From: Myxococcales bacterium
GTDB lineage: Bacteria > Myxococcota > UBA727 > VGSZ01
DNA length: 64,000 bases
Direction: 5' to 3'
NCBI GenBank assembly: GCA_023248635.1
Contig: JAHFED010000004.1
Span: 1-64,000 of the forward strand
How positions within the stretch are numbered: the first letter of the stretch is position 1; each line of letters begins with the position of its first letter. A model generated the notes under the pieces. The model was not told the origin of the DNA, ran no database searches, and saw only the letters and a list, made by a program, of their open reading frames with translations. The position numbers were made by a program, and so were the translations under genes. Positions 1 to 64,000 of this stretch are shown piece by piece.

Positions 1-47
1 CGGACGACGCGGACCATCTGTTCTTCGGTGAATCGGCTCTTGCGCAT
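1..47 (-). CDS. IS3-family transposase OrfA, first 15 codons only
   Basis: On the minus strand an ATG at 47 opens a frame that reads MRKSRFTEEQMVRVV up to the window edge. This is the usual start of IS3-family OrfA, the small helix-turn-helix subunit that binds the element's ends and is normally joined to the DDE-containing OrfB by frameshifting. The frame stays open upstream of the ATG, so the true start could be a little earlier. Only the N-terminus is visible and no catalytic domain can be assessed. Confidence 0.65.
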   Translation of the reverse strand, partial: MRKSRFTEEQMVRVV

Positions 48-84
48 GCGGGGCTCCGGGTTGGCCGGTAGCCGCAGCTTTTCA
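1..84 (-). mobile_element. End of an IS3-family insertion sequence, cut by the window edge
   Basis: The left edge of the window carries the 5' end of an IS3-type orfA on the minus strand, so an insertion sequence extends leftward out of view. IS3 elements usually end in TG...CA. A candidate terminus is TGAAAAGCTGCGGC, read on the minus strand from position 84, but the second end is not visible and this boundary is a guess. Immediately to the right, the front half of an excisionase-like gene is missing, which fits an insertion into that gene. Confidence 0.6.
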
Positions 85-85
85 C

Positions 86-241
86 GTTTGCCGTGGTCCG
101 AAATTGCGGGAGCAGGTCAGCCACCAGCGCCGGCAGATCCCCGGCGCGCTCAAGGTCGGGCGCTCTCTGCTGTTCGACAGGGAGGTCCTGCTAGCCTGGC
201 TCGAAAGCTGTGTGGTGTCGTCGGCCGGAAAGGACGACTGA
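86..241 (+). pseudogene. Truncated excisionase/HTH_17-like protein, C-terminal part
   Basis: The frame ending in TGA at 239-241 encodes RQIPGALKVGRSLLFDREVL followed by LAWLES. This is the second half of a small winged-helix DNA-binding domain of the excisionase/HTH_17 type that often precedes phage-like integrases. The expected N-terminal helix is absent and is replaced by the end of an IS3-family element. A TTG at 104 could still start a 45-residue remnant. The stop lies 2 bp before the integrase ATG, so the two formed an operon. The role as an integration directionality factor is inferred from position and family. Confidence 0.6.
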
Positions 242-243
242 CG

Positions 244-1386
244 ATGACCGTTTTTGTGAGGCCGTGGCGTGGAGATACGACGGGAAAGAAATGGGAAGTG
301 GACATCAAGCTCCGGTGGGCCGACGGCACCCAGGCCCGGGAGCGAAAGCGCTCGCGCTGCACCTCAAGGTCGGCGGCGGAGCGCTGGGGTGAGCAGCGCG
401 AGCAGGTGCTCATCCGAGAACACGACGTGCCGGTGAAGGAGGCGACGCCGGTGAAGGATGTGCCGGTCATCGCCACCTTCTGGTCGAGGTACATCGACCA
501 CTGCGAGGCCGAGCACCAGAAGGCCAGCACGCTGGAGCACAAGCAGGTGCTCTACAAAGCGCACCTCGCGCCCTTCTTGGGGACGAGGAGGCTCGATGAG
601 GTCAGGAATGCCGACGTCGCCGCGATCAAGAGCCGGCTGAAGGAGCAGACGAAGAAGGCCACCAACAACGTGTTGGCGGTGCTGTCGACGATGCTGAAGG
701 TGGCGGTGGAGTTGGAGATCATCGAGGTGGTGCCGGTGACCGTGAAGTACCTGCCCATCGCGAAGAGGTCGGAGAAGCCGTTCTACGAGATGCCCGTCTA
801 CGAGAAGCTCGTCGATGCTGCGGCTGCGACCGATGTGCGGATCGAGGTTCTTCTTCTGCTCTTCGGGGACGCTGGTCTCCGCCGGGGAGAAGCCATCGGC
901 CTCGACTGGGCGACGGTGTCCCTGGAGCGTCGCCAACTCGACGTCGTCCAGCGCCAGTGGAAGGGCGACGTTGACGTGCCAAAGGGTGGGGTGCCGCGCC
1001 TTGGGCTCTCAATGACGACGCGGCTTTGTCAGGCGCTGGCACGCTTGCCTCAGCGGACAGGTCGGGTACTCGTCGACGACGAGGGGAAGCAGTTGACGGC
1101 GTACCGGGTGAGAAAGTGGATTGAGGCTGCGGAAGCGAAGGCGGGGCTGCCGGTGACGAAGCGCTCACACATCCTGCGCCACAGCTTCTGCAGCCACTTG
1201 GCCGCGTTGGGGGTCCCCTCGCTGGAGATTCAACATGCGGCCGGCCACTCTGATTTGGCGACCACGGAAGGGTATATGCATCTGTCGCCGGGGCGCTCCA
1301 AGACCAGCGACGCACTTGATAAGGCACGGGCAAACGCACTGGCTGCCGTCGAAGCTGGGAGAAGGCTGGGAGAAGCGCAGAACTGA
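244..1386 (+). CDS. Tyrosine recombinase (site-specific integrase)
   Basis: This 380-residue integrase would catalyse integration and excision of the island at its left. The ATG at 244 was chosen because it directly follows the excisionase-like stop, and the frame upstream of it overlaps that gene. An N-terminal arm-binding region (residues 1-70) and a SAM-like core-binding region (about 75-180) precede the catalytic domain. The catalytic set is visible: Arg213 in GLRRGEA, His309 and Arg312 in HILRHS, His335 in GHSDL and the nucleophile Tyr344 in GYMHL. A bidirectional hairpin and a convergent tRNA-Gln follow immediately, the usual arrangement when a tRNA 3' end is the attachment site. It appears intact. 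Confidence 0.93.
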   Translation: MTVFVRPWRGDTTGKKWEVDIKLRWADGTQARERKRSRCTSRSAAERWGEQREQVLIREHDVPVKEATPVKDVPVIATFWSRYIDHCEAEHQKASTLEHKQVLYKAHLAPFLGTRRLDEVRNADVAAIKSRLKEQTKKATNNVLAVLSTMLKVAVELEIIEVVPVTVKYLPIAKRSEKPFYEMPVYEKLVDAAAATDVRIEVLLLLFGDAGLRRGEAIGLDWATVSLERRQLDVVQRQWKGDVDVPKGGVPRLGLSMTTRLCQALARLPQRTGRVLVDDEGKQLTAYRVRKWIEAAEAKAGLPVTKRSHILRHSFCSHLAALGVPSLEIQHAAGHSDLATTEGYMHLSPGRSKTSDALDKARANALAAVEAGRRLGEAQN

Positions 1387-1391
1387 AAGAA

Positions 1392-1415
1392 AAACCCCCG
1401 GTTTCCCGGGGGTTT
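1392..1415. terminator. Rho-independent terminator, probably bidirectional
   Basis: A perfect 10-bp stem (AAACCCCCGG with CCGGGGGTTT) encloses the 4-base loop TTTC. Read on the minus strand, the stem is followed by a T-rich run, so it fits termination of the tRNA-Gln transcript. On the plus strand it lies 5 bp after the integrase stop and could end that transcript as well. Confidence 0.8.
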
Positions 1416-1418
1416 AAG

Positions 1419-1462
1419 TGGTTGGGGAACTAGGATTCGAACCTAGATAAACGGAATCAGAA
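1419..1462. other. Probable attachment site (att) of the integrated island
   Basis: Tyrosine integrases of this kind commonly recombine within the 3' part of a tRNA gene and restore it on integration. The integrase ends 33 bp from the 3' end of tRNA-Gln, so the crossover most likely lies in the T arm/acceptor half or the anticodon arm of this tRNA. The matching direct repeat would be at the far left end of the island, outside the window. The exact borders are inferred. Confidence 0.35.
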
Positions 1463-1492
1463 TCCGTTGTCCTGCCGTTAGACGATTCCCCA
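1419..1492 (-). tRNA. tRNA-Gln (anticodon CTG)
   Basis: Read on the minus strand, 74 nt fold as a cloverleaf. The acceptor strand TGGGGAA pairs with TTCCCCA. The anticodon stem ACGGA/TCCGT closes the loop TTCTGAT with anticodon CTG. The T arm contains GGTTCGAATCC, and a genomically encoded CCA ends at 1419. The anticodon decodes CAG, hence glutamine. Its 3' end faces the integrase across a terminator, which suggests that it is the chromosomal target of the island. Confidence 0.95.
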
Positions 1493-1566
1493 CCACGAGA
1501 TTGCGGGGACTCTGATTCCGCCTTCACCCCTACCGAGTCGCTGCCGACCCTGTCAACGGGGGCGAT

Positions 1567-2364
1567 GTGAGCAGCACGAGAGAGCCAGGGCCCTCCCCGA
1601 GGAGGACGACGACGACGGCGGCGACGCCGAGCGCTGCCGAGCACAACCGCGCCGTCTACAACGCGATCTGGCCGCAACTGTCGGACTTCATCCGCTTCAA
1701 CCCCGGAGCCCGGCACCGACGACGACACGTCTTCGCTCTGCTCGATGGTCTGCGGTTCCAGTCCTTGCTCGACGTCGGCTGCGGCAATGCAGCGCTGCTG
1801 CGGCTGATCGATGCCCGCTATCCAGGGCGGCGCTTGAGCGGCGTCGACCTCAGCGAATCCGTCATCCAGCAAAACCGCCGCGCCTTTGCCCACCTGCGCT
1901 TCGCCGTCGCCAACGTCGAGGAGGACGACGTCCCCCACGCCGACGTCGTCGTCTGCAGCGAAGTGCTCGAGCATCTCGATCGTCCCGAGCAGGCTCTGCA
2001 GCGCATCGCCGCCGCGCTGCCCAAGAGCGGCCACGCCATCATCACCACACCGACGGGACGCGTGCACGCCACCGAGAGGCACTTCGGCCACGTCCGTCAT
2101 CCCCGCCCGCAGGAGCTGGCACTGCAGGCCGAAGGCGCCGGCTTCGACGTCGTCGAGCTGCGTGTGTGGGGTTGGCCGACCTATGCCTTGACCAAGTGGG
2201 CGACCAACCTCGATCCCGAGCAGGCTCTGGCGCGTTTTGCTGGCGACCGACCCTATGGCTTTGCGGAAAAGAGCCTGTCGTGGTCGTTGTGGCTGGCGAA
2301 TTTCGCGAACTTCGAGCGCTTCCCCCTCGGCGTGCAGCTGTTCGCCCTTCTGAGAAAGCGATGA
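1567..2364 (+). CDS. Class I SAM-dependent methyltransferase
   Basis: This 265-residue protein has a Rossmann-type methyltransferase core. Motif I, LLDVGCGNAALL, lies near residue 68, the acidic loop GVDLSE follows, and VVCSEVLEHLDRPE is the usual post-motif region of Methyltransf_11/23 proteins. The first 25 residues are Ser/Thr/Arg-rich and probably disordered. The start is a GTG at 1567; no ATG in frame precedes the conserved part. The substrate cannot be read from the sequence. The gene ends 7 bp before an RmlD-like reductase, so a role in sugar or cell-surface metabolism is possible but unproven. Confidence 0.8.
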   Translation: MSSTREPGPSPRRTTTTAATPSAAEHNRAVYNAIWPQLSDFIRFNPGARHRRRHVFALLDGLRFQSLLDVGCGNAALLRLIDARYPGRRLSGVDLSESVIQQNRRAFAHLRFAVANVEEDDVPHADVVVCSEVLEHLDRPEQALQRIAAALPKSGHAIITTPTGRVHATERHFGHVRHPRPQELALQAEGAGFDVVELRVWGWPTYALTKWATNLDPEQALARFAGDRPYGFAEKSLSWSLWLANFANFERFPLGVQLFALLRKR

Positions 2365-2371
2365 GCGAGCC

Positions 2372-3247
2372 ATGAAAAACACCGTCTGGATCCCCGGCGG
2401 CCACGGCATGCTCGGCAGCCGCTTGAGCGCCCTCGCCGCCGCCGACGTCGACGTCATCACCACCACCCGGGCCGACGTCGACGTCGCCGACCGCGCCGCG
2501 GTGCTGGCTTTCGCCCAACGGCGACGCCCCACGCTGATCCTGAATTGCACGGCCTACACCGCCGTCGACAAAGCCGAGAGCGAGCCCGCGCTCGCGACCG
2601 CCGGCAACGCCGACGCGCCGGCATGGTTGGGCGAAGCGGCGCGCGCCGTCGGAGCCCGGGCCCTGCACGTCTCCACCGACTACGTCTTCGACGGCAGCGG
2701 CTCGCGCCCCCTACGTGAGGACGACGCCACCGGTCCGGTGTCTGCCTACGGCCGGAGCAAGAGACAGGGCGAAGAGCGCTTTCTCGACGCCACCAGCGGG
2801 CAGGGGTTGGTGGTGCGCACGTCGTGGCTCTACGGGCCCGGCGGCAAGAACTTCGTGCTGACCATGTTGAAGCTGATGGCCGAGCGCGAGCAACTCAAAG
2901 TCGTCGCCGATCAGCGGGGCAGGCCGACGTCGACGTCGACGCTGGCGCAGCGCCTGTGGTTGCTGGCTGCTCTCGACGCCACCGGCATCGTTCATGTCGC
3001 CGACGCCACCGGGCCCCAGGGCATTTCATGGCACGACTTCGCCGTGGCCATTCACGCGGGAGCCAGCGCCCGCGGACTGCCCCTCCAGGCCAAGAGCATC
3101 GAAGCCATTGCGACGTCGGCCTATCCGACGCCGGCGGTGCGACCGGCTTGGTCCGTGCTCGATTGCAGCCGCTGCGAAACCCTGACCGGGCCGTTGCCGT
3201 CGTGGACGACGACGCTGGAGGCCTTCCTCGATCTGCAGAAGCTCTGA
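2372..3247 (+). CDS. rfbD: dTDP-4-dehydrorhamnose reductase (RmlD family)
   Basis: This 291-residue extended SDR would catalyse the last step of dTDP-L-rhamnose synthesis, reducing dTDP-4-dehydrorhamnose with NAD(P)H. The nucleotide-binding motif GGHGMLG is at residues 9-15, STDYVFDG follows, and the catalytic pair Tyr126 and Lys130 lies in AYGRSK. The length matches RmlD. The usual rmlA, rmlB and rmlC genes are not adjacent, so the nucleotide sugar could be a related one. It is co-directional with the preceding methyltransferase and probably co-transcribed with it. Confidence 0.87.
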   Translation: MKNTVWIPGGHGMLGSRLSALAAADVDVITTTRADVDVADRAAVLAFAQRRRPTLILNCTAYTAVDKAESEPALATAGNADAPAWLGEAARAVGARALHVSTDYVFDGSGSRPLREDDATGPVSAYGRSKRQGEERFLDATSGQGLVVRTSWLYGPGGKNFVLTMLKLMAEREQLKVVADQRGRPTSTSTLAQRLWLLAALDATGIVHVADATGPQGISWHDFAVAIHAGASARGLPLQAKSIEAIATSAYPTPAVRPAWSVLDCSRCETLTGPLPSWTTTLEAFLDLQKL

Positions 3248-3260
3248 TTGAGCTCGCTGC

Positions 3261-3881
3261 TCAGCGCTCGACGACGCCGTCGAAGAGGCGGCGGTAGCGC
3301 GTGGTCGCGTACTCCCAGATCTTGGGCTTCTCGATGCGCGAGGCGTTGAGGCGCGAAATCTTGGCGTCGAACCAGCCGGCGTCGTCGGCGCTGCGGTCGG
3401 TGGCCGCTGGGTTCACGCCTCGCAAGGCGATGGTCTTGGTGATGGGAGCGGTCTCGGCGAGGATCGCTGCCACCAGGGCTGCTTCTTCGACGAGCTTTTT
3501 CTTCTCGATGCCCAACCAGGACACGCGGGCGACGACGTGACTGGGATCGCTGTCGTCGAGCTCGAAGAAGGTGATGCGGCCCGGGAGCGCTTGCTCGAGC
3601 GCAGACTTGGCGCCGGCGGCGGCGGTCTTGCCAATCTCGCCGCACGTCGAGCCCGCCTTCTGTCCCTTCTCCACCGCCGTCGCCAACGCGGCGGGCTTGA
3701 CCTTGGCGAGCTTGGCCAGCTTGGCTTCCTTGGCTTTGTCTTTGAGCTTTTGGACGTCGGGTCGAGCCAGGGCGTCGAGGTAGCCGCAGTAGAGCCGGAA
3801 ATCCTCCTCGCTGAGCTCCACGCCGGCGAGGGCGGGAGCGGACGAACACACAACGAGGGCGACAAGCAAAGGTCGGAGCAT
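3261..3881 (-). CDS. Secreted Lys/Ala-rich protein of unknown function
   Basis: The ATG at 3881 was chosen because it is preceded by GGAGGA and opens a clear Sec signal peptide (MLRPLLVALVVCSSAPALA, cleavage after ALA). The mature protein has about 187 residues. Its first half is rich in Lys and Ala (KLKDKAKEAKLAKLAKVKPA) and predicted helical; its second half is more globular, with two Cys near the middle. I do not recognise a family. It converges on the RmlD-like gene and diverges from the peptidase at 4145. Confidence 0.75.
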   Translation of the reverse strand: MLRPLLVALVVCSSAPALAGVELSEEDFRLYCGYLDALARPDVQKLKDKAKEAKLAKLAKVKPAALATAVEKGQKAGSTCGEIGKTAAAGAKSALEQALPGRITFFELDDSDPSHVVARVSWLGIEKKKLVEEAALVAAILAETAPITKTIALRGVNPAATDRSADDAGWFDAKISRLNASRIEKPKIWEYATTRYRRLFDGVVER

Positions 3882-4144
3882 CGTGCGAAGTCCTCCTGGG
3901 CGGCGGCGGCGCGTGCGGAATCTAGGGTTCCGCACCAGCAATAGATCAAGAGCACAAGACGACGACGCCGGCGTCCCCATTCGAACCGATGGCGGCGTCG
4001 TCTCCGCCGTGCCAACGGCCCACGCGTGAGCGAAGCAAGGCGCAGCATCGGCCTCTTCTTGACGCAAGACGTCACTGGCTCTTGAGCACTTCTCCGGCGG
4101 CCACCGGCCTGGCGATTCGACGCTGGGGGGGGTACGCCGTCGCC

Positions 4145-7072
4145 ATGCTGCGCACCTTTGCCTTTGCCGCTCTTTTCGCCCTTCCCGTTGCTGCCGCTGG
4201 CGTCGTCGTCGACGTGCCGCCGCTCTCGCTGCCGGCCGCCGCTGGCAAGCGCGCGGTGGAGATCGCGGCCCGGGGGCTGTTTCTCGATCCGGCTTGGCTG
4301 CTGACCGATCCCGCCTTCCAGCACGCCTCCGACGTCGACGTCGTTGCCCATCCCTTCGCCGGTCGGTTTGTGGTGCGGGCCACTCCGTCGGTGCAGGGCA
4401 TTGCCGTCGAGGGTGCCGATCGCGTGTTGCTCATCGAGGGCGGCACTGTGCGTCATGTGCAAGGCACCGATCGCTCGCTCACGCCCGTGTCGAGCTTCCG
4501 CGTGGCCGCCCACGAGGCCTTGGCGACCGCCTTTCTCTCGGTGAAGGGGGGCATCGTCGTCGACCCCACCGTCGAAAGGGTCAGCGGCTTCGCCCAACCC
4601 GTGTGGGTGGCCCGGCCCGATGGACTCCACGCCGCCTTCCGCGTTCGCGTACCCACCTGGCGCATAGAGGATCTGCGCGACGTGTGGATCGACGCCGCGA
4701 CGGGCAAGGTGCTGCTCTCGAAGGCCACGGCCAACTTTGTCGGCGGTGCGGGCGGTGAAGGTGAAGGCGAAGGTGAAGGCGAAGGTGAAGGCGAAGGTGA
4801 AGGCGAAGGTGAAGGCGAAGGTGAAGGTGAAGGTGAAGGTGAAGGTGAAGGTGAAGGTGAAGGAGAAGGTGAGGGAGAAGGTGAGGGAGAAGGTGAAGGT
4901 GAAGGTGAAGGCGAGGGAGAAGGGGAGCCGCTGCCCCCGGCTCCGACCGCTGCGCGGGTGTTCGAGTTTGCTCCCGCCGCCTCCGGCATCAATGCGGCCG
5001 ATCTCGTCGACGTCGAGCTCCAAGATCTCCTGCCCGCCGAGCTGGGGGGACCCTTGGCCGGCTTTCACTTCGAGACGGCCAATTGCTGCAAGTTCGTCGT
5101 CTGCAACGACGGCTCGCGGGACTGCCTGACCACCCTCGATCCCGAGCAACTGGCCGTCGACGTCGCCCGCTGCGCCACCCAAGACGACATCGACGAAGGC
5201 GTCGCCGTCGAAAGCGTCATCCAGCCTCAAAACGGCATCCCGCGCGACTCCCTGCCCTTGCCCCCGCAGATCGCGGGCTTTGTCCCTGATCCCCTCTTTG
5301 TGAAGGTCGTCTTCTGCGCCGAGTTGCCGCGAGCAGCCTCGACGCCGGCGACGGCTGACGACCCCGCGGGCTGGTTCTTTGATCCCGTCGACGGCGACCG
5401 CGGCAACGCCGTGAAATGTGGCGAGCCCGGGGCCGATCCCATCGGATGCGCCGCCGAAGAGGACGCCTTCGCCGAGGTCACCGTCTATCACGCGACCCAG
5501 GTCTACTTCGAGCACATCAAAGAAGTCCTCGACGACCCCGGCTTTTGCCTCGGCGGCTTGAGCCAGCGCTGCGAAAACGACGGCAGCGCGGAGCTCGACG
5601 TCGACGGCAAGCCCGTGCGCCCCTTCCACATCGGCACCAACGTCTTGTTCCCCCAGTTCGACATCAACGCCGTGACCCAGCAGCTGCTGGGCGGACGCGG
5701 TGCCAACGCCGGCAACCCCGTCGTCATCGACGACTTCCAACGCATCCCCAACGCGGCCTTCATTCCGGCGACCACCGGCGGACCTGTGCAGATCCCCCCC
5801 GAGCTGCAGGCCCTCGCCCAGCTCTTCAACCGGCCCTTCGACAGCAACATCTACTTCCAAGGCAGCCGCGACTTCGCCTACGACGGCGACGTCACCCGCC
5901 ATGAATTCACCCACGGCATCGTGCACGCCTTCGTGCCCGGGCTCGGCAGCTCCGGCGTCGACGATCAAGGCACCAACGCCGAAAGCGGCGGCTTGAACGA
6001 GGGCTGGGCCGACTATTTCTCCTCGAGCTTCGCCGGCAACTCCACCGTCGGTGACTACGCCGGTCAGGGGCTGGGCGGTGCCGAGATCGGCCTGCGCGAC
6101 AACGACAACGAGAAGAAGTGCCCCGACGACATCATCGGCGAGGTGCACGCCGATTCCGAGCCCTGGGCAGGCGCGCTGTGGGCCATCCGCGACGAGGTGG
6201 TGGCCGCCAGCGGCGACGTCGACGAGCTCGACAAGGTCCTTTTGCTGTCCATGGCCCTCGCCGACAATGATGAAGACATGACCCGGGCGTCGGCGCGTGC
6301 GGTGACCGCTGTTCGCACTGCTTTTGGCGAGACCCTCGGTGATTTCGCGCAGGCGGAATTTGACCGCCGCGGCGTCAACGGCTGCAAGCGCGTGTGGCCA
6401 CTGGCCGTCGTCGACGGCGACGACATCGACGTCACCGGCAAAGACACCCTGTTCCAGCCCGGCGCTGCCGATGTGGGCCTGCAGAACTTTGCGCCTTCGG
6501 TGCTGCAGTTCCGCGTCGCCGTTCCCAAGGGCTCGGCTGGTTTCACGTTGAAGTGGGCCGAGCAGTCCGGTGGCCTCCTCGGTGGCGGGACACCCGCGCC
6601 CCTCTCTGTTCTGGTGCACGACGTCACCGGCCAGGCCGCTGATGCCCGCATTCACTGGGAGTACGAAGGCAACGGCGGCACCTTGGCCGTGCCCTACGAC
6701 GACGCTGGCGACGAGATCATCTTTGACGAGACGGCGACGGCGGCCAGCATTGGTGCTGCCAACCAAAACACCGGCCTCGCCAACGCTTCGTTCACCCACA
6801 CGCTCACGTCGGACGGCTGCATCGAGCGCACCTTCGTCGTCGCTTTCGTCGCCCCGGAGGGCGGTGGGACCCTGGTGAACATCTCCGTCGACAACATTCC
6901 CACCGACACCCCCTGCGCAGCCGAAGGGGAAGGCGCGGAGGGCGAAGGCGAAGGCGGCGCCCCCGACGGCTGCCCCTGCTCGGGCACCAGCGGCCGTCCC
7001 TCGTCGCTCGTCTTGCTAACCGGAGCGCTGCTGCTGCTGCGCCCTCGTCGCCGCACGCCCACCTCGGCCTGA
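4145..7072 (+). CDS. Secreted M36/fungalysin-like zinc metallopeptidase with Gly-Glu linker and MYXO-CTERM-like tail
   Basis: This 975-residue protein starts at the ATG at 4145, which opens a signal peptide (MLRTFAFAALFALPVAAAG). The N-terminal 200 residues resemble a propeptide. A linker of 29 Gly-Glu dipeptides follows. The catalytic region carries HEFTH (zinc ligands His586 and His590, catalytic Glu587) and NEGWADYF with the third ligand Glu619, as in M36/M4 gluzincins. Near the C-terminus a short Gly-Glu stretch leads to CPCSG, a hydrophobic span (LVLLTGALLLL) and RPRRR. That order matches the MYXO-CTERM sorting signal, so surface anchoring after processing is likely. Substrates are unknown; an extracellular degradative role is inferred. 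Confidence 0.88.
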   Translation: MLRTFAFAALFALPVAAAGVVVDVPPLSLPAAAGKRAVEIAARGLFLDPAWLLTDPAFQHASDVDVVAHPFAGRFVVRATPSVQGIAVEGADRVLLIEGGTVRHVQGTDRSLTPVSSFRVAAHEALATAFLSVKGGIVVDPTVERVSGFAQPVWVARPDGLHAAFRVRVPTWRIEDLRDVWIDAATGKVLLSKATANFVGGAGGEGEGEGEGEGEGEGEGEGEGEGEGEGEGEGEGEGEGEGEGEGEGEGEGEGEGEGEGEPLPPAPTAARVFEFAPAASGINAADLVDVELQDLLPAELGGPLAGFHFETANCCKFVVCNDGSRDCLTTLDPEQLAVDVARCATQDDIDEGVAVESVIQPQNGIPRDSLPLPPQIAGFVPDPLFVKVVFCAELPRAASTPATADDPAGWFFDPVDGDRGNAVKCGEPGADPIGCAAEEDAFAEVTVYHATQVYFEHIKEVLDDPGFCLGGLSQRCENDGSAELDVDGKPVRPFHIGTNVLFPQFDINAVTQQLLGGRGANAGNPVVIDDFQRIPNAAFIPATTGGPVQIPPELQALAQLFNRPFDSNIYFQGSRDFAYDGDVTRHEFTHGIVHAFVPGLGSSGVDDQGTNAESGGLNEGWADYFSSSFAGNSTVGDYAGQGLGGAEIGLRDNDNEKKCPDDIIGEVHADSEPWAGALWAIRDEVVAASGDVDELDKVLLLSMALADNDEDMTRASARAVTAVRTAFGETLGDFAQAEFDRRGVNGCKRVWPLAVVDGDDIDVTGKDTLFQPGAADVGLQNFAPSVLQFRVAVPKGSAGFTLKWAEQSGGLLGGGTPAPLSVLVHDVTGQAADARIHWEYEGNGGTLAVPYDDAGDEIIFDETATAASIGAANQNTGLANASFTHTLTSDGCIERTFVVAFVAPEGGGTLVNISVDNIPTDTPCAAEGEGAEGEGEGGAPDGCPCSGTSGRPSSLVLLTGALLLLRPRRRTPTSA
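4754..4927 (+). repeat. Hexanucleotide tract encoding 29 Gly-Glu dipeptides
   Basis: Units of GGNGAR are repeated in frame inside the M36-like peptidase gene, forming an acidic flexible linker between the propeptide-like part and the catalytic part. The third bases vary between T, C and A, so the tract is not a perfect microsatellite, but internal runs of GGTGAA are long enough for slippage in steps of two residues. Shorter versions occur in the lipoprotein genes at 37020 and 45856. Confidence 0.95.
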
Positions 7073-7098
7073 AGCCAAGCGCATCGGCGATCACGAGA

Positions 7099-7200
7099 GA
7101 ATTCATCGCCGCCAGGCGATGAACCTGCAGACAATTCACCGACACGCGAAGCGCTGTCGGTGAATTCATCGCCGCCAGGCGATGAACCTGCAGAGAATTC
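7099..7200. repeat. 63-bp composite palindromic repeat, copies 1 and 2 (second partial)
   Basis: Three GAATTC sites at 7099, 7162 and 7195 bound this region. Each unit begins GAATT and continues into the small palindrome CATCGCCGCCAGGCGATG (7-bp stem). A linker AACCTGCAGACAA then leads into a larger palindrome, TTCACCGACA pairing with TGTCGGTGAA around a GC-rich inner hairpin. The unit length is 63 bp. The second unit stops after the linker. The same unit occurs twice at 54476. It fills the gap in front of the S1-domain gene. Confidence 0.9.
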
Positions 7201-7258
7201 CGGCCCTTTACAGCGGCGGGGGCAAAGGGCATCCGACGTCGACGAAGGAGCCTTCTTC

Positions 7259-9262
7259 ATGAGCGACAACACCGCCCCCGAGACCCCCGCCCCCGCCGAC
7301 GCCGCGGCGGAGCCGCCTCCGCAGGCGCCTGAGAGCACCGCCGCTGAGAGCCACACTGCCGCGGGCGACGCGTCGTCCCAGTCGTCGCCCGGCGAAGGTG
7401 CGCCAGACGGTGGCCAACGACGCCAGGGCGGTCGTGGTCGACGGGAGCGTGGTGGTCGTTCGGAGCGCGGTCGCGAGAACCACAATGGTGGCGCACGCGG
7501 ACGGGACGAGGTGCGGCGTGATCACCGTGGTCGCGCCCTCGATCTTTCGCCACCGCGCTTCAACGTCGACGAATTGGCTGCCGTCGCCGGCATGCCGCTG
7601 TGGCAATCGGTACACGACGCCGCCATCGTCGAAGTCACGCCGGCGGCCGTCGTCGTCGAGGTCAAACCGCTGGGACACGATGCCGTCAAGGCCTTGGTCA
7701 GGCCCGAGGAGCTCGCCGATCTCGCCATCGGCACCGCGCTGAAGGTGCGCCTGCTCGATCCCCCCAAAGACGGCGAAGGCCTGCCGCTGGCGTCGGCGAA
7801 ACAAGCGCGCGACCTCGCCCGCTTCGATGAGATGCAGGGCTCGCTCGACCTCGAGGCGGTGCCCGGAGCCGTCGTGCGTGAGGTGAAGGGCGGCTACTCC
7901 GTCGCTTTGTTCACCACCGAGATGTTCGGCGTCGGCGATGGCGCCATCCGCGCTTTCTTGCCCGCGAGCCAGGCCACCCTCTCGCGCTTTGGACCGCAGC
8001 GCGGCGACCGCATCGTCGGCGGCGTCGGCGACTTCAAGGTCGGCGAGGTCGATCTCGAGCGCGGCAACATCGTGGTCTCTCGCAAGGCCGTGCTCTTTGC
8101 AGAGCGCGATCGCGAAACCAAAGAGCGCCTGTCATCGCTCAAAGAAGGCGACGTCGTCACCGGCGTGGTCCGCAGCATCATGCCTTACGGCGCCTTCCTC
8201 GACGTCGACGGCCTCGATGGGCTGCTGCACCGCGACGACATCTCGTGGGATCACCGCGGTCGCATCGATCAGCACCTGCGCGTCGGGCAGAAGCTCGAAG
8301 TCAAAGTGCTGGCCGTCAAAGAGCGCAAGCTGAAGCTGGGTCTGCGCCAGCTGCGCACCGATCCCTGGGGAGAAGTGCGGGCGGCCTTTGCCCATGGCTC
8401 CGTCGTCAAAGGTGTGGTCACCGGCCTCGCCGACTTCGGCGTCTTCGTGAAGCTGCCTTTGCCCGAGAACCCGAGCGAGTCCATCGAAGGCCTCATTCAC
8501 GTGTCGGAGATCAGCTACGCCAAGGTCAGGCACCCGTCGGCGCGGTTCCAGATCGGCGAAGAGATCGACGTCAAGGTCATCGGCCTCGACGCCGACAACC
8601 GCCGCATGTCGCTCTCGACCCGCGCGCTCGAGCGCAATCCCTTCGAAGCCATCGCCGAGAAATTCCCCGCCGGCACCGTCGTCAAAGCCAAGGTCAAGAC
8701 CCTGGCCGACTTCGGCGCCTTCATCGCGCTCTCCGAGTCCGTCGACGGCATGGTGCACATCGGCGAGATCTCTTGGACCGAGCACCCGCAGCATCCCTCC
8801 GAGCTCTTGACCATCGGCCAAGAAGTCGAAGCCGTCGTCATGAGCGTGGACACGGCGAAGCAGCGCGTTTCTTGCTCGATCAAGCGTACACAAGAAAATC
8901 CGTTCGACGTCTGGGAAAAGAAATACCGCCCGGGCACGCGCCACAAGATGAAGGTGGTCCGCGCCGACGACAAAGGCGCCACCCTCGAAGTCGAAGCCGG
9001 CCTCTCTTGCTACTGCTCGTGGCGTGATTTGTTGGACAAAGATGGCAACGCCGTCGAGCGTGCCACCGACGCTGTGAAGCAGGGCATGAACATTGAAGTC
9101 GAAGTCCGCACCTTCGATCGCCGCTTCAAGAAGGTCAGCGTGTCCATGCGTGCCGTCGTCGAGGGCGAGACCAAGAAGGCCTACGACGAATACAAGAAGA
9201 AGGAGCACACGACCGGTGGGCTCAACTCCTTGGCCGACAAGCTCAAGGGCGTGAAGGTCTGA
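7259..9262 (+). CDS. S1-domain RNA-binding protein, ribosomal protein S1-like
   Basis: This 667-residue protein starts at the ATG at 7259, preceded by GAAGGAG; the open frame upstream is only the 63-bp repeat. The first 95 residues are Pro/Ala- and then Arg/Gly-rich, an RGG-like disordered region. Five S1-type OB folds can be recognised after residue 190. Three are well conserved, each with a GVV(R/T)xxxxYGAF or FGVF-type strand and a GLxHxxxISW-type motif; the first and last are degenerate. Such proteins bind mRNA and assist translation initiation. It may be the organism's S1 or a paralogue; the N-terminal extension is not part of the classical protein. Confidence 0.85.
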   Translation: MSDNTAPETPAPADAAAEPPPQAPESTAAESHTAAGDASSQSSPGEGAPDGGQRRQGGRGRRERGGRSERGRENHNGGARGRDEVRRDHRGRALDLSPPRFNVDELAAVAGMPLWQSVHDAAIVEVTPAAVVVEVKPLGHDAVKALVRPEELADLAIGTALKVRLLDPPKDGEGLPLASAKQARDLARFDEMQGSLDLEAVPGAVVREVKGGYSVALFTTEMFGVGDGAIRAFLPASQATLSRFGPQRGDRIVGGVGDFKVGEVDLERGNIVVSRKAVLFAERDRETKERLSSLKEGDVVTGVVRSIMPYGAFLDVDGLDGLLHRDDISWDHRGRIDQHLRVGQKLEVKVLAVKERKLKLGLRQLRTDPWGEVRAAFAHGSVVKGVVTGLADFGVFVKLPLPENPSESIEGLIHVSEISYAKVRHPSARFQIGEEIDVKVIGLDADNRRMSLSTRALERNPFEAIAEKFPAGTVVKAKVKTLADFGAFIALSESVDGMVHIGEISWTEHPQHPSELLTIGQEVEAVVMSVDTAKQRVSCSIKRTQENPFDVWEKKYRPGTRHKMKVVRADDKGATLEVEAGLSCYCSWRDLLDKDGNAVERATDAVKQGMNIEVEVRTFDRRFKKVSVSMRAVVEGETKKAYDEYKKKEHTTGGLNSLADKLKGVKV

Positions 9263-9279
9263 CGACAGCGGACGCCCGG

Positions 9280-9486
9280 GTGCGTTGGGAATACCAGAGC
9301 ATCAAGCTCCCCGCGAAGCCGGGCTTCTTCGGTGGCGTGCTCGAGCCTGCGAAACTCGACGAGTGCCTCAACGAACTCGGTGAGCAGGGATGGGAGCTGG
9401 TCGCTGCTTTTGACGCGAACCAGGCGGGCACGAGCACGACCACGCCGCGCGTGGTTGTCCTGACCTTCAAGCGCCCGCTGGCCTGA
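9280..9486 (+). CDS. DUF4177 domain protein
   Basis: This 68-residue protein opens with a GTG 17 bp after the S1-like gene. It reads MRWEYQSIKLPAK, contains LNELGEQGWELVAAF and ends in a strand with FKRPLA. The layout W-E-Y ... LN-LG-QGWE-V ... L-KR is that of DUF4177, a small family of unknown function whose members are often encoded next to unrelated housekeeping genes. Nothing in the sequence suggests a catalytic site. Confidence 0.82.
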   Translation: MRWEYQSIKLPAKPGFFGGVLEPAKLDECLNELGEQGWELVAAFDANQAGTSTTTPRVVVLTFKRPLA

Positions 9487-9551
9487 TGAGCTCGCTTGCG
9501 GCGCCCTGACCGCCGCATTGATCATCCCGATCAGGGGGCTATGACGACGTC

Positions 9552-11015
9552 ATGGCCAAGGTTCATTTCGTTTCTCTCGGTTGCCCCAAGAACCGGGTCG
9601 ATGCCGAGCACATGCTGGGGCTCTCGCTCGCAGGAGGCCACGTCGTCGTCGAAGATGCCGCCGACGCCGACGCCATCATCATCAACACCTGCAGTTTCAT
9701 CGGTGAGGCCAAGAAGGAGTCCATCGAGGCCGTGCTCGAGATGGGCGCGCTGAAGTCGCAGACGGGGGCCAAGCTCGTCGTCACCGGCTGCATGGCGCAG
9801 CGCTATGTGGGCGAGCTCGAGAAAGAGCTGCCCGAAGTCGACGCCTTCTTGGGCACCTCGGACTACCAGAAGATCGGCGACGTGCTGGCGGGCTTCGGGC
9901 TGGGCGCTCCTCCCCCGCGCAAGGGCAAGGGCCTGCCCATCATCACCAATGAAGCCGTGATGACCGAGGACAATCGAAACTTGGTGACCGACGACCTTAC
10001 CTTCGTCGCAGGATGCGATCTTCCCCGCAAGAATTCGATGCCGAAGTATACGGCTTATCTCAAGATCGCCGAGGGCTGCGACAACACCTGCGCCTTCTGC
10101 ATCATCCCGACTCTGCGCGGCAAGCAGCGCAGCCGCGGCATCGCCGACCTGGTCAAAGAGGCCACGCACCTCGCTGCCGACGGCGTCGTTGAGCTCAATC
10201 TCATTGCCCAGGATTTGACGGGCTACGGCCACGATCTGCCCGGGCGTCCGACCCTGGCCCAGCTGCTCGATGCCCTGGGCGCGGTGAAAGGCATTCGCTG
10301 GGTGCGGTGCATGTACATGTATCCGCGCACGCTGAGCGAGCATCTGCTCAACACGATGAACGTCAGCGCGAACGCTTTGCCTTACTTTGATATCCCGACG
10401 CAGCACGGCAGCGATCGCATGTTGCTGCGCATGAAGCGCGGCAAGGATCAAAAGAAGCTCGGCGCTCTGCTCACCGAGGTGCGCCAGAAGGTGCGGCACG
10501 CGGTGCTGCGCAGCACGGTGATCGTGGGCTTCCCCGGCGAAGACGACGCCGACTTCGACAAGCTCATGGATTTTGCTGGCGAGGTGCGTTTCGAGCGTTT
10601 GGGGGTGTTCAAGTACTCCGACGAAGAAGGCACCGCGGCCTACGACCTCGACGGCAAGCTGGGCTACGCCGTCAAGAGGCAGCGCTTCGACAAGCTGATG
10701 CGCAAGCAACGCAAGATCCACGAGCAGAACAACGCGCGCCTCAAGGGCACCATCCACGAGGCCATCGTCGAGGGCAGCAGCGAAGAGCACGAGTGGGTCA
10801 TGAAGGGCCGCCTCTGGTCGCAGGCCCCGGAGATCGACGGCATCACCTACTTCAACACCACGCGCGAGCTGAAGGCCGGCGACGTCGTCCACGTCGAAAT
10901 CACCGAGGTGAAGGACTACGACGTCGTCGCCACCGTGCTCGAAGAGGACGACCCGCGCATCGCCGAGAGCGCACCCTTCTTGTCGCGCCTGCATGAGAAG
11001 ACGCAGGCGGCCTGA
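9552..11015 (+). CDS. rimO: Ribosomal protein S12 methylthiotransferase RimO
   Basis: This 487-residue radical SAM enzyme adds a methylthio group to the conserved Asp of ribosomal protein S12. The N-terminal UPF0004 domain opens with VHFVSLGCPKNRVDAE and carries the other cluster Cys residues (NTCSF and VTGCMAQ). The radical SAM triad is Cys176, Cys180 and Cys183 in EGCDNTCAFCIIP, followed by LRGKQRSR. The C-terminal part corresponds to a TRAM domain. The length is slightly above that of the E. coli protein (441), with extra residues before the radical SAM motif. The start is the ATG at 9552. Confidence 0.95.
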   Translation: MAKVHFVSLGCPKNRVDAEHMLGLSLAGGHVVVEDAADADAIIINTCSFIGEAKKESIEAVLEMGALKSQTGAKLVVTGCMAQRYVGELEKELPEVDAFLGTSDYQKIGDVLAGFGLGAPPPRKGKGLPIITNEAVMTEDNRNLVTDDLTFVAGCDLPRKNSMPKYTAYLKIAEGCDNTCAFCIIPTLRGKQRSRGIADLVKEATHLAADGVVELNLIAQDLTGYGHDLPGRPTLAQLLDALGAVKGIRWVRCMYMYPRTLSEHLLNTMNVSANALPYFDIPTQHGSDRMLLRMKRGKDQKKLGALLTEVRQKVRHAVLRSTVIVGFPGEDDADFDKLMDFAGEVRFERLGVFKYSDEEGTAAYDLDGKLGYAVKRQRFDKLMRKQRKIHEQNNARLKGTIHEAIVEGSSEEHEWVMKGRLWSQAPEIDGITYFNTTRELKAGDVVHVEITEVKDYDVVATVLEEDDPRIAESAPFLSRLHEKTQAA

Positions 11016-11021
11016 GCACGA

Positions 11022-11972
11022 TCAGAGCGAGACGAAGCGGTTGGTGGCGTCGACGAGGCCGGTAACGATGCCGGTCTCGCTCGCCGAGTGCCCGGCGTCT
11101 TTGACGATGATGAGCTCGGCGTTGGGCATGGCCTTCTTGAGATCCCACGCGGACTTGGCCGGGCAGACGACGTCGTAGCGGCCCTGCACGATGACCGTCG
11201 GAATGCTCTGCAGCTTTTTGGCGGCCTGTTCGAGCAACCACCCATCGTAGGGAAAGAAGCCATTGTTGACGAAATAGTGACACTCGATGCGTGCGAGCTG
11301 GCGGGCAAAACCGTCGCCGGCGGTGCGGTGGATCAGGCCTTCGTCGGGAAAGAGCTTGGAGGTCGATCCCTCCCACACACTCCAGGCCCGGGCAGCTTCG
11401 GCTTCGATCTCGTCGTCGCCGCAGGTGAGGCGCCGGTAGTAGGCGGTGACCAGGTCACCGCGTTCGGCCTCGGGAATGGGCTTGAGGTACTCGTCCCAAA
11501 AATCCGGGAAGATCCAGCTGGTGCCTTCTTGATAGAAGAATTGAATCTCTGATCGACGGATCAAAAAGATTCCGCGCAACACCAGCGAGCGCACCTTCTC
11601 TGGATGCAAAACGGCGTACGACAACGCCAGCGTGCTGCCCCACGAGCCGCCGAAGACGTGCCAGCGATCGATCTTCAAGCGGCTGCGGATGGCTTCGGCG
11701 TCGTTGACGAGGTCCCAGGTGGTGTTCTCTTTGAGCTCGGCGTGGGGCGTGCTTTTGCCGCAGCCGCGCTGATCGAAGAGCACGATGCGGTACTTCGCCG
11801 GATCGAAGTAACGGCGGTGCATGGGATCGGTGCCGCCGCCGGGGCCACCATGAAAAAACACGACCGGAACGCCCTGGGGATTGCCGGCCTCCTCGACGTG
11901 AATGTGGTGCAGGCCGGACACCGACATGCGGAAGCTGTTGAAGGGCTCAAGGGGCGGGAACAAAACCGTCAT
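11022..11972 (-). CDS. pip: Proline iminopeptidase (alpha/beta hydrolase, S33)
   Basis: This 316-residue hydrolase would release N-terminal proline from peptides in the cytoplasm. It shows the oxyanion motif HGGPGGG, DQRGCGKS, the nucleophile elbow GGSWGSTL, the Asp in VQGRYDVVCP and the His in DAGHSASE. All are diagnostic of the S33 prolyl aminopeptidase family, and the length agrees. The ATG at 11972 was chosen because MTVLFPPLEPFNS starts the usual N-terminus, and the open frame upstream overlaps the next gene. It converges on rimO with only a few base pairs between the stops. Confidence 0.92.
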   Translation of the reverse strand: MTVLFPPLEPFNSFRMSVSGLHHIHVEEAGNPQGVPVVFFHGGPGGGTDPMHRRYFDPAKYRIVLFDQRGCGKSTPHAELKENTTWDLVNDAEAIRSRLKIDRWHVFGGSWGSTLALSYAVLHPEKVRSLVLRGIFLIRRSEIQFFYQEGTSWIFPDFWDEYLKPIPEAERGDLVTAYYRRLTCGDDEIEAEAARAWSVWEGSTSKLFPDEGLIHRTAGDGFARQLARIECHYFVNNGFFPYDGWLLEQAAKKLQSIPTVIVQGRYDVVCPAKSAWDLKKAMPNAELIIVKDAGHSASETGIVTGLVDATNRFVSL

Positions 11973-12033
11973 GCGCCCTGCTAACGCCGCCGTCGACGTC
12001 GACGCAAGCAGATCGATCGCTTCGTTGGTTTGT

Positions 12034-12309
12034 TCAGGGACCAACGAGGGCGTTGACCGCCAGGCAGAAGCGCTCGTCGCGAGGGCTGAGGCCTTTGACG
12101 TCGTGGGACCAGGAAAAGAGCGTGACCCGGCCCCAAGTGAGCTCGACCAGGGGGTGGTGGTCCTGGGCGTCAGCGAGGGCGCCGACACGGTTCACGAAGG
12201 CCAGCGCTTGAGCCCAATCGGCAAAGCCGAAGGTGCGCTTGAGGGCGAGCACCCCGTCTTTGGCGATGACGTCCCAATGGGACACCGGCGAGGTTACCGG
12301 GCTCGTCAC
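12034..12309 (-). CDS. phhB: Pterin-4a-carbinolamine dehydratase
   Basis: This 91-residue protein dehydrates 4a-hydroxytetrahydrobiopterin, the product of aromatic amino acid hydroxylases, or acts in molybdopterin-related pterin chemistry. The motif [10 protein letters not shown] and the C-terminal [13 protein letters not shown] correspond to the active-site histidines and the conserved THD--GLT-xD block of the PCD/DCoH family. Translation starts at a GTG that overlaps the clpX stop as GTGA, so it is probably translated from the clpX message. No phenylalanine hydroxylase gene is nearby. Confidence 0.9.
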
Positions 12310-13589
12310 GCCGACTGTTTCTTTTCAAAGCTGAGCAAAGGCTGCGCAGTGCGGTTGATGACGTCTTCGGTGATCACGCACTCCGCGATGCCGTCGAGGT
12401 AGGGCACCTCGTACATGACGTCGAGCATCGCGGCCTCGAGGATGGCCCGCAGTCCGCGGGCGCCGGCTTTGCGCTTGATGGCTTCTTTGGCCGCCACGCG
12501 CAGCGCCCCCTCGGTGAAGGAGAGCTTCACGCCTTCGATGGAGAAGAGCTTTTGGTACTGCTTGACCAGCGCGTTTTTGGGCTGGGTGAGGATGTGGACC
12601 AGATCCTCTTCGGTCATGTCGTTGAGCGTGGCGGTCACCGGCAAGCGGCCGACGAACTCGGGGATCAGCCCAAACTTGATGAGGTCGTCGGTGGTGACGT
12701 CGCGCAAGATCTCGCCGACGCGGCGGTCTTTCTTCGCGGGCTTGCCGTCTTTGTCGAGGGCCGAGAGCGCGCCGAAGCCGATGGCCCGCTGTCCGGTGCG
12801 CCGCTCGATGATTTGATCGAGGCCGACGAAGGCGCCGCCGACGACGAAGAGGATGTTGGAGGTGTCGACCTGCACGGTGGCTTCTTGCTGGCCGTACTTC
12901 TTCGCCCCCCGTGGGGTCACGTTGCATTTGGTGCCTTCGATGAGCTTGAGCAGGCCTTGCTGCACGCCCTCGCCGGAGACGTCGCGGGTGACGCTGGGTC
13001 CCTCGCCGCGGCGCGCGATCTTGTCGACTTCGTCGAGGTAGACGATGCCCTTTTCACAGCGCTCGATGTCGTTATCGGCGGCGGCCAACAGGTTCTGGAT
13101 GATCGACTCGACGTCTTCGCCGACGTAGCCAGCCTCGGTCAGGGTCGTGGCGTCGGCGACGGTGAAGGGCACCTTGAGGAAGCGGGCCAGGGATTGGGCC
13201 AGCAGGGTCTTGCCAGTGCCCGTGGGGCCGATGAGCAGTACATTGCTCTTGGAGAGCTCGACGCCGTCGCTGCGCTGTCCCTTCTGGGAGACCTTGGTGT
13301 TGATGCGCTTGTAGTGGTTGTAGACGGCGACGCTGAGCACCTTCTTGGCGTGCTGCTGGCCAATCACGTAGCGGTCGAGGAAGTCGCGAATCTCGTGGGG
13401 CGTCGGCAGCTGCAGCTGCTCGTGCTGGTGCCGCTCGGCGGCGTCCTCGGCGATGATGTCATTGCAAAGGTGGATGCACTCGTCGCAGATGTAGACCGTC
13501 GGACCGGCGATGAGCTTCTTCACCTCTCGCTGGCTCTTGCCGCAAAAGGAGCACTGCAGATTCGATCCAGGGTCCCGACGTGTAGGCAT
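12306..13589 (-). CDS. clpX: ATP-dependent Clp protease ATP-binding subunit ClpX
   Basis: This 427-residue unfoldase feeds tagged proteins to ClpP. The N-terminal zinc-binding domain is intact (CSFCGK ... CDECIHLC). The AAA+ module has Walker A GPTGTGKT near residue 120, [11 protein letters not shown] as Walker B, the pore-1 loop GYVGED, and the IGF loop region at QRAIGFGAL. The C-terminal small domain ends in SFEKKQSA. The ATG at 13589 follows AAGAGGA. The usual partners clpP and lon are not adjacent; instead the gene overlaps a pterin dehydratase gene by 4 bp. The long upstream region is full of hairpins. Confidence 0.97.
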
Positions 13590-13676
13590 TCCTCTTTCTT
13601 TTTCGCCTCCTCAGCCCCGGAACGCAACCTTCGCCCTTGATCCTCTCTTTGCCCGATGGTGCAGTCCCGATGGTTT

Positions 13677-13894
13677 GAGCCGCGGGCACGGCTCATCCCC
13701 GATCTCGCTGAACTTCGACCGCGGAGCGGTCTCGTTCATCTCCGTCGGGAATGCTCCTCTGGGAGGTCTGGTGCAGACCTCCCCCCGCGCCGGCGGAGCC
13801 GGACGCGGGGCCCCCACCAACTCCGCGTTCCACGGGCGCGCTTCACGCGCACCATCCCGCGTCTTTCCGGTCGAACATCAAGCGGACGCGGGAT
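13677..13894. other. Non-coding region with a run of strong hairpins, possible structured RNA
   Basis: Between clpX and the AAA/TPR gene (13590-13987) no gene is recognisable. Successive inverted repeats are present. GAGCCG/CGGCTC lies at 13677-13694. GACCGC/GCGGTC with an outer TGAAC/GTTCA lies around 13717-13735. GGGAGGTCT/AGACCTCCC spans 13761-13783. CCCCGCG-CCGGC/GCCGG-CGCGGGG spans 13783-13810. GCGCG/CGCGC lies at 13836-13850, and ATCCCGCGTC/GACGCGGGAT spans 13854-13894. Two of them share a GGA apical loop. None has a T tract, so simple terminators are unlikely. I could not match a known RNA family. Confidence 0.4.
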
Positions 13895-13987
13895 CACAGT
13901 GCTTCCTGCTTGCGCCGTCGGCACGGCAGGGCGGGCGAAGTGGGGCGAAGGGCGTGTCGGTCGGGCCGGAAGGGTAGGTTCCTCCCC

Positions 13988-16900
13988 GTGAAACTCGCGA
14001 CCCTCGCGATCTCCGAAGAAGACGCCCTGGTGCAACAGGCCGCGGTCGCCCTGCGCCAACTCGAGCTCGACGAAGACAACGACGTGGTCGACAGCGACCT
14101 CTCTGCCGATGGCTTTGCCGTCGAGGTCGACGACTCCGAGGGCGACGATCGGCGCAAAGACACGGCGAGGGCCGCCCACCGCTTGCTCACGGCCCGTCTC
14201 TCGGGCGCCGCCGTCGCCCGACGCACCCTCGACGAGATGCGCGAGGCCCACGGCGAAGATGCGCTGCTGGTCGCGCTCTCGGCCGTTGCCGATGCGCTCA
14301 TCGCCGCGCTGCGGGCCGCATCGACATCAGACCGAGGCGCCGACGACGTCGACATCGCCACCGTGCTCCGGGCCCGGGCGGGAGCGCGGCAGTTGCTCGG
14401 CAGCCCCGTCGACGTCCCGGCCGCAACTCCGGGTCTCGCGCGCGTGGGCAGCGTACCGGCGCGGTCGGCGGTGGCCCAGGCCTTGGAGTCCATGGTCGAC
14501 GGCCGCCCGCTCGACGACGCCCAAGACGAGACGATCCCATTGCCGCCGACGGCGCTGCTGCGGATCCGGGCTTTCACCGCCCAGGCCGCACGCTCGCTGG
14601 CCGCAGTCTCCGCGCAGGTGGTGGGTGCCGCTGACGTCGTCGTGTTGTCGCACAGCGCTGACGAGCTCGTGCTTGCTGCGCTCACCGGCGCCGCCCACCG
14701 CCCAGAAGACGCGAAGCTGCGCGCCGATCGCGAGGCCGTCGCCGTGCTGGTGCGCTTGGCCACCGCGCTCGCGCAGGGATTGCCGGCGGGTGCGCCAGTG
14801 GCGTTCTCCCTCGTCAAAGGCAGTGGCGACGACATCGACGACGTCGTGCGAGCGGGAGCGCTGCTGCCCGCCGCCGGGTTATTGGCCTTCGACGACGACG
14901 CCTTCGCCTTGGCGGGGGATGTGGCCACGGTGCCGGGATCGGGCTGCGTGGTCGATCCCCGGGCCGCTTTTGGACAAGAGCGCTGGGAGCTGTCGGCCCT
15001 GCTGATGCGCCCGCCCTTCGTCGGCCGCGACGACGACGTGCGGCTGTGCGCGGACGTGCTCGCTGCCGCCGTCGACGAAGTCCCCCGCTTGTTGGTGCTC
15101 TGGGGGCCCGCGGGCATTGGCAAGTCTTCGCTGGTGCGGGCGTCCCTCGCCGAGGCCGGGCTCCTCGACGAACGCGCGGTGGTGTTGTGGGGCGCTGCCG
15201 ATCCCCTGCAGCCGACGCCCTACGCCGCCATCGTTGGCATGGTGCGGGCGTTGGCGCGTGCCCCAGCGGGGCATCCGCAGGCGGCGGAGCGGGTCGCCCG
15301 CTTGGTGAACGGCCTCGCCGATGCTCTGCCCGCGGTCGAGCGCCAGGAGCTCTGCGGCCTCTGCGGGGTGGTCATCGACCTGGTGGGGGCCGGCGGCGAC
15401 GACGACGACGACGACCTGGCGGAGCGCCGCAGTCCCCGTGCTTTGCGCACCTCGATTCGCCGCGCTGTGTTGCTGCTCGCCAAAGCCCTGCTCGGCCGCA
15501 GCGGTGACGAGCGACCAGCGGTCTTCGTCGTCTCCGGCGCCGAGGCCATGGACACGCCGACCCGCGAAACCTTGGCTTTCGTCGCCCGCCGCCTCGGGGC
15601 CCGCGCGCGCCTGGTGTTGCTCTGTTCGTCGAAGCCGCGCCTGCCCCCGGGCCTCGAGCAAGGCTTGGCCGTCACGCGCCACGAGCTTCGACCCCTCGAC
15701 GAAGCCTCTGCACGGGGCCTGTGCAACGCCCTGCTCGACGTCACCTCCGACGGCTCCGACGTCGACGCTGGCCTGCCGGAAGCGCGCCACGCTGCCACCC
15801 AACGCGCTGCCAAAGCCCTGTTCGAACGTGCTCGCGGCTCGCCCCTCTTCATCGCTCACGCGGTGCGCTGGGCCGTCGAAGGCGGCTACTTGCGCAAGGA
15901 GAGCAGTGCGCTGGGCGGCAGCGAATGGGACGCGAGCCTCTTTCTGGCCCGCCTGCACAACCGAGATCCGCACGAGCTGCCGACGCGCCTCGATAAGCTC
16001 TTGCACGCGCGGGTGATGAGGCTGCCCGACGACGTCCGCCGGGTCCTGGGTCACTGTGCGGCCCTCGGCCTCAGCTTCATGCCGGCGGCGGTGGAATTCG
16101 TCGGGGTGCGCCTGGGCATTGGTCGCGACGAGGTCGCGCGGGCCGTGCGCCAACTGACAGAGACTGGTTTCCTGGCGCGCAGCCAACGCCGTCCGGGCGC
16201 ACCGGTGTTTGACGACGACGACGAGGGTGCTGGCGTTGCTCCAATGGCCGACGACGCCTTCTTGGTCTTCGAGCATCCCTTGCTGCGCGCTGCCGCCGAG
16301 CTTGCTCTCCCCGCCGACGAAGCCGTCGCTGTGCACGGGGTCGTCGCCGACGCTCTCGAGGCCCTGCTCGATACGCGCGCGGTGGCCCCGATGTTGGCGC
16401 GCCACCACAAGATGGCCGGTCGTCGTCGCCAAGCGCTGGCGCATCTGGTCATCGCCGTGCGCCGGGCGCGGCGTCTCGACGACCGCCAGGGGGCCATCAC
16501 CATGGCCAAGGAGGCGCTGGAGCTCTGCACCACCGAGGAGAAAGAGATCGTCTTCACCCTGCAGCTCGAGCTGTGCGCCGTGCTCGAACAAAGCGCCCAC
16601 CAAAAGGGGTTCAAGGATGCGCTCAAGCAGCTGGTGTGGGCCGCCGACAAGACCGCCGACCCCAAGCGACAGTCCATGGCCTTTTCGCGCGTCGCCCGCT
16701 TCAACCTCTTCACGGGCGACGTGCCAAAGGCCGAAGAGGCCGCCCTGCGGGCCCTGGAAAAGGCCCGGATGGCATCGACGACGACGACGACGATGACGGG
16801 GCCGGCGCCGACTTTGGCTTCGAGTCGCGCTGCGCGCGACGTGCTGCGTTTGCTGGCGCTCATTCGCTTCTCGGCCCGCGATCTGGATGGGGCACACCGG

Positions 16901-17887
16901 GCGCTCGAGGAGGCACGCCGCCTCACCCCCGTCGAGGACCGTCGCGCCGTTGGCGTCATCGAACACCAAACCGGGCTCTTTCGACTCGAGAGCAACGATC
17001 CCCTCGGAGCCTTGGAGCACCTGCTGGTCGCCCACGCCCACAAAAGAGCAACCCTCGACCTCGCTGGCGAAGCGGCGTGTCTCGACGCCATCGCCGACGT
17101 CTACATTCGCACCGGCCGGCTGTGGACGGCCCAGGACCTGCTGGTGCGCGCTCTGTCGATCCGTGAAGCCATCGGCGACGACGCCGGCTTTGCCCAGAGC
17201 TTGAAGAACCGCGCCGACGTGCTTTTGATGGCGGGTGACGTCGACGGCGCAGTCGTTTCTGCCCAGCGCGCGCGCTCCTTGGCCAAGGGCCTCTCCCTGG
17301 ACCGTCTCGAGCACCAGGCCGCCATCGTCGTCGCTCGTGCGGCTCTCGCCCAAGAAGACGCCGCCGCCGCCGAGGGCGTGCTCGACAACGTTCGCCGGCG
17401 CGTCGATGACAAACGCGATCCCTTCGGCGCCATGGAGGCCGAGTTGCTGAGCGCGCGGGCCAAGTGGTTGCGCGCCCAGCAGTCGAGCGGCGCCGCCAAA
17501 GAGCGGCTGCTGAAGACCGCCCTCGCCCGCGCCCAGGCCGCCGTCGACATCGGCGAGGCACGGGGCTTCTTGTCAGGCCAGGTCTTGGGCAACGCCTTGC
17601 TCGGCGACGTGTTGGTGTCGTCGGGCGATGCCGGCCGCGCCTTGCCCTACGCCCAACGCGCCGCCGAGCTGCTCGACGAGCGCACAGCCACTGGTCTCCC
17701 CGTCGAAGACGCCCTGGGCAGCTATGCGCGGGTGTTGCGGGCCGTCGGCGACGACGACGAAGCCGATGCCGCCGTCTTGCGCGTGCGGGGACTGCTCAAC
17801 GAGCGGGCCCTGCGCCTGCCCATCGAGCTGCAGGAGCGTTTCTGGTCCGTGCCGGCGCGCCGTGCCCTGCGAGCGCCTCAGTCCTGA
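13988..17887 (+). CDS. Large AAA-type ATPase with C-terminal TPR-like repeats
   Basis: This 1299-residue protein starts at a GTG (13988) with weak upstream complementarity; the frame is open further upstream only through hairpin-rich non-coding DNA. Residues 1-335 are acidic and match nothing I know. An AAA_16/STAND-like ATPase begins at PPFVGRDDDV with Walker A GPAGIGKSS at residues 373-381, and VFVVSGAEAMD is a weak Walker B. The C-terminal 450 residues are helical hairpins rich in Ala/Leu, consistent with TPRs (for example NPL-type ALEHLLVAHAHKRA). The architecture resembles MalT/PknK-type signalling ATPases but lacks a kinase, cyclase or LuxR domain. No transmembrane span is visible. Confidence 0.75.
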   Translation: MKLATLAISEEDALVQQAAVALRQLELDEDNDVVDSDLSADGFAVEVDDSEGDDRRKDTARAAHRLLTARLSGAAVARRTLDEMREAHGEDALLVALSAVADALIAALRAASTSDRGADDVDIATVLRARAGARQLLGSPVDVPAATPGLARVGSVPARSAVAQALESMVDGRPLDDAQDETIPLPPTALLRIRAFTAQAARSLAAVSAQVVGAADVVVLSHSADELVLAALTGAAHRPEDAKLRADREAVAVLVRLATALAQGLPAGAPVAFSLVKGSGDDIDDVVRAGALLPAAGLLAFDDDAFALAGDVATVPGSGCVVDPRAAFGQERWELSALLMRPPFVGRDDDVRLCADVLAAAVDEVPRLLVLWGPAGIGKSSLVRASLAEAGLLDERAVVLWGAADPLQPTPYAAIVGMVRALARAPAGHPQAAERVARLVNGLADALPAVERQELCGLCGVVIDLVGAGGDDDDDDLAERRSPRALRTSIRRAVLLLAKALLGRSGDERPAVFVVSGAEAMDTPTRETLAFVARRLGARARLVLLCSSKPRLPPGLEQGLAVTRHELRPLDEASARGLCNALLDVTSDGSDVDAGLPEARHAATQRAAKALFERARGSPLFIAHAVRWAVEGGYLRKESSALGGSEWDASLFLARLHNRDPHELPTRLDKLLHARVMRLPDDVRRVLGHCAALGLSFMPAAVEFVGVRLGIGRDEVARAVRQLTETGFLARSQRRPGAPVFDDDDEGAGVAPMADDAFLVFEHPLLRAAAELALPADEAVAVHGVVADALEALLDTRAVAPMLARHHKMAGRRRQALAHLVIAVRRARRLDDRQGAITMAKEALELCTTEEKEIVFTLQLELCAVLEQSAHQKGFKDALKQLVWAADKTADPKRQSMAFSRVARFNLFTGDVPKAEEAALRALEKARMASTTTTTMTGPAPTLASSRAARDVLRLLALIRFSARDLDGAHRALEEARRLTPVEDRRAVGVIEHQTGLFRLESNDPLGALEHLLVAHAHKRATLDLAGEAACLDAIADVYIRTGRLWTAQDLLVRALSIREAIGDDAGFAQSLKNRADVLLMAGDVDGAVVSAQRARSLAKGLSLDRLEHQAAIVVARAALAQEDAAAAEGVLDNVRRRVDDKRDPFGAMEAELLSARAKWLRAQQSSGAAKERLLKTALARAQAAVDIGEARGFLSGQVLGNALLGDVLVSSGDAGRALPYAQRAAELLDERTATGLPVEDALGSYARVLRAVGDDDEADAAVLRVRGLLNERALRLPIELQERFWSVPARRALRAPQS

Positions 17888-17890
17888 GGC

Positions 17891-19471
17891 TCAGAAGGGG
17901 CGGACGAAGGGTTCGACGACGCCGATTTGGGAGAGCTCCGGGGGAGCCAGGGGATCGGCGCCCCAGACGATTTCGATGGCCCGCCACAGCTGCTGGTCTG
18001 TGGAGAAGAGCTGGGTGAGCTCGATGGCCTGGCGTCCGTAGATGAAGAGCCGCAGGGTCGCGTTTGTCGTCGGATCACCTGAGGTCTGCTTGTTCCAATA
18101 GTGCACCAGCACCGTCCAGCGCGAGCCCGGAGCAGGGTGCTTGATGTTGGTGTTCTCGGGGCCGTAGCCGCGGTCGTCGTCGACGTCGAGGCGGGGGTTT
18201 TCGTCGGGGTTTTCCGACCATCCCACGTCGTCGGGTGCGGTGGGTCTGCGGTTGGAGAAGTAGACGTCGCCTTCGTGGGTGAAGGCCGTGCCGCCCTCTT
18301 TCAACACGTGGAGATCGAGGTCGGCGTCGGGGCCGTCCCACACGAGCTGGATGTGCAGGTCGTCGCTGGGCTTCACGTCGATGTCGACGAGGGCCGGTGA
18401 GCAGGAGCGGATGGGGGCGTTGTCGGGTCGGGTGGTGTCGGCGGCGAAGACCTCGAGCTGCACTTGGTAGAGGCCGGCCAGATCGACGTCGAGCTCGGTG
18501 CGATCGTTGGTCTCAGACGCCAGGATCGCGGTGCTGCCCACCGGACGCACCAGCAAGGTCCACTGGTAGCCGTCGGGAGGCGGCGGAATGAAGGTGCCTG
18601 GAGCCACAGCGGTGCTGTCGCGTCCGTCGATGCGCACGGTGTCGAAGGGCTCGATCTGCAGGTCGCCGTCGACGAGGACCGCCGTGGCCACCGGACACTC
18701 GACGGCCTGGGCCTGCAGGCTGATGCGCACCTCGGGCTCATCGGGGTCGTTGCTGCGGATGACGACGGTGCCGCTGTGCCGATCGGTGTCCTGCGGCCGG
18801 AAAGAGAGCACCAGATCGCTGCTGCCCTGGGGCCCCACCACCGGCGGGCTCACGGCGCCTTCGACGACGCCACCCAAGGCAATGCCAAAGGCCGGATCGC
18901 TGTCAGGCGAGAGCACCACCGAGTCGAGCACCAGATCGCGGATGCCGACGTTTTTGATGCTGACGGTCTCTCGGCCGACGTCGGCGCGGCCGATGGTGGC
19001 GAATTCGACGGCGGCTGGATTGACCTCGATGTCGGGCAGCCCGACGTTGATCGCACTCACGCTGATCGGGACTTCGACGTGGTTGGGGCGCGCGTCGGGA
19101 TCGGCGCTGTCGACGACCAGGGTGCCCGTGATGGTGCCAACGACCAGGGGACGCACGTTGACGACCAACTCTTCGGTCTGGCCGGGCAACACGCGCTCGA
19201 CGACGTCGACGATCATCGAAAAATTCGGATCGGAGTCGGCCGAGAGCACCGCGCTGACGTCGTTGAGGTTCACGCTGCGCAGGTTTGGCAACTGAAAGGC
19301 GATGGGCGTGTCTTGGGCGACGGGGACGCCGACGAGGACGGCTTCTTCGGGGTCGACGACGAGCGCGGGCCTCAAGCGATCGAGCTCGCTGTCGCAGTCA
19401 CAACCATGCACCAGGCCCAGGAAGGTGGCGGCCAGGGTCGGAACCCAAAGGGAGGTGCGGGAGAATCGCAT
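17891..19471 (-). CDS. Lipoprotein with choice-of-anchor-D/Ig-like domains
   Basis: This 526-residue protein starts at the ATG at 19471; the signal ends in LGLVHGC, an acceptable lipobox, followed by DCDSELDR. Two repeats of about 110 residues contain the (I/V)SIKNVG and FRPQDTDRHSGTVVIRSNDP patterns of ASPM/SPD-2/Hydin-type (choice-of-anchor D) beta domains. An Ig/PKD-like region follows. The C-terminal part has LHIQLVWDGPDADLDLHVL and HYWNKQTSGDPTTNATLRLF, as in DUF2135/YfaP-like domains. It is probably a surface adhesion or scaffold protein. It converges on the AAA/TPR gene with stops 4 bp apart. Confidence 0.78.
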   Translation of the reverse strand: MRFSRTSLWVPTLAATFLGLVHGCDCDSELDRLRPALVVDPEEAVLVGVPVAQDTPIAFQLPNLRSVNLNDVSAVLSADSDPNFSMIVDVVERVLPGQTEELVVNVRPLVVGTITGTLVVDSADPDARPNHVEVPISVSAINVGLPDIEVNPAAVEFATIGRADVGRETVSIKNVGIRDLVLDSVVLSPDSDPAFGIALGGVVEGAVSPPVVGPQGSSDLVLSFRPQDTDRHSGTVVIRSNDPDEPEVRISLQAQAVECPVATAVLVDGDLQIEPFDTVRIDGRDSTAVAPGTFIPPPPDGYQWTLLVRPVGSTAILASETNDRTELDVDLAGLYQVQLEVFAADTTRPDNAPIRSCSPALVDIDVKPSDDLHIQLVWDGPDADLDLHVLKEGGTAFTHEGDVYFSNRRPTAPDDVGWSENPDENPRLDVDDDRGYGPENTNIKHPAPGSRWTVLVHYWNKQTSGDPTTNATLRLFIYGRQAIELTQLFSTDQQLWRAIEIVWGADPLAPPELSQIGVVEPFVRPF

Positions 19472-19599
19472 GGCCAGACCGTAGCCTGCCGCCGCGGCCT
19501 CGCCCATGAGGGATCCTCACGCCCAAAATGGGTGCTCGGGTCTGACCTGGCGCCGCGCCCCACGAGGAAGCTGGTGCCCTGGAAACGAGCTGCTTTGAT

Positions 19600-19629
19600 G
19601 AATTCTCGGCCCTCAGGCCGGGCGGCCAA
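19600..19629. repeat. 30-bp GAATTC-GGCC repeat, intergenic copy
   Basis: This element begins with GAATTC and continues through GCCCTCAGGCC and GGGCGGCCAA. Near-identical copies lie at 28583 and 54679. Here it sits in the 268-bp gap between the divergent lipoprotein and adenylate cyclase genes, about 110 bp upstream of the cyclase start. Apart from this element I see nothing else definite in the gap. Confidence 0.75.
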
Positions 19630-19739
19630 TCGCGGCGCGGATGTTCGTCGAGGGCTGGCGGAGGAGCCGATGCCATCGGCGAAGAGACCAAGCGGGTTCG
19701 CATAGAAACCTCGGTTCCGGGGCACTAGGGTGGCCAGCG

Positions 19740-20960
19740 ATGCCCATCGTCGACGTCGTTCCTCCACCGCTCTCGGATCTGCGGCTGGGGCATGCCGCTC
19801 GCTTCGTTTTGCAGGATGCCCGCGGTTTTTCCGATCCCCGGCCCTTCTTGGTGGGCCTGGCGGAGGCCTTGGCCCACGACGGCGTCGACCTCGAGCGCCT
19901 GTACCTGGTGCTCGCCGACCTGCACCCCGAGCTGGCCGCGGTGTCTGCGACCTGGCGAAAGCGCAGCGGTGCCGTCGTCATCGAGCCTCGCGTCTGGAGC
20001 GGGCTGAACACCGCAGAGTTTCTGGCCAGCCCCATCGCGCGCTTTCACCAACGCACCCACGACGTCATCCGTCGCAAGCTCTGCGATCCGCGCTGCCCCA
20101 CCGACTTCGAAATCGTCCACGATCTGCGCGCTCGGGGCGCCACCGATTACCTCGCGTTTCAGCTCGGCAACCCCCTCACCCAGCGCCTCAACGTCATCAC
20201 CTTCACCACCCACCAAGCCGGCGGCTTCTCCGACGAACAACTGCTCACGCTGCTGAGCGTGCAGCCCCTCCTCGCCGTCGTCGTCGAGGCCTACGTCGCC
20301 CAGCACATCGCCAGCTCGCTCCTGCAGACCTATCTCGGCCAAGACGCAGGAGCCCGCGTGCTGGCGGGGCAGGTGCGACGCGGCCAAGGCGAGGCCATCC
20401 ACGCCGTCATCTCGTTTTGCGATCTGCGCGACTTCACGAGGCTGTCAGAGCGACTCTCGCGCGAAGCCTTGCTCACCCTGCTCGACGACACCTTCGACGC
20501 CGTCGTCACTGCCGTCGCCGACCACGGGGGCGAAGTGTTGAAGTTCATCGGCGACGCCGTGCTCAGCATCTTTCGCGCGCGCCCCGGCGAAGAAGCCGAC
20601 GCCTGCATCGTGGCCCGCGCCGCCTCCGCCGACGTCTTTGCGCGGGTGGCCGAGAAAAACCGCGATCGTCGAGCCGGCGACGACGAACGCCCGCTCATCG
20701 AGGTCGCGCTCTCCTTGCACGTCGGCGACGTCCACTACGGCAACATCGGCGGACCCTCGCGCCTGGATTTCACGGTCATCGGCCCGGCGGTGAACCTGGC
20801 CGCGCGGCTGCAGGGCCTGTGTTCGACACTGGGCCGCCGCGCCCTCGTTTCGGCGGCGGTGGCGCGGCATCTGCCCGGCGCCTGCGACGACCTCGGATCC
20901 CACAACATCAAGGGGCTGTCGGCGCCGGTGCACGTCTACGGCCTCGACGTCGGACGCTGA
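19740..20960 (+). CDS. Class III adenylate cyclase with N-terminal sensory region
   Basis: This 406-residue protein would make cAMP from ATP. The C-terminal catalytic domain starts near residue 220. Metal-binding Asp228 lies in SFCDLRDFTRLSERL and the second metal ligand Asp272 in FIGDAVLSIF. The base-selecting residues Lys268 (VLKFIGD) and Asp343 (RLDFTVIG) favour ATP over GTP. The transition-state Asn and Arg are present in NLAARL. Residues 1-215 contain no membrane span and may form a GAF-like sensor. The start is the ATG at 19740; the upstream open frame crosses a repeat and is unlikely to be translated. Confidence 0.87.
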   Translation: MPIVDVVPPPLSDLRLGHAARFVLQDARGFSDPRPFLVGLAEALAHDGVDLERLYLVLADLHPELAAVSATWRKRSGAVVIEPRVWSGLNTAEFLASPIARFHQRTHDVIRRKLCDPRCPTDFEIVHDLRARGATDYLAFQLGNPLTQRLNVITFTTHQAGGFSDEQLLTLLSVQPLLAVVVEAYVAQHIASSLLQTYLGQDAGARVLAGQVRRGQGEAIHAVISFCDLRDFTRLSERLSREALLTLLDDTFDAVVTAVADHGGEVLKFIGDAVLSIFRARPGEEADACIVARAASADVFARVAEKNRDRRAGDDERPLIEVALSLHVGDVHYGNIGGPSRLDFTVIGPAVNLAARLQGLCSTLGRRALVSAAVARHLPGACDDLGSHNIKGLSAPVHVYGLDVGR

Positions 20961-20990
20961 CGGCAAGCGTTGGCCGCAGTAACAGCGCTC

Positions 20991-22631
20991 ATGCCCAGCT
21001 TCGAATTCACCGAGATCCTCCCCGGTCACACCGCCGTCCCCTACCGCAAGCTCTCGGAGAGAGGCGTCTCGACCTTCAGCGCCCGGGGCAAGACCTTCGT
21101 CGACGTCGACGCCAGCGCCCTCACCGCGCTCACCGCGGCGGCAATGAAAGACATCGCCCATCTGCTGCGTCCGGGGCACCTGGGCCAGCTGCAGAAGATC
21201 CTCGAGGACCCAGAGGCTTCACCCAACGATCGCTTCGTCGCCCTCGACCTGTTGAAAAACGCCTGCATCGCGGCCGCCGGCGTGTTGCCGGGATGTCAGG
21301 ATACAGGGACCGCGATTGTGATGGGGAAAAAGGGGCAATATATATTCACCGGCGGCGGCGACGAAGAAGCCATCGCTCGGGGCATCTTCGACACTTATCA
21401 GACCTCGAACCTGCGCTACTCCCAGCTGGCGCCTTTGACGATGTTCGACGAGAAAAACACCGGCAACAACCTGCCCGCCCAGATCGACCTCTATGCCACC
21501 GATGGCGACGAGTACCACTTCTTGTTTATGGCCAAGGGCGGAGGATCAGCCAACAAGTCACTGCTTTTCCAGGAGACGAAGGCAGTATTGAATGAGGTCT
21601 CCTTGTTGAAATTCATGGAGCAAAAGCTCAAGTCCCTCGGCACCGCGGCTTGCCCGCCCTACCACCTCGCCGTCGTCATCGGCGGCACCTCGGCGGAGAT
21701 GACCCTCAAGGTGGCCAAGCTCGCGTCGGCGAAGGCCCTCGATGGCCTACCTTTGCAGGGGAGCAAGCTCGGCCACGCCTTCCGCGACGTCGAGCTCGAG
21801 GCCAAGTTCCTCAAGCTGTCGCAGCAGACCGGCATCGGTGCGCAGTTCGGCGGCAAATATTTCTGCCACGACGTGCGCGTGGTTCGCTTGCCGCGCCACG
21901 GGGCCTCGTGTCCCATCGCCGTCGCGGTGTCGTGCTCGGCCGATCGCCAGGCCTGGGGTAAGATCACCAAGGAAGGCGTGTTCCTCGAGGAGCTCGAACG
22001 CGATCCGGCGAAGTATCTGCCCGAGGTCCAAGGCGCCTCCCTCGGCGGCGACGTCGTCGAGATCGATCTGCGGCAGCCCATGAGCGCCATTCGCGCGATC
22101 CTCACGAGGCTCCCGGTCAAGACGCGCTTGAGCTTGAGCGGGCCCATGGTCGTCGCCAGAGACATCGCCCACGCCAAGATCCAAGAGAGGCTCGATGCCG
22201 GGCAGGGCCTCCCCGCGTATCTGAAGGACCACGCCGTCTACTACGCTGGTCCCGCCAAGACGCCGGTGGGCATGGCCTCGGGGAGCTTTGGTCCAACGAC
22301 GGCGGGGCGCATGGACTCCTATGTCGACGCCTTCCAGGCTGCGGGTGGATCGTTGGTGATGTTGGCCAAGGGCAACCGCAGCAGCGCCGTCACTGCGGCC
22401 TGTCAGAAGCACGGCGGTTTCTACCTCGGCAGCATCGGCGGACCGGCGGCGCGTCTGGCCCAGGACTGCATCACCAAGGTCGAGGTGCTCGAGTACCCCG
22501 AGCTCGGCATGGAAGCGGTGTGGAAGATCGAAGTCCAGAATTTCCCGGCCTTCGTCGTCGTCGATGACAAGGGCAACGACTTCTTCGAGTCGACCATCGG
22601 CGGCGGCACATCGTCGCTGAAGGTGCTCTGA
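20991..22631 (+). CDS. Class I fumarate hydratase (iron-sulfur)
   Basis: This 546-residue enzyme interconverts fumarate and malate with an oxygen-sensitive [4Fe-4S] cluster. It is the single-chain type in which alpha and beta parts are fused. The N-terminal part has [20 protein letters not shown], with a cluster Cys, and [11 protein letters not shown]. The C-terminal part has [25 protein letters not shown] and a final [10 protein letters not shown]. The length matches E. coli FumA (548). The ATG at 20991 was preferred over a TTG at 20970. It follows the cyclase by 30 bp and may be co-transcribed. Confidence 0.94.
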
Positions 22632-22641
22632 TCACCGGGGC

Positions 22642-23472
22642 TCAGACAGGGATCGCGAGTCGGCGCAGCTGGGGCAGGAGAACGGAGGAGAACAGGCGGG
22701 TCACCACGGCCCGCTCCTCATCGGGGGTGCAGGAGCCGAGTCCAGCGTCGGCCACCATGCTGCGCAGCTTGCCCTGCGAGGAGCGCGCGGCGGCGGTGCT
22801 GGCGCGGTTGCTCCGGCCCGCCCCCCGCAGGGCGGGCTCCAGCGAGCGCGCCAGACTGCGCCGCTCTGGCTGCGTCAAGGTCGGCACGACCCGCTCGGCG
22901 ACGGCCCAGGCGAAGGCGACGTGCACGCTCTCGTCTTTCAAGGTGCGGGCCACGATGGCGCGCAGCTCGGGGTGCGTGGTGCGTTGCACGCGGGCCTGGA
23001 TCAACGCGCGGCTGACGGTCTCGCCCAGGCAGCCACCGGTGACCAAGGCCTCGATCATCGTCGACGCCGTGGGGGCGGCGTAGACGTAGGGATCGTAGGC
23101 GAGGTCGTCGGGGACGTCTTCTAGGTAACCGCCCAGGGCGTCGGCTGCCTGTTGGGAAAGGCGTGTGTGCAGGGCCTCGTCGTGAAGGATTCCCGTCAAC
23201 GCCGACGTCTCGCCCAGGGGCACCTTCTCCTGCACGCCCTTGAGAAGGATTTGGGAGAGGGCCGGCACCGCGGCGTATTCGCTCCAGGCGCGTTGGCTCC
23301 AGAAACGACGGGCGGCCTCTCGGATCGGCTTGGACAAAGCTCGAAACGAAGGCAGCGCGTATTCCTTTTCGGCCTCGGCAGGGCGCTGCTGGTAGTGGCG
23401 CTCGATGCGGCGGATCTTCGCAGTCCCGATGGCCAGGGCGACGCGGACGCCCATCGTCACCGGGTCATCCAT
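22642..23472 (-). CDS. Ferritin-like (diiron-type) protein
   Basis: This 276-residue protein is mostly helical and carries two E-x2-H motifs, GILHDEALHTR and LKDESVHVAFA. With an intervening Glu in LGETVSRAL, this is the ligand pattern of a four-helix-bundle diiron centre. The activity is unknown; long-chain oxidase, hydroxylase and storage roles are all possible. The ATG at 23472 overlaps the preceding gene by 16 bp; a second ATG at 23454 would remove the overlap. It converges on fumarase with stops 10 bp apart. Confidence 0.65.
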   Translation of the reverse strand: MDDPVTMGVRVALAIGTAKIRRIERHYQQRPAEAEKEYALPSFRALSKPIREAARRFWSQRAWSEYAAVPALSQILLKGVQEKVPLGETSALTGILHDEALHTRLSQQAADALGGYLEDVPDDLAYDPYVYAAPTASTMIEALVTGGCLGETVSRALIQARVQRTTHPELRAIVARTLKDESVHVAFAWAVAERVVPTLTQPERRSLARSLEPALRGAGRSNRASTAAARSSQGKLRSMVADAGLGSCTPDEERAVVTRLFSSVLLPQLRRLAIPV

Positions 23473-24080
23473 GCCTTCTGCGATCCCTTGGCCTTCGCCG
23501 CCGGTGCCTCCTGCAGTTGGCCCATGCGCGCGCGCCAGGTGCCGGCGTCCTCCTTGGCCACCAGGGCGCCCGCCTCGCGCAGCGCCTTCTGAAACAAGCG
23601 CTCGCGATCGACGGCCGGCATGCGCCCCTGGAACACCGATTGAGATCGCGAAGCCCGCGACGGCGTCTCCCGCGACAGCTCTTCGAGCGCCTGCCTGGCG
23701 TCGGGCCCACCGAGGTACCCCAAGGCCCAGACGGCGCCGTCGAAGGACCAGTAGTCGACGTCGTCGGCGATGGGGCGGTCACGCAGCTGCGCCGCCAGCG
23801 GGGCCGCGCCGGCTTGGGCGCTGCGACCCAGCGCCCCGAGGGCCTTGGCGATGTGGCCCACGCACAGCAGGTTGGGGGCGACCTCGACCGCAGCGACCAG
23901 GATGGCGGCGTGGGCGTCGAGCTGGCCAGCGCGCGCCTGCTCCCTCAGGGCAAGGGCGGCGACGTCGGCGCGATCGGGATCGGACGCGCAGGTCTCGAAG
24001 TAGGCGGCGGCGACCTCGTCGATGGGCAAGGCGACGAGCTGCTTCACGGCGGGCGATTGCGCGGGGTCGAAGGCAGTCAT
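23457..24080 (-). CDS. HEAT-repeat-like protein of unknown function
   Basis: This 207-residue protein starts at the ATG at 24080. It consists of Ala/Leu-rich helical pairs such as HIAKALGALGRSAQAGAAPL and AVWALGYLGGPDARQALEEL, typical of HEAT or Armadillo-like repeats that bind protein partners. It has no signal peptide. It overlaps the downstream ferritin-like gene by 16 bp, so the two are likely translated together and may work as a pair. No close family is recognised. Confidence 0.65.
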   Translation of the reverse strand: MTAFDPAQSPAVKQLVALPIDEVAAAYFETCASDPDRADVAALALREQARAGQLDAHAAILVAAVEVAPNLLCVGHIAKALGALGRSAQAGAAPLAAQLRDRPIADDVDYWSFDGAVWALGYLGGPDARQALEELSRETPSRASRSQSVFQGRMPAVDRERLFQKALREAGALVAKEDAGTWRARMGQLQEAPAAKAKGSQKAWMTR

Positions 24081-24370
24081 GATCTTGTCCTCGCGAAGCG
24101 TTGCCCCTGCTCCGTGTGGCCCCAGAACGCTTGGCTGTGGAACATCGGCGCAGCATCCGCGAACCGAGAGCGCACGGCAAACACAACAGCAAATGATGAT
24201 GGGACGCAGCGAACAACATGCGCGCTGCGTCAAAAACAGGCGACCGATCGTGCACGCCGAATCGCACCAAGATCTGCACCAAATGCCCGGATTCGGGCAT
24301 AGAAGCGCACGGTCCGACCATCCGCCGCAGTGTCGAAGGCACCGGCGCAACCTGCCTCCAGAGGATTCCA
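24081..24370. promoter_or_regulatory. Divergent intergenic region with an inverted repeat
   Basis: This 290-bp gap separates the HEAT-like gene (minus) from the EF-hand-like gene (plus), so it should hold two promoters. A perfect 9-bp inverted repeat, GACGCAGCG at 24203-24211 and CGCTGCGTC at 24223-24231, could be a regulator binding site. A weaker pair, AAGCGTT and AACGCTT, lies nearer the minus-strand gene. I could not identify convincing -35/-10 boxes. Confidence 0.35.
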
Positions 24371-24748
24371 ATGATCACAAGCAAGAACGGCGTCTTTCAG
24401 CGACCTCTCGCCATGGCCAAGCAGTTCGACAAAACCGGCAACACCATCAGCAAGGCCGAGGCCGAGAAGCTCGTGGGCACGATGAAGAACGCCCTGATCA
24501 ATGAGTACGAGGGTTCCAGCTCGTCCAAGGGTCTCGCCAAGGACCGCGACGTGTTGGCGCGCACCGCCAAGGCGATCATCAAGAACGCCGACAAAGGCAG
24601 CTGGGCCCTCACCGGCCCCGGCAAGCAGGTGTTCCAAGAGGCTTTCGGCAAGGCCATCGACGGCAAGAGCGGCTCCATTGGCCAGCTCGTCGACAAGATC
24701 CGCAACGACGTGAAGGCCAACTCCACCGGCTACACCTATTACGGCTGA
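24371..24748 (+). CDS. Small EF-hand-like protein
   Basis: This 125-residue protein starts at the ATG at 24371, which follows GAGG at a good distance. Near residue 18, FDKTGNTISKAEAEKL resembles a calcium-binding EF-hand loop but is one residue short of the canonical 12, so calcium binding is doubtful. The rest is helical and Lys/Ala-rich, ending in NSTGYTYYG. There is no signal peptide. The next gene begins 3 bp after its stop, suggesting co-expression with the kinase-ligase fusion. Confidence 0.65.
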   Translation: MITSKNGVFQRPLAMAKQFDKTGNTISKAEAEKLVGTMKNALINEYEGSSSSKGLAKDRDVLARTAKAIIKNADKGSWALTGPGKQVFQEAFGKAIDGKSGSIGQLVDKIRNDVKANSTGYTYYG

Positions 24749-24751
24749 GCG

Positions 24752-26326
24752 TTGACGGCCGTGTCATCTGGCGCTGCCTTGCTCGCCCGCGCCCGACGAG
24801 AGCTCCCCGCTCTGGTCGGCGTCGGGCGAGCCCGTTTTTTCCCGCCGAGCGAAGGCGGCGCCCACGTCGTCGTCGGCGTGGGAGATCTGATCATCAAGGC
24901 TCGCTTGACGGGCGCCGACGTCGGCGACGAAGTCCGCGCGCTGCGGGCCGCCGGTCCCTTGGCGCCTGCCCTTTTGCACCCCAAGACCCCACGCGCCGCC
25001 CCGTTCCTGATCGAAGAGCGCCTGCGCGGCCGTCCCTTCAACCTGGATGAGCGAGCGCTCGTCGAGGTCGCTGCATTGCTCGCGCGTTTGCACACGCGCG
25101 CTGCGCCGGGGCTGCGCTGGCTGCCGGGTGGGGCGACGCCGAAGGCCGCCGTCGCCGCCGGGCTGCCAGTGCTGGCCGCCCTGCGCGAGCAAGGAGTGCT
25201 GACGTCGTCCATCGCACGCAGTGTCGCCAGCTGCCTGCGCGCGCATGGCGCCCGCATCGACCAGGCCCTGGCCTTTGGCGACGACCACAGGCCGCGCCTC
25301 TGTCATGGTGATGTTCGCCGCGCGAACCTGCTCGCCACCAGCGACGGCCCGCGCCTCATCGACTTCGACCTCGCTGGCCGCGGTGACCCTGCGGTGGACC
25401 TCGCGCGCTTCTGGTCCTACGAGCGGCTCAGCGATCACGCGCGCTTCCTCGTGGCCTGCTCCTACGACAACGCCGGCGGCGACGCGGCCGTCGTCGACCG
25501 CGCGTGGGCGCTCTGGCCGGCCATGCCCCTGGTGCTCGCGATCTCCGCGCTTCGCCATGGCGTGGCCTCAAAAGCGCCCAAGGCGCAGGTCCGTGCTCGA
25601 GTGGCCCGCATCCGTGCGCTGTCGTCGACGAAGCCCCCTCTCCCTCTCCCTGTCGTCGACGGCAACCCACCGCTGATCGGGCGCATCCCCCACCTGAGCG
25701 GCAGCCGCTGGGGCCGGGATGACCTGCAGCTCTCGGCGCAGGAAGAAGCAACGCTGCGCGGGGAATCGGTCGTCATCGTGGAGAAGGTCGATGGCATCGC
25801 CGTGGCGTTCTTCGCCGACGACGACGGCGAGGTGGCCGTCACCATGAAACGCGAGTGGCGCCACGCCCTCGACGGCGCCGTCTTTCGCATGGCTCGTCGC
25901 TGGACCCAGGCGCACGAGCAGTCACTGCAAGGCTTGCTGCGCGACTCGCGAGGACGTCGACGCGTGCTGCTGGGCGAGTGGCTGTGGCACCGACTCGCGC
26001 TCCGCTACACCAGCCTGCCGAGCGCCGTGCTCGTTCACGGGCTCGTCGTCGACGGCGTGTTGCAGTCGCGGGCCGTGGTCACCCCGCAGGTGCAGGCGAG
26101 CGGTCTTGCAACAGTGATCCCGTGTTTCGCCGGCGTCGTCGGCGAACGCAGCTGGGCATCGTTGGTGCCGCAGCGATCGATGTTTGGTCGCTGTCGGCCC
26201 GAGGGCATCGTGGTTCAAACCCAGGGCCCGGGTGCAGCCCGCTACGCGAAGTGGGTGGCGCCGCACTACGTACAGCCGAGGCCGGCGGACATCACCGGGG
26301 CCTGCAACTTGGTGCGCAGTCCGTGA
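24752..26326 (+). CDS. APH-family kinase fused to an RNA-ligase-type nucleotidyltransferase
   Basis: This protein has about 524 residues and starts at a TTG 3 bp after the previous stop, or at a GTG at 24761. Residues 1-300 form an aminoglycoside-phosphotransferase-like kinase. The catalytic loop HGDVRRAN holds His185, Asp187 and Asn192, and DFD (204-206) is the metal-binding motif. Residues 320-524 match the covalent nucleotidyltransferase superfamily. Motif I is EKVDG with the nucleotidyl Lys345, motif III is GEWLW with Glu409 followed by LRYTSLP, motif IV is EGIVV with Glu484, and motif V is AKWVAP with Lys500. Motif III and its context resemble the RNA ligase family (Rnl2/DRB0094-like). 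A role in nucleic-acid end repair is inferred. Confidence 0.75.
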   Translation: MTAVSSGAALLARARRELPALVGVGRARFFPPSEGGAHVVVGVGDLIIKARLTGADVGDEVRALRAAGPLAPALLHPKTPRAAPFLIEERLRGRPFNLDERALVEVAALLARLHTRAAPGLRWLPGGATPKAAVAAGLPVLAALREQGVLTSSIARSVASCLRAHGARIDQALAFGDDHRPRLCHGDVRRANLLATSDGPRLIDFDLAGRGDPAVDLARFWSYERLSDHARFLVACSYDNAGGDAAVVDRAWALWPAMPLVLAISALRHGVASKAPKAQVRARVARIRALSSTKPPLPLPVVDGNPPLIGRIPHLSGSRWGRDDLQLSAQEEATLRGESVVIVEKVDGIAVAFFADDDGEVAVTMKREWRHALDGAVFRMARRWTQAHEQSLQGLLRDSRGRRRVLLGEWLWHRLALRYTSLPSAVLVHGLVVDGVLQSRAVVTPQVQASGLATVIPCFAGVVGERSWASLVPQRSMFGRCRPEGIVVQTQGPGAARYAKWVAPHYVQPRPADITGACNLVRSP

Positions 26327-26329
26327 CCC

Positions 26330-29300
26330 TCAGCGGGAGCCGAGGACGACGTCGACGGCGACTTCTTTGCCTTCGCGTTGCACCACCACCTTCACGGTGT
26401 CGCCGGCCTTTTTCGCCTTGAGCAGCTCGCTGTAGCTCTTGAGATCGCTCACCGCGCCGCCGTCGAAACGAACGAGCACGTCCCCCTTGCGCAGCCCGGC
26501 GACCTCGGCCGCTGACCCTTTGACGACGTCGTCGAAGCGCACGCCGGGTCCCGCGAACGTCATGTCGGGGACGCTGCCGAGCGAGGCCTTGCGCTCGCCG
26601 CTGCCCGCCGTCGACGGTGCGGTTCCCTTGAAGGTGAGGGGCTCCTTGCGATCGCGCAGGTAACCCACGATCTCTCGGGCGACGACGGCGGCCTTGACCA
26701 ACGACGACGACGTCACCTTGTCGGCTGTGTCGGTGGTTTGGTGGTAGTCGGTGTTGGGCCCGGCAAAGAGCTGGATGGCGGGGATGCCTTTGTCGATGAA
26801 GCTCTGTTGATCCGACGCGCCCCCGCCCTGCGGTGCGAGCTCGACGGCGATGCCGGTGGTGAAGCCGATGCCGCGGGCGACGTGCACCCATTCGCTGGCG
26901 CTGTCGCCGTCGAGAATGAGCAGCGATTTCTTGTCTCCGAGTCGTCCGACGGTGTCGAGATTCACCATCGAGTGGATCGAGCCAACAGGCTGTTGCGCGA
27001 TATAAGAAATGCTGCCGAGACGTCCCGACTCCTCAGCGTCGAAGAAGACGACGTCGACGCCGCGGTCCCCTGGGCTCTTGTTGAGCTGGCGCGCCACCTC
27101 GATGGCCACAGCGACCCCAGATGCGTTGTCGTCGGCGCCGGGAAAGATCTTCTTCGTCTTCTTCTGCTTGCCCAGATGATCGAGGTGGGCGCCAAAGACG
27201 ACGTGCGCCAAGGAAGGGTCGGTGCCCGGCAGGTGCACCACGAGGTTGCACACAGTCGAGTCGTTCGGAGCGCACGAAGTCATCACCTCCTTGATGCCAG
27301 ACTTCAGGAGCTTTTCTTCGACGATTTTCCGAGCGAGCTTCAGGCCTTCACTGTCGCGTCCGCGGCCCTCGAGCTTGGGGTCGGCCAGGGCTTTCACGGT
27401 GTCTGTCAACGCGGCGCCGTCGAAGGGCGGGGGCAGCGTCGCCAGTGCCGGGGGCTCGGCGAGGGCGAAGGCTCTGGGCTCGGCACCAACCACCAGAGAC
27501 ACCGATGACCAGCGGCCCTCGGAGAGCGTCCATTGGCCCTTCAGGTTGTTGGTGGCGTCGTCGCCACTGAAGCCGACGTAGGCGTACTTGCCGTAGTGCG
27601 GAATTTTCTTGGCCAGCAAGGGAATCATCTTGGCGTTGGGGGCGCCGACGAAGGCCATGGCCAGGGCAGGATTGCGCGGGTGCTCGACGACGACGGCGAA
27701 GCCGGTGGCGGCTGGATCGACTCTCTCGACCTTCATGGCGGCCAGGCGGTTCGGCGTCCCCTTTTGTGCGAGCACGCGCTCGTAGGCGCCGGGCGGAAAC
27801 ACGCCGCGGTCGTCGAAGCGCAGGCCCCAGGGTTTGGTGAAGACGAAGGGTCCACCGCGCAAATAGGAGCCGTAGCCCAAAATCCACACCGCGGCGTCGT
27901 CGGGCAGGGTGCTCACCTTCTTGTCGTCGACGATCTGGCAGCCGCTCTCGCTGCCGCAGATGGCGTGGGCGAAGTCGACCCAGGCGTCTTGCTCGTCTTT
28001 GGCGGCGAAGGTGGGCGTCACCAAGAGCATCTTCTTGGCGCCCAGGGCCCGCGAGAGCGAAGGCGGAACTTCGGCGGCATCAAGGCGGCGAAACAGATCG
28101 AAGAAGGGGTCGACGTCGACGCGGGCCAGGGCGGCGGGGATCTTCAACGTCGTGCTGCCACTTTTGCCCGCAAGCGCGATGCGAGCGGACACTGTGCGGC
28201 CGTCGATGGTGGTGACGACGACGGGCACCTCGAGAGGGAAGAGGGTCTTCTGCGTTTGTTCGACGACGATGGTGAGCTTTCTCTCTCCGCTTTTGCTCCT
28301 GGCCTCGGCCACCGATCGCAAAGCCAGGGTGGGAATGCCGGTCTGCGTCGTCCAGGCCGCGAAGAAAGGGCCGAGCTTCGATCCGCTGGCCTCGGAGAAG
28401 GCATCAGCGACGTCGTCGAAGGAGGCCTGCTGCTGCTGGTGCTTGGCAAACAGGATCTGCAGCCCCTTGGCAAAAGCGGCATCACCGATCTGCCGGCGCA
28501 CCATGTGAAAGAGCATCAAGGTCTTGCCGTAACCAACGGCCTCGGATGCCGCCGAATCGCGCCCGCGAAACTCAGTCAGCGGGAAATCCCTGCCCTCAGG
28601 CCGGGCGGCCAAGGCCCCAGCGACGTCGACGTCGACGAAGTCCAGGTAGCGCTGCAGGGTGGTGCGCCGGTGCTCGGCCCCTTTGCCCTGTTGTTCGGCG
28701 TCGAGGTGATCGGCGAGGTAGGCCGTGAGCCCCTCACTCCAGTTGCCGCCGCGGACGAAGACGCCGTTGCCCCACCAGTTGTGCAGCAGCTCGTGCGGCC
28801 AGCTCGTGTGTAGAATAAAGGGGAAGCGCAGGACCTGACTTCCCAATAGAGTGAAAGACGGCATGCCGTAGCCCGTCTCCCAGAAGTTCTCGACGAGGGC
28901 AAACTTGGTGTAGGGATATTTGCCGATGAGCGTCTCGTATTGTTCCAGATACTGCCCGGTCACCTCGAGATAGCGGTCGGCGATGGCCGCAGCATCGGCA
29001 GCGTCTTTGCCGTCGACCTGGCGCAACCAAATCATGACGTCGACGCCGTGCTTGCGCTCCTGCACCTTCGAGAAGGGGCCGGCGATGAGGTGAAAGCCCT
29101 CGAGGGCCTTGGGCTCGCGCCATGTGACGCCCTGCGGGGAGGCGCTCAAGGTGCCTTCGGAAAGCGCGCTCCAACCCGTCGGCAACGCGCCCACCGTGAC
29201 TGCACCGTTGACCAGCAGCGTGGTTCCCTGGTCGGTGGCGACGACGGGCAGCCAGTGGCTCGCGGGCGACAGGTATGCACCGCGGGCGTCGATGGTGCCG

Positions 29301-29701
29301 CTGGTCTCCTGGAAACTGCGCTGGTGCTCGCTGGCGGCCTGCACGGGTGCTTGGACGATGCGGCCCTTGGCGCTCACCACCATGATGTCGTCGCCGTCGG
29401 CGCGCTTCACCGTCTTGTCGAAGCGTGAGCCGAGCTCCTCCATCTCGGGCCCCGCGCGCGACAGCGTCCAGCGCCCGTGCTCCTTGTCGTTGGCGATGAT
29501 GCGCGCACCACCGGTGATGACGACCTCGAGTGAGGGATTCAGCTCGACGGTGAAGTCCCTGAGCGAGGGCGGGAGGTGCACGCGATCGACGAGCTCGATC
29601 TCGCCCTGCTCGGGGCGCAGAACGACGGTGGCCTCGTGTTCGACGACGTCGATGGTGGGGGCGGACTGCAGCAACAGGGCGACCCAGAAAGACCCGATCA
29701 T
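26330..29701 (-). CDS. Secreted M1 aminopeptidase-M28 peptidase-PDZ fusion
   Basis: This 1123-residue protein has a short N-terminal hydrophobic segment, probably a signal. The first half is an M1-type gluzincin: HELLHNWW gives zinc ligands His303 and His307 with catalytic Glu304, and the third ligand is Glu326 in WSEGLTAY. The usual GAMEN motif is not evident. The region around 840-900 is an M28 aminopeptidase with GAHLDHLG (His839), GADDNASG and FFDAEESG. The last 85 residues form a PDZ domain (DDVVKGSAAEVAGLRKGD). Both peptidases trim N-termini, and the PDZ may present substrates. The start is an ATG at 29701. It converges on the kinase-ligase gene. Confidence 0.85.
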   Translation of the reverse strand: MIGSFWVALLLQSAPTIDVVEHEATVVLRPEQGEIELVDRVHLPPSLRDFTVELNPSLEVVITGGARIIANDKEHGRWTLSRAGPEMEELGSRFDKTVKRADGDDIMVVSAKGRIVQAPVQAASEHQRSFQETSGTIDARGAYLSPASHWLPVVATDQGTTLLVNGAVTVGALPTGWSALSEGTLSASPQGVTWREPKALEGFHLIAGPFSKVQERKHGVDVMIWLRQVDGKDAADAAAIADRYLEVTGQYLEQYETLIGKYPYTKFALVENFWETGYGMPSFTLLGSQVLRFPFILHTSWPHELLHNWWGNGVFVRGGNWSEGLTAYLADHLDAEQQGKGAEHRRTTLQRYLDFVDVDVAGALAARPEGRDFPLTEFRGRDSAASEAVGYGKTLMLFHMVRRQIGDAAFAKGLQILFAKHQQQQASFDDVADAFSEASGSKLGPFFAAWTTQTGIPTLALRSVAEARSKSGERKLTIVVEQTQKTLFPLEVPVVVTTIDGRTVSARIALAGKSGSTTLKIPAALARVDVDPFFDLFRRLDAAEVPPSLSRALGAKKMLLVTPTFAAKDEQDAWVDFAHAICGSESGCQIVDDKKVSTLPDDAAVWILGYGSYLRGGPFVFTKPWGLRFDDRGVFPPGAYERVLAQKGTPNRLAAMKVERVDPAATGFAVVVEHPRNPALAMAFVGAPNAKMIPLLAKKIPHYGKYAYVGFSGDDATNNLKGQWTLSEGRWSSVSLVVGAEPRAFALAEPPALATLPPPFDGAALTDTVKALADPKLEGRGRDSEGLKLARKIVEEKLLKSGIKEVMTSCAPNDSTVCNLVVHLPGTDPSLAHVVFGAHLDHLGKQKKTKKIFPGADDNASGVAVAIEVARQLNKSPGDRGVDVVFFDAEESGRLGSISYIAQQPVGSIHSMVNLDTVGRLGDKKSLLILDGDSASEWVHVARGIGFTTGIAVELAPQGGGASDQQSFIDKGIPAIQLFAGPNTDYHQTTDTADKVTSSSLVKAAVVAREIVGYLRDRKEPLTFKGTAPSTAGSGERKASLGSVPDMTFAGPGVRFDDVVKGSAAEVAGLRKGDVLVRFDGGAVSDLKSYSELLKAKKAGDTVKVVVQREGKEVAVDVVLGSR
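28583..28612. repeat. 30-bp GAATTC-GGCC repeat, copy inside the M1-M28 peptidase gene
   Basis: This copy keeps the GCCCTCAGGCC ... GGGCGGCCAA core exactly as at 19600, but its first part reads GAAATCCCT instead of GAATTCTCG. On the coding (minus) strand it contributes the residues LAARPEGRDF to the peptidase, in a segment just before the conserved YGKTLMLFHMVRR helix. Confidence 0.7.
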
Positions 29702-29729
29702 GGCGGGACCCTACCTCAGCCCCTAGACA

Positions 29730-29899
29730 GCCGAACCGCATACGGCACCTGCTGCGACTGCGCCGGACGGCCTCGACGACGAGGGAGTCCTCCTCCGCTC
29801 CTGCGCCGTACGGGAAGTACGGCTCGTCGCTCCGTCCGGGCTCCTCGCCGCCGAGTCTCGTCGGGCGCAGCCTCGCTACGGTGCCGTAAGCGGATCGGC
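29730..29899. repeat. 170-nt imperfect palindrome (possible structured RNA or MITE)
   Basis: The outer arms, 19 bp each at 29730-29748 and 29881-29899, match at 17 positions as inverted repeats. The centre is a perfect 7-bp stem, GCCGTAC and GTACGGC, around GGGAA at 29812-29816. The arms between also pair in blocks (for example CTGCGCC with its partner near 29870). The midpoints of the outer and inner arms coincide at 29814, so the whole stretch is one long hairpin. It occupies the gap between the peptidase start and the Pro-rich secreted protein. No transposase is nearby. Confidence 0.7.
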
Positions 29900-29956
29900 T
29901 CTCTGGCCATCTGGAAGCGGAGTGAATCGAGCCGCCAACGCCGCCGTCGGACCACC

Positions 29957-30376
29957 ATGACCAACGCGATGCTCCTCGCCCCGGCCCTGCTCGCGGCCGG
30001 TTTGTTCTCCACCCAGGCCTCGGCCCACGACGTCGTCTTGAGCGCAGCGGTGCCAGGTTTTTCGATCGTGATCGGGACCCCTCCACCACCACCGACCGTC
30101 GTCTATTACGAGCCGCCGCCGCCGCCCGTCGTCTACTACGAACCGCCGCCGCCGCCCGTCGTCTACTACGAGCCCGCCTACCGGCCGGTCTACCACTCAG
30201 CCGTCAGCTACCGCCCTCGTGTCCTCGTCGATCACCGCTGCGATCGACCCGGCTTTCACGTGTCCCGCGACGACCGCGCCTACCGCGACGCCCGCTTCGA
30301 TCCCCGTCACGACGTCGACCACCGCGGTCGCGACGACAAGCGCGACAACGGCCGCAAGCACCACGGCCGGCGCTAG
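29957..30376 (+). CDS. Small secreted protein with Tyr-Glu-Pro repeats
   Basis: This 139-residue protein starts at the ATG at 29957 and has a Sec signal peptide (MLLAPALLAAGLFSTQASA). The mature part contains three near-identical units of VVYYEPPPPP and then a basic/acidic tail rich in Asp, Arg and His (HHGRR end). It probably sits in the envelope or is exported; the poly-Pro units suggest an extended, wall-spanning or protein-binding segment. I recognise no family. Its stop overlaps the stop of the convergent amidase gene. Confidence 0.7.
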   Translation: MTNAMLLAPALLAAGLFSTQASAHDVVLSAAVPGFSIVIGTPPPPPTVVYYEPPPPPVVYYEPPPPPVVYYEPAYRPVYHSAVSYRPRVLVDHRCDRPGFHVSRDDRAYRDARFDPRHDVDHRGRDDKRDNGRKHHGRR

Positions 30377-32052
30377 TGCTGCAAGGGGCTCCACTGCACC
30401 GGCGCTCGAGACGATGACGTCGTCGTCGCCTCCTCGCCGATGCGCGCGACCCGCAAGAGCAATGCTTCTTCGAAGGGCCGGGCCACCAACTGCATTCCGA
30501 TGGGCAGACCGCGGCGGTCGAAACCGACCGGGTAAGAGATGGCGGGTTGTCCGGTCACATTGGCCAGCGCCGTCGCTCTCATCAGCGCGAAGTTCTGGCG
30601 CACGTCGCCCAAGGTGCCGGCGGCGGGGATCAAGGGCGCGGTCTGCCCCGTCGTCGGCGACACCAGGAGATCGACCTCTGCCAAAGCGGCAGCGACGACG
30701 GCGGCGACCCGGGCTCTCAGGCGTTGGCCCCGCTCGTAGAGGCTGCGGCCCACATGACGGGCGACGACGAGTCCAATGCGCGTGTCGAGTGCCAAAGCGC
30801 GTCGCTGCTGCACATCCTCCATCCAGGGATTGCGGTTGACCTCGACGCCGATGCTCGACACCAGGCCCAGCGCGACATCGCGCTCGGTGTCGAGATGCAC
30901 GTCGCGCACTCTGGCACCGCGTGCGACCAGGGCGCCGATGTGACGCTCGCAGGCCCGGGCGACGTCGACGTCGGCGTCGCGCCACCATTGGGGGACCACG
31001 CCGAGGGTCACGCCGCGCAGGTCGTCGGCGAAAAATCCCTGCACGCTCACAGGCGGCAAACCCTGACTGGCACCATCGAGGGCGTCGGCGCCGGCCAGTG
31101 CGGCATAGCCCAGGGCGACGTCGGCGACGCTTCGTCCCATGGGTCCGATGTTGGTGACCGAAAAAGCGATGGGCGGGGTCTCACCGCGCTGCGGAACCCG
31201 ACCATAAGTCGGCTTGAGCCCGACGACGCCGCACAAGGAGGCCGGGATGCGAATGGAGCCGCCGCCGTCGCAGCCCACCGCCAGGGGCACGAGCCCAGCA
31301 GCGACGAGGGCCGCAGAACCCGACGACGACCCGCCTGGAAAGCGCAGGGGATCCCAGGGGTTACGACAGGTGCCGTGGGCGTGGTTGAGCCCCGTCGGAC
31401 CCGCTCCCAGCTCGTGCATGTTGCTTTTGCCGACCAACACCGCGCCGAGGGCCCGCAAACGCGCGACGGCGACGCAGTCCTGCCGGGCCGGATCGAGCGA
31501 GGACATGCCCGTGCCCAAAGTGGTGCGGTGTCCGGCCTGATCGATCTCGTCTTTGACGGCGACGGGGACGCCGTCGAGCAGCGAGAGGGGCCGCTTTTGT
31601 TGGTGTCGCAACGCCGACGCCGCCGCCTGGGCGCGCACGTCCACGTAGCTGAGGCTGATGAAGAAGCGCATCGGCACAGGCCCGCTCTCGCTCTCTTCCA
31701 CGGCACGCAGCAGTGCTTCGGCGACGTCGACGGGGGAGGCACTGCCATCGGCGTAGGCGCGGGCGAAGGCGTGGACGCCCGGTGGTCGATCGGCGTGCTG
31801 GGCGGACGCTGTCTGGGTCGCGAGTCCGTCAATCAAGGCCAGGGGATCGCGCTCGGCGCTGGCGCTTCCCGGCGAAGGTCGAGCGGCGGCAAAGGGAGGT
31901 GCGGCCGGGAAGGCTGAGCCGGGTTCGGTGCGCGAACGCCAGGCCCACGATGCGCCAGCCAGCACCGCATCGACCGGTCGGCTCTCGATGATGCGGGCGA
32001 CGAGGTCGAAAGGGTGTGTGTTCACGGGGGGCGGAAAAGGACGCTCAGCCAT
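30373..32052 (-). CDS. Amidase signature family hydrolase
   Basis: This 559-residue enzyme has the Ser-cis-Ser-Lys triad of amidase signature proteins: Lys in VAVKDEID, the cis-Ser in PGGSSSGSAA and the nucleophile in CDGGGSIRIPASL. The first 110 residues form an extension before the core. It hydrolyses amide bonds. It is similar to GatA, but no gatB or gatC is nearby, so a stand-alone amidase with unknown substrate is more likely. No signal peptide is apparent. It starts with MAERPFPPPVNT at 32052. Confidence 0.87.
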   Translation of the reverse strand: MAERPFPPPVNTHPFDLVARIIESRPVDAVLAGASWAWRSRTEPGSAFPAAPPFAAARPSPGSASAERDPLALIDGLATQTASAQHADRPPGVHAFARAYADGSASPVDVAEALLRAVEESESGPVPMRFFISLSYVDVRAQAAASALRHQQKRPLSLLDGVPVAVKDEIDQAGHRTTLGTGMSSLDPARQDCVAVARLRALGAVLVGKSNMHELGAGPTGLNHAHGTCRNPWDPLRFPGGSSSGSAALVAAGLVPLAVGCDGGGSIRIPASLCGVVGLKPTYGRVPQRGETPPIAFSVTNIGPMGRSVADVALGYAALAGADALDGASQGLPPVSVQGFFADDLRGVTLGVVPQWWRDADVDVARACERHIGALVARGARVRDVHLDTERDVALGLVSSIGVEVNRNPWMEDVQQRRALALDTRIGLVVARHVGRSLYERGQRLRARVAAVVAAALAEVDLLVSPTTGQTAPLIPAAGTLGDVRQNFALMRATALANVTGQPAISYPVGFDRRGLPIGMQLVARPFEEALLLRVARIGEEATTTSSSRAPVQWSPLQH

Positions 32053-32175
32053 AGGGCAGGGTTCTGTGCCCGAACAACGCCGTCAATTGGCACGGAGAGC
32101 GAGCCGGCCGCGGGCGACCCCTGCAGGTGCTCCTGCCCCCTTCGAGTCAGCGGCAAAGCCTGCTAGGGGCGCTGC

Positions 32176-34506
32176 GTGCGAACCGTCGTCGTCGTCGTCG
32201 TCGTCGTCATCTTGGGCCTCGTGCCGCGGGCGCAGGCGCAGGTCGTCGATCCGAGCATGGGTTTCGCCCCCCCGCCCTCGACTGGTGCTGGTGCCCCGAC
32301 CCCCGCTGCACCCGAGGTGTACGACGACGTCGTGGAAGGTGCTGCGCTCCCGGCAGCGGTGCCGTTGCTCGAGGGCATCGACTGGGTGGATCGCGTCTAT
32401 TTCAAGGAAGAGACGCTGGCGACCTTCCTGGGCTCGAGAGTGGGGGAGCCGCTGGACTTGAGCGCCCTCGCGAGAGACGCCGCCGCCATCGCCGACCAAT
32501 ACCGGACCCGGGGCTTTCTCGCCGCCACCACCCGCGTCGATGTCGTCGAAGGTGCCGCTGGCGGCAAGAGGGCGGTGTTCACCATCAAGGCCGGCGATCG
32601 GGCCGAGCTCAAGGCCGTGCACATCGTCGGCAACGAGCGCGTCGACGAGCTGAGCTTGAAAGAGGGCTTCTTCTCGCGTCCTCCCGAGCCCCTGGGGGCG
32701 CTGACCCGCGCCGGCCTGTTTCACCGCCCCTTTCTCGACCAGGACCAACAGCGCCTGGTGTTCAACTACTACAAGCGCGGCTTTCTCGAGGCCCGCGTCA
32801 CCGACACCCGCGTCGTGGCCTGGCGCGATCTCACCGGCATCGAAGTCACCCTCACCGTGCTCGAAGGCGCGGCTTTCGAGCTCGGGTCTTTGAGCTTCAC
32901 GGGCTCATTGCCCGAGGGCGAGACCAGCGCCACCCTGCGCGAGAAGATCGCCATGAAGGACGGCGACGTCGCCGACCTGGTGACGCTCACGCAGCAGGCC
33001 GATCCCATCCTCGATGACTGGCGCAACCGCGGGCACCCTTTTGCGCGCTTCGAGCAACAGATCGCCATGGTGCCGCCGCCATCTGGTGACCCCGAGAAGA
33101 AGGGCATCGGTCTGACCTTGAAGCTGGTCGAAGGCGACGCCGCCGTCGTCAGGGATGTGCGCGTCGTCGGCAACAAGGGGACCATGCCCCACGTGTTCGC
33201 GCGCGAGATCCTCGTGCAATCGGGTGAACCCTACGATCACCAGAAGCTGAAGCTCACCGAGAAGCAGCTGATGCAGACAGGCATCCTCGCGTCGGCCCAG
33301 GGGCGTGCTGTGCCCGTGCCCCGTCAACCTGACTACCGTCCAGATGCGCCCGCCCTCGTCGACGTCGAATTCGTCGTCGCTGAGACCACCACCTGGCTCT
33401 TGTCGCCAGCGGTCTTTGGCGACGCCAACGAAGGCCTGATCTTCATCGGCGTCGCCGGCGACCGCAACCTGTTGGGCACCGGCCTGCAGAGCTTTGCCTC
33501 GGTGCAATGGTCGTCGCTGCGCTTCTTGTTCGACGTCTCGCTCACCGAGCCACGGCTGCTGGGCACGCGCTCATCAGCGACGCTGGAGGCCCACCGCCGC
33601 GAGCTGCGCTACCGCGACTTCACCATCTCGACCCTGATTGGCAGCTCGGCCCGCGCCAACTATGCCTACGAGCTGCCCGCGCTCGGACGAAGCTTGGGCG
33701 GCCCCAGCCGTCTCTTCGTCGGCGGCGGCCTCGGGATCGAGTACGGCGGCGTCGTCCCCTTCGAACAAAAGCAGCTGCTGCCCTCGGCGCTGCTGCCCCA
33801 AGACACCTTCAGAAACACCGTCGAATTGCGCTTTGGCTTTGACTCCCGCGAGGGCGGTTTGTCGCCGAGGAACGGGCTCTTCGCGTCCGTCGATACATCG
33901 ACGGCCGGTCCCTGGACCGTGTCGGGCTTGAGCTTCGTCGACGCCACCGCCAACCTGCGCGCCTTCTGGTCGCCCTTTTGGGACATCACCCTCAAGTCGA
34001 ACACCCAAGTCGGCGGCGTCTTCAATCCTCTCGGTGATCAGGCTCCGGTCACCGATCGTTATTTCCTGGGTGGCGTCGGCTCGGTGCGGGGCTTTTTTCC
34101 GCGCAGCATCGGCCCCGTGCAAGACGTCGCCGTGGTGCCCAACGCCGACGTCCCTAGCTTTTCCTGCGATGGGGCCAAGGCCAACGACGTCGACTGCACC
34201 GAAGTGGGTGGCGTCGTCAAAGTGGTGCAGAACCTGGAAATCGAGGTACCCCTATGGCCGGGCACTCCCTTCCGCGGCTTTGTCTTCGTCGACGTCGGCA
34301 ACGCCTATGGCGAGGGGGAGCTGGACGGCGGGCCCATCGAGCGCGACACCTTGTTCCTGGTGAGCGGCTTGATGATGTCGACGGGCTTTGGCCTGTTGCT
34401 CGAGACGCCCGTGTTGCCCTTCCGCTTCGAGTGGAGCGTGCCGGTGACGCGCCGTTCCTTCGATCAGCCGATCAACTTCTTCCTCGGCGTCGGCTCCGCC
34501 TTCTGA
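32176..34506 (+). CDS. Omp85-family outer membrane protein (BamA/TamA-like)
   Basis: This 776-residue protein opens at a GTG with an unusual signal peptide containing a run of eight Val (MRTVVVVVVVVILGLVPRAQA). At least three POTRA-like domains occupy residues 70-390, for example GDRAELKAVHIVGNERVDEL and AAVVRDVRVVGNKGTMPHVF. The C-terminal half is a 16-strand-type barrel (Bacterial surface antigen) with DRYFLGGVGSVRGF, the conserved (V/I)RG(F/Y) L6 motif. Such proteins insert or translocate outer membrane proteins. With three POTRAs and no bam genes around, a TamA-like or specialised paralogue is more likely than the essential BamA. Confidence 0.85.
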   Translation: MRTVVVVVVVVILGLVPRAQAQVVDPSMGFAPPPSTGAGAPTPAAPEVYDDVVEGAALPAAVPLLEGIDWVDRVYFKEETLATFLGSRVGEPLDLSALARDAAAIADQYRTRGFLAATTRVDVVEGAAGGKRAVFTIKAGDRAELKAVHIVGNERVDELSLKEGFFSRPPEPLGALTRAGLFHRPFLDQDQQRLVFNYYKRGFLEARVTDTRVVAWRDLTGIEVTLTVLEGAAFELGSLSFTGSLPEGETSATLREKIAMKDGDVADLVTLTQQADPILDDWRNRGHPFARFEQQIAMVPPPSGDPEKKGIGLTLKLVEGDAAVVRDVRVVGNKGTMPHVFAREILVQSGEPYDHQKLKLTEKQLMQTGILASAQGRAVPVPRQPDYRPDAPALVDVEFVVAETTTWLLSPAVFGDANEGLIFIGVAGDRNLLGTGLQSFASVQWSSLRFLFDVSLTEPRLLGTRSSATLEAHRRELRYRDFTISTLIGSSARANYAYELPALGRSLGGPSRLFVGGGLGIEYGGVVPFEQKQLLPSALLPQDTFRNTVELRFGFDSREGGLSPRNGLFASVDTSTAGPWTVSGLSFVDATANLRAFWSPFWDITLKSNTQVGGVFNPLGDQAPVTDRYFLGGVGSVRGFFPRSIGPVQDVAVVPNADVPSFSCDGAKANDVDCTEVGGVVKVVQNLEIEVPLWPGTPFRGFVFVDVGNAYGEGELDGGPIERDTLFLVSGLMMSTGFGLLLETPVLPFRFEWSVPVTRRSFDQPINFFLGVGSAF

Positions 34507-34555
34507 TCCGTCGCTGCCGCGTCGACAAAAAGCGACCGAGCGACCCATGGCGTGC

Positions 34556-36928
34556 TCAAAACGCGGCTTTGACGCCGACGGCGGGGACGGTCGGCAGACC
34601 CAGGTGGGGCTCGGTCTGGCTGAAGTCGAAGTTGTAGAAGGTGCCCTCCTGGGCCCGCAGATTCAGCACATTGACGATGTCGGCGTAGGCCGTGAGCTCG
34701 AACCAGTCGAAGGTCGTGCTCCAATCGACGCGAACGTCGACGGCCTGAAAAAAGGGGAAACGCGCGCTGCCCTTGGGAGCGAAGCGGGGCTCGAAGCGGC
34801 CGCTGTCGGCGTCGAAGAGGCCGTCGACGATGGCGTCATCGGGCATGCCAGTGGCGATGCGGTAGCGGGCCCCCAGACGCAGGTTCCAGGGCAGCTGCAC
34901 TTGGGAAACGACGCCCAGCAAGTGGGTGGTGTCGGCGGGCGAGGGGTAGGCGTAGGGAACCGTGAGGCGGACGCCGGTGGCGGCGTCGTCGTCGAAGCGC
35001 GTGTGCTTGGCCAGTGAGTAGCTGAGCCAGGCGAAGGCCTGCTGTGGCAAAGAAAAGCGCAAGAGCAGCTCCGCGCCGATGCTCTGGCCGCTGCCGCCAG
35101 CGACGACGGCTGCTGCCCCGAGGCGATCCGGCACCGGAAACGCTCTGCTCTTGGTCGTCAGTGCATCGCGCCACACCTGGTAGAGCGTCGTCGACAACAC
35201 CAGGCCCGCGCCGAGGGCCTGTTCGACGCCGCCTTGGATCGACAGCGCGCGCTGGGGGCGCAACGAGAGCCCTGCACTCTTGGCCACCGCGACCTCGTCG
35301 GCGTCGGGGGGACGACTGCAGGCGCCGGCGCCGACCCTCAGCAGGGATCCCCAGGGTCCACCGGTCATTTGCCAAGCGGCGGCGACCCGAGGCTCGAGGG
35401 AGGCATGGGACTGCGCGCCGTCGGGTCCGTCGAGCACCACGCCGTCGAGGCGCAGGCCGGGGACCAAGGTGACGTCGTCGTAGGGCTCGAGGGTGGCTTC
35501 GAGATAGGCCGCCCCGGTCGCTCGGGCGGCGCTGAGAATCGCGCGGCGATCGCGCACGTCGCCCTCGAGGTCCGGGGTCGGGAGCTCACGCACTCCAGTG
35601 TCTGCGAGGAAGCCGCCAAAGACCCAGCCGTCCGTGCGCGCGGTGGTGTCGATGCCGGCCACGATCTTGGTAGGGCGTCCACCCAGCGACGTCGTCCGCC
35701 AGGTCCATTCGTCGCGCAGCTGCACATCGCCGCTCTGCCGGTCCTTGAAGCGCAGACCCTGCTGCTCGTCGAGGAAGGCGCGCTCATAACCCAGCGTCGT
35801 CGTCAGCACGTGGGTGAGGCCGGCCCCGACGCTGTGTTGGTAGCGCAGGCTCAGCCGGTGAAAGTCGGAATCGTTGGTGCGGTGGAAGGCCTCGACGTCG
35901 CCCTCGCCGTCGGCGACGTAGGTCTCGCGATCGCCGGAGCCAAAGGCAAAGACCACCAGCTCCTGTCCAGGCGCTGGCTCCCAGTCGAGCTTCAATTGGT
36001 AGTCCCAATAGGTGGGCACGAGGACGACGTCGTCGCCGGAGCCCGATGCCGCCAGCTGCACCCCGCGGATCAAGTCGAGGTAAGAGCGCCGCGCCGAAGC
36101 GCCGACCGCGATGGTTGGCGACAGGGGGACGCCGACGTAGGCGCCGCTGTCGATGACGTCGAGCTTGGCCAGCCCATGGACGTCGTCGGTGGGCAGCTTC
36201 TTGGTCTTCAAGGTGATCACGCCGCCGGTGCTCCGGCCATAACGCGCCGAGAAAGCCCCAGGCACCAGCTCGACGCTCTCAACAAAGGGAATGTTGATGA
36301 CGCTGGTCGATCCTGTAAAATGATAAAGATCAGGGATCTCGTAATCATCGACGAAGACGGCCGATTCGCTCGGGGACGCGCCGCGCACGAAGAGCGATCC
36401 CTGCGACAATAAAACGCGCCCCATGCCAGGGAAATTCTCAATGGCTTTGGCGGGATCTCCATAGGTGCCCGGGAGCTCGGTGGCTTCGTTGCCGGCGATT
36501 CGGTGGGCGCCGCGAGCGACGGCGTCGCGGCTGCGACGTTCCCGCACCCGCGTTTCACCGACGCTGGCGGGCAAGAGAAAGAGGGCGACGTCGGTGTTTC
36601 CCGCATCGGTGCGCAGGGCCACGGATTCGACCAGGAGTTGGTAGCCGGCGGTCTCGACCTCGACGACGATGCGTCCGCCGAAGCCGCCATCGCGTCGATC
36701 CGGCAAGGCCAACACGAAGGCGCCCGTTTCGTCGGTGTCGGTGCTTCCTGGGTCGAGTTGGCCTTCGCGTGCTGGGCGCTCGCCGCCGACGAGAGAGACG
36801 CGGGCACCGGGGATCGGTCGCCGTGTGCCGGCTTCGCGCACGGTGCCTTGGAGCGTGCGTGCGGCGGCCGGCAGCGCAGCAGCGCTTAGCGCCGCGACGA
36901 GGACGACGGTGGTGACACGCGGACCCAT
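34556..36928 (-). CDS. TonB-dependent receptor with N-terminal carboxypeptidase-like domain
   Basis: This 790-residue outer membrane protein starts at the ATG at 36928 with a signal peptide (VTTVVLVAALSAAALPAAA). Residues 25-115 resemble a carboxypeptidase-regulatory (CarboxypepD_reg-like) domain (QGTVREAGTRRPIPGARVSL). The plug follows, with FVRGASPSESAVFVDDYEIP, PFVESVELVPGAFSARYGR and STGGVITL, all typical. The remaining region is a 22-strand barrel ending in an aromatic residue (VGVKAAF). The ligand is unknown. It is divergent from the sugar dehydrogenase-like gene at 37020, so a shared oxidative or transport role is possible. Confidence 0.88.
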   Translation of the reverse strand: MGPRVTTVVLVAALSAAALPAAARTLQGTVREAGTRRPIPGARVSLVGGERPAREGQLDPGSTDTDETGAFVLALPDRRDGGFGGRIVVEVETAGYQLLVESVALRTDAGNTDVALFLLPASVGETRVRERRSRDAVARGAHRIAGNEATELPGTYGDPAKAIENFPGMGRVLLSQGSLFVRGASPSESAVFVDDYEIPDLYHFTGSTSVINIPFVESVELVPGAFSARYGRSTGGVITLKTKKLPTDDVHGLAKLDVIDSGAYVGVPLSPTIAVGASARRSYLDLIRGVQLAASGSGDDVVLVPTYWDYQLKLDWEPAPGQELVVFAFGSGDRETYVADGEGDVEAFHRTNDSDFHRLSLRYQHSVGAGLTHVLTTTLGYERAFLDEQQGLRFKDRQSGDVQLRDEWTWRTTSLGGRPTKIVAGIDTTARTDGWVFGGFLADTGVRELPTPDLEGDVRDRRAILSAARATGAAYLEATLEPYDDVTLVPGLRLDGVVLDGPDGAQSHASLEPRVAAAWQMTGGPWGSLLRVGAGACSRPPDADEVAVAKSAGLSLRPQRALSIQGGVEQALGAGLVLSTTLYQVWRDALTTKSRAFPVPDRLGAAAVVAGGSGQSIGAELLLRFSLPQQAFAWLSYSLAKHTRFDDDAATGVRLTVPYAYPSPADTTHLLGVVSQVQLPWNLRLGARYRIATGMPDDAIVDGLFDADSGRFEPRFAPKGSARFPFFQAVDVRVDWSTTFDWFELTAYADIVNVLNLRAQEGTFYNFDFSQTEPHLGLPTVPAVGVKAAF

Positions 36929-37019
36929 GCCGGGCCATGGGCCGAAGCAGGCACTTTGACAAGGGTGTGCAGAGTCCGATCCTCACTGGCATCGGCGGCA
37001 GCGAGCGCTACGGTCGGGA

Positions 37020-39305
37020 ATGCGCAGCCTGCTCCCGCTCTTTGCTCTCGCTCTCGTCACCGATTGCGCCTGTCCGCCTGCCGGTGGCGATCCCGTCGAC
37101 GGCGGCGTCGAAGGCGAAGGCGAAGGCGAAGGCGATCGGGTCGACGCCGGGCCCCAGCCCGATCCCGACGTCGTCGGCCTCGATGCTCGCCCGGCGAACG
37201 CCACCTGCTTGGCCCCCGATCGTCCCGTCGAAAACAGCGACATCGTGCTGACGCGCATTTTTCCCAACCTGGTGCTGCGCAGCCCCCTCTTCCTGCTCGA
37301 GCGCCCCGGCGACGATGCGAACTTCTACGCCATCGAGCGCGCTGGTCGCGTCGTGCGCTGGAGCAAGACCGACAACACGGTTACGACGCCGGAGATCTTT
37401 TGCGATATCCGAGGACGCGTAGAGACCAGCGATTCAGGAAATAGTGAACAGGGTCTGCTCGGCATCGCATTTCATCCCGAGCATGCCACCAACGGCGAGA
37501 TCTACCTCAGCTATACTGCGATCAATGACAATAGCGTGTGCTCATTCGACGACCCCAGTGATTGCGTCTTCGAATCTCGCGTCAGTCGCTTTACCATCGA
37601 TGATTCCGACGATACCTGTGACGAAGACAGCGAGGTCATCCTGCTCGACATCGACGACTTCGCCAGCAACCACAACGGTGGCCACGTCGCCTTCGCGCCC
37701 GATGGCACCCTCTTCCTCGGCATGGGGGACGGCGGCGGCGCCGGCAATCCGCTGTCGACGGCGCAGGACCTCTCCCGCCTGCTCGGCAAGATGATTCGCA
37801 TCGACGTCGACCGCACCGAAGACGGCAAGCAGTACGCCATCCCCGCCGACAATCCCTTCCGCGACGTCCCCGGGGCGCTGCCCGAAATCTACTCGTTGGG
37901 CATGCGCAATCCCTGGCGCTTCTCCTTCGACCGCGGCTCGGGCGAGCTGTGGGTTGGCGACGTCGGACAGAACCGCCTCGAAGAAGTCGACCTCGTGGAA
38001 GCCGGCGGCAACTACGGTTGGTCCGTCTTTGAGGCCAGCGACTGCTTCGAGTCCCAGAGCGCCTGCGACGTCGGCGGCTTCTTGCCCCCCGTCATCGAAT
38101 ACGAGCACAGCAACATCCTGGCCCGCTTCTCCCTCACCGGCGGCTACGTCTACCGCGGCAGCGCCATTCCCGACCTCGTGGGCACCTACCTCTTCGCCGA
38201 CTTCGCCAGCAAGGAGGTGTTCGCGTTGGGCTCGAACGCGGCGGGGGCAGCGACGTTCACGACGACGGCCACCATGAGCGGTGGTGGCATCGCCTCCTTC
38301 GCCGAAGACAAGGCCGGCGAACTCTACGTCATCGATCTGGCTGGAGCCCTCTTTCGCATCGACCCCGCCGGACCGCCCGTCGCCGACACTTTTCCGCGTT
38401 TGCTCTCGCAAACGGGCTGCATGGCATCAGGGGACGTCAGCCAGCTCAACGACGGGGTGATTCCCTATCAACTGAATCATCCTTTCTACAGCGATGGCGC
38501 CGCCAAAGAGCGCGGCATCGCTCTCCCCGATGGTGAGACCGTCGCCATCGGCGCCGACGGCGACATGACCCCGCCCATCGGCACGGTGTTCGTGAAATCG
38601 TTCAAAGTCGACGACGAGCTCATCGAGACCCGCCTGCTGGTCCGCCACGACGACGGCGAATGGGCCGGCTACACCTATGAATGGGCCGAGGGCGCCACCG
38701 ACGCCACCTTGGTCGATGCCGGCGGCAAGAGCCGCCAGCTTGCCAACCAGACCTGGAGCTACCCCTCGCGTCCAGCCTGCCTGGTCTGTCATACCGCGGC
38801 GGCTGGGCGCGTGTTGGGTTGGGAAGTAGGCCAGCTCAATGGCGGATTCAATTACCCTCAAACCGGACGACTGGCGAATCAACTGTTTACCCTGTCGAGC
38901 ATCGGGGTGTTCAGCAACCCGCCTGCCGACGTCGCCGTTGAAGCCAGCTATCCCCCCGTGGACCTCGGCAGCGTCGACGTCTCCGAGCGCGCGCGCACCT
39001 ATCTGCATGTGAATTGCTCGATGTGTCACCGGCCGGGCGGCGGGGGACAAAGCGACGCCGATCTGCGTTTGACGACGGCGACGGCGTCCCAGCACCTCTG
39101 CGACGAGGCCCCGGATCAAGGAGACCTCGGCGTCGAGGGCGCGCGGCTGCTCTTCCCGGGCGACCCAGCCCGCTCCCTGATCTCCCTGCGCATGAGACGT
39201 CAGGGAGCCAACCGCATGCCTCCCGTCGGGACCAACGTCGTCGACAGCGTCGGCGCCGACGTCGTCGACCGCTTCATCACCGCCACCGCGACCTGCCCCG
39301 AATAG
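37020..39305 (+). CDS. Sugar dehydrogenase-like beta-propeller fused to an SO2930-type diheme cytochrome
   Basis: This 761-residue exported protein has a signal ending near LALVTDC, possibly a lipobox, followed by a short Gly-Glu stretch. Residues 70-440 resemble glucose/sorbosone (PQQ-type) dehydrogenases, with LLGIAFHP, NHNGGHVAFAPDGTLFLG, LGMRNPWRFSFD and GEVGQN-like GDVGQNRLEEVD. Residues 460-761 match the SO2930 family of diheme c-type cytochromes, with heme sites C587-LV-C590-H591 and C666-SM-C669-H670. It would oxidise a substrate in the periplasm or at the surface and pass electrons internally to the hemes. PQQ binding is inferred. Confidence 0.85.
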   Translation: MRSLLPLFALALVTDCACPPAGGDPVDGGVEGEGEGEGDRVDAGPQPDPDVVGLDARPANATCLAPDRPVENSDIVLTRIFPNLVLRSPLFLLERPGDDANFYAIERAGRVVRWSKTDNTVTTPEIFCDIRGRVETSDSGNSEQGLLGIAFHPEHATNGEIYLSYTAINDNSVCSFDDPSDCVFESRVSRFTIDDSDDTCDEDSEVILLDIDDFASNHNGGHVAFAPDGTLFLGMGDGGGAGNPLSTAQDLSRLLGKMIRIDVDRTEDGKQYAIPADNPFRDVPGALPEIYSLGMRNPWRFSFDRGSGELWVGDVGQNRLEEVDLVEAGGNYGWSVFEASDCFESQSACDVGGFLPPVIEYEHSNILARFSLTGGYVYRGSAIPDLVGTYLFADFASKEVFALGSNAAGAATFTTTATMSGGGIASFAEDKAGELYVIDLAGALFRIDPAGPPVADTFPRLLSQTGCMASGDVSQLNDGVIPYQLNHPFYSDGAAKERGIALPDGETVAIGADGDMTPPIGTVFVKSFKVDDELIETRLLVRHDDGEWAGYTYEWAEGATDATLVDAGGKSRQLANQTWSYPSRPACLVCHTAAAGRVLGWEVGQLNGGFNYPQTGRLANQLFTLSSIGVFSNPPADVAVEASYPPVDLGSVDVSERARTYLHVNCSMCHRPGGGGQSDADLRLTTATASQHLCDEAPDQGDLGVEGARLLFPGDPARSLISLRMRRQGANRMPPVGTNVVDSVGADVVDRFITATATCPE

Positions 39306-39390
39306 CCCTGGCGCTTTGCCCCTGTGCAGCCGGACACAGAGGCGCCATATCGCTAGACATCGGGCTGCAGGCCCGCACGAGGTGACGACG

Positions 39391-39612
39391 ATGTTTGGAC
39401 TCGGAATGCAAGAGCTTCTGGTCATCATGGTGATCGTGCTGCTGCTCTTTGGTGGCAGCCGACTGCCCGGGATCGCGGCCGGCCTCGGTGGGGCGGTGAA
39501 CTCGTTCAAGAAGGCCCTCAAGGGCAACGACGACGACGCCACGACCCAGCTGAACCCTGCTCCCGAGAAGGTGCCGACGCCCCAAGAGAGCACGACCCAC
39601 AAGCCCAGCTGA
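39391..39612 (+). CDS. tatA: Sec-independent protein translocase subunit TatA
   Basis: This 73-residue protein starts at the ATG at 39391, preceded by GAGGTGA. It has one N-terminal membrane span (MQELLVIMVIVLLLFGGSRLPG, which contains the conserved LFG hinge) and the amphipathic helix GGAVNSFKKALKG, followed by an acidic, Pro-rich tail. This is the pore-forming TatA/TatE type that exports folded proteins with twin-arginine signals. tatB and tatC are not adjacent. rsmE begins 3 bp later, so the two share a transcript. Confidence 0.93.
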   Translation: MFGLGMQELLVIMVIVLLLFGGSRLPGIAAGLGGAVNSFKKALKGNDDDATTQLNPAPEKVPTPQESTTHKPS

Positions 39613-39615
39613 TTC

Positions 39616-40359
39616 ATGCATCGCGCTTTCGTCGATGACCACCGGCTCGCTGCTGCGGGGTCTTGGGTGCAGCTGCCCGAGCGCGTGGCCTTTCGCTTTG
39701 CCCGCGTGCTGCGCCTGCAGGCGGGGGATCCCATCGAGCTCTTCGACGCCGAGGGGCGGGCGGCGCGGGGCACCTTCCAACCACCGGATCGCATCGTCGA
39801 CGTCGTCGTTGCCGCCGTCGACGACGGCCTGTCCCCGCTGGTGATCGTGCAGGCCCTGACCAAGACCGACAAGCTCGAGCTGGTGACGAGCAAGGCCACC
39901 GAGCTGGGCGCCGCGCGCCTGGTGCTCTGGAGTGCTGGCCGATCCCTGGTCAAGCTCGGCGACGAGCGCGCTGAAAAAAGAGTGCTGCGCCTGCAACGCG
40001 TGGCCGCCGACGCCGCCCGCCAATGTGGTCGCGCCCGTCCCCTGCACGTCGAAGGACCGCTCTCCACCACGGCCGTCGTCGAGATGTTGGGGGCTTTCGT
40101 CGATGACGGCGGCCTCGCGGTCACGGGCATCGTCGACGCCGATCACACCCTCTCGGCCGTGTGCTCTCAAGAGCGCGCGCGCCTCGAGCACGGCTTTGCC
40201 ATCGTCATCGGGCCCGAAGGCGGCGTCGCTCCCGACGAAGAAGACGCCTTCGTCGCCGCTGGCGCCCGCGGGGTGCGCTTCTCTCGCTTCGTGCTGCGCA
40301 CAGAGACCGCGGCTTTGGCGGCTTTGGCCATCGTGCAAGCCGTCCTGGGCGAAGCCTGA
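39616..40359 (+). CDS. rsmE: 16S rRNA m3U1498 methyltransferase RsmE
   Basis: This 247-residue SPOUT methyltransferase modifies U1498 of 16S rRNA. The N-terminal PUA-like part reads MHRAFVDDHR ... VLRLQAGDPIELFD. The C-terminal trefoil knot includes KTDKLELVTSKATELGAARL, IVIGPEGGVAPDEEDAF and SRFVLRTETAALAAL, all diagnostic. The length matches E. coli RsmE (243). It follows tatA by 3 bp and ends convergently with the cobalamin operon. Confidence 0.96.
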   Translation: MHRAFVDDHRLAAAGSWVQLPERVAFRFARVLRLQAGDPIELFDAEGRAARGTFQPPDRIVDVVVAAVDDGLSPLVIVQALTKTDKLELVTSKATELGAARLVLWSAGRSLVKLGDERAEKRVLRLQRVAADAARQCGRARPLHVEGPLSTTAVVEMLGAFVDDGGLAVTGIVDADHTLSAVCSQERARLEHGFAIVIGPEGGVAPDEEDAFVAAGARGVRFSRFVLRTETAALAALAIVQAVLGEA

Positions 40360-40396
40360 TCGGCGTCGGTGCTCGGGGATGCGAAGCGACCCTCGA

Positions 40397-41143
40397 TCAG
40401 TCGGGGCGCTTCTGCAGCACGCCCACATAGTCGCCGTCGACGACGACCCTCACATCCCCCCAAACAGGCCCAGCCTCGTGCAGGGCCTGGGGAAGCAGGC
40501 CGTCGACGACGATGCTGCCCCCGTGCAAGCCCAGCAGCCGGCCTCCCAAGGCCAGCGCCGTTTGCACCTCGTGCACGCTGACGACGACGGTGTGGCGCTC
40601 GCCCCGCCGTCGCAGGGCGGTCACCAGCAGCGAAGTCGCCAGGCGATCGAGGCCCGCGAAGGGTTCGTCGACGACGATCACCTGGGCCTGTTCGTCCACC
40701 AGCACCCGCGCCACGTGGGCCCGTCGTCGCTCTCCCCCGGAGAGCTGTGCGAGCCGGCGGTGCAGCGAGGACGCCAGCCCCAGCTCGTCGGCGACGGCGG
40801 CGACACGCTGGCGGGCCTCGTCGTCGAGCCCCGCATTGTGACCGCGGCGGGGGGCCAGGCCCTGGGCGATGCGGGCTTGCACGCTGAGCTCGTGAAAGCT
40901 CGATGAGGGCTCTTGCCCGAGACTGGCGACCAGGCGCGCGCGTTGACGCGGCGACATGCAGGCGAGGTCGTTGTCGTCGAGCAGCGCCCGTCCGCGCGCG
41001 GGCTGCAGCACGCCGGCGATCACATCGAGCAGGGTGCTTTTGCCGGCGCCGTTCATCCCGACGATCACGTTAAGGCCGGGATGCAGCGAGAGCGCCGAAA
41101 CCCGCAGCCGCTCACCCACTTCGACGTCGGACAGACGGAGCAT
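40397..41143 (-). CDS. btuD: Cobalamin ABC transporter ATP-binding protein (BtuD-like)
   Basis: This 248-residue ATPase powers import through BtuC. Walker A is GMNGAGKST, the signature is LSGGERRRAHVAR, Walker B is VIVVDEPFAGL and the switch His lies in SVHEVQ. The start ATG at 41143 overlaps the btuC stop as ATGA, the same pattern as its neighbours; a start five codons earlier is less likely. It is the last gene of a riboswitch-controlled operon. Cobalamin specificity comes from the riboswitch and the linked receptor rather than from the ATPase itself. Confidence 0.9.
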   Translation of the reverse strand: MLRLSDVEVGERLRVSALSLHPGLNVIVGMNGAGKSTLLDVIAGVLQPARGRALLDDNDLACMSPRQRARLVASLGQEPSSSFHELSVQARIAQGLAPRRGHNAGLDDEARQRVAAVADELGLASSLHRRLAQLSGGERRRAHVARVLVDEQAQVIVVDEPFAGLDRLATSLLVTALRRRGERHTVVVSVHEVQTALALGGRLLGLHGGSIVVDGLLPQALHEAGPVWGDVRVVVDGDYVGVLQKRPD

Positions 41144-42087
41144 CAGCGTGCTCTCCACAACAAGAAGGCGAAGGCCGGAGCACCGAGCAGGGCGCAGGCA
41201 GCGCCGACGGGAATCTCGCTGCCCAAGAGGCCAAAGCCCAACCGGGCGACGCCGTCGAAGGCGCTCAAGAGCCCGCCCCCGATCAAGGCCGACAAAGGAA
41301 GCACGGCGCGTTCGTCGACGCTGAAGAGGCGACGCACGGCGTGGGGGACCAGCAGCCCGACGAAGCCGATGACCCCGCTGGTGCCGACGGCGACGCCCAC
41401 CAGGGCGCTGGCCGCGACGACGACGACGACCCGCACCCGGGTGACGTCGACGCCGAGCCGCAGCGCCTCTTCATCGCCACCGCGCAGGATCGACAGGGAC
41501 CCCGACACCGTCACCAAGGCCAGCACGCCGCCGACCGTGATCGCACCAGCGACGAGGAGAGCGACGTCGTCGGGGTAGCCGATGCTGCCGATGAGCCAGA
41601 CCGAGAGACCAGCAGACGACGACGCGGGCACCAGGGCCCGCACCACGGCGACCACGGCCCAGGAAAAGGCGTTCAACACGATGCCCACGAGCACGGTGCC
41701 TTCCCCCTTGTCGTGGGCGACGAAGAGCACCAAGAGCGCGCTCGCTGCCAACGCGCCGACGACGCCAGCACCCGGGAGTCCCGCCCCCAGCGCCAACGCC
41801 GACGGCGCAGCTCCCAGCAGAGCGGTGAACAAAGACGCGCCCATGGCCGCCCCGCCGGAGACGCCGAGCACGTAGGGATCGGCCAGGGGGTTGCGCAGCA
41901 GGGCCTGCAAAGCAGCACCCGTCGCCGACAACGCGCCACCGACGATGAAGCCCAGCATCACCCGACTCAAGCGCAGGGACACAGTTGCGGAATCGGGGGG
42001 CGCGAGCCCATTGGGTCCGCACAAAAGAGCAAAGACCAGGGCGACGACGACGACGAGGGCGGCAGCCGCGCTCAGTCGCAGGCTCAT
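41143..42087 (-). CDS. btuC: Cobalamin ABC transporter permease (BtuC-like)
   Basis: This 314-residue protein of the FecCD family has about ten membrane spans. Family signatures are RLSRVMLGFIVGGALSATGA, NPLADPYVLGVSGGAAMGA, WLIGSI and GFVGLLVPHAVRRL. The ATG at 42087 was chosen because it overlaps the btuF stop as ATGA and gives the usual length; the longer open frame upstream lies over btuF. It forms the inner-membrane channel for the vitamin delivered by BtuF. Confidence 0.93.
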   Translation of the reverse strand: MSLRLSAAAALVVVVALVFALLCGPNGLAPPDSATVSLRLSRVMLGFIVGGALSATGAALQALLRNPLADPYVLGVSGGAAMGASLFTALLGAAPSALALGAGLPGAGVVGALAASALLVLFVAHDKGEGTVLVGIVLNAFSWAVVAVVRALVPASSSAGLSVWLIGSIGYPDDVALLVAGAITVGGVLALVTVSGSLSILRGGDEEALRLGVDVTRVRVVVVVAASALVGVAVGTSGVIGFVGLLVPHAVRRLFSVDERAVLPLSALIGGGLLSAFDGVARLGFGLLGSEIPVGAACALLGAPAFAFLLWRAR

Positions 42088-42929
42088 GGGGTTCCTGGGC
42101 TCAGCAGGCCGGCGAGGGTGACGACGTCGTCGGCGAACGAGGGTCCCGGCCTCATCAAGATCGCGCTGTCGGCGGCGACGATGCGCGGCGCCCGCGGTCC
42201 CAGGGGGGCAAAGACGGCCTGCAACCTGGTGACAGCGGCTGGTCCTTCGGCGGCGACGACGATGTCGACCTTGCGTGCCAGCAGGGACTCCAGCGACCAC
42301 TGGGGCCAGGCGGGGTCCCCGGCCTGCAGCACCGACAGGGCACCCGTGGCCCGCAGCGCGACGTCGGCGAAGGTGCCCGGGCCAGCGACCACCAAAGGGT
42401 CCGAGCCGACGACGACGACGGCCCGCGGCTGACGGCCTTTGGCATTGCGCTTCGTCGTCGCCAACACTTCGCGCTGGCGTTGCACCAGGGCCTGGGCTTG
42501 GGCGGGGGCGCCCACGAGATCGCCGAGGGCCAGCATCATGGCGCTCTCCTCGTCGAGGGTGTCGGCGAAGACGACGAAGACGCCGACGCCCCGCTCGCGC
42601 AAGCGGTCCAGCAGGGCGCGTTGCTGAAAGCTGGGCATGGCGACGACGACGTCGGGTCGGAGCTCGAGGATCTTTTCGAGGCTGGCATCGGTGTAGCCGC
42701 CGACGACGGTGCGCGTGCTCGCGGCGGCGGGTCGATCGCAAAAACGCGTGACGCCGACGACGCGCTCGCCGGCGCCCAGCACGAAGAGGGTCTCGGTGAC
42801 CACCGGCGCCAAGGAGACGATGCGCGCGGCCTTTGACCTCGTCTGGGGGCTCAGCTCGGGTTGGTGCCAATGAGGGGCCCGATCCCCCCCAGCTGCGACG
42901 ATGAACAGGGCCAGCAGCAACGCGTTCAC
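42084..42929 (-). CDS. btuF: Periplasmic cobalamin-binding protein (BtuF-like)
   Basis: This 281-residue protein starts at a GTG that overlaps the preceding stop as GTGA. A signal-like N-terminus (MNALLLALFIVAAGG) precedes the class III binding-protein fold: RIVSLAPVVTETLFVLGAGERVVGVT, then GGYTDASLEKILELRPDVVV and DIVVAAEG. These motifs are shared by BtuF and iron-chelate binding proteins. The operon and riboswitch favour cobalamin. It hands the ligand to BtuCD. Confidence 0.9.
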   Translation of the reverse strand: MNALLLALFIVAAGGDRAPHWHQPELSPQTRSKAARIVSLAPVVTETLFVLGAGERVVGVTRFCDRPAAASTRTVVGGYTDASLEKILELRPDVVVAMPSFQQRALLDRLRERGVGVFVVFADTLDEESAMMLALGDLVGAPAQAQALVQRQREVLATTKRNAKGRQPRAVVVVGSDPLVVAGPGTFADVALRATGALSVLQAGDPAWPQWSLESLLARKVDIVVAAEGPAAVTRLQAVFAPLGPRAPRIVAADSAILMRPGPSFADDVVTLAGLLSPGTP

Positions 42930-44059
42930 GGCAGCTCCACGCGCACCAGCTGAGCGGACAAGGTCAGCAGGCCCAAGGCGGCGTCGTCGTCGATGACGAC
43001 GTCGATGAGGCCACGCGCCGGACCCGCGGCAGCCACCGGCACATCGACGCGCGTGCCAAAGGGCGAAAGCACCAGGCCCCCGCCCAGGAACAAGGTGGCT
43101 GCGACGTCGTCACCCAGGGGAACCACCGAGAAAATGCTCTCGTTGTCGCTGCCAAGCACGACGCTGTCGACCTGCACCAGCTCGGGGCCATAGCGGCGGA
43201 GCTCCCCACCCAGCAGGTTGCCGACGACGACGTCAGTGCCCACGAAGGCCGGAGTTCCCGGGCTGAAATCCGGCAACGAGATCGAGCCCCTGATCGAAGA
43301 GCCCGCGACATCGACGACGACCACGCCGCCGGGGCTCTGCCGCTGGTGTCCTGCACCGGAGACGATGAAGCGCCCGCTGCAGGTGACGACGACATCGACG
43401 CCGTTGCTGGCGATGCCGCCCGGGTTCTCGCAGGGCAGCGTCAACACATCGACGAACCGGAGCTCGTCGCCGTCGATGACGAAGCGCGCGAGGGACCCCG
43501 GACCGGTCAACATGGGATCGTCGCCGCTGGCGAAGGCAAAGATGTTGGTGAAGGTCACGAACACAGCGTCGTCGACGACGGCCACGGCCTGGGGAGAGCG
43601 CGGCCGCATGCGGGTCACGCTGATCTCGCTTTGCCCGTCTCCATCGGCGTCGGCGGCGTCGCGCAGCGTGAGCGGCGGGTCCACGTCGAAGACGACGTCG
43701 GCCTGGGCCCGCGCCAGCACCCGCTCCTCGCAAGGCGACACCAGGGCCACCTCGTTGGTGCCAAAGAGCGAGACCACGGCCCGTGCGCCGTCGAGGTCGA
43801 CGTCCACCATCCACGGTTGACTGCCTTCGTCGAGGAAGACCGCACGGGGAGCATCGTCGCTGCCATCGAGCACGAGCACATCGAGACGAGCATCTCCCGA
43901 CGCCGTCACCAGGGCGACGCTCTCCCCCTCGCACGAACCCAAGACCACATCGTTGGGCGTGGTGCCGGTGGCGATGGGGCCGGCGACTTCGACGCCCGGG
44001 GGAGCACAGCTGGCCCCCAAGACGACGCCGCCGCCGACGACGACGACGCGGATCCTCAT
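42926..44059 (-). CDS. Propeller-like lipoprotein of the cobalamin operon (second)
   Basis: This 377-residue protein starts at the ATG at 44059, which overlaps the receptor stop as ATGA. A short hydrophobic signal ends in the lipobox LGASC. The rest is rich in repeated beta segments such as DVLVLDGSDDAPRAVFLD, VAVVDDAVFVTFTNIF and GGVVVVDVAGSSIRG, spaced about 45 residues apart as in a beta-propeller. It ends LVRVELP, like the end of the first lipoprotein. Sitting between the receptor and BtuF genes, it may be an outer-leaflet partner of the receptor, comparable in role to BtuG of Bacteroides. That role is inferred. Confidence 0.7.
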   Translation of the reverse strand: MRIRVVVVGGGVVLGASCAPPGVEVAGPIATGTTPNDVVLGSCEGESVALVTASGDARLDVLVLDGSDDAPRAVFLDEGSQPWMVDVDLDGARAVVSLFGTNEVALVSPCEERVLARAQADVVFDVDPPLTLRDAADADGDGQSEISVTRMRPRSPQAVAVVDDAVFVTFTNIFAFASGDDPMLTGPGSLARFVIDGDELRFVDVLTLPCENPGGIASNGVDVVVTCSGRFIVSGAGHQRQSPGGVVVVDVAGSSIRGSISLPDFSPGTPAFVGTDVVVGNLLGGELRRYGPELVQVDSVVLGSDNESIFSVVPLGDDVAATLFLGGGLVLSPFGTRVDVPVAAAGPARGLIDVVIDDDAALGLLTLSAQLVRVELP

Positions 44060-45822
44060 ACCTTCACCTCCAAAGAGATGAAGAAGAGGCGGCCCGGCAG
44101 GGGCAGGAGGTTGGTGTCTCTGGCATTGAGCACGTCGAGGGCATTGTGCACCGAGAACCCGAGGCCGAGCTTTTCGGCGAGGGGAATGCGCACCCCGACG
44201 TCGACGAGGGTGGCACCGGGCGACACCAGGGTGCCAAAGAGGGTCGACGCCGAAGCCCCACGGCTCTGGGTGCCGAGGTCGAAATGCAGGTCGTCGTCGC
44301 CGACCCGGGAACGCAGGCGCAGCAAGATCGGGGGCGCGCCGGGCAGGGGAGCGTGGGTGGCGTCGACGTCGCTGGCCAGCATCGACGCGCTGACATCGAA
44401 GGAGACCTGGTCGCTGGGGCACAAGCGCGCGCCGAGGTCCACCCCCGCGCGGCGTGCCGGGCCGGTGTTTTCCGGCACCACGGCGAAGGCCGAGCGGTTC
44501 ACCAGCACGATGGCGTCGTCGACGACGGAGGCATGGGCCACCGCGCGCACCGCGACGCGCGCGGGCAGGGCGACGACGACGCCGCCTTCGACTTCGCTGG
44601 CGCTCTCGGCCTTCAGCTCAGGGTTGCCAAGCACGAAGCCTTGGGGCGCGAAGCGTTCGTCGAGGGTGGGAGCGCGCGCAGCACGGGTGAGGCCGATGAA
44701 ACCCCAGAGGCGCTCCCCTGCACCGCCGAGGCCGAGGCGCAGGGACCCCGTGGGCAAGACCCCGACATCGTCCAAGGCCCGCAGGCCGCCTTCGAGGTCG
44801 ACGCGCACGAGCAACGATCCCAAGGGCGCTCGACCCCGCACCGCCCCCCCCACTCCCAGCTCGAGCCGCTGCGCCAATGCGGGAAGCTCCGAGCGCACCC
44901 CATCGACCACACCGTCGACGGACCAGTGTGCCCCCAGCAGGGAAAAGCCCGAGCGCACCAGGGCCCGAACAGAGACCCGCGATCCCAAGAGCACCGAAGC
45001 GTCGTCGTCGGAAAACGAGCCCGCCGTCGTCGCCCTCTCGCTCCCCTGCACGGCGCCGGCGACGTCGACGGTAAGCGGGCCCCGCCACTGCAGTCCGAGT
45101 CCGCCCGCCCCCAGCAGGCTGCGTCCGCGCAAGGTCTCGAAAGGGGCTGTGGCAAAGCCGGGCACGCCGCCTTCGTGCAGCGCGATCACAGAGGCCCCCC
45201 TCAAGGTGACGTCGTCGATGCGCGTGGTCGCGAAGGCAGCGACCCCGGCGCGTTTCTGCTCGTTGTTGAAGCGCCGCAGCAGCGGAGCCCCGGTGCCCAA
45301 AGCGTCGTCGGCGCGAAAGAAGAAGTCCCCCCGCGACGACGACAAGCTGCCGGCGACGCCGACGACGCCGGCGGGGGTGGGTTGCACCGCGCGTCCCTGC
45401 ACCAGGAGGGTCGACAATTCGCCGGCCACCACCGAGGCCTGGACCCCGGGCAGCGGCTTTTGCACGGCGATGGATCCCCCCAGCCCGCTCCCCGCGCCGA
45501 CATCGACATCGACGTTGCCGAGCACCCAGGGCAACAAGCCAGCATCGACGGCGCCGGCGGCAGGATCGGAAAAGGGCAGCCCCAGCACGCTGACGTCGAG
45601 ACGGCTGCCCGACAGGCCCCGCACCACCGGGCGCGCGGGCGCCAGCGGACCGCCCTCCCGCGTCAAGGCGACCCCGGGCACGGACAAGAGCGCCTCCTCC
45701 GGCGCCACACCGACATCCACCTCCAAGCGCACATCGTCGACGTCGGCAGGCCGGCGTTCACTCACGGTGGTCTGGCCAGCGCCCAAAAGGACAAGGGCCA
45801 CGAGGCTGACGACGACGATCAC
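44056..45822 (-). CDS. btuB: TonB-dependent cobalamin receptor (BtuB-like)
   Basis: This 588-residue outer membrane receptor starts at a GTG with a signal (VVVSLVALVLLGAG). The plug contains PEEALLSVPGVALT, RPVVRGLSGSRLDV and NVDVDVGAGSGLGGSIAV; the barrel contains LTRAARAPTLDERFAPQGF and NPELKAESASEVEGG, typical of TonB receptors. It ends in an aromatic-hydrophobic strand (LFFISLEVKV). The length is close to E. coli BtuB (614). Cobalamin is assigned because of the riboswitch and the downstream btuFCD. Confidence 0.87.
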   Translation of the reverse strand: MIVVVSLVALVLLGAGQTTVSERRPADVDDVRLEVDVGVAPEEALLSVPGVALTREGGPLAPARPVVRGLSGSRLDVSVLGLPFSDPAAGAVDAGLLPWVLGNVDVDVGAGSGLGGSIAVQKPLPGVQASVVAGELSTLLVQGRAVQPTPAGVVGVAGSLSSSRGDFFFRADDALGTGAPLLRRFNNEQKRAGVAAFATTRIDDVTLRGASVIALHEGGVPGFATAPFETLRGRSLLGAGGLGLQWRGPLTVDVAGAVQGSERATTAGSFSDDDASVLLGSRVSVRALVRSGFSLLGAHWSVDGVVDGVRSELPALAQRLELGVGGAVRGRAPLGSLLVRVDLEGGLRALDDVGVLPTGSLRLGLGGAGERLWGFIGLTRAARAPTLDERFAPQGFVLGNPELKAESASEVEGGVVVALPARVAVRAVAHASVVDDAIVLVNRSAFAVVPENTGPARRAGVDLGARLCPSDQVSFDVSASMLASDVDATHAPLPGAPPILLRLRSRVGDDDLHFDLGTQSRGASASTLFGTLVSPGATLVDVGVRIPLAEKLGLGFSVHNALDVLNARDTNLLPLPGRLFFISLEVKV

Positions 45823-45855
45823 GGCAGGCCTGACGTCGGTGCGCGGGGCACGCCG

Positions 45856-47022
45856 CTATTCCTTGCGCAGCCGCACCAGCTGCGCCGGCGCGTCTTGGTG
45901 AACCAAGGTCACCAGCACATCACCTTCGATGGAGGTGACCGCCGTCGCCGTTGTGCAGGCATCGACCAGCTCGAGCACGGGTGCTGGAGCAGTGGCCCCG
46001 ACGGCGGGGAAGGCGGTGAAAAAGAGCTCCACATGGGCGACACGCACCGGCGCAAAAGTCTCATCCCCCTCGATGACGGCGAGGCCGTCGGCGAAAGCAG
46101 CGACCCCGAGAGCAGCGCCGACCTCGTACACCGGTTCCGCTGGGGCGGTGAGCGCTGTCCCGTCGAAGGCAGCCTCGACTTCGCCGGCCGAGAAGGCGAA
46201 GAAGCGGCTGACGAAGGTCGAGGCATCAAAGGTCCCCAACACCACGATGTCGTCGACGACGGCGACCTGGGCCGAGAACTGTGTGCCGGCGAAGGCCAGC
46301 AGGCCCACCGGCTGCGGCGTGAAGAGGTCGTCGAGGCCGTAGATGTTGCTGTCGTCGACGTTGCCCAGGGTGGTGCTGTTGAGCACCATGCCGTCGCCGA
46401 AGCGGGCGGCCGAGAAGTTGCCGACCGCCGGCAGGAACACGTTGGTGTTCGCGTCGACGGCATGCACCGTGATTTCCCCTGCCCCGACCGCCGTGGTGAA
46501 GCCGGCCACCAGGTGCACCCCGTCGGCGATCAGATAGCTCGAGACGAAGTCGCCGTCGTTGAAGTCCGGTGGCGCCAACTGCTCTGGCGCTTGGTTGGAG
46601 ACGGCGAGGTCCGGCCAGGTCCCCAGGGATTCCACCGAGAGATCGTGGTTCAAGGCGACGACTTCATCGACGCTGCCGTCTTCTCCTTCTCCTTCTCCTT
46701 CTCCTTCTCCTTCACCGGCGGCGTCGCGGTGCACGGTGGCCAGCGCCGCCCAATTGCCCGGGTCGACGGGGGCGGCGCTGGAATCGACGACGACGAAGCC
46801 GACGGCCAAGACCGCGGAGCCAAGCACGGGGTCAAGGCCAGAGCATTCGTCTCCTTCTCCTTCTCCTTCTCCTTCTCCTTCGCCTTCGCCTGCTTCGCCT
46901 TCGCCCTCTTCGCCTTCGCCTTCCTCCCCTTCTCCTTCACCCTCGGCGGAGCCCCCCGCACAGCCCGTCAGCAGACCCAGGACCCCAAGAACCAACCACG
47001 ACGACGACGACGCACTCCGCAT
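45856..47022 (-). CDS. Gly-Glu-linker lipoprotein, first gene of the cobalamin operon
   Basis: This 388-residue protein starts at the ATG at 47022. The signal ends in the lipobox GLLTGC. It is followed by about 35 residues of Gly/Glu repeats, a second short Gly-Glu run near residue 108, and a beta-rich body with segments such as YLIADGVHLVAGFTTAVGAG, AQVAVVDDIVVLGTF and GDVLVTLVHQD that suggest a propeller. The acidic linker could hold the domain away from the outer membrane. It lies directly behind the cobalamin riboswitch and ahead of the receptor, so a role in capturing cobalamin at the surface is likely but unproven. Confidence 0.72.
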   Translation of the reverse strand: MRSASSSSWLVLGVLGLLTGCAGGSAEGEGEGEEGEGEEGEGEAGEGEGEGEGEGEGDECSGLDPVLGSAVLAVGFVVVDSSAAPVDPGNWAALATVHRDAAGEGEGEGEGEGEDGSVDEVVALNHDLSVESLGTWPDLAVSNQAPEQLAPPDFNDGDFVSSYLIADGVHLVAGFTTAVGAGEITVHAVDANTNVFLPAVGNFSAARFGDGMVLNSTTLGNVDDSNIYGLDDLFTPQPVGLLAFAGTQFSAQVAVVDDIVVLGTFDASTFVSRFFAFSAGEVEAAFDGTALTAPAEPVYEVGAALGVAAFADGLAVIEGDETFAPVRVAHVELFFTAFPAVGATAPAPVLELVDACTTATAVTSIEGDVLVTLVHQDAPAQLVRLRKE

Positions 47023-47055
47023 GGGAGCTCCCTGATTGCAGTGCTGGGAGCTCCC
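47023..47055 (-). promoter_or_regulatory. Probable riboswitch expression platform: paired GGGAGCTCCC copies over the ribosome binding site
   Basis: Two copies of the self-complementary 10-mer GGGAGCTCCC lie at 47023-47032 and 47046-47055, separated by 13 nt. In the transcript they can pair with each other as a 10-bp hairpin. The copy next to the ATG contains GGAG, the ribosome binding site of the first lipoprotein. Pairing would hide it, a typical OFF state for cobalamin riboswitches that act on translation. The link to ligand binding is inferred. Confidence 0.6.
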
Positions 47056-47124
47056 CGACGACGGCGCGACATGCGCTGCCCACGGGGGTTCAACGAACGA
47101 GGCCGCCCGTTCTCGCGGTGGCTT

Positions 47125-47360
47125 CGTTGCTCCCCGCAGGGCCGGTCTCCTGGCTTGCAGCCCGGCTGCGTCACCTTCCCAGTCGTCTGCGACCAGTGGC
47201 TCTCGACGCGCCGTGACGAGGTAGAAACCCGTCGGCTGCTTACAGTGGCGGAACCGCGCTGGACTGCATGTTTTTTCCCATGATCACCAGCTTCCCAGAC
47301 CCGTGGTCGCCCTCGCGCCCCCGGGTCGCCCTGCGTGCATTCAAATTGTCCGAGCACCCG
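47125..47360 (-). promoter_or_regulatory. Cobalamin riboswitch
   Basis: Read on the minus strand, the conserved blocks of the cobalamin aptamer appear in order. GGGTGCTCG lies at 47359-47351 and GGGAAGCTGGTG at 47296-47285, whose GCTGG pairs with CCAGC downstream. CCGCCACTGTAAGC is at 47251-47238, GGGAAGGTGACGC at 47180-47168, and the B12 box AAGCCAGGAGACCGGC at 47156-47141. It is about 100 bp upstream of the first lipoprotein gene of an operon containing btuB- and btuFCD-like genes. It should lower expression when adenosyl- or methylcobalamin is abundant. Which ligand form is preferred cannot be told. Confidence 0.93.
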
Positions 47361-47421
47361 ACACCACAGGGCTTCACCCGTCAAGCCGGTTGTCCGGGGG
47401 CTCCGGTCTCTGAGCAGAAGC

Positions 47422-48249
47422 TCAAGATGCGGGCGGCACCGCGGCCCGGCGACCCGCGAGGGCGCCCAGCAGGCTGAGGGTGCCGCCGACGACGACGCCG
47501 ACGGCGCCCTTGATCATCCACACCTGGGGCCCGGGGATCGAGGGCAACACCCAGGGACCGAGCACCGCCACCACCGCCGCGATCCCCAAGCCCACGAACA
47601 CGGGGCCGGGCAAAGAGGGCGGGGGCCCTTGGGCGACGACGACGACGCCGGCCTTGCGCTCGTGGAAGGCCTTGGTGAAGCCCGAGAGCCCGAGCAGCAA
47701 GTAGCAGAGGCAGGTTCCCGCGAGGGTGCGCGACAACGCCCCCGGCGAGACAGTGGCCACCGATCCAAAGCGCACGACGCCGACGACGACGCCGACGACG
47801 CCAGCGACGAGGGCCGCAGGCAGAGCGCCTTCGACGACGAGCCAACGCCAGGCTGTGCGCTGAATGGGCACCACGCTGCTGGGCACCCGCACCGACAGCC
47901 GCGCGACGATCACCGCCGCCCACGACGACGACAGCAACACCGAAAACGCCGGCCGCCCCGAGCTGTCGACGACGAAGGCCAAACCGGCTGCGAGAGAGCT
48001 CGCCAGCGCCACCGGCACCAAGGCTTGACGCCACACCCCCCAGCGCGGTCCCAGGGTGCCCACCACAACCCGGCCCGTGCGCAGCGCCCGCAGCGCCGTC
48101 GACGTCGAAACGCCACTGGCGAGGATGGCCGCATACAGCGCGCCAAACGCGACGATGGCCCCCGTGCTCAGGTGCGCGCTTTTGGCCTCGGCTGCCGCCA
48201 GCGCCGACAGCAGTGCCGCCACCACCAGCCAGGCAAAGACGAAGCGCAC
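47422..48249 (-). CDS. Polytopic membrane protein of unknown function
   Basis: This 275-residue protein starts at a GTG 2 bp after the preceding stop; the longer open frame upstream only shadows that gene. It has six or seven hydrophobic spans, for example FVFAWLVVAALLSALAAA, GAIVAFGALYAAILASG, ALPAALVAGVVGVVVGVV and VFVGLGIAAVVAVLGPWVLP. Short Arg-containing loops lie between. I recognise no family. It is the last gene of a transcript with the propeller-like and S55 peptidase genes and ends about 60 bp before the cobalamin riboswitch. Confidence 0.7.
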   Translation of the reverse strand: MRFVFAWLVVAALLSALAAAEAKSAHLSTGAIVAFGALYAAILASGVSTSTALRALRTGRVVVGTLGPRWGVWRQALVPVALASSLAAGLAFVVDSSGRPAFSVLLSSSWAAVIVARLSVRVPSSVVPIQRTAWRWLVVEGALPAALVAGVVGVVVGVVRFGSVATVSPGALSRTLAGTCLCYLLLGLSGFTKAFHERKAGVVVVAQGPPPSLPGPVFVGLGIAAVVAVLGPWVLPSIPGPQVWMIKGAVGVVVGGTLSLLGALAGRRAAVPPAS

Positions 48250-48251
48250 GG

Positions 48252-50423
48252 CTAGTTCACAGCGATGTCGAGGCGCCCGAAGTTCAAGGCCTCGTCGTAG
48301 ATCTCGCACGAGGCTGCGTTCACGCTCTCCGAGGCTGGGAGCTCGACGTCGAAGCTCTCGGCACTGCCATCGAGGATGCCGTCGCTGGGATCCAGAGGCA
48401 TCCAGGGCGAAAGCCCCACCGAGCAGCGCACGCTGACCAGGGGCAGGGCGGCGTCGACCTTGAGCCGCACGCGCACGCCGCCTTTGGTGCGCACAGCACT
48501 CGCGTCGGTGGCGCGTGGGCTCTGGTGGCTGACGACGAAGGGCGGCGAGACACGGCCATCCGACAGCGCGCGCGCGGCACCATTGGTGAGGCTGTCGTCG
48601 ACGTCGATCTTGACCCGGTAGTCGCCATCTTTCAGCCGGCTGGCTTCGAAGGAGGCAAAGGGAGCCTCCGACCAATCCTCGAGCAAGGACCACGACGACA
48701 CCGTCCCTTCGCGACCGGCGGCACCCAACCAGAAACGGTAGCGCAGCGCATCTTTGTCGGCGTCTTCGACGAAGGCATAGACCGTGCGAAAACCGACGTC
48801 GAAGGACTGCTTGCCGTAGGGACGCTCGTCGAGGGTGGGGTTCTGGCCGCCGCGTCGGTCCAGGAACTTGGCGAAGGGCTTGTCGTTGAAGGTCACCGAG
48901 CGCGTCTCGGGGGGCTCGCGGGCGTTGCTGATCACCTTCCAACCAGGAGCGAGGACGTCGACGGACACGATCTCCGGCGCCCGGTTGTCGACGAGGTAGG
49001 CCAGGTGCAGGCCCGTGACCTCGGCGCCCGCCGACAGCTCCACCTTCAACTGCGCATAGCTCGCCACTGGTGCTGCCAAGGACACACCGCTCATCGACGC
49101 AGCCGCCGACGCCGACCACGCCGACCACGTTTCGTCCGGCTCTTTGGTGTTGCCGGTGCGCAGGGCGACCTTGGCTGTCCCCTTGGTCACGCGCACCCGC
49201 GCCAGACCAAAGCGCGCCCGGGCGTCGGCGTCGAGCGACGGCGACAGGTAGGCCGCCTTGGCCAGGGTGCCGGAGCCGAAGAAGAGCACCGCGCCGGCGT
49301 GGCTGGTGCCAGCGAGCACGCCCGCTTTTTCCACCAAGAGAGCTGTGACTTCGTCGTTGCCGCTCCTGCGCGTCCACACGCCGGGACGGCTGAGCCCGTT
49401 GGCTTCGACGTCGACGACGCGCCCCTCGGGACCGGTGCCCACCAGCAAGCGCGACCCCTGCAGCGCCAGCGCATAGGGACCGTGCTCCTTCGACGAAAAC
49501 AACACGCGCGCAGCTCCCGACGCCGCCAGCCGCCACACTTCGCCGCCTTTGACCTTGCGCGCCTTGGCGGGTTTCTTGGCTCCTTTGTCGTCGTCGCCGG
49601 CGTCGTCTTTGGCCTTGGCGGTGGCTTGCTTCGACAGCTTGGCGTCGCTGTCGACCAGCCCCGCGAACACCGTGCCGTCGGCGCCGATGGCCAGGGTGGT
49701 CACTTCGCCGGGCGTGGCATCGAGCAGGGCGCGCACATTCTTGCCCACCGTGCCAGCGACGTCGACGTCGTAGACGATGCCTTCGTCGGAGCTGCCGGCC
49801 ACCAGCCGCACTTTGCCGCCCACCTTGGCCGCAGCGACCGAGCGCAGGGCCTCGGTGGTGGTGGCGATGATCTCGAAGTCCTTGGCCCCGCTGGCCAAGC
49901 GCAAGACCACGCCGCCCTCGTCGCCGCCGCCCACCGCGTAGACGACGTCGTCGACGACGACGCCACCCAGCAGCAGCTTGACGTCTTTGGCGACGATGCT
50001 GGTGCGCTTGTTGGTGCCGAGATCGATCACTTCAGCGCCGCCGTCGGGAGCGGTGAGGGCCACGAGCTTGTCTTTGCCGACGGGCAATAAGGCGGTGACC
50101 AAAGGCTTGTCGGAGGTGAAGACCTCTTCGGTCTTGCTGCCGTCGATCTTGAGCACGCGGCCGGGGGCGGCGGTGGCCAAATAGAGCTGTCCATCGCCGG
50201 CCCGGGCCAGGGCCAACACCGCGCCCGCGACGCCGTCGACGACGACCTTCTGCTCAGGCCCGGCCCGCACCACGCCGTCGCCGCTGACCGAGGCGCCTTC
50301 GAAGTCGCCCTCGAGCAAAGCGCTGCTGCCTTCGACGCTGTGCACCTGGGTTTGGCTGGCACGCGCCCCCGAGCCCAAGACGACGACGACGACGAACAGC
50401 CAGAAAAACACACGGACGCTCAC
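48252..50423 (-). CDS. Secreted propeller-like repeat protein
   Basis: This 723-residue protein starts at a GTG overlapping the S55 gene stop as GTGA. It has a signal peptide (VFFWLFVVVVVLGSGARA). The first 420 residues are beta repeats of about 45 residues with GxLYLATAAPGRVLKID, VTTLAIGADGTVFAGL and GSRLLVGTGPEGRVVDVE, as in YncE/SMP-30-like propellers, interrupted by a Lys/Ala/Asp-rich insertion. The C-terminal 250 residues look like fibronectin/Ig-type domains (YRFWLGAAGREGTVSSWS). Its operon links it to a peptidase and a membrane protein; no catalytic site is seen. Confidence 0.7.
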   Translation of the reverse strand: MSVRVFFWLFVVVVVLGSGARASQTQVHSVEGSSALLEGDFEGASVSGDGVVRAGPEQKVVVDGVAGAVLALARAGDGQLYLATAAPGRVLKIDGSKTEEVFTSDKPLVTALLPVGKDKLVALTAPDGGAEVIDLGTNKRTSIVAKDVKLLLGGVVVDDVVYAVGGGDEGGVVLRLASGAKDFEIIATTTEALRSVAAAKVGGKVRLVAGSSDEGIVYDVDVAGTVGKNVRALLDATPGEVTTLAIGADGTVFAGLVDSDAKLSKQATAKAKDDAGDDDKGAKKPAKARKVKGGEVWRLAASGAARVLFSSKEHGPYALALQGSRLLVGTGPEGRVVDVEANGLSRPGVWTRRSGNDEVTALLVEKAGVLAGTSHAGAVLFFGSGTLAKAAYLSPSLDADARARFGLARVRVTKGTAKVALRTGNTKEPDETWSAWSASAAASMSGVSLAAPVASYAQLKVELSAGAEVTGLHLAYLVDNRAPEIVSVDVLAPGWKVISNAREPPETRSVTFNDKPFAKFLDRRGGQNPTLDERPYGKQSFDVGFRTVYAFVEDADKDALRYRFWLGAAGREGTVSSWSLLEDWSEAPFASFEASRLKDGDYRVKIDVDDSLTNGAARALSDGRVSPPFVVSHQSPRATDASAVRTKGGVRVRLKVDAALPLVSVRCSVGLSPWMPLDPSDGILDGSAESFDVELPASESVNAASCEIYDEALNFGRLDIAVN

Positions 50424-52225
50424 GGTTCCTCCGACGCAGTCACGGTGATGCGGGCGCTGGCCTCGCCGATGATGACGCCGCTGCTCGATGTGCGCGCCAC
50501 ACGCGCTGCGCGGGTCTCGAAGGCGCCACCGCCCAGCAGTCCGCCGCTGCCGCCGGTGACCTCGACGAGCGAGGCTGGCAGCCCGGGCAACGCGCGTCCG
50601 CCGAGCCGGGGGCTCGATTCGTCGCGCACGAGGTAGACCGACATCGACCCCGGTGGGGGAGCCCCGCGCACCAGCGCGAGCTCCTCGTTGAACGAGGTCG
50701 GCACGGCCAGCAGACCCCCCTCACGCTCGATCCTGGCCGCGGCACCAGTGCCGCCGACGACGAGGGAATAGGCACCGGGGGTCAACCCGCGCGGCACCAC
50801 GAAGGCGATGCGCTCCTGCCGTGCGGGACCTTGAAAGGCTTGCAGACGCACGTCGACGGCGGCGGCCTTGCCGATCTGCGCCCGCGACGCCAGCGCTGTG
50901 GCCACGATGCGGGCTTGTTCGACCTCGGGCCGGCTCTTTATGCTCACCGAGACCGCACGCACTTCGACGTCGGCGAAGTCGCTTTCCGTGAGGTTCGAGA
51001 GCGCGGCCATCACCGCGAAGGCAGTGGGCAGCGCGGGATCGGCATGGGGGTCGGCGCTGCGCGCGGGAAGCACCATCCGATCCCCCGTCGACAACGTGAC
51101 GTCGACGACGACGTCGAAGGTGCCGCCGCCGTCGACGGCCACGCGGTTTTGCAGGGCGTTGGCGATGGCGATGGCGCAGAACAGAGGCGTGTCGGTGGGG
51201 TGGCGGATGACGCTGAAATGGTCGGTGGTGCGCGCGTCGCTGCCTTTGCGCGGACCGTGCAGATCGAACTGCAGCGTGACCGGCACGGTCTGCGGTCGCT
51301 CGCCCATGGTGCCGGCGATGGCGTGCAGCCGGTCGTCGGTGAGGCGCCCGACGGCGGCGGTGGCTTGGCCCATTTTCCAGGACCCGGCCTCGCTGGCGAC
51401 GGTGGTCACGATCTCGGCATTGCTCACGGGCATCTCGCTCTTGCCGATGCCCAAGAAGGGATGCCCAAAGGCCAAAAAGCGATCGCCCTTCACCCAAGTG
51501 ACGGTGCCGACGCCGGCCATGCTCAAGTCGCCGTCGACCAACATGCCAGCGATGGGGCCGGCTGCGTAAAAGCGCACCGGTTGGGCCGGCGTCGACGACG
51601 ACGAACCAGCGCCCGCGGCAACGAGATGGCCGTACCCGCGCTCCTCGAGGCGCGAGGCAAAGGCGGCAGCGACGATGGGGGAGAGCCCGCTGACCAGCAA
51701 GGGCGTGGCGACGGCTTCGGCGCGCCCCCAAGGGGTATCGGCCAGCACCGGCTGCTGCGACGACGACGACGACGACGCGTGGCGTGCTGAGGGCAGGGCC
51801 TGCACCGCGCCGGTCTTCATTCTCTCGATGGGCGTAATGCCGGCGATGGGGTCTTTGGTGAATTGGCCAAAGCGGTAACCGACGGCGCCCACCAATTTGC
51901 CGTCGATGTAGGCCGGGCTGCCAGACATGCCCGCGATGACCCCGGTGCGCTCGATCTGAGCGCCGACGAGCTTGACGATGATCAGGTCTTCGCCAGGTCC
52001 CAGATAGCCGCGCATGACGCCGAGGACCTCGAAGGAGAATTCCTCGGGCCCCACCCGCGACGAAAAAACCGTGAAGCCCTTGCCCTTTTGCCCGGCGTGC
52101 ACGTCCTGCAAGGCGAAGGTCGGCGGATCTTCGACGTCGACGAGAGCAGAGGCCTGGGGATCGCGGGGCAGTCCGGAGGCTGCAGCGACAGTGAGAGCAA
52201 CTGCAACGACCACCGGCGAGAACAA
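50420..52225 (-). CDS. SpoIVB-type S55 serine peptidase domain protein
   Basis: This 601-residue protein starts at a TTG preceded by GGAGG at short distance, or at a GTG four codons later; both leave a signal peptide (VVVAVALTVAAASG). Residues 35-230 match the S55 peptidase domain of SpoIVB, with GKGFTVFSSRVGPEEFSFEVLG, the GMSGSPAYIDGKLVGAVGY serine motif at 99-117 and KDPIAGITPIERM. GHPFLG lies further on, as in the family. The remaining 350 residues are uncharacterised. In spore formers the domain cuts a regulator; in Myxococcota the target is unknown. Confidence 0.85.
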   Translation of the reverse strand: MFSPVVVAVALTVAAASGLPRDPQASALVDVEDPPTFALQDVHAGQKGKGFTVFSSRVGPEEFSFEVLGVMRGYLGPGEDLIIVKLVGAQIERTGVIAGMSGSPAYIDGKLVGAVGYRFGQFTKDPIAGITPIERMKTGAVQALPSARHASSSSSSQQPVLADTPWGRAEAVATPLLVSGLSPIVAAAFASRLEERGYGHLVAAGAGSSSSTPAQPVRFYAAGPIAGMLVDGDLSMAGVGTVTWVKGDRFLAFGHPFLGIGKSEMPVSNAEIVTTVASEAGSWKMGQATAAVGRLTDDRLHAIAGTMGERPQTVPVTLQFDLHGPRKGSDARTTDHFSVIRHPTDTPLFCAIAIANALQNRVAVDGGGTFDVVVDVTLSTGDRMVLPARSADPHADPALPTAFAVMAALSNLTESDFADVEVRAVSVSIKSRPEVEQARIVATALASRAQIGKAAAVDVRLQAFQGPARQERIAFVVPRGLTPGAYSLVVGGTGAAARIEREGGLLAVPTSFNEELALVRGAPPPGSMSVYLVRDESSPRLGGRALPGLPASLVEVTGGSGGLLGGGAFETRAARVARTSSSGVIIGEASARITVTASEEP

Positions 52226-52288
52226 GACGCCTCCGCAACGACGAGAGGCGGCAACCTAGCAGCAACCAGGTGGGCCGCAGCAAGCGGC

Positions 52289-52804
52289 TCAGCCAAAGAG
52301 GTGGGCCAGGGCGGCGACGACGACGCCGACGACGCCGACGGCGACAGCCAGGCCGATGATCAGGCCGGGGGGCACGCTCTTGTGGGCGCCGGCTGGGTTG
52401 TTTTGGATGACGTTCAAAATCGACGCGGCTTCGGTGTTGGCCGGGGCGGCCTTAAGGGCGGCGCGGCAGAGGGCCCGAGCGCGTTCGAGGTCGACTTCGC
52501 TGTCGGTCTTGCGCCCGCGCTTCACCAGGGCATTGGCCAGCATCACCGTGGCCTCGATGTCGAGGGGATTGAAGGCATGGGCTTGCTCGAGCTCGACGAC
52601 GACCTCTTCGATCAGGCCTTGCTGTCGCAGCGTCTGGGCCAGGCGTTTGCGCTCTTGACCCTCGGCCTGGGCCTTGAGCAGATCGTCGTCGGACATGCCC
52701 AGATCGCGGGCCACGGCCTTCATGGTGGCTTCGTCGACGTCGTCGGCTTCCTGCTGACGAGCGACCACGGCCTTGGCGAAGTCGTGCAGGCGGTCTGAGC
52801 TCAT
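52289..52804 (-). CDS. TPR protein with C-terminal membrane anchor
   Basis: This 171-residue protein starts at the ATG at 52804 (MSSDRLHDFAKAVVARQ). The middle contains TPR-like helices (EEVVVELEQAHAFNPLDIEATVMLANALVKRG and ARALCRAALKAAPANTEAAS). A single membrane span (GLIIGLAVAVGVVGVVVAAL) follows near the end, so the protein is tail-anchored with its repeats in the cytoplasm. It lies 63 bp upstream of the S55 peptidase gene on the same strand and may be part of that operon. Function unknown. Confidence 0.72.
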   Translation of the reverse strand: MSSDRLHDFAKAVVARQQEADDVDEATMKAVARDLGMSDDDLLKAQAEGQERKRLAQTLRQQGLIEEVVVELEQAHAFNPLDIEATVMLANALVKRGRKTDSEVDLERARALCRAALKAAPANTEAASILNVIQNNPAGAHKSVPPGLIIGLAVAVGVVGVVVAALAHLFG

Positions 52805-52876
52805 GGCCCCGGTCTTGTCAGGGCTTGGTGTCGATGGGAAGACGTCGCCGCCGCCCCCAACACCACGAGGACAAGC

Positions 52877-54451
52877 ATGATCACCCTCCAAAGCTACCTG
52901 TGCGGCCAATGGCAACAAGGCGAGGGCGCCGGCGCCACCCTGCACAACCCCGCCACCGGCGCCGCCATCGCCTCTTGCTCCACACGCGGGCTCGATCTGC
53001 AGGCCGCCTTGGCCTACGCCCGCGACGTCGGCGGACCAGCCTTGCGCGCCCTCACCTTCGCCGAGCGCGGTGCTCTCTTGAAGCGGATGAGCAACACACT
53101 GCACGAGGCCCGCGAGGAGCTCGTCGCTGCCAGCACCCAAAACAATGGGGCCACCCGCGGCGATGCCAAATTCGACGTCGACGGCGCCATTGGCACCCTG
53201 GCTTTCTACGCCAAGCTCGGCGCAGAGATTGGGGCCCGCGTCGGCGACAAACGCTGCCTGGTCGAAGGTCCTGCCGAGCCCCTGACCCGGGCACCGCGCT
53301 TTTGCGGCTATCACGTGTGGACCACGCGTCCCGGCGTCGCCTTGCACATCAACGCCTTCAATTTTCCCGCCTGGGGCCTCGCGGAAAAAGCCGCCAGCGC
53401 AATCTTGGCCGGCGTGCCCGTGCTGACCAAGCCGGCGACGTCCACGGCGCTGACGGCTTGGCTCTTGGTCAAGAAGCTGGTCGAAAAGGCCGAGCTGCCC
53501 GCTGGTGCGCTGCAGTTGGTGTGCGGCTCCGTCGGCGACCTCTGCGATCACTTGCTGCCCGAAGACGTCATCGCATTCACGGGCTCGGCGGACACCGGAG
53601 CCAAGCTGCGGCGCTCGGTCTCTGTGGTCGAGCGCAGCACGCGCCTCAACGTCGAAGCCGACAGCATCAACGCCGCGGTCCTGGGTGACGACGTCGAAGT
53701 GGGATCGCCGACCTGGCACATGTTCGTGCGCCACGTGATCACCGAGATGACCCAAAAGAGCGGCCAGAAGTGCACGGCCACGCGCCGCATTTTTGCGCCG
53801 ACGTCGACCATCGATGCTTTGCAGGCCGAGCTCGTCGAGAAGCTCACAGCAATACGCGTGGGCGATCCCGCCCTCGAAGGCATCGACATGGGACCTCTGG
53901 CCACCGAGGACCAGCTCAAAGACGCCCTCAAGGGACTCGCGCTGCTGCAGCACGACGGCGCCGTCGTCGTCAGCGGCGCTGCCGAGGCCATGGCCGGCTC
54001 GGGCGGTTGGTTTCTGAAGCCGGTGCTCTTGCGCCATCCCGAGCCGAGCAAGGGCAAAGCGGTGCACAGCCACGAGGTCTTTGGCCCCGTGTCGACGTTG
54101 TTGCCCTACCGCGGTGCCGCCGAGGCCGCGCGTCTGGTGGCCCGCGGCGAGGGCACCTTGGTGTGCTCCATCTACTCCGACGACAAAGCCTTTCTCGAAA
54201 GCTCGGTGCTCGCGGCGGCCACCTGGAGCGGCCGCGTGCTCATCGGCAGCGAGAAGGTAGCCGACCAGGCGACGACGCCGGGCATGGTCTTGCCCTCGTG
54301 CATTCACGGTGGACCCGGGCGCGCCGGCGGCGGCGAAGAGCTGGGCGGCGAGCGCGGGCTGCGTTTCTACATGCAGCGCACGGCCCTGCAGGGCGACCGT
54401 TCCCTGCTCGATCGCCTGCTCGGAGCCAAGGTCGACGACGCCAAGGCCTGA
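52877..54451 (+). CDS. Aldehyde dehydrogenase, PaaN/BoxD-like (3,4-dehydroadipyl-CoA semialdehyde dehydrogenase type)
   Basis: This 524-residue NAD(P)-dependent enzyme oxidises an aldehyde to an acid. It has INAFNFPAWGLAEKAA, KPATSTALTAW, FTGSADTGAKL, the general base Glu260 in LNVEADSINAAVL and the nucleophile Cys299 in SGQKCTATRR. The sequence around these motifs, and the length above 500, fit the PaaZ N-terminal/BoxD group that acts on semialdehyde-CoA intermediates of aromatic degradation. No ring-cleavage genes are in the window, so the exact substrate is open. It starts at ATG 52877 and diverges from the TPR gene. Confidence 0.83.
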   Translation: MITLQSYLCGQWQQGEGAGATLHNPATGAAIASCSTRGLDLQAALAYARDVGGPALRALTFAERGALLKRMSNTLHEAREELVAASTQNNGATRGDAKFDVDGAIGTLAFYAKLGAEIGARVGDKRCLVEGPAEPLTRAPRFCGYHVWTTRPGVALHINAFNFPAWGLAEKAASAILAGVPVLTKPATSTALTAWLLVKKLVEKAELPAGALQLVCGSVGDLCDHLLPEDVIAFTGSADTGAKLRRSVSVVERSTRLNVEADSINAAVLGDDVEVGSPTWHMFVRHVITEMTQKSGQKCTATRRIFAPTSTIDALQAELVEKLTAIRVGDPALEGIDMGPLATEDQLKDALKGLALLQHDGAVVVSGAAEAMAGSGGWFLKPVLLRHPEPSKGKAVHSHEVFGPVSTLLPYRGAAEAARLVARGEGTLVCSIYSDDKAFLESSVLAAATWSGRVLIGSEKVADQATTPGMVLPSCIHGGPGRAGGGEELGGERGLRFYMQRTALQGDRSLLDRLLGAKVDDAKA

Positions 54452-54475
54452 CGTTGCCGAGTTAGGACAACGCTT

Positions 54476-54607
54476 GAATTCATCGCCGCCAGGCGATGAA
54501 CCTGTAGACAATTCACCGACACGCGCAGCGCTGTCGGTGAATTCCTCGCCGCCAGGCGCTGAACCTGTAGACAATTCACCGACACGCGCAGCGCTGTCGG
54601 TGAATTC
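54476..54607. repeat. 63-bp composite palindromic repeat, two tandem copies
   Basis: GAATTC sites at 54476, 54539 and 54602 are exactly 63 bp apart and bound two full units. The first unit keeps the palindrome CATCGCCGCCAGGCGATG; the second has CCTCGCC...GGCGCTG, which breaks part of the stem. Both keep the larger palindrome TTCACCGACA/TGTCGGTGAA. The unit is open in frames on both strands (21 codons). It starts 24 bp after the aldehyde dehydrogenase stop and fills most of the gap before the next gene, as at 7099. Confidence 0.92.
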
Positions 54608-54669
54608 ACCCCGTTGCAGGCCGAGCAGACACCGGTCATGTCGACGTCGACGTCGCCAGGAGATTTCTC

Positions 54670-55761
54670 ATGAGCACCGAATTCTCTGCCCTCGGGCCAG
54701 GCGGCCAAGGCCGCGCTGAGTCCGAGTCCACTTCCGAAAACGCCATCGTCGGCGCCGCCGTCGCCCTCGCCCTCGTCGTCGGCCTGGGCTTTGGCGCCTT
54801 CAAGATGGGCCTGCTCGACGCCTGGTTTGGCAAAGACCCGCTCAAGACCGCGGCGCCGGTGATCGCGGCCATCCATTCGCTCAGCGGCGGCGATCCAGCG
54901 CGCATCCAGATCTCGGGCTACGCCGTCGACGCCAAAGAGGGACCGGCCATCGAAGCGTCCCTGCGCAAGCTCTTTCCCAGCAGCGAGGTGAAGAATTCGG
55001 CGCGCGCGGCACCAGAGGCCAAGCCCGGGCAGAAACCTGCTGCGGCCAAGAGCAGCACCATCCGCTTGTCCTTCGCCGCCGATGCCATCAACGAAGCCTG
55101 GCCCCGCCCCCGCTTTGGCGACGTCAAACGCCTCGAGCTGGTGTGGAAGGACAACAAATTCGCGCTGCGCGGCGCCGTCTTCAGCGCCGACGCCAAACAG
55201 ACCCTCGACGCCGCCTTCGCTGCCCTTCCCAAGGCGAGCCAGGCCGCCGCGCAGATTCGCGAAGTGCAGCGTCCAGCCGTGCCCGCAGCCGATCTGCAGC
55301 AGAGCATCTCGGTCGCCCTCGCCGGCCGCGTCATCCCCTTTGCCCCGCCCCCCGGGGCCAAGCCCGCCGACGTCGCTGGCTGCCTGCGCACCAACCAGCA
55401 GCTGCTCAAGGGCTGCGCGGCGGAATGCGCAAAGCTCCAAGGACACACCTTGGATCTCTGCAATGTAAAATGTGTCGAACGCAAAGGGGGCCATCTACCG
55501 GACTGCGAGCATCCGGGCAACGCCCTCGGCACCATCGAAGCCAACGACGCCGTCGTTGCGGCCCTGGCTCCCCTGCTCAAAGATCTGGCCGGTTTGGAGG
55601 TGTGGATCTCCGCCGGCGCCGACGACCGAGCTTTGGCGGTGCAGCAGGCGGAAGCGGTCAAGGCCGCGCTCGTCGCCCAGGGAGCCGACGCCAAGGGCCT
55701 CAAGGCTGTGCCGGCGGCCAAGAACAACGCGCTCTCCCTCATTGTGCGCGAGAAGGAGTGA
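54670..55761 (+). CDS. Membrane-anchored protein with OmpA-like C-terminal fold
   Basis: This 363-residue protein starts at the ATG at 54670. Its first residues, TEFSALGPGGQ, are encoded by a dispersed repeat. A single span (AIVGAAVALALVVGLGFGAF) anchors it, leaving about 310 residues outside the cytoplasm. A mid-region with four paired Cys (CLRTNQQLLKGCAAECAKL, CNVKCVERKGGHLPDC) may be a metal- or disulfide-stabilised insert. The end (GLEVWISAGADDRALAVQQA ... VKAALVAQGADAKGL) resembles an OmpA/MotB fold. Function unknown. tpiA starts 3 bp after its stop. Confidence 0.68.
   Translation: MSTEFSALGPGGQGRAESESTSENAIVGAAVALALVVGLGFGAFKMGLLDAWFGKDPLKTAAPVIAAIHSLSGGDPARIQISGYAVDAKEGPAIEASLRKLFPSSEVKNSARAAPEAKPGQKPAAAKSSTIRLSFAADAINEAWPRPRFGDVKRLELVWKDNKFALRGAVFSADAKQTLDAAFAALPKASQAAAQIREVQRPAVPAADLQQSISVALAGRVIPFAPPPGAKPADVAGCLRTNQQLLKGCAAECAKLQGHTLDLCNVKCVERKGGHLPDCEHPGNALGTIEANDAVVAALAPLLKDLAGLEVWISAGADDRALAVQQAEAVKAALVAQGADAKGLKAVPAAKNNALSLIVREKE
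54679..54708. repeat. 30-bp GAATTC-GGCC repeat, copy forming the start of a coding sequence
   Basis: GAATTC at 54679 followed by GCCCTCGGGCC and AGGCGGCCAA matches the copy at 19600 except for a few substitutions. It begins at codon 4 of the membrane-anchored protein and encodes EFSALGPGGQ. The element seems to have been taken into the reading frame, or the start codon has been recruited next to it. It lies 72 bp after the 63-bp repeat pair. Confidence 0.72.
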
Positions 55762-55763
55762 TC

Positions 55764-56531
55764 ATGAGCGCGCACTCCCGCATCCCCTTCGTCTGCGGCA
55801 ACTGGAAACTGCACCACGGCCGCGAAGCGACCGGGGCGCAGGTGCGCGAGCTGGTGGCCGGTTTGCCTGCTCTTCGCGATCGCGCTCGCATCGCCGTCGC
55901 CCCCGTCGTCACCTGCCTGGCCGTCGCCGTCGAAGCAGCCGCGGGAAAGCTGCCCATCGCCGCCCAGAACGTGCACTTCGCCGAGAAGGGCGCGTTCACC
56001 GGCGAGTGGAGCGTGGGGCACCTCAAGGAGCTCGGCGTCAGCTACGTCATTGTCGGCCACTCCGAACGGCGCGCGCTCTTTGCCGACAACGACGAGACCG
56101 TGGCCAAGAAGGTGCGCGCGGTGCTCGACGGCGGCCTGCTGCCCATCGCCTGCATCGGCGAGACCGAGTCCCAGCGCGAAAATGGCAAGACCAAGCACGT
56201 CGTCACCGAGGAGATCGAAGCCATCTTGGCCGCGGTCAGACCCGACGAAGCCGACCGCCTGACCCTGGCGTACGAGCCCGTCTGGGCCATCGGCACCGGC
56301 AAGAACGCGAGCGCCCAGCAGGCCCAAGAGGTTCACGCTCTCATTCGCTCGTTGTTGAAGAAGCACTTCGGCACCAAGGCCGAGGTGGTGTGCATCCAAT
56401 ACGGCGGCTCGGTGAAGCCCGACAACGTTGCCATCCTGATGGCCGAGCCCGACGTCGACGGCGCCCTGGTGGGCGGCGCCAGCCTCGAGGCCAAGTCCCT
56501 GTTGGCCATCGCCCAAAACGCGATTCGCTGA
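55764..56531 (+). CDS. tpiA: Triosephosphate isomerase
   Basis: This 255-residue TIM-barrel enzyme interconverts dihydroxyacetone phosphate and glyceraldehyde 3-phosphate. The substrate-binding Lys is in CGNWKLH, the electrophile His in IVGHSERR, the catalytic Glu in LAYEPVWAIGTG, and the phosphate-binding loops are YGGSVKPDN and VGGASLEA. The ATG at 55764 follows AAGGAG. Typical length. It is the second gene of a pair with the membrane-anchored protein; gapA and pgk are not nearby. Confidence 0.97.
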   Translation: MSAHSRIPFVCGNWKLHHGREATGAQVRELVAGLPALRDRARIAVAPVVTCLAVAVEAAAGKLPIAAQNVHFAEKGAFTGEWSVGHLKELGVSYVIVGHSERRALFADNDETVAKKVRAVLDGGLLPIACIGETESQRENGKTKHVVTEEIEAILAAVRPDEADRLTLAYEPVWAIGTGKNASAQQAQEVHALIRSLLKKHFGTKAEVVCIQYGGSVKPDNVAILMAEPDVDGALVGGASLEAKSLLAIAQNAIR

Positions 56532-56589
56532 ACCGTCGCCGTCGCGGCGGGTCAGGGGGCCGCCGTCGACGCCCAATGGGTGCTAGCGG

Positions 56590-56760
56590 GTGCGGCTCCC
56601 GGGCCGACCCGAGCCGCCGGTCACCCGCTACGGCGCCGGACTGCTCGCCAAGGCGCAGACCTTCGACATCGCCAACGCCAAACGGGAGCTCGGCTGTGCG
56701 CCCATCGTCCCCTTGCGCGAAGGACTGTCAAAGACCGTGCACCACCTGACCCGAAAGAAC
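56590..56760 (+). pseudogene. Relic of an NAD-dependent epimerase/3-beta-HSD-type SDR, C-terminal end
   Basis: The plus-strand frame reads EPPVTRYGAGLLAKAQTFDI, continues NAKRELGCAPIVPLREGLSK and ends TVHHL. This is the standard C-terminus of extended short-chain dehydrogenases such as OleD and sugar or sterol epimerases, in which a Y-x(4-5)-L-(x)-FD--KA--ELGY-P motif precedes EGL. The rest of the enzyme is missing, and an in-frame TAG at 56584 cuts it off. The region has no start signal. It is probably a deletion remnant. Confidence 0.6.
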
Positions 56761-56771
56761 GAAGCCCACGC

Positions 56772-56932
56772 AGCGTCGTCGGTGGGACTGCTGCTCTTGT
56801 TCACCGGCTCGTGTCGATCCCCACGGCCCTGCACGCCGCCGTCACCACGGTCGCGTTCGCCGCGGCGATTCCATCCTTCTCCTCGGAACGGCGGCCGGCC
56901 TCAGCCTCGGCGCCCTGGGCCTCATCTACTGA
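56772..56932 (+). pseudogene. Relic of a ketoacyl-ACP synthase III (FabH/OleA-like), C-terminal end with a frameshift
   Basis: One plus-strand frame reads LVSIPTALHAAVTT up to 56849. The sequence then continues in another frame as GRVRRGDSILLLG and TAAGLSLGALGLIY with a stop at 930-932. Joined, this matches the end of KAS III proteins (NxxSxxxPxAL--A---GR---GD--LL-G-GAGL--GA). It needs a frameshift near 56850 and lacks the catalytic Cys-His-Asn part, so it is not functional. OleA and OleD act in one olefin pathway, but that common origin is a guess. Confidence 0.55.
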
Positions 56933-57484
56933 TCACCAGGTGAAGGCAGCGGCCTTGGCCCGGACGCGCTCGGTGTCCACGGCAGTCCAGCCCGCGGGCA
57001 CCCCGATGTCCATCGCATAGCCCGACGATGACGACAGCGTGAGCGAGCGGTCGACGTGGTCGACCCTGTCGAAGCGACGGAGCACAGGCTCACGCACGCC
57101 CCAGGGTTTCCAACCCCCGCGCTTCTCGACGAAGAAGCCGTCGTCGCTGAAGAAGACGAGGCCGTCGGGTCCGATGAAGGCGACGTCTCTGTCTTGGTCG
57201 AGCAGCTCGGCTGCTTGGGAGGCTTTGCGCCGGTAGGACCACACCACCGGCGCGATGCCCAAGGCAAAGAGGGCGGCGTAGACGCCGCCGATCACGAGTG
57301 CGGGCTCGATGGACCAGAGGACGGCATTGCCGACGACGGAGGTTGTGGCGCTCAACCACGTGGCCCAGCGCGCCCGCGCCGTCTGCTTCAGCAGCTGCAC
57401 CACGCGCTGCCGCACTTCGCGGCTCACGTGCTGATCGAGCGTCAAGGCAAAGGACGCCGGCGAAGCGGGCAGCAGGTCGTTCAT
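56933..57484 (-). CDS. Membrane protein of unknown function
   Basis: This 183-residue protein starts at an ATG that overlaps the nadA stop as ATGA. Two spans (ATWLSATTSVVGNAVLWSI and PALVIGGVYAALFALGIAPV) lie near residues 40-80. A basic loop follows, then a C-terminal beta-rich cytoplasmic part with FIGPDGLVFFSDDGFFVEKR, similar in layout to YcxB-like or PH-like domains. No family is certain. Its stop TGA lies next to the relic on the other strand, with convergent ends. Confidence 0.7.
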   Translation of the reverse strand: MNDLLPASPASFALTLDQHVSREVRQRVVQLLKQTARARWATWLSATTSVVGNAVLWSIEPALVIGGVYAALFALGIAPVVWSYRRKASQAAELLDQDRDVAFIGPDGLVFFSDDGFFVEKRGGWKPWGVREPVLRRFDRVDHVDRSLTLSSSSGYAMDIGVPAGWTAVDTERVRAKAAAFTW

Positions 57485-58848
57485 GGCGAGCGGGCGGCGG
57501 CCTCGGTCAAGGTGATCATGCGCTCGAGGGAGGCCCGGGCGTCTTTGGCGATCTCCCAGCGACTGGCCTCATCGAGGCGCTCGCGCTGTCCGCTGGCTTC
57601 GTCGACGACGTCGCCGGCTTCGACGCGGTTGAGCGCTGGTGCTTTGCCCTGGCGCAAGAGATCGAGCAGCGCGACCAGGTGCGGGGGATCGTTCCTCGAC
57701 ATGGTGGCGCAGCCGCAGCCCAGGGAGGCGCCGGGAATGTCGGCCATGTTGACGACGGTGAAGCCCTGCTGTTTGCCGTAGTCGATGGCGTTTTTCACGA
57801 AGTGTCCCTCGGTGCCGATGGCCAGCTTGTCCCCCGGCTTGGCCTTGGCCAAGGCCTCCCACAGGAACTTGGTGGAGCCCGCGCCGTCGGCGGCGTCCAC
57901 GACGTCGACGGTGCATTCGGGGTGCACGAGCACGCGGTAGCCGAGGGCCTGCCAATGGGTCACATGGTGCGCCTGAAACACGGTGTGCACGCCGCAGTAG
58001 CTGCCCCAGAGCACAAGCTTGCTCTGATCGAGGCGCGCCTTTTCCTTCGCCGACAACGACGCCAACGACTGCTGCGCCCCCTGCCACCCGCCGGGCCAGA
58101 GGAAGGTGTCGTCGTCGGTGATGCCCACCTTGCGGCCCGAATTGCGACCCAGGTGTTGGTCGGGAACGAAGAGGATCTTCTTTCCTTGGCTCACCGCCCA
58201 CTTCATGATCGTAAAAGCATTTGAAGAGGTGCAGACGGCGCCGCCGGTCCGTCCAGCCAACGCCTTCAAGCGGCCGCTGGTGTTCATATAGCAGATGACC
58301 ATGAGCTTGTCGCCATAGCGCTCATACAAGTCGTCGAACACGGGCAGTACCATGTCCTCCTTCGCCAGGGCCTCCATGGTGCAGCCAGACTTGGGATTGG
58401 TGATCCACACCTGCTGGTGGGGGTGCTTCAGGATGGCGATGGTCTCGGCCATGAAGTGCACCGCGCTCTCGACGAAGACCTCGACTTCGGGGTGGCGCTC
58501 GGCCTGCAACGCCAACTCGTAGGAGTCGGCGATGCGGCCGCCGTAGCGCTCGACCAGCTTCACGATCTCGCCGCCCATGTAGTAATGGGCCAGCAGCATC
58601 AACTTGGGACCGAAGTGATCGAGCGCCGGCACCATGTAGCGATCCATCCACGGGAGAATCGTCTCTGGTTTTCGATCCGGCAGTCTAAGATATTCTTCGA
58701 CGTAGGGCTTGAATTCTTCTTGGTACCAATCGAGCGGAAGATCGGTCTGGCAGATCTCCATGCCCGGGGTGAGCGCGATCCCCGATGTCTTCATCGAGCG
58801 ATCCACATCCAGGTGACGGCGCGACTTGATCTGAACCAGGGATTCCAC
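57481..58848 (-). CDS. nadA: Quinolinate synthase
   Basis: This 455-residue [4Fe-4S] enzyme condenses iminoaspartate and dihydroxyacetone phosphate in NAD synthesis. Family landmarks are LLAHYYMGGEIVKL, the first cluster Cys in PKSGCTMEAL, GRTGGAVCTSSNA with the second, FVPDQHLGRN, VHPECTVDVVD and GCGCATM with the third. I chose the GTG at 58848 because GAGG precedes it by 5 bp; an ATG at 58794 would give 437 residues and still include all conserved parts. nadB and nadC are not in view. It precedes a small membrane protein gene with a 4-bp overlap. Confidence 0.94.
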   Translation of the reverse strand: MESLVQIKSRRHLDVDRSMKTSGIALTPGMEICQTDLPLDWYQEEFKPYVEEYLRLPDRKPETILPWMDRYMVPALDHFGPKLMLLAHYYMGGEIVKLVERYGGRIADSYELALQAERHPEVEVFVESAVHFMAETIAILKHPHQQVWITNPKSGCTMEALAKEDMVLPVFDDLYERYGDKLMVICYMNTSGRLKALAGRTGGAVCTSSNAFTIMKWAVSQGKKILFVPDQHLGRNSGRKVGITDDDTFLWPGGWQGAQQSLASLSAKEKARLDQSKLVLWGSYCGVHTVFQAHHVTHWQALGYRVLVHPECTVDVVDAADGAGSTKFLWEALAKAKPGDKLAIGTEGHFVKNAIDYGKQQGFTVVNMADIPGASLGCGCATMSRNDPPHLVALLDLLRQGKAPALNRVEAGDVVDEASGQRERLDEASRWEIAKDARASLERMITLTEAAARSP

Positions 58849-58907
58849 GCGGACCTCGTTTGTGTCGCCAACAGACCGTCGGCACATAGCAGCGGCGTCG
58901 ATCGAAA

Positions 58908-59429
58908 TCAGCGCTTCGCGCCGGATCGGGGAGGTCCGCTCCAGACTTCGTCGCCGTCGTCCTTGATGACGACCTGCTCGATCTCCAGCTGGTAGCCGGG
59001 GCATCCGCCCTTGGCATCGAAGAAGGACTCCGTCGCCAACGTCGTCTTCAGGCCTTGGGGAATGGCGATCACCTTGGTGGCCCAGCGTCCCGGCGTCTTT
59101 TTGCCGTCGAAGTCGATCATGGTGCCGGTGACTTCGACGACGCCGCGGGTGAGGTCGCCCCCCTTCTGGTTGGCGATGATCAGAGTCGTTTTCTCGGCGA
59201 GGCCGAAGTTGATCATTTTTTGTTCCACCACGAAGGTCGCCCGCGTCGGCGGCACCAAGAGCAGCGTGAGCAGGGAGACGACGACCCAGGCGGCGACGAG
59301 GCCGACCTTGGCCTGAAAGTAGGGCGACTCCTCGCGAAAGCCGCGCCAACGATCGAGCAGCAGCGCCTTGCCTTGCTGAGCGGTTTCGAGCGCGGTCTCC
59401 TTCACCGACATGGCTGGGTCCTTCTTCAT
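58908..59429 (-). CDS. Single-span membrane protein of unknown function
   Basis: This 173-residue protein starts at the ATG at 59429 (MKKDPAMSVKETALETAQQG); a second ATG lies six codons later. One hydrophobic span (VGLVAAWVVVSLLTLLLVPP) near residue 45-65 separates a charged cytoplasmic helix from an outer domain of about 110 residues rich in beta segments (TLIIANQKGGDLTRGVVEV, YQLEIEQVVIKDDG). Two Cys lie close together (GGCPGY). No family is recognised. It is upstream of nadA on the same strand. Confidence 0.68.
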   Translation of the reverse strand: MKKDPAMSVKETALETAQQGKALLLDRWRGFREESPYFQAKVGLVAAWVVVSLLTLLLVPPTRATFVVEQKMINFGLAEKTTLIIANQKGGDLTRGVVEVTGTMIDFDGKKTPGRWATKVIAIPQGLKTTLATESFFDAKGGCPGYQLEIEQVVIKDDGDEVWSGPPRSGAKR

Positions 59430-59487
59430 GGGTCACTCCGGGTCGCTTCTTGGTGACGCGGAAGCGGGCAGTCACATCCCTGCGCTC

Positions 59488-60021
59488 CTATCCGGTGAAG
59501 ATGACGCTGAACCATTGCTGCTGGGTGCGCAGGGTCGCCACCCGCACGGTTGTGCCGGCTTTAACCGCGGCGATGAGCGCCTCCGACGTCGACGAATGGA
59601 TCACGCGGGGGACGCTGGGCAGACAGGTGCGACCCACCACGCGCGCCGCACCATTCAAGAAGGCCGACGCCACGATGTTGCCCAGCTCGGCGAGGGCCGC
59701 CAAAGCGCCGGAACCGATGTCGCCGTCGAGGGTCACCGCCCCCGTCAAATGGCCGGCCAACCATTGGGCCACGGCGTCGTCGATGACGAGGGCCAAGGTG
59801 CCCGAGATGCCGCCCGAAGCTTCAAAGGCGATGACGACGGCGCGGGGGCCGTGGCTGCTCGCCACGTCGGCGGCCGAGCGCTCCACACCGAGCTGGCCGG
59901 CGTCTGCTCCGCCGAAGCCTTCGGCCTGCACCGGCACCCGCAACAGGCGCTGCAGGGCAGCCGCAGCCTCCTGGGCCCCGGCGGTGACGATAAGCGCAGT
60001 CTGAGGGGTCACGGCGCTCAC
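59488..60021 (-). CDS. cheC: Chemotaxis phosphatase CheC family protein
   Basis: This 177-residue protein starts at a GTG right after the cheA stop. The conserved helix ALAELGNIVASAFLNGAARVV contains the E-x2-N signature (Glu-Leu-Gly-Asn) that removes phosphate from CheY-P in CheC/CheX/FliY proteins. Only this one copy of the motif is clear, whereas classical CheC has two, so activity may be weak or CheX-like. It would act on the CheY encoded two genes upstream. No CheD gene is visible. Confidence 0.8.
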   Translation of the reverse strand: MSAVTPQTALIVTAGAQEAAAALQRLLRVPVQAEGFGGADAGQLGVERSAADVASSHGPRAVVIAFEASGGISGTLALVIDDAVAQWLAGHLTGAVTLDGDIGSGALAALAELGNIVASAFLNGAARVVGRTCLPSVPRVIHSSTSEALIAAVKAGTTVRVATLRTQQQWFSVIFTG

Positions 60022-60022
60022 G

Positions 60023-62095
60023 CTACCCCACCCGCGCGACGGTCGGCGCACCCGCCCCGCGAAGTCCGTCGTCGTCGAGCAGGCGCTGGGGCTCGAGCAG
60101 GAAGGCCGCGCGCCCATCCGCCAGGATCGCAGCACCGGCGACGTAGGAGAGGGTCGAGAGGGGCGCGCCCAACGGCTTGGCCACGACCTCCTCCTGGCCG
60201 AGGATGCGGTCGACGCGGAAGGCCACGAGGTGGGCGCCGGCAGCGACGAGGATGGCGGTGCCGCCGAAACGAGCTGGCGGCGCGGGTGACTCGGCTGCTG
60301 GACGCAGCCCCAAGAGGACGGCGAGATCGAAGAGCGGCAGGAGGGCCTCGCCGACGCGCAAGAAAGAGCGGCCAGAAGCGCTGCTGACATCGACTTCCTC
60401 GACGGCCAGCGCGCGTTCGACGCGTGCGACAGGGATCACATAGCCATCGTTGGTGGCGCCGACGTCGACGACCAGCACTTGGATGATGGCCACGGTCAGG
60501 GGCAGCTCGAGGGTGAGCGTGGTGCCTTGTCCAGGGGCGCTCGCCAGGCGCAGGGCCCCGCCCAGCTTCTCCAGGGTGGCTTTGACAACGTCCATGCCGA
60601 CGCCGCGGCCGGAGGTTTCGGTGACTTCGTCGGTGGTGGAAAAGCCGGGCAAGCACACCAGCTCAAGGGCTTGTTCGGGTGAGAGGGCGTCGGCGCGGGC
60701 TTTGTCGATGAGCCCTTTTTCCAGCGCCTTTTGTTTGATGCGCACGGGATCCATGCCCTTGCCGTCGTCTTTCAGCTCCAGCAGCACGCGATCGCGATCG
60801 CGCACCGCGCGCAGCACCAGCTTCATCATGGCGGGTCGGCCACGGGCTGCGCGGGCGACGTTGCCCTCGTGAGCGTGGTCGACGGCGTTGCGCAGCATGT
60901 GGATGAGCGGAGCCTGCAGCTCGTCGAGGATGGCGCGGTCGAGCTCGATGTCCATGCCGATCATGGTGAAATCGATGGTCTTTTGTTGCTGCCGCGCCAG
61001 ATCGCGCACCACCCGGGGCAGGCGCTCGGCCATGAACGAGAGGGGGGTCATGCGGGCTGCGACCACGCCGCCGTGAAGCTCACGGGCGAGCCGGTCGATC
61101 TCGTCCACCAGATCGACCAGCTCGGGCTCGTCCATGCGCGCCGCCAACACGCGCAAGCGGGAGCGCGCCAAAAGCACTTCGCCGACGGAGTCGATCAGAT
61201 CATCCAGCAGGGCCGTGCGGACCCGGACGGTGCGGTCTTCGTCGACGGCTGCTTTCTTCTCTTCTTTTTCGGCAGGTACGAGCTCGGCCTCCGTCTCGAC
61301 GACGACGTCGGCGACACCCTGGGCGCTGCGGGCCGCTGCCACCATGGCGCTGGTGTCGGTGCCAGGAAGGAAACGGAGCGTGAGCACGCGGTGGGCGGTG
61401 AACTCGGGCAGCTCCTTTTGGCGCAGGGCCTCGGGCGCGGGTACGGTCTCCACCCACCCCGGCATGGACGCGAGGGTGCGGTGCACGACGAAGGCCCGGA
61501 CCAGGGGCAAGGTGGCGTCGGCGGCGATGTGCACGCGCAAGAGCACGCTGCCGCGGCCCCAAGCACGCGCCGGCGTTGACGTCGACGCCGGGCCTGGATT
61601 GGTCGCCGCGGCCTGCGGCTTCGTCGGCGTCGGAAGCACGCTCTCGGTGGGCGCTGGCCGGTGGATCGTCGCCGTCGCCGTCGGCGGGCCCCGCAGCTGC
61701 TCGACGAAGGCGGCCACGCGCACGGCGAGGTCCTTGGCGTCGGGGTCCTCGGCGCCCTGGGCCACGGCGTCGACGCAGCCCTCGAGGACGTCGCAGCCCT
61801 CCAGGAGCAGGTCGTAGGCGGCTTGGGGCAGGGTCTGACCCTGGCGGCCGAGATCGGCGAGGTCTTCGAGTCGGTGGGCCAAGACGGCGAAGCGCGTGTA
61901 GCCCATCGCCGCGCCCATGCCCTTGAGCGAATGGGCGTGCCGAAAGACGGCGTCGAAGCGGGCCCCGGGAGCGCCGCCGGACGTCCCCTTGAGAGTGGAG
62001 GACTCCAGCTCGACCAGCTCGTTGCCAATTTGAGCAAGGCCCTCGCGGGCTTCGTCGATGAACAGACGTCGATACTTGTCGCGGTCGATGGCCAC
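60023..62095 (-). CDS. cheA: Chemotaxis sensor histidine kinase CheA
   Basis: This 690-residue kinase phosphorylates CheY and CheB-type regulators in response to receptors. The P1 HPt domain carries the phosphorylatable His55 in RHAHSLKGM. A Pro/Thr-rich linker and a ferredoxin-like P2-like region follow (VLLRVHIAADATLPLVRAF). The dimerisation helices lie around DDLIDSVGEVLLARSRL. The ATPase has the N box LRNAVDHAHEG, the G1 box LKDDGKGMD and the G2 box GRGVGMDVVK. A CheW-like domain ends the protein. Translation starts at a GTG. No cheW, cheR, cheB or receptor gene is adjacent. Confidence 0.95.
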   Translation of the reverse strand: MAIDRDKYRRLFIDEAREGLAQIGNELVELESSTLKGTSGGAPGARFDAVFRHAHSLKGMGAAMGYTRFAVLAHRLEDLADLGRQGQTLPQAAYDLLLEGCDVLEGCVDAVAQGAEDPDAKDLAVRVAAFVEQLRGPPTATATIHRPAPTESVLPTPTKPQAAATNPGPASTSTPARAWGRGSVLLRVHIAADATLPLVRAFVVHRTLASMPGWVETVPAPEALRQKELPEFTAHRVLTLRFLPGTDTSAMVAAARSAQGVADVVVETEAELVPAEKEEKKAAVDEDRTVRVRTALLDDLIDSVGEVLLARSRLRVLAARMDEPELVDLVDEIDRLARELHGGVVAARMTPLSFMAERLPRVVRDLARQQQKTIDFTMIGMDIELDRAILDELQAPLIHMLRNAVDHAHEGNVARAARGRPAMMKLVLRAVRDRDRVLLELKDDGKGMDPVRIKQKALEKGLIDKARADALSPEQALELVCLPGFSTTDEVTETSGRGVGMDVVKATLEKLGGALRLASAPGQGTTLTLELPLTVAIIQVLVVDVGATNDGYVIPVARVERALAVEEVDVSSASGRSFLRVGEALLPLFDLAVLLGLRPAAESPAPPARFGGTAILVAAGAHLVAFRVDRILGQEEVVAKPLGAPLSTLSYVAGAAILADGRAAFLLEPQRLLDDDGLRGAGAPTVARVG

Positions 62096-62119
62096 CGGCG
62101 CCCAGCCTGGTCTGAAGGG

Positions 62120-62491
62120 CTAGCGGCGGGCGGCGAGGACCTTGTTGACGACGTCGAGGACCTCTTCGGCCTTGAAGGGCTTGATGATGAAATCCACGGC
62201 GCCGGCTTCGATGGCTTCCATCACCAGCGACTCCTGCCCCAGGGCCGAGCACATGACGATGCAGGCTTTGTCGTCGAAGGAGAGGATCTCCTTGGTGGCC
62301 TCGATGCCGCTCTTGAAGGGCATGACGATGTCCATCGTGACGAGGTCGGGGCGGAGCTCTTTGTATTTGTCGACCGCTTCAACGCCGTGCACGGCCTCGC
62401 CCACGATCTCGAATTCTCCGCCGGAGAAGATGTCCTTGATCATGTCCCGCATGAACACGGCGTCGTCGACGATCAGGACCCGCTTGGCCAT
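62120..62491 (-). CDS. cheY: Chemotaxis response regulator CheY
   Basis: This 123-residue stand-alone receiver domain has the acidic pair Asp9-Asp10, phosphoacceptor Asp54 in TMDIVMPFKSG, the switch Ser82 in VMCSALGQ and Lys104 in IIKPF. There is no output domain. The start follows GAGG. It is the first gene of the cheY-cheA-cheC cluster, with 24 bp before cheA. Phospho-CheY would set motor or gliding reversal frequency, or act on another target, since no flagellar genes are present here. Confidence 0.95.
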   Translation of the reverse strand: MAKRVLIVDDAVFMRDMIKDIFSGGEFEIVGEAVHGVEAVDKYKELRPDLVTMDIVMPFKSGIEATKEILSFDDKACIVMCSALGQESLVMEAIEAGAVDFIIKPFKAEEVLDVVNKVLAARR

Positions 62492-62662
62492 GCAACAAAC
62501 CTCGAGGAGAAAAACCCGATCCGGGTTCTACACCGAACCCGAGGCGGCCGCGCAAATCCGGGCTGGACGGCGCAAACCGTCGCCCTCCTCGCCGGCGCCT
62601 GGCCCCCAAAGCAGGAACAACTTCGCTTGCACACCCTCCCAGGAAACGACCACTCTGCCGCC
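62492..62662. promoter_or_regulatory. Divergent intergenic region between cheY and the glycosidase gene
   Basis: This 171-bp region must carry the cheY promoter (minus) and the glycosidase promoter (plus). An inverted repeat, AACCCG/CGGGTT around ATC, lies near 62513-62527, close to cheY. No clear sigma-70 boxes are recognisable. Confidence 0.3.
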
Positions 62663-64000
62663 GTGAACGTCCTTTTCAGCCTGGCTGGCCTCTGCGCCGT
62701 CGTCGTCGTCTTTGCCGATCTCCTCTCGCGGCTGCCCCAAAGACGGCGGATCACGGCCTTCGGCGGCAACGGCCCCTTTGCCTTCCCCCCGGGGTTTTTC
62801 TGGGGGGCGGCCACCTCGGATCACCAGATCGAAAGGGCCCAAAACGACGATTGGACCGCCTTCGAGCGACGCGCCCACCGCGAGGGCAAGCAGGATCGCC
62901 GCGCCGACGGCAACGTCTCGCCGGGTCATATTGCAGGATTCGGCTCTGTTCCGGCGGAATGGATCGATAGAAAGACCGACTTCGACGCGCACTACGCCAG
63001 CGACCTCGCGGCCTGCAAGGCCATGGGCCACAACGCCCACCGCTTCAGCATCTCCTGGGCGCGCTTGTTTCCGCGCCCCGGCATGAGCGAAGCAGACCCC
63101 GCCGGCGTCGCCTTCTACGCCGCCATCTTCGACGAGCTCGACAACAACGGCCTGCAGCCCTTCGTGACCCTCTTCCATTTCGCCAGCCCCCAATGGCTGT
63201 GGGAGGCACCCGACGCCGCCGGCAAGAGGGGACTCGAGCGCGAAGACGCCGTCGACGCCTTCGCCGTCTTCACCCGCGCTGTGGTGAAAAATTTCGGACC
63301 GAGGATCAAGTACTGGTGCACGCTCAATGAGCCGATGGTGTGGGCCTATCTTGGCTACCTCGACGGCGTGTTTCCCCCCGGCGAAAAAAGACCCGGCGGC
63401 CCCAAAGACGTGTTCGACGTCGTCGTCCAGCTGCTGCGCATGCACGCGGTGGCCTGGCAGGAGATCAAGAGCGTCGACGGCACAGCCCAGGTCGGCATCG
63501 CCCACCACATCCGCCACTTCATCCCCTGGCGGAAGTGGTGGCCCCTCGACGGCTTGACGGCGCTGCTCGTTGACCAGGCCTTCATGCTCGACTTCACGGA
63601 TGCCATCGACACCGGCACCCTGAGTGGGACCTTGACCGGCCGCAGCCTGAGCATCCCTGGCCTGGCGGGCACCGCGGACTACATCGGCCTCAACTATTAC
63701 GGCCGTTTCTATGTGAAGGCCGAGTTGCCGGGGAAGTTCAGCATCATTAAGCACGACGAGAACGAGCCGGGCGAAGAGAAGAACGACCTCGGCTGGGCCA
63801 TCGACGAAACCAGCTTCACGCCCGAGCTCGTGCGTTTTCACCGGCGCTACCGCAAGCCCCTCTACATCCTCGAAAACGGCATCGCCGACAACCACGACGA
63901 CGACGTCCGCCGCCAGGGGTTCATCGTGCGCCACGCCCGGGCCATGTGGCAGGCCATCGAAGAAGGCGCCGACGTCCGCGGCTTTTTCTTCTGGTCGCTC
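62663..64000 (+). CDS. Glycoside hydrolase family 1 (beta-glycosidase), truncated by the window
   Basis: The frame opens at a GTG (62663) and runs through the window end, giving 446 residues so far. A hydrophobic N-terminal segment (NVLFSLAGLCAVVVVFADLL) looks like a membrane anchor, unusual for this mostly cytoplasmic family. The GH1 core starts with FPPGFFWGAATSDHQIE; HRFSISWARLFP follows. The acid/base is Glu223 in TLNEPMVW and the nucleophile Glu404 in YILENG. The remaining C-terminal part, including the aglycone-site motif, lies to the right. Substrate specificity cannot be told. Confidence 0.88.
   Translation, partial: MNVLFSLAGLCAVVVVFADLLSRLPQRRRITAFGGNGPFAFPPGFFWGAATSDHQIERAQNDDWTAFERRAHREGKQDRRADGNVSPGHIAGFGSVPAEWIDRKTDFDAHYASDLAACKAMGHNAHRFSISWARLFPRPGMSEADPAGVAFYAAIFDELDNNGLQPFVTLFHFASPQWLWEAPDAAGKRGLEREDAVDAFAVFTRAVVKNFGPRIKYWCTLNEPMVWAYLGYLDGVFPPGEKRPGGPKDVFDVVVQLLRMHAVAWQEIKSVDGTAQVGIAHHIRHFIPWRKWWPLDGLTALLVDQAFMLDFTDAIDTGTLSGTLTGRSLSIPGLAGTADYIGLNYYGRFYVKAELPGKFSIIKHDENEPGEEKNDLGWAIDETSFTPELVRFHRRYRKPLYILENGIADNHDDDVRRQGFIVRHARAMWQAIEEGADVRGFFFWSL

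Follow-up and report, generated by a model that had tools for sequence, protein, structure and literature searches.

A recurrent cassette linking an APH-type kinase to an RNA-ligase-type nucleotidyltransferase in Myxococcota, a candidate RNA kinase-ligase module

RNA repair, tRNA splicing and phage counter-defence all centre on kinase-ligase pairs, and the pairs described so far use P-loop kinases. In the T4 Pnkp/Rnl1 and Trl1-type systems, the P-loop kinase comes with a 3'-end-healing phosphatase or phosphodiesterase. The kinase and the ATP-dependent nucleotidyltransferase ligase of T4 Pnkp/Rnl1 and of Trl1-type tRNA ligases cooperate, sometimes within one polypeptide (PMC3400036). A precedent for an RNA-phosphorylating kinase with a positive patch is ArkI (AQ578 family), which has a non-canonical kinase motif, carries that patch for tRNA and converts tRNA U47 to 2'-phosphouridine (PMC9095486).

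We analysed a window of 64,000 nucleotides, which is the stretch from position 1 of contig JAHFED010000004.1 (assembly GCA_023248635.1, a Myxococcales bacterium of the phylum Myxococcota). An original prediction made from the letters and open reading frames had proposed that one polypeptide in this window carries a complete APH-type kinase site together with the motifs of an RNA ligase. The features of the locus are the following.

23457 to 24080, minus strand: HEAT-repeat-like gene, 207 aa, divergent from the cassette (HEAT_2 match at E 0.0016, under the cut-off)
24371 to 24748, plus strand: small basic helical protein, 125 aa, disordered tail ending YTYYG, pI 9.7
24752 to 26326, plus strand: APH kinase-RNA ligase fusion, 524 aa, TTG start, a single open reading frame with Pfam and structure matches of both halves
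24752 to 25660, plus strand: APH-fold kinase half, with K49, HGD 185-187, N192 and DFD 204-206
25652 to 26326, plus strand: RNA-ligase-type nucleotidyltransferase half, with motif I K345-x-D-G (K345-V-D-G), GEW 408-410 including E409, EG 484-485 and KW 500-501

Profile searches placed each half above its curated cut-off. Pfam APH (PF01636) matched aa 59-226 (E 1.5e-16, score 61.3 against a cut-off of 23.2) and RNA_ligase (PF09414) matched aa 339-501 (E 2.6e-7, score 31.4 against a cut-off of 27), with all of the predicted residues present, including the HGDxxxxN and DxD motifs of APH kinases. The PF09414 score rose to 34.0 when the ligase half was searched alone, and relatives scored 35.4, 39.1 and 50.0. 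The fusion, present as a single copy in the window genome, starts 3 bp past the stop of the 125-aa open reading frame, and the GTG at 24761 could serve as the start instead. An AlphaFold model (11-row alignment, mean pLDDT 73) had a low-confidence linker after the kinase half, at about aa 274-304. In a PDB structure search the modelled kinase half resembled choline/ethanolamine kinases and APH(2'') (best E 2.2e-9), and in a viral structure library the ligase half resembled viral RNA ligases (8e-6 to 6e-4), with ethanolamine kinases also among the matches of the fusion model. The window fusion is real: it runs in one frame and both of its active sites are complete.

To find relatives, we searched the family, order, class and phylum of the window (195 genomes) with the protein and a ligase alignment, and then 384 relatives. 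Eight further genomes had an APH domain linked to a ligase of the same type. A contig search with the single protein missed all of these relatives; alignment A1 recovered three. Together with the window's own, nine genomes of the phylum, several of which are metagenome assemblies, thus hold a cassette of a small basic protein, an APH kinase and an RNA ligase, in these layouts.

Window: small gene, then APH-ligase fusion
G192: small gene, APH gene, ligase gene; APH and ligase separate, overlapping by 4 bp
G193: small gene, APH gene, ligase gene, all separate
G001, G015 and G162: small gene, APH-CMK fusion, ligase gene, CMK being a cytidylate-kinase-like P-loop domain
G165, G166 and G170 (one genus): small gene, then ligase-APH fusion, in reverse order

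On the strength of these layouts, the unit is the cassette rather than the fusion, kinase and ligase often being separate genes. The kinase-ligase linkage nevertheless looks functional from this comparison, because nine genomes have it and the fusion exists in either order. The survey upheld the proposed combination of APH kinase and RNA ligase, though not the fusion as its unit. A frameshift or assembly error that joined two genes had been named as a risk to the original prediction. Such a chance or artefactual joining of unrelated genes would fit the two separate, overlapping genes of G192, the nearest relative, and the dip of GC3 in the linker; it is opposed by the adjacency of kinase and ligase in all relatives, by the reverse-order fusion in three other genomes and by codon-position composition, which shows no frame switch at the junction. 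We rejected it as the cause of the link and hold it to be highly improbable; on the same sequence evidence, the junction is unlikely to hide a frame error, and as to the functional link this explanation is already contradicted.

With the PF09414 ligases of bacteria and phages (Rnl2/Rnl3-like), the cassette ligases share motifs I, III, IV and V and the fold, and the KxDG motif with its catalytic lysine, the glutamate that is E409 in the window, the EG of motif IV and the lysine of motif V were invariant in all eight cassette ligases compared. They differ from other members of the family in being bare catalytic domains, in being much more basic, in the separate clade of the forward members and in standing always with an APH domain and a small gene. 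In the window, the ligase half consists of the nucleotidyltransferase domain by itself, about 215 aa long: the open reading frame ends about 24 residues past motif V, Pfam gave no further domain, and the C-terminal domain seen in Rnl2-type ligases is absent. In a tree of 42 ligases (six forward and three reverse cassette ligases and 33 others), the six forward ligases formed one clade (support 99/95) and the three reverse-fusion ligases another (100/100), and the two groups together made up one side of a branch with support of only 57/14. No APH domain was found near any of the other 33 ligases in the flanks retrieved, whose length was about 1.5 kb in most cases and 5-6 kb in several.

In the kinases, the strand-3 lysine is replaced by arginine in G193, and the asparagine of HGDxxxxN is replaced by histidine in G193 and in the reverse fusions. 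The CMK part of G001, G015 and G162 is a clear relative of NMP kinases (Pfam Cytidylate_kin, 6e-29 to 3e-37), and in G015 its P-loop is without the lysine (GSGSS). Given these changed kinase sites and the missing P-loop lysine of G015, the roles may differ between branches, and the kinase may be altered in G193 and in the reverse-fusion genus.

We compared the flanks of the six forward loci all against all and found that what they have in common is the cassette genes. Two exceptions were a conserved gene about 11 kb from the window cassette, whose counterpart occurs only in G001, a genome of the same family, and a single distant, weak match to G015. The three reverse-fusion loci were mutually syntenic, as expected inside one genus. 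No cassette match was found in phages or, with alignment A1, in the viral contigs searched, and the plasmid matches were distant ligases without an APH domain nearby and one lone APH; we therefore rejected a mobile or phage origin. Outside the phylum, a thin survey of about 190 genomes and two small phyla gave no APH-linked ligase in the loci examined. A search for a non-coding RNA partner found neither Rfam families nor a tRNA near the cassette. Elsewhere in the window, a Cobalamin riboswitch (Rfam RF00174, 77 bits) lies at 47123-47348 on the minus strand.

The cassette is patchy, as it was not found in two genomes of the window's own genus, and its flanks differ between loci. Such a distribution would suit an RNA-based conflict system, related to phage defence or to toxins, in which the module repairs or marks host RNA after attack; so would the setting of other, standalone PF09414 ligases, seen in the phylum and once on a Tistrella plasmid, which come after genes for an ATPase and a predicted nuclease matching the PADLOC candidate defence pair HEC-03B and HEC-03A. 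We think a conflict role improbable: PADLOC gave no match to the six cassette proteins tested, no nuclease was identified in the cassette, no phage or viral copies were found in the searches and plasmids held distant ligases only, and the neighbours in the window (adenylate cyclase, fumarase, peptidase, amidase) look ordinary by inspection.

The HEC-03 sets themselves consist of three genes, an AAA_15/DUF3696 ATPase (HEC-03B), a predicted nuclease of about 175 aa (HEC-03A) and then a PF09414 RNA ligase. They lie at these positions.

L050 (G109:C1), 6104-8705: HEC-03 pair and ligase
L052 (G111), 3942-6518: putative HEC-03 pair and ligase
L053 (G024), 4855-7443: putative HEC-03 pair and ligase
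L057 (Tistrella mobilis plasmid pTM2), 3170-5630: HEC-03 pair and ligase

The G109 proteins matched HEC-03B and HEC-03A at 1e-108 and 2e-32. Judging from the families tested in L050 and L057, a third gene, encoding an RNA ligase, seems to go with this candidate defence pair. That ligase shares its Pfam family with the cassette ligase, whereas its partners are an ATPase and a nuclease in place of an APH kinase and a small protein.

The small gene adjoins the enzyme genes at all nine loci and is likely their partner, as had been proposed for the gene 3 bp upstream of the fusion. The EF-hand character ascribed to it at the same time did not survive: of the loop, I8 and E12 remain, but every aligned member lacks calcium ligands 1, 3 and 5, the best calmodulin match was at E 0.18, and neither a Pfam match nor an EF-hand fold by structure was found. 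We therefore rejected the calcium reading. The protein is predicted to have five helices and a disordered C-terminus (pLDDT 86) and gave no significant structural or family match. In profile searches its main family occurred in 5 of 193 genomes of the phylum, all of them with the cassette; this profile did not reach the small proteins in G193 and in the reverse-fusion genus, which are too divergent. Since homology between the two small-protein families is unsupported (hhalign probability 1%), we treat the small gene of the reverse-fusion genus as an analogue in place and character only.

The tails of the small proteins are short or long, flexible and Gly-rich with Tyr, Ser, Thr and Arg (YTYYG, YTYHG, SPYGG, PYGGGGGGGGGSFGSFS, GYSGGGGRSRRSYTPRTSRYAGT and repeated TTG/GGR units), and they are not conserved past composition. 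At three loci (L051, L054 and L055) with the small gene upstream of a ligase-APH fusion, the number of TTG/STG/GGR repeats varies between species or strains of one genus. In G001, a second small basic open reading frame (L005, 11117-11485, minus strand) lies directly upstream of the cassette's small gene and ends SPYGA; it shares the C-terminal SPYG[GA] with the cassette protein (38% over 21 residues) and is possibly a tag or a diverged paralogue.

These tails bring up a protein-modifying module, in which the APH kinase would phosphorylate Ser, Thr or Tyr of the tail and the nucleotidyltransferase would adenylylate the phosphate or attach a nucleotide or RNA there, which would make the small protein the substrate. 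The flexible Gly-rich tail with Ser, Thr or Tyr on every small protein, the like ending of the second small gene in G001 and the constant adjacency to the enzymes all speak for it, as does the presence among the APH relatives of LxmK of class V lanthipeptides, a weak match to the kinase (E 0.0018). We consider it unlikely, as the tails have no sequence conservation past composition, the strongly basic kinase and ligase fit nucleic acid better, and we know of no action of the ligase superfamily on phosphoproteins. A more specific version is improbable and speculative: kinase and then ligase would act on the tail with the phosphoresidue taking the place of a 5'-phosphate, which would be adenylylated and joined to a nucleotide or RNA end, giving a protein-RNA or protein-AMP conjugate.

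A HEAT-like gene accompanies six of the nine cassettes, namely all six forward loci, where it is divergent in five and downstream in G162. The protein matched alphaRep designs (E 1e-7). A HEAT profile recovered the six cassette genomes and also G013 and G014, in which the gene stands without a cassette, and no HEAT-like gene was found with the reverse fusions. We therefore rejected it as a strict component, and because it stands alone in two genomes, it is on this comparison an associate outside the cassette core. In G013 and G014 the gene lies beside recJ-like and mutS-like genes (L104, 4921-5655, minus strand; L105, 3531-4247, plus strand). Adjoining the window cassette, a gene at 22642-23472 on the minus strand has a weak match to AurF p-aminobenzoate N-oxygenase (9e-6, under the cut-off) and is absent from the other loci.

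Charge gave a clue to the substrate. In the cassettes, small proteins, kinases, P-loop domains and ligases are all basic (pI 9.2-11.6; 9.2-11.1 for the small proteins and above 11 for the P-loop domains), and most HEAT proteins are neutral or acidic. Counted per 100 residues, net charge had a median of +5.0 (3.2 to 7.0) in the cassette ligases compared to 0.0 (maximum 2.8) in 33 other ligases (p 3e-6), and in five cassette APH stretches it was -1.1, 3.6, 4.5, 4.7 and 5.9, compared to a median of -2.1 (maximum 2.9) in 22 control APH domains of the same genomes (p 7e-4, Mann-Whitney), although members are related and the p-values overstate independence. The non-basic stretch was that of G001. 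Since kinases and ligases of the cassette exceed their ordinary counterparts in basic charge, we infer that charge favours a nucleic-acid substrate.

The kinase matches point elsewhere, to a small-molecule or nucleotide pathway in which the APH domain would make a phosphate ester (of a nucleoside or a thiamine-like compound), the CMK-like domain, where there is one, would add a second phosphate and the nucleotidyltransferase would make an AMP conjugate. The best NCBIfam match of the kinase was thiamine kinase (2.2e-9, far under the cut-off), its structure matches were small-molecule kinases, and the CMK-like domain is a clear relative of NMP kinases. Against it, the six forward loci have no genes for biosynthesis, transport or regulation conserved beside the cassette, the small protein is dedicated to the cassette and, like the kinase and the ligase, basic, and the P-loop of G015 is degenerate. 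We regard this pathway as distinctly unlikely. RNA is the better-supported substrate, given the basic kinase, ligase and partner and the family of the ligase, and the original suggestion that RNA is acted on gains to that extent.

Set beside Pnkp/Rnl1 and Trl1, the cassette likewise has a kinase and a nucleotidyltransferase ligase that would act together, sometimes in one polypeptide. Its kinase is APH-fold, however, no 3'-end-healing domain was identified, and it has a dedicated small basic protein. Pfam found no P-loop 5'-OH polynucleotide kinase in the window's fusion, and no domain of a 3'-end-healing phosphatase or cyclic phosphodiesterase in the fusion, APH, ligase or HEAT proteins searched. 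Use of an APH fold instead of a P-loop kinase, as first proposed, thus holds for the window, while three members (G001, G015 and G162) add a CMK-like P-loop domain, which is degenerate in G015. As the defining P-loop kinase and 3'-healing parts were not found in the window protein, the cassette appears to be of the kinase-ligase kind yet outside the Pnkp/Rnl and Trl1 systems. With other PF01636 proteins of the APH/choline-kinase-like type, the window kinase shares HGDxxxxN, DFD, the strand-3 lysine and the structure match, and it differs in that cassette kinases are basic and not acidic and lie next to an RNA ligase or are fused with one; the members known so far act mostly on small molecules. 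It is apparently of a different family from ArkI, for which we know of no ligase partner.

The explanation we prefer, tentatively and at somewhat under an even chance, is a self-contained RNA kinase-ligase module in which the APH-fold kinase would prepare an RNA, the ligase would adenylylate it and seal or cap it, and the small protein would act as partner. The small protein would bind RNA or the enzyme through its basic helices and flexible Gly/Arg/Tyr/Ser/Thr tail. The kinase, acting first, would transfer phosphate from ATP to a specific RNA, either at a 5'-OH end produced by nuclease cleavage or, in the manner of ArkI with tRNA, at a 2'-OH. Next, the ligase half would adenylylate itself on Lys345 and pass the AMP to the 5'-phosphate, so that the break would be sealed or the end left adenylylated. 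The HEAT protein may serve as a scaffold or regulator. In the window, full kinase and ligase active sites and a dedicated small protein are present, and HEAT-like and cytidylate-kinase-like parts are optional. The bare ligase domain, the lack of an identified 3'-end-healing domain and the altered kinase sites of some branches count against an RNA module, as does the fact that APH relatives mostly phosphorylate small molecules. Because the ligase half is without the Rnl2-type C-terminal domain, sealing may need a partner or may fail to occur.

In the literature searched, whose coverage left the main RNA-repair operon review outside, we found no published description of the cassette, the pairing or the small protein. 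The component families were known before, and it is their pairing, the cassette and its small protein that are apparently undescribed. If the RNA kinase-ligase reading is true, the APH fold would be a second kinase fold recruited to RNA ends or RNA 2'-OH groups. It would also assign a biochemical function to some members of the APH and PF09414 families, which are large and unassigned, and would add a family of small basic partner proteins, so far found with the cassette only.
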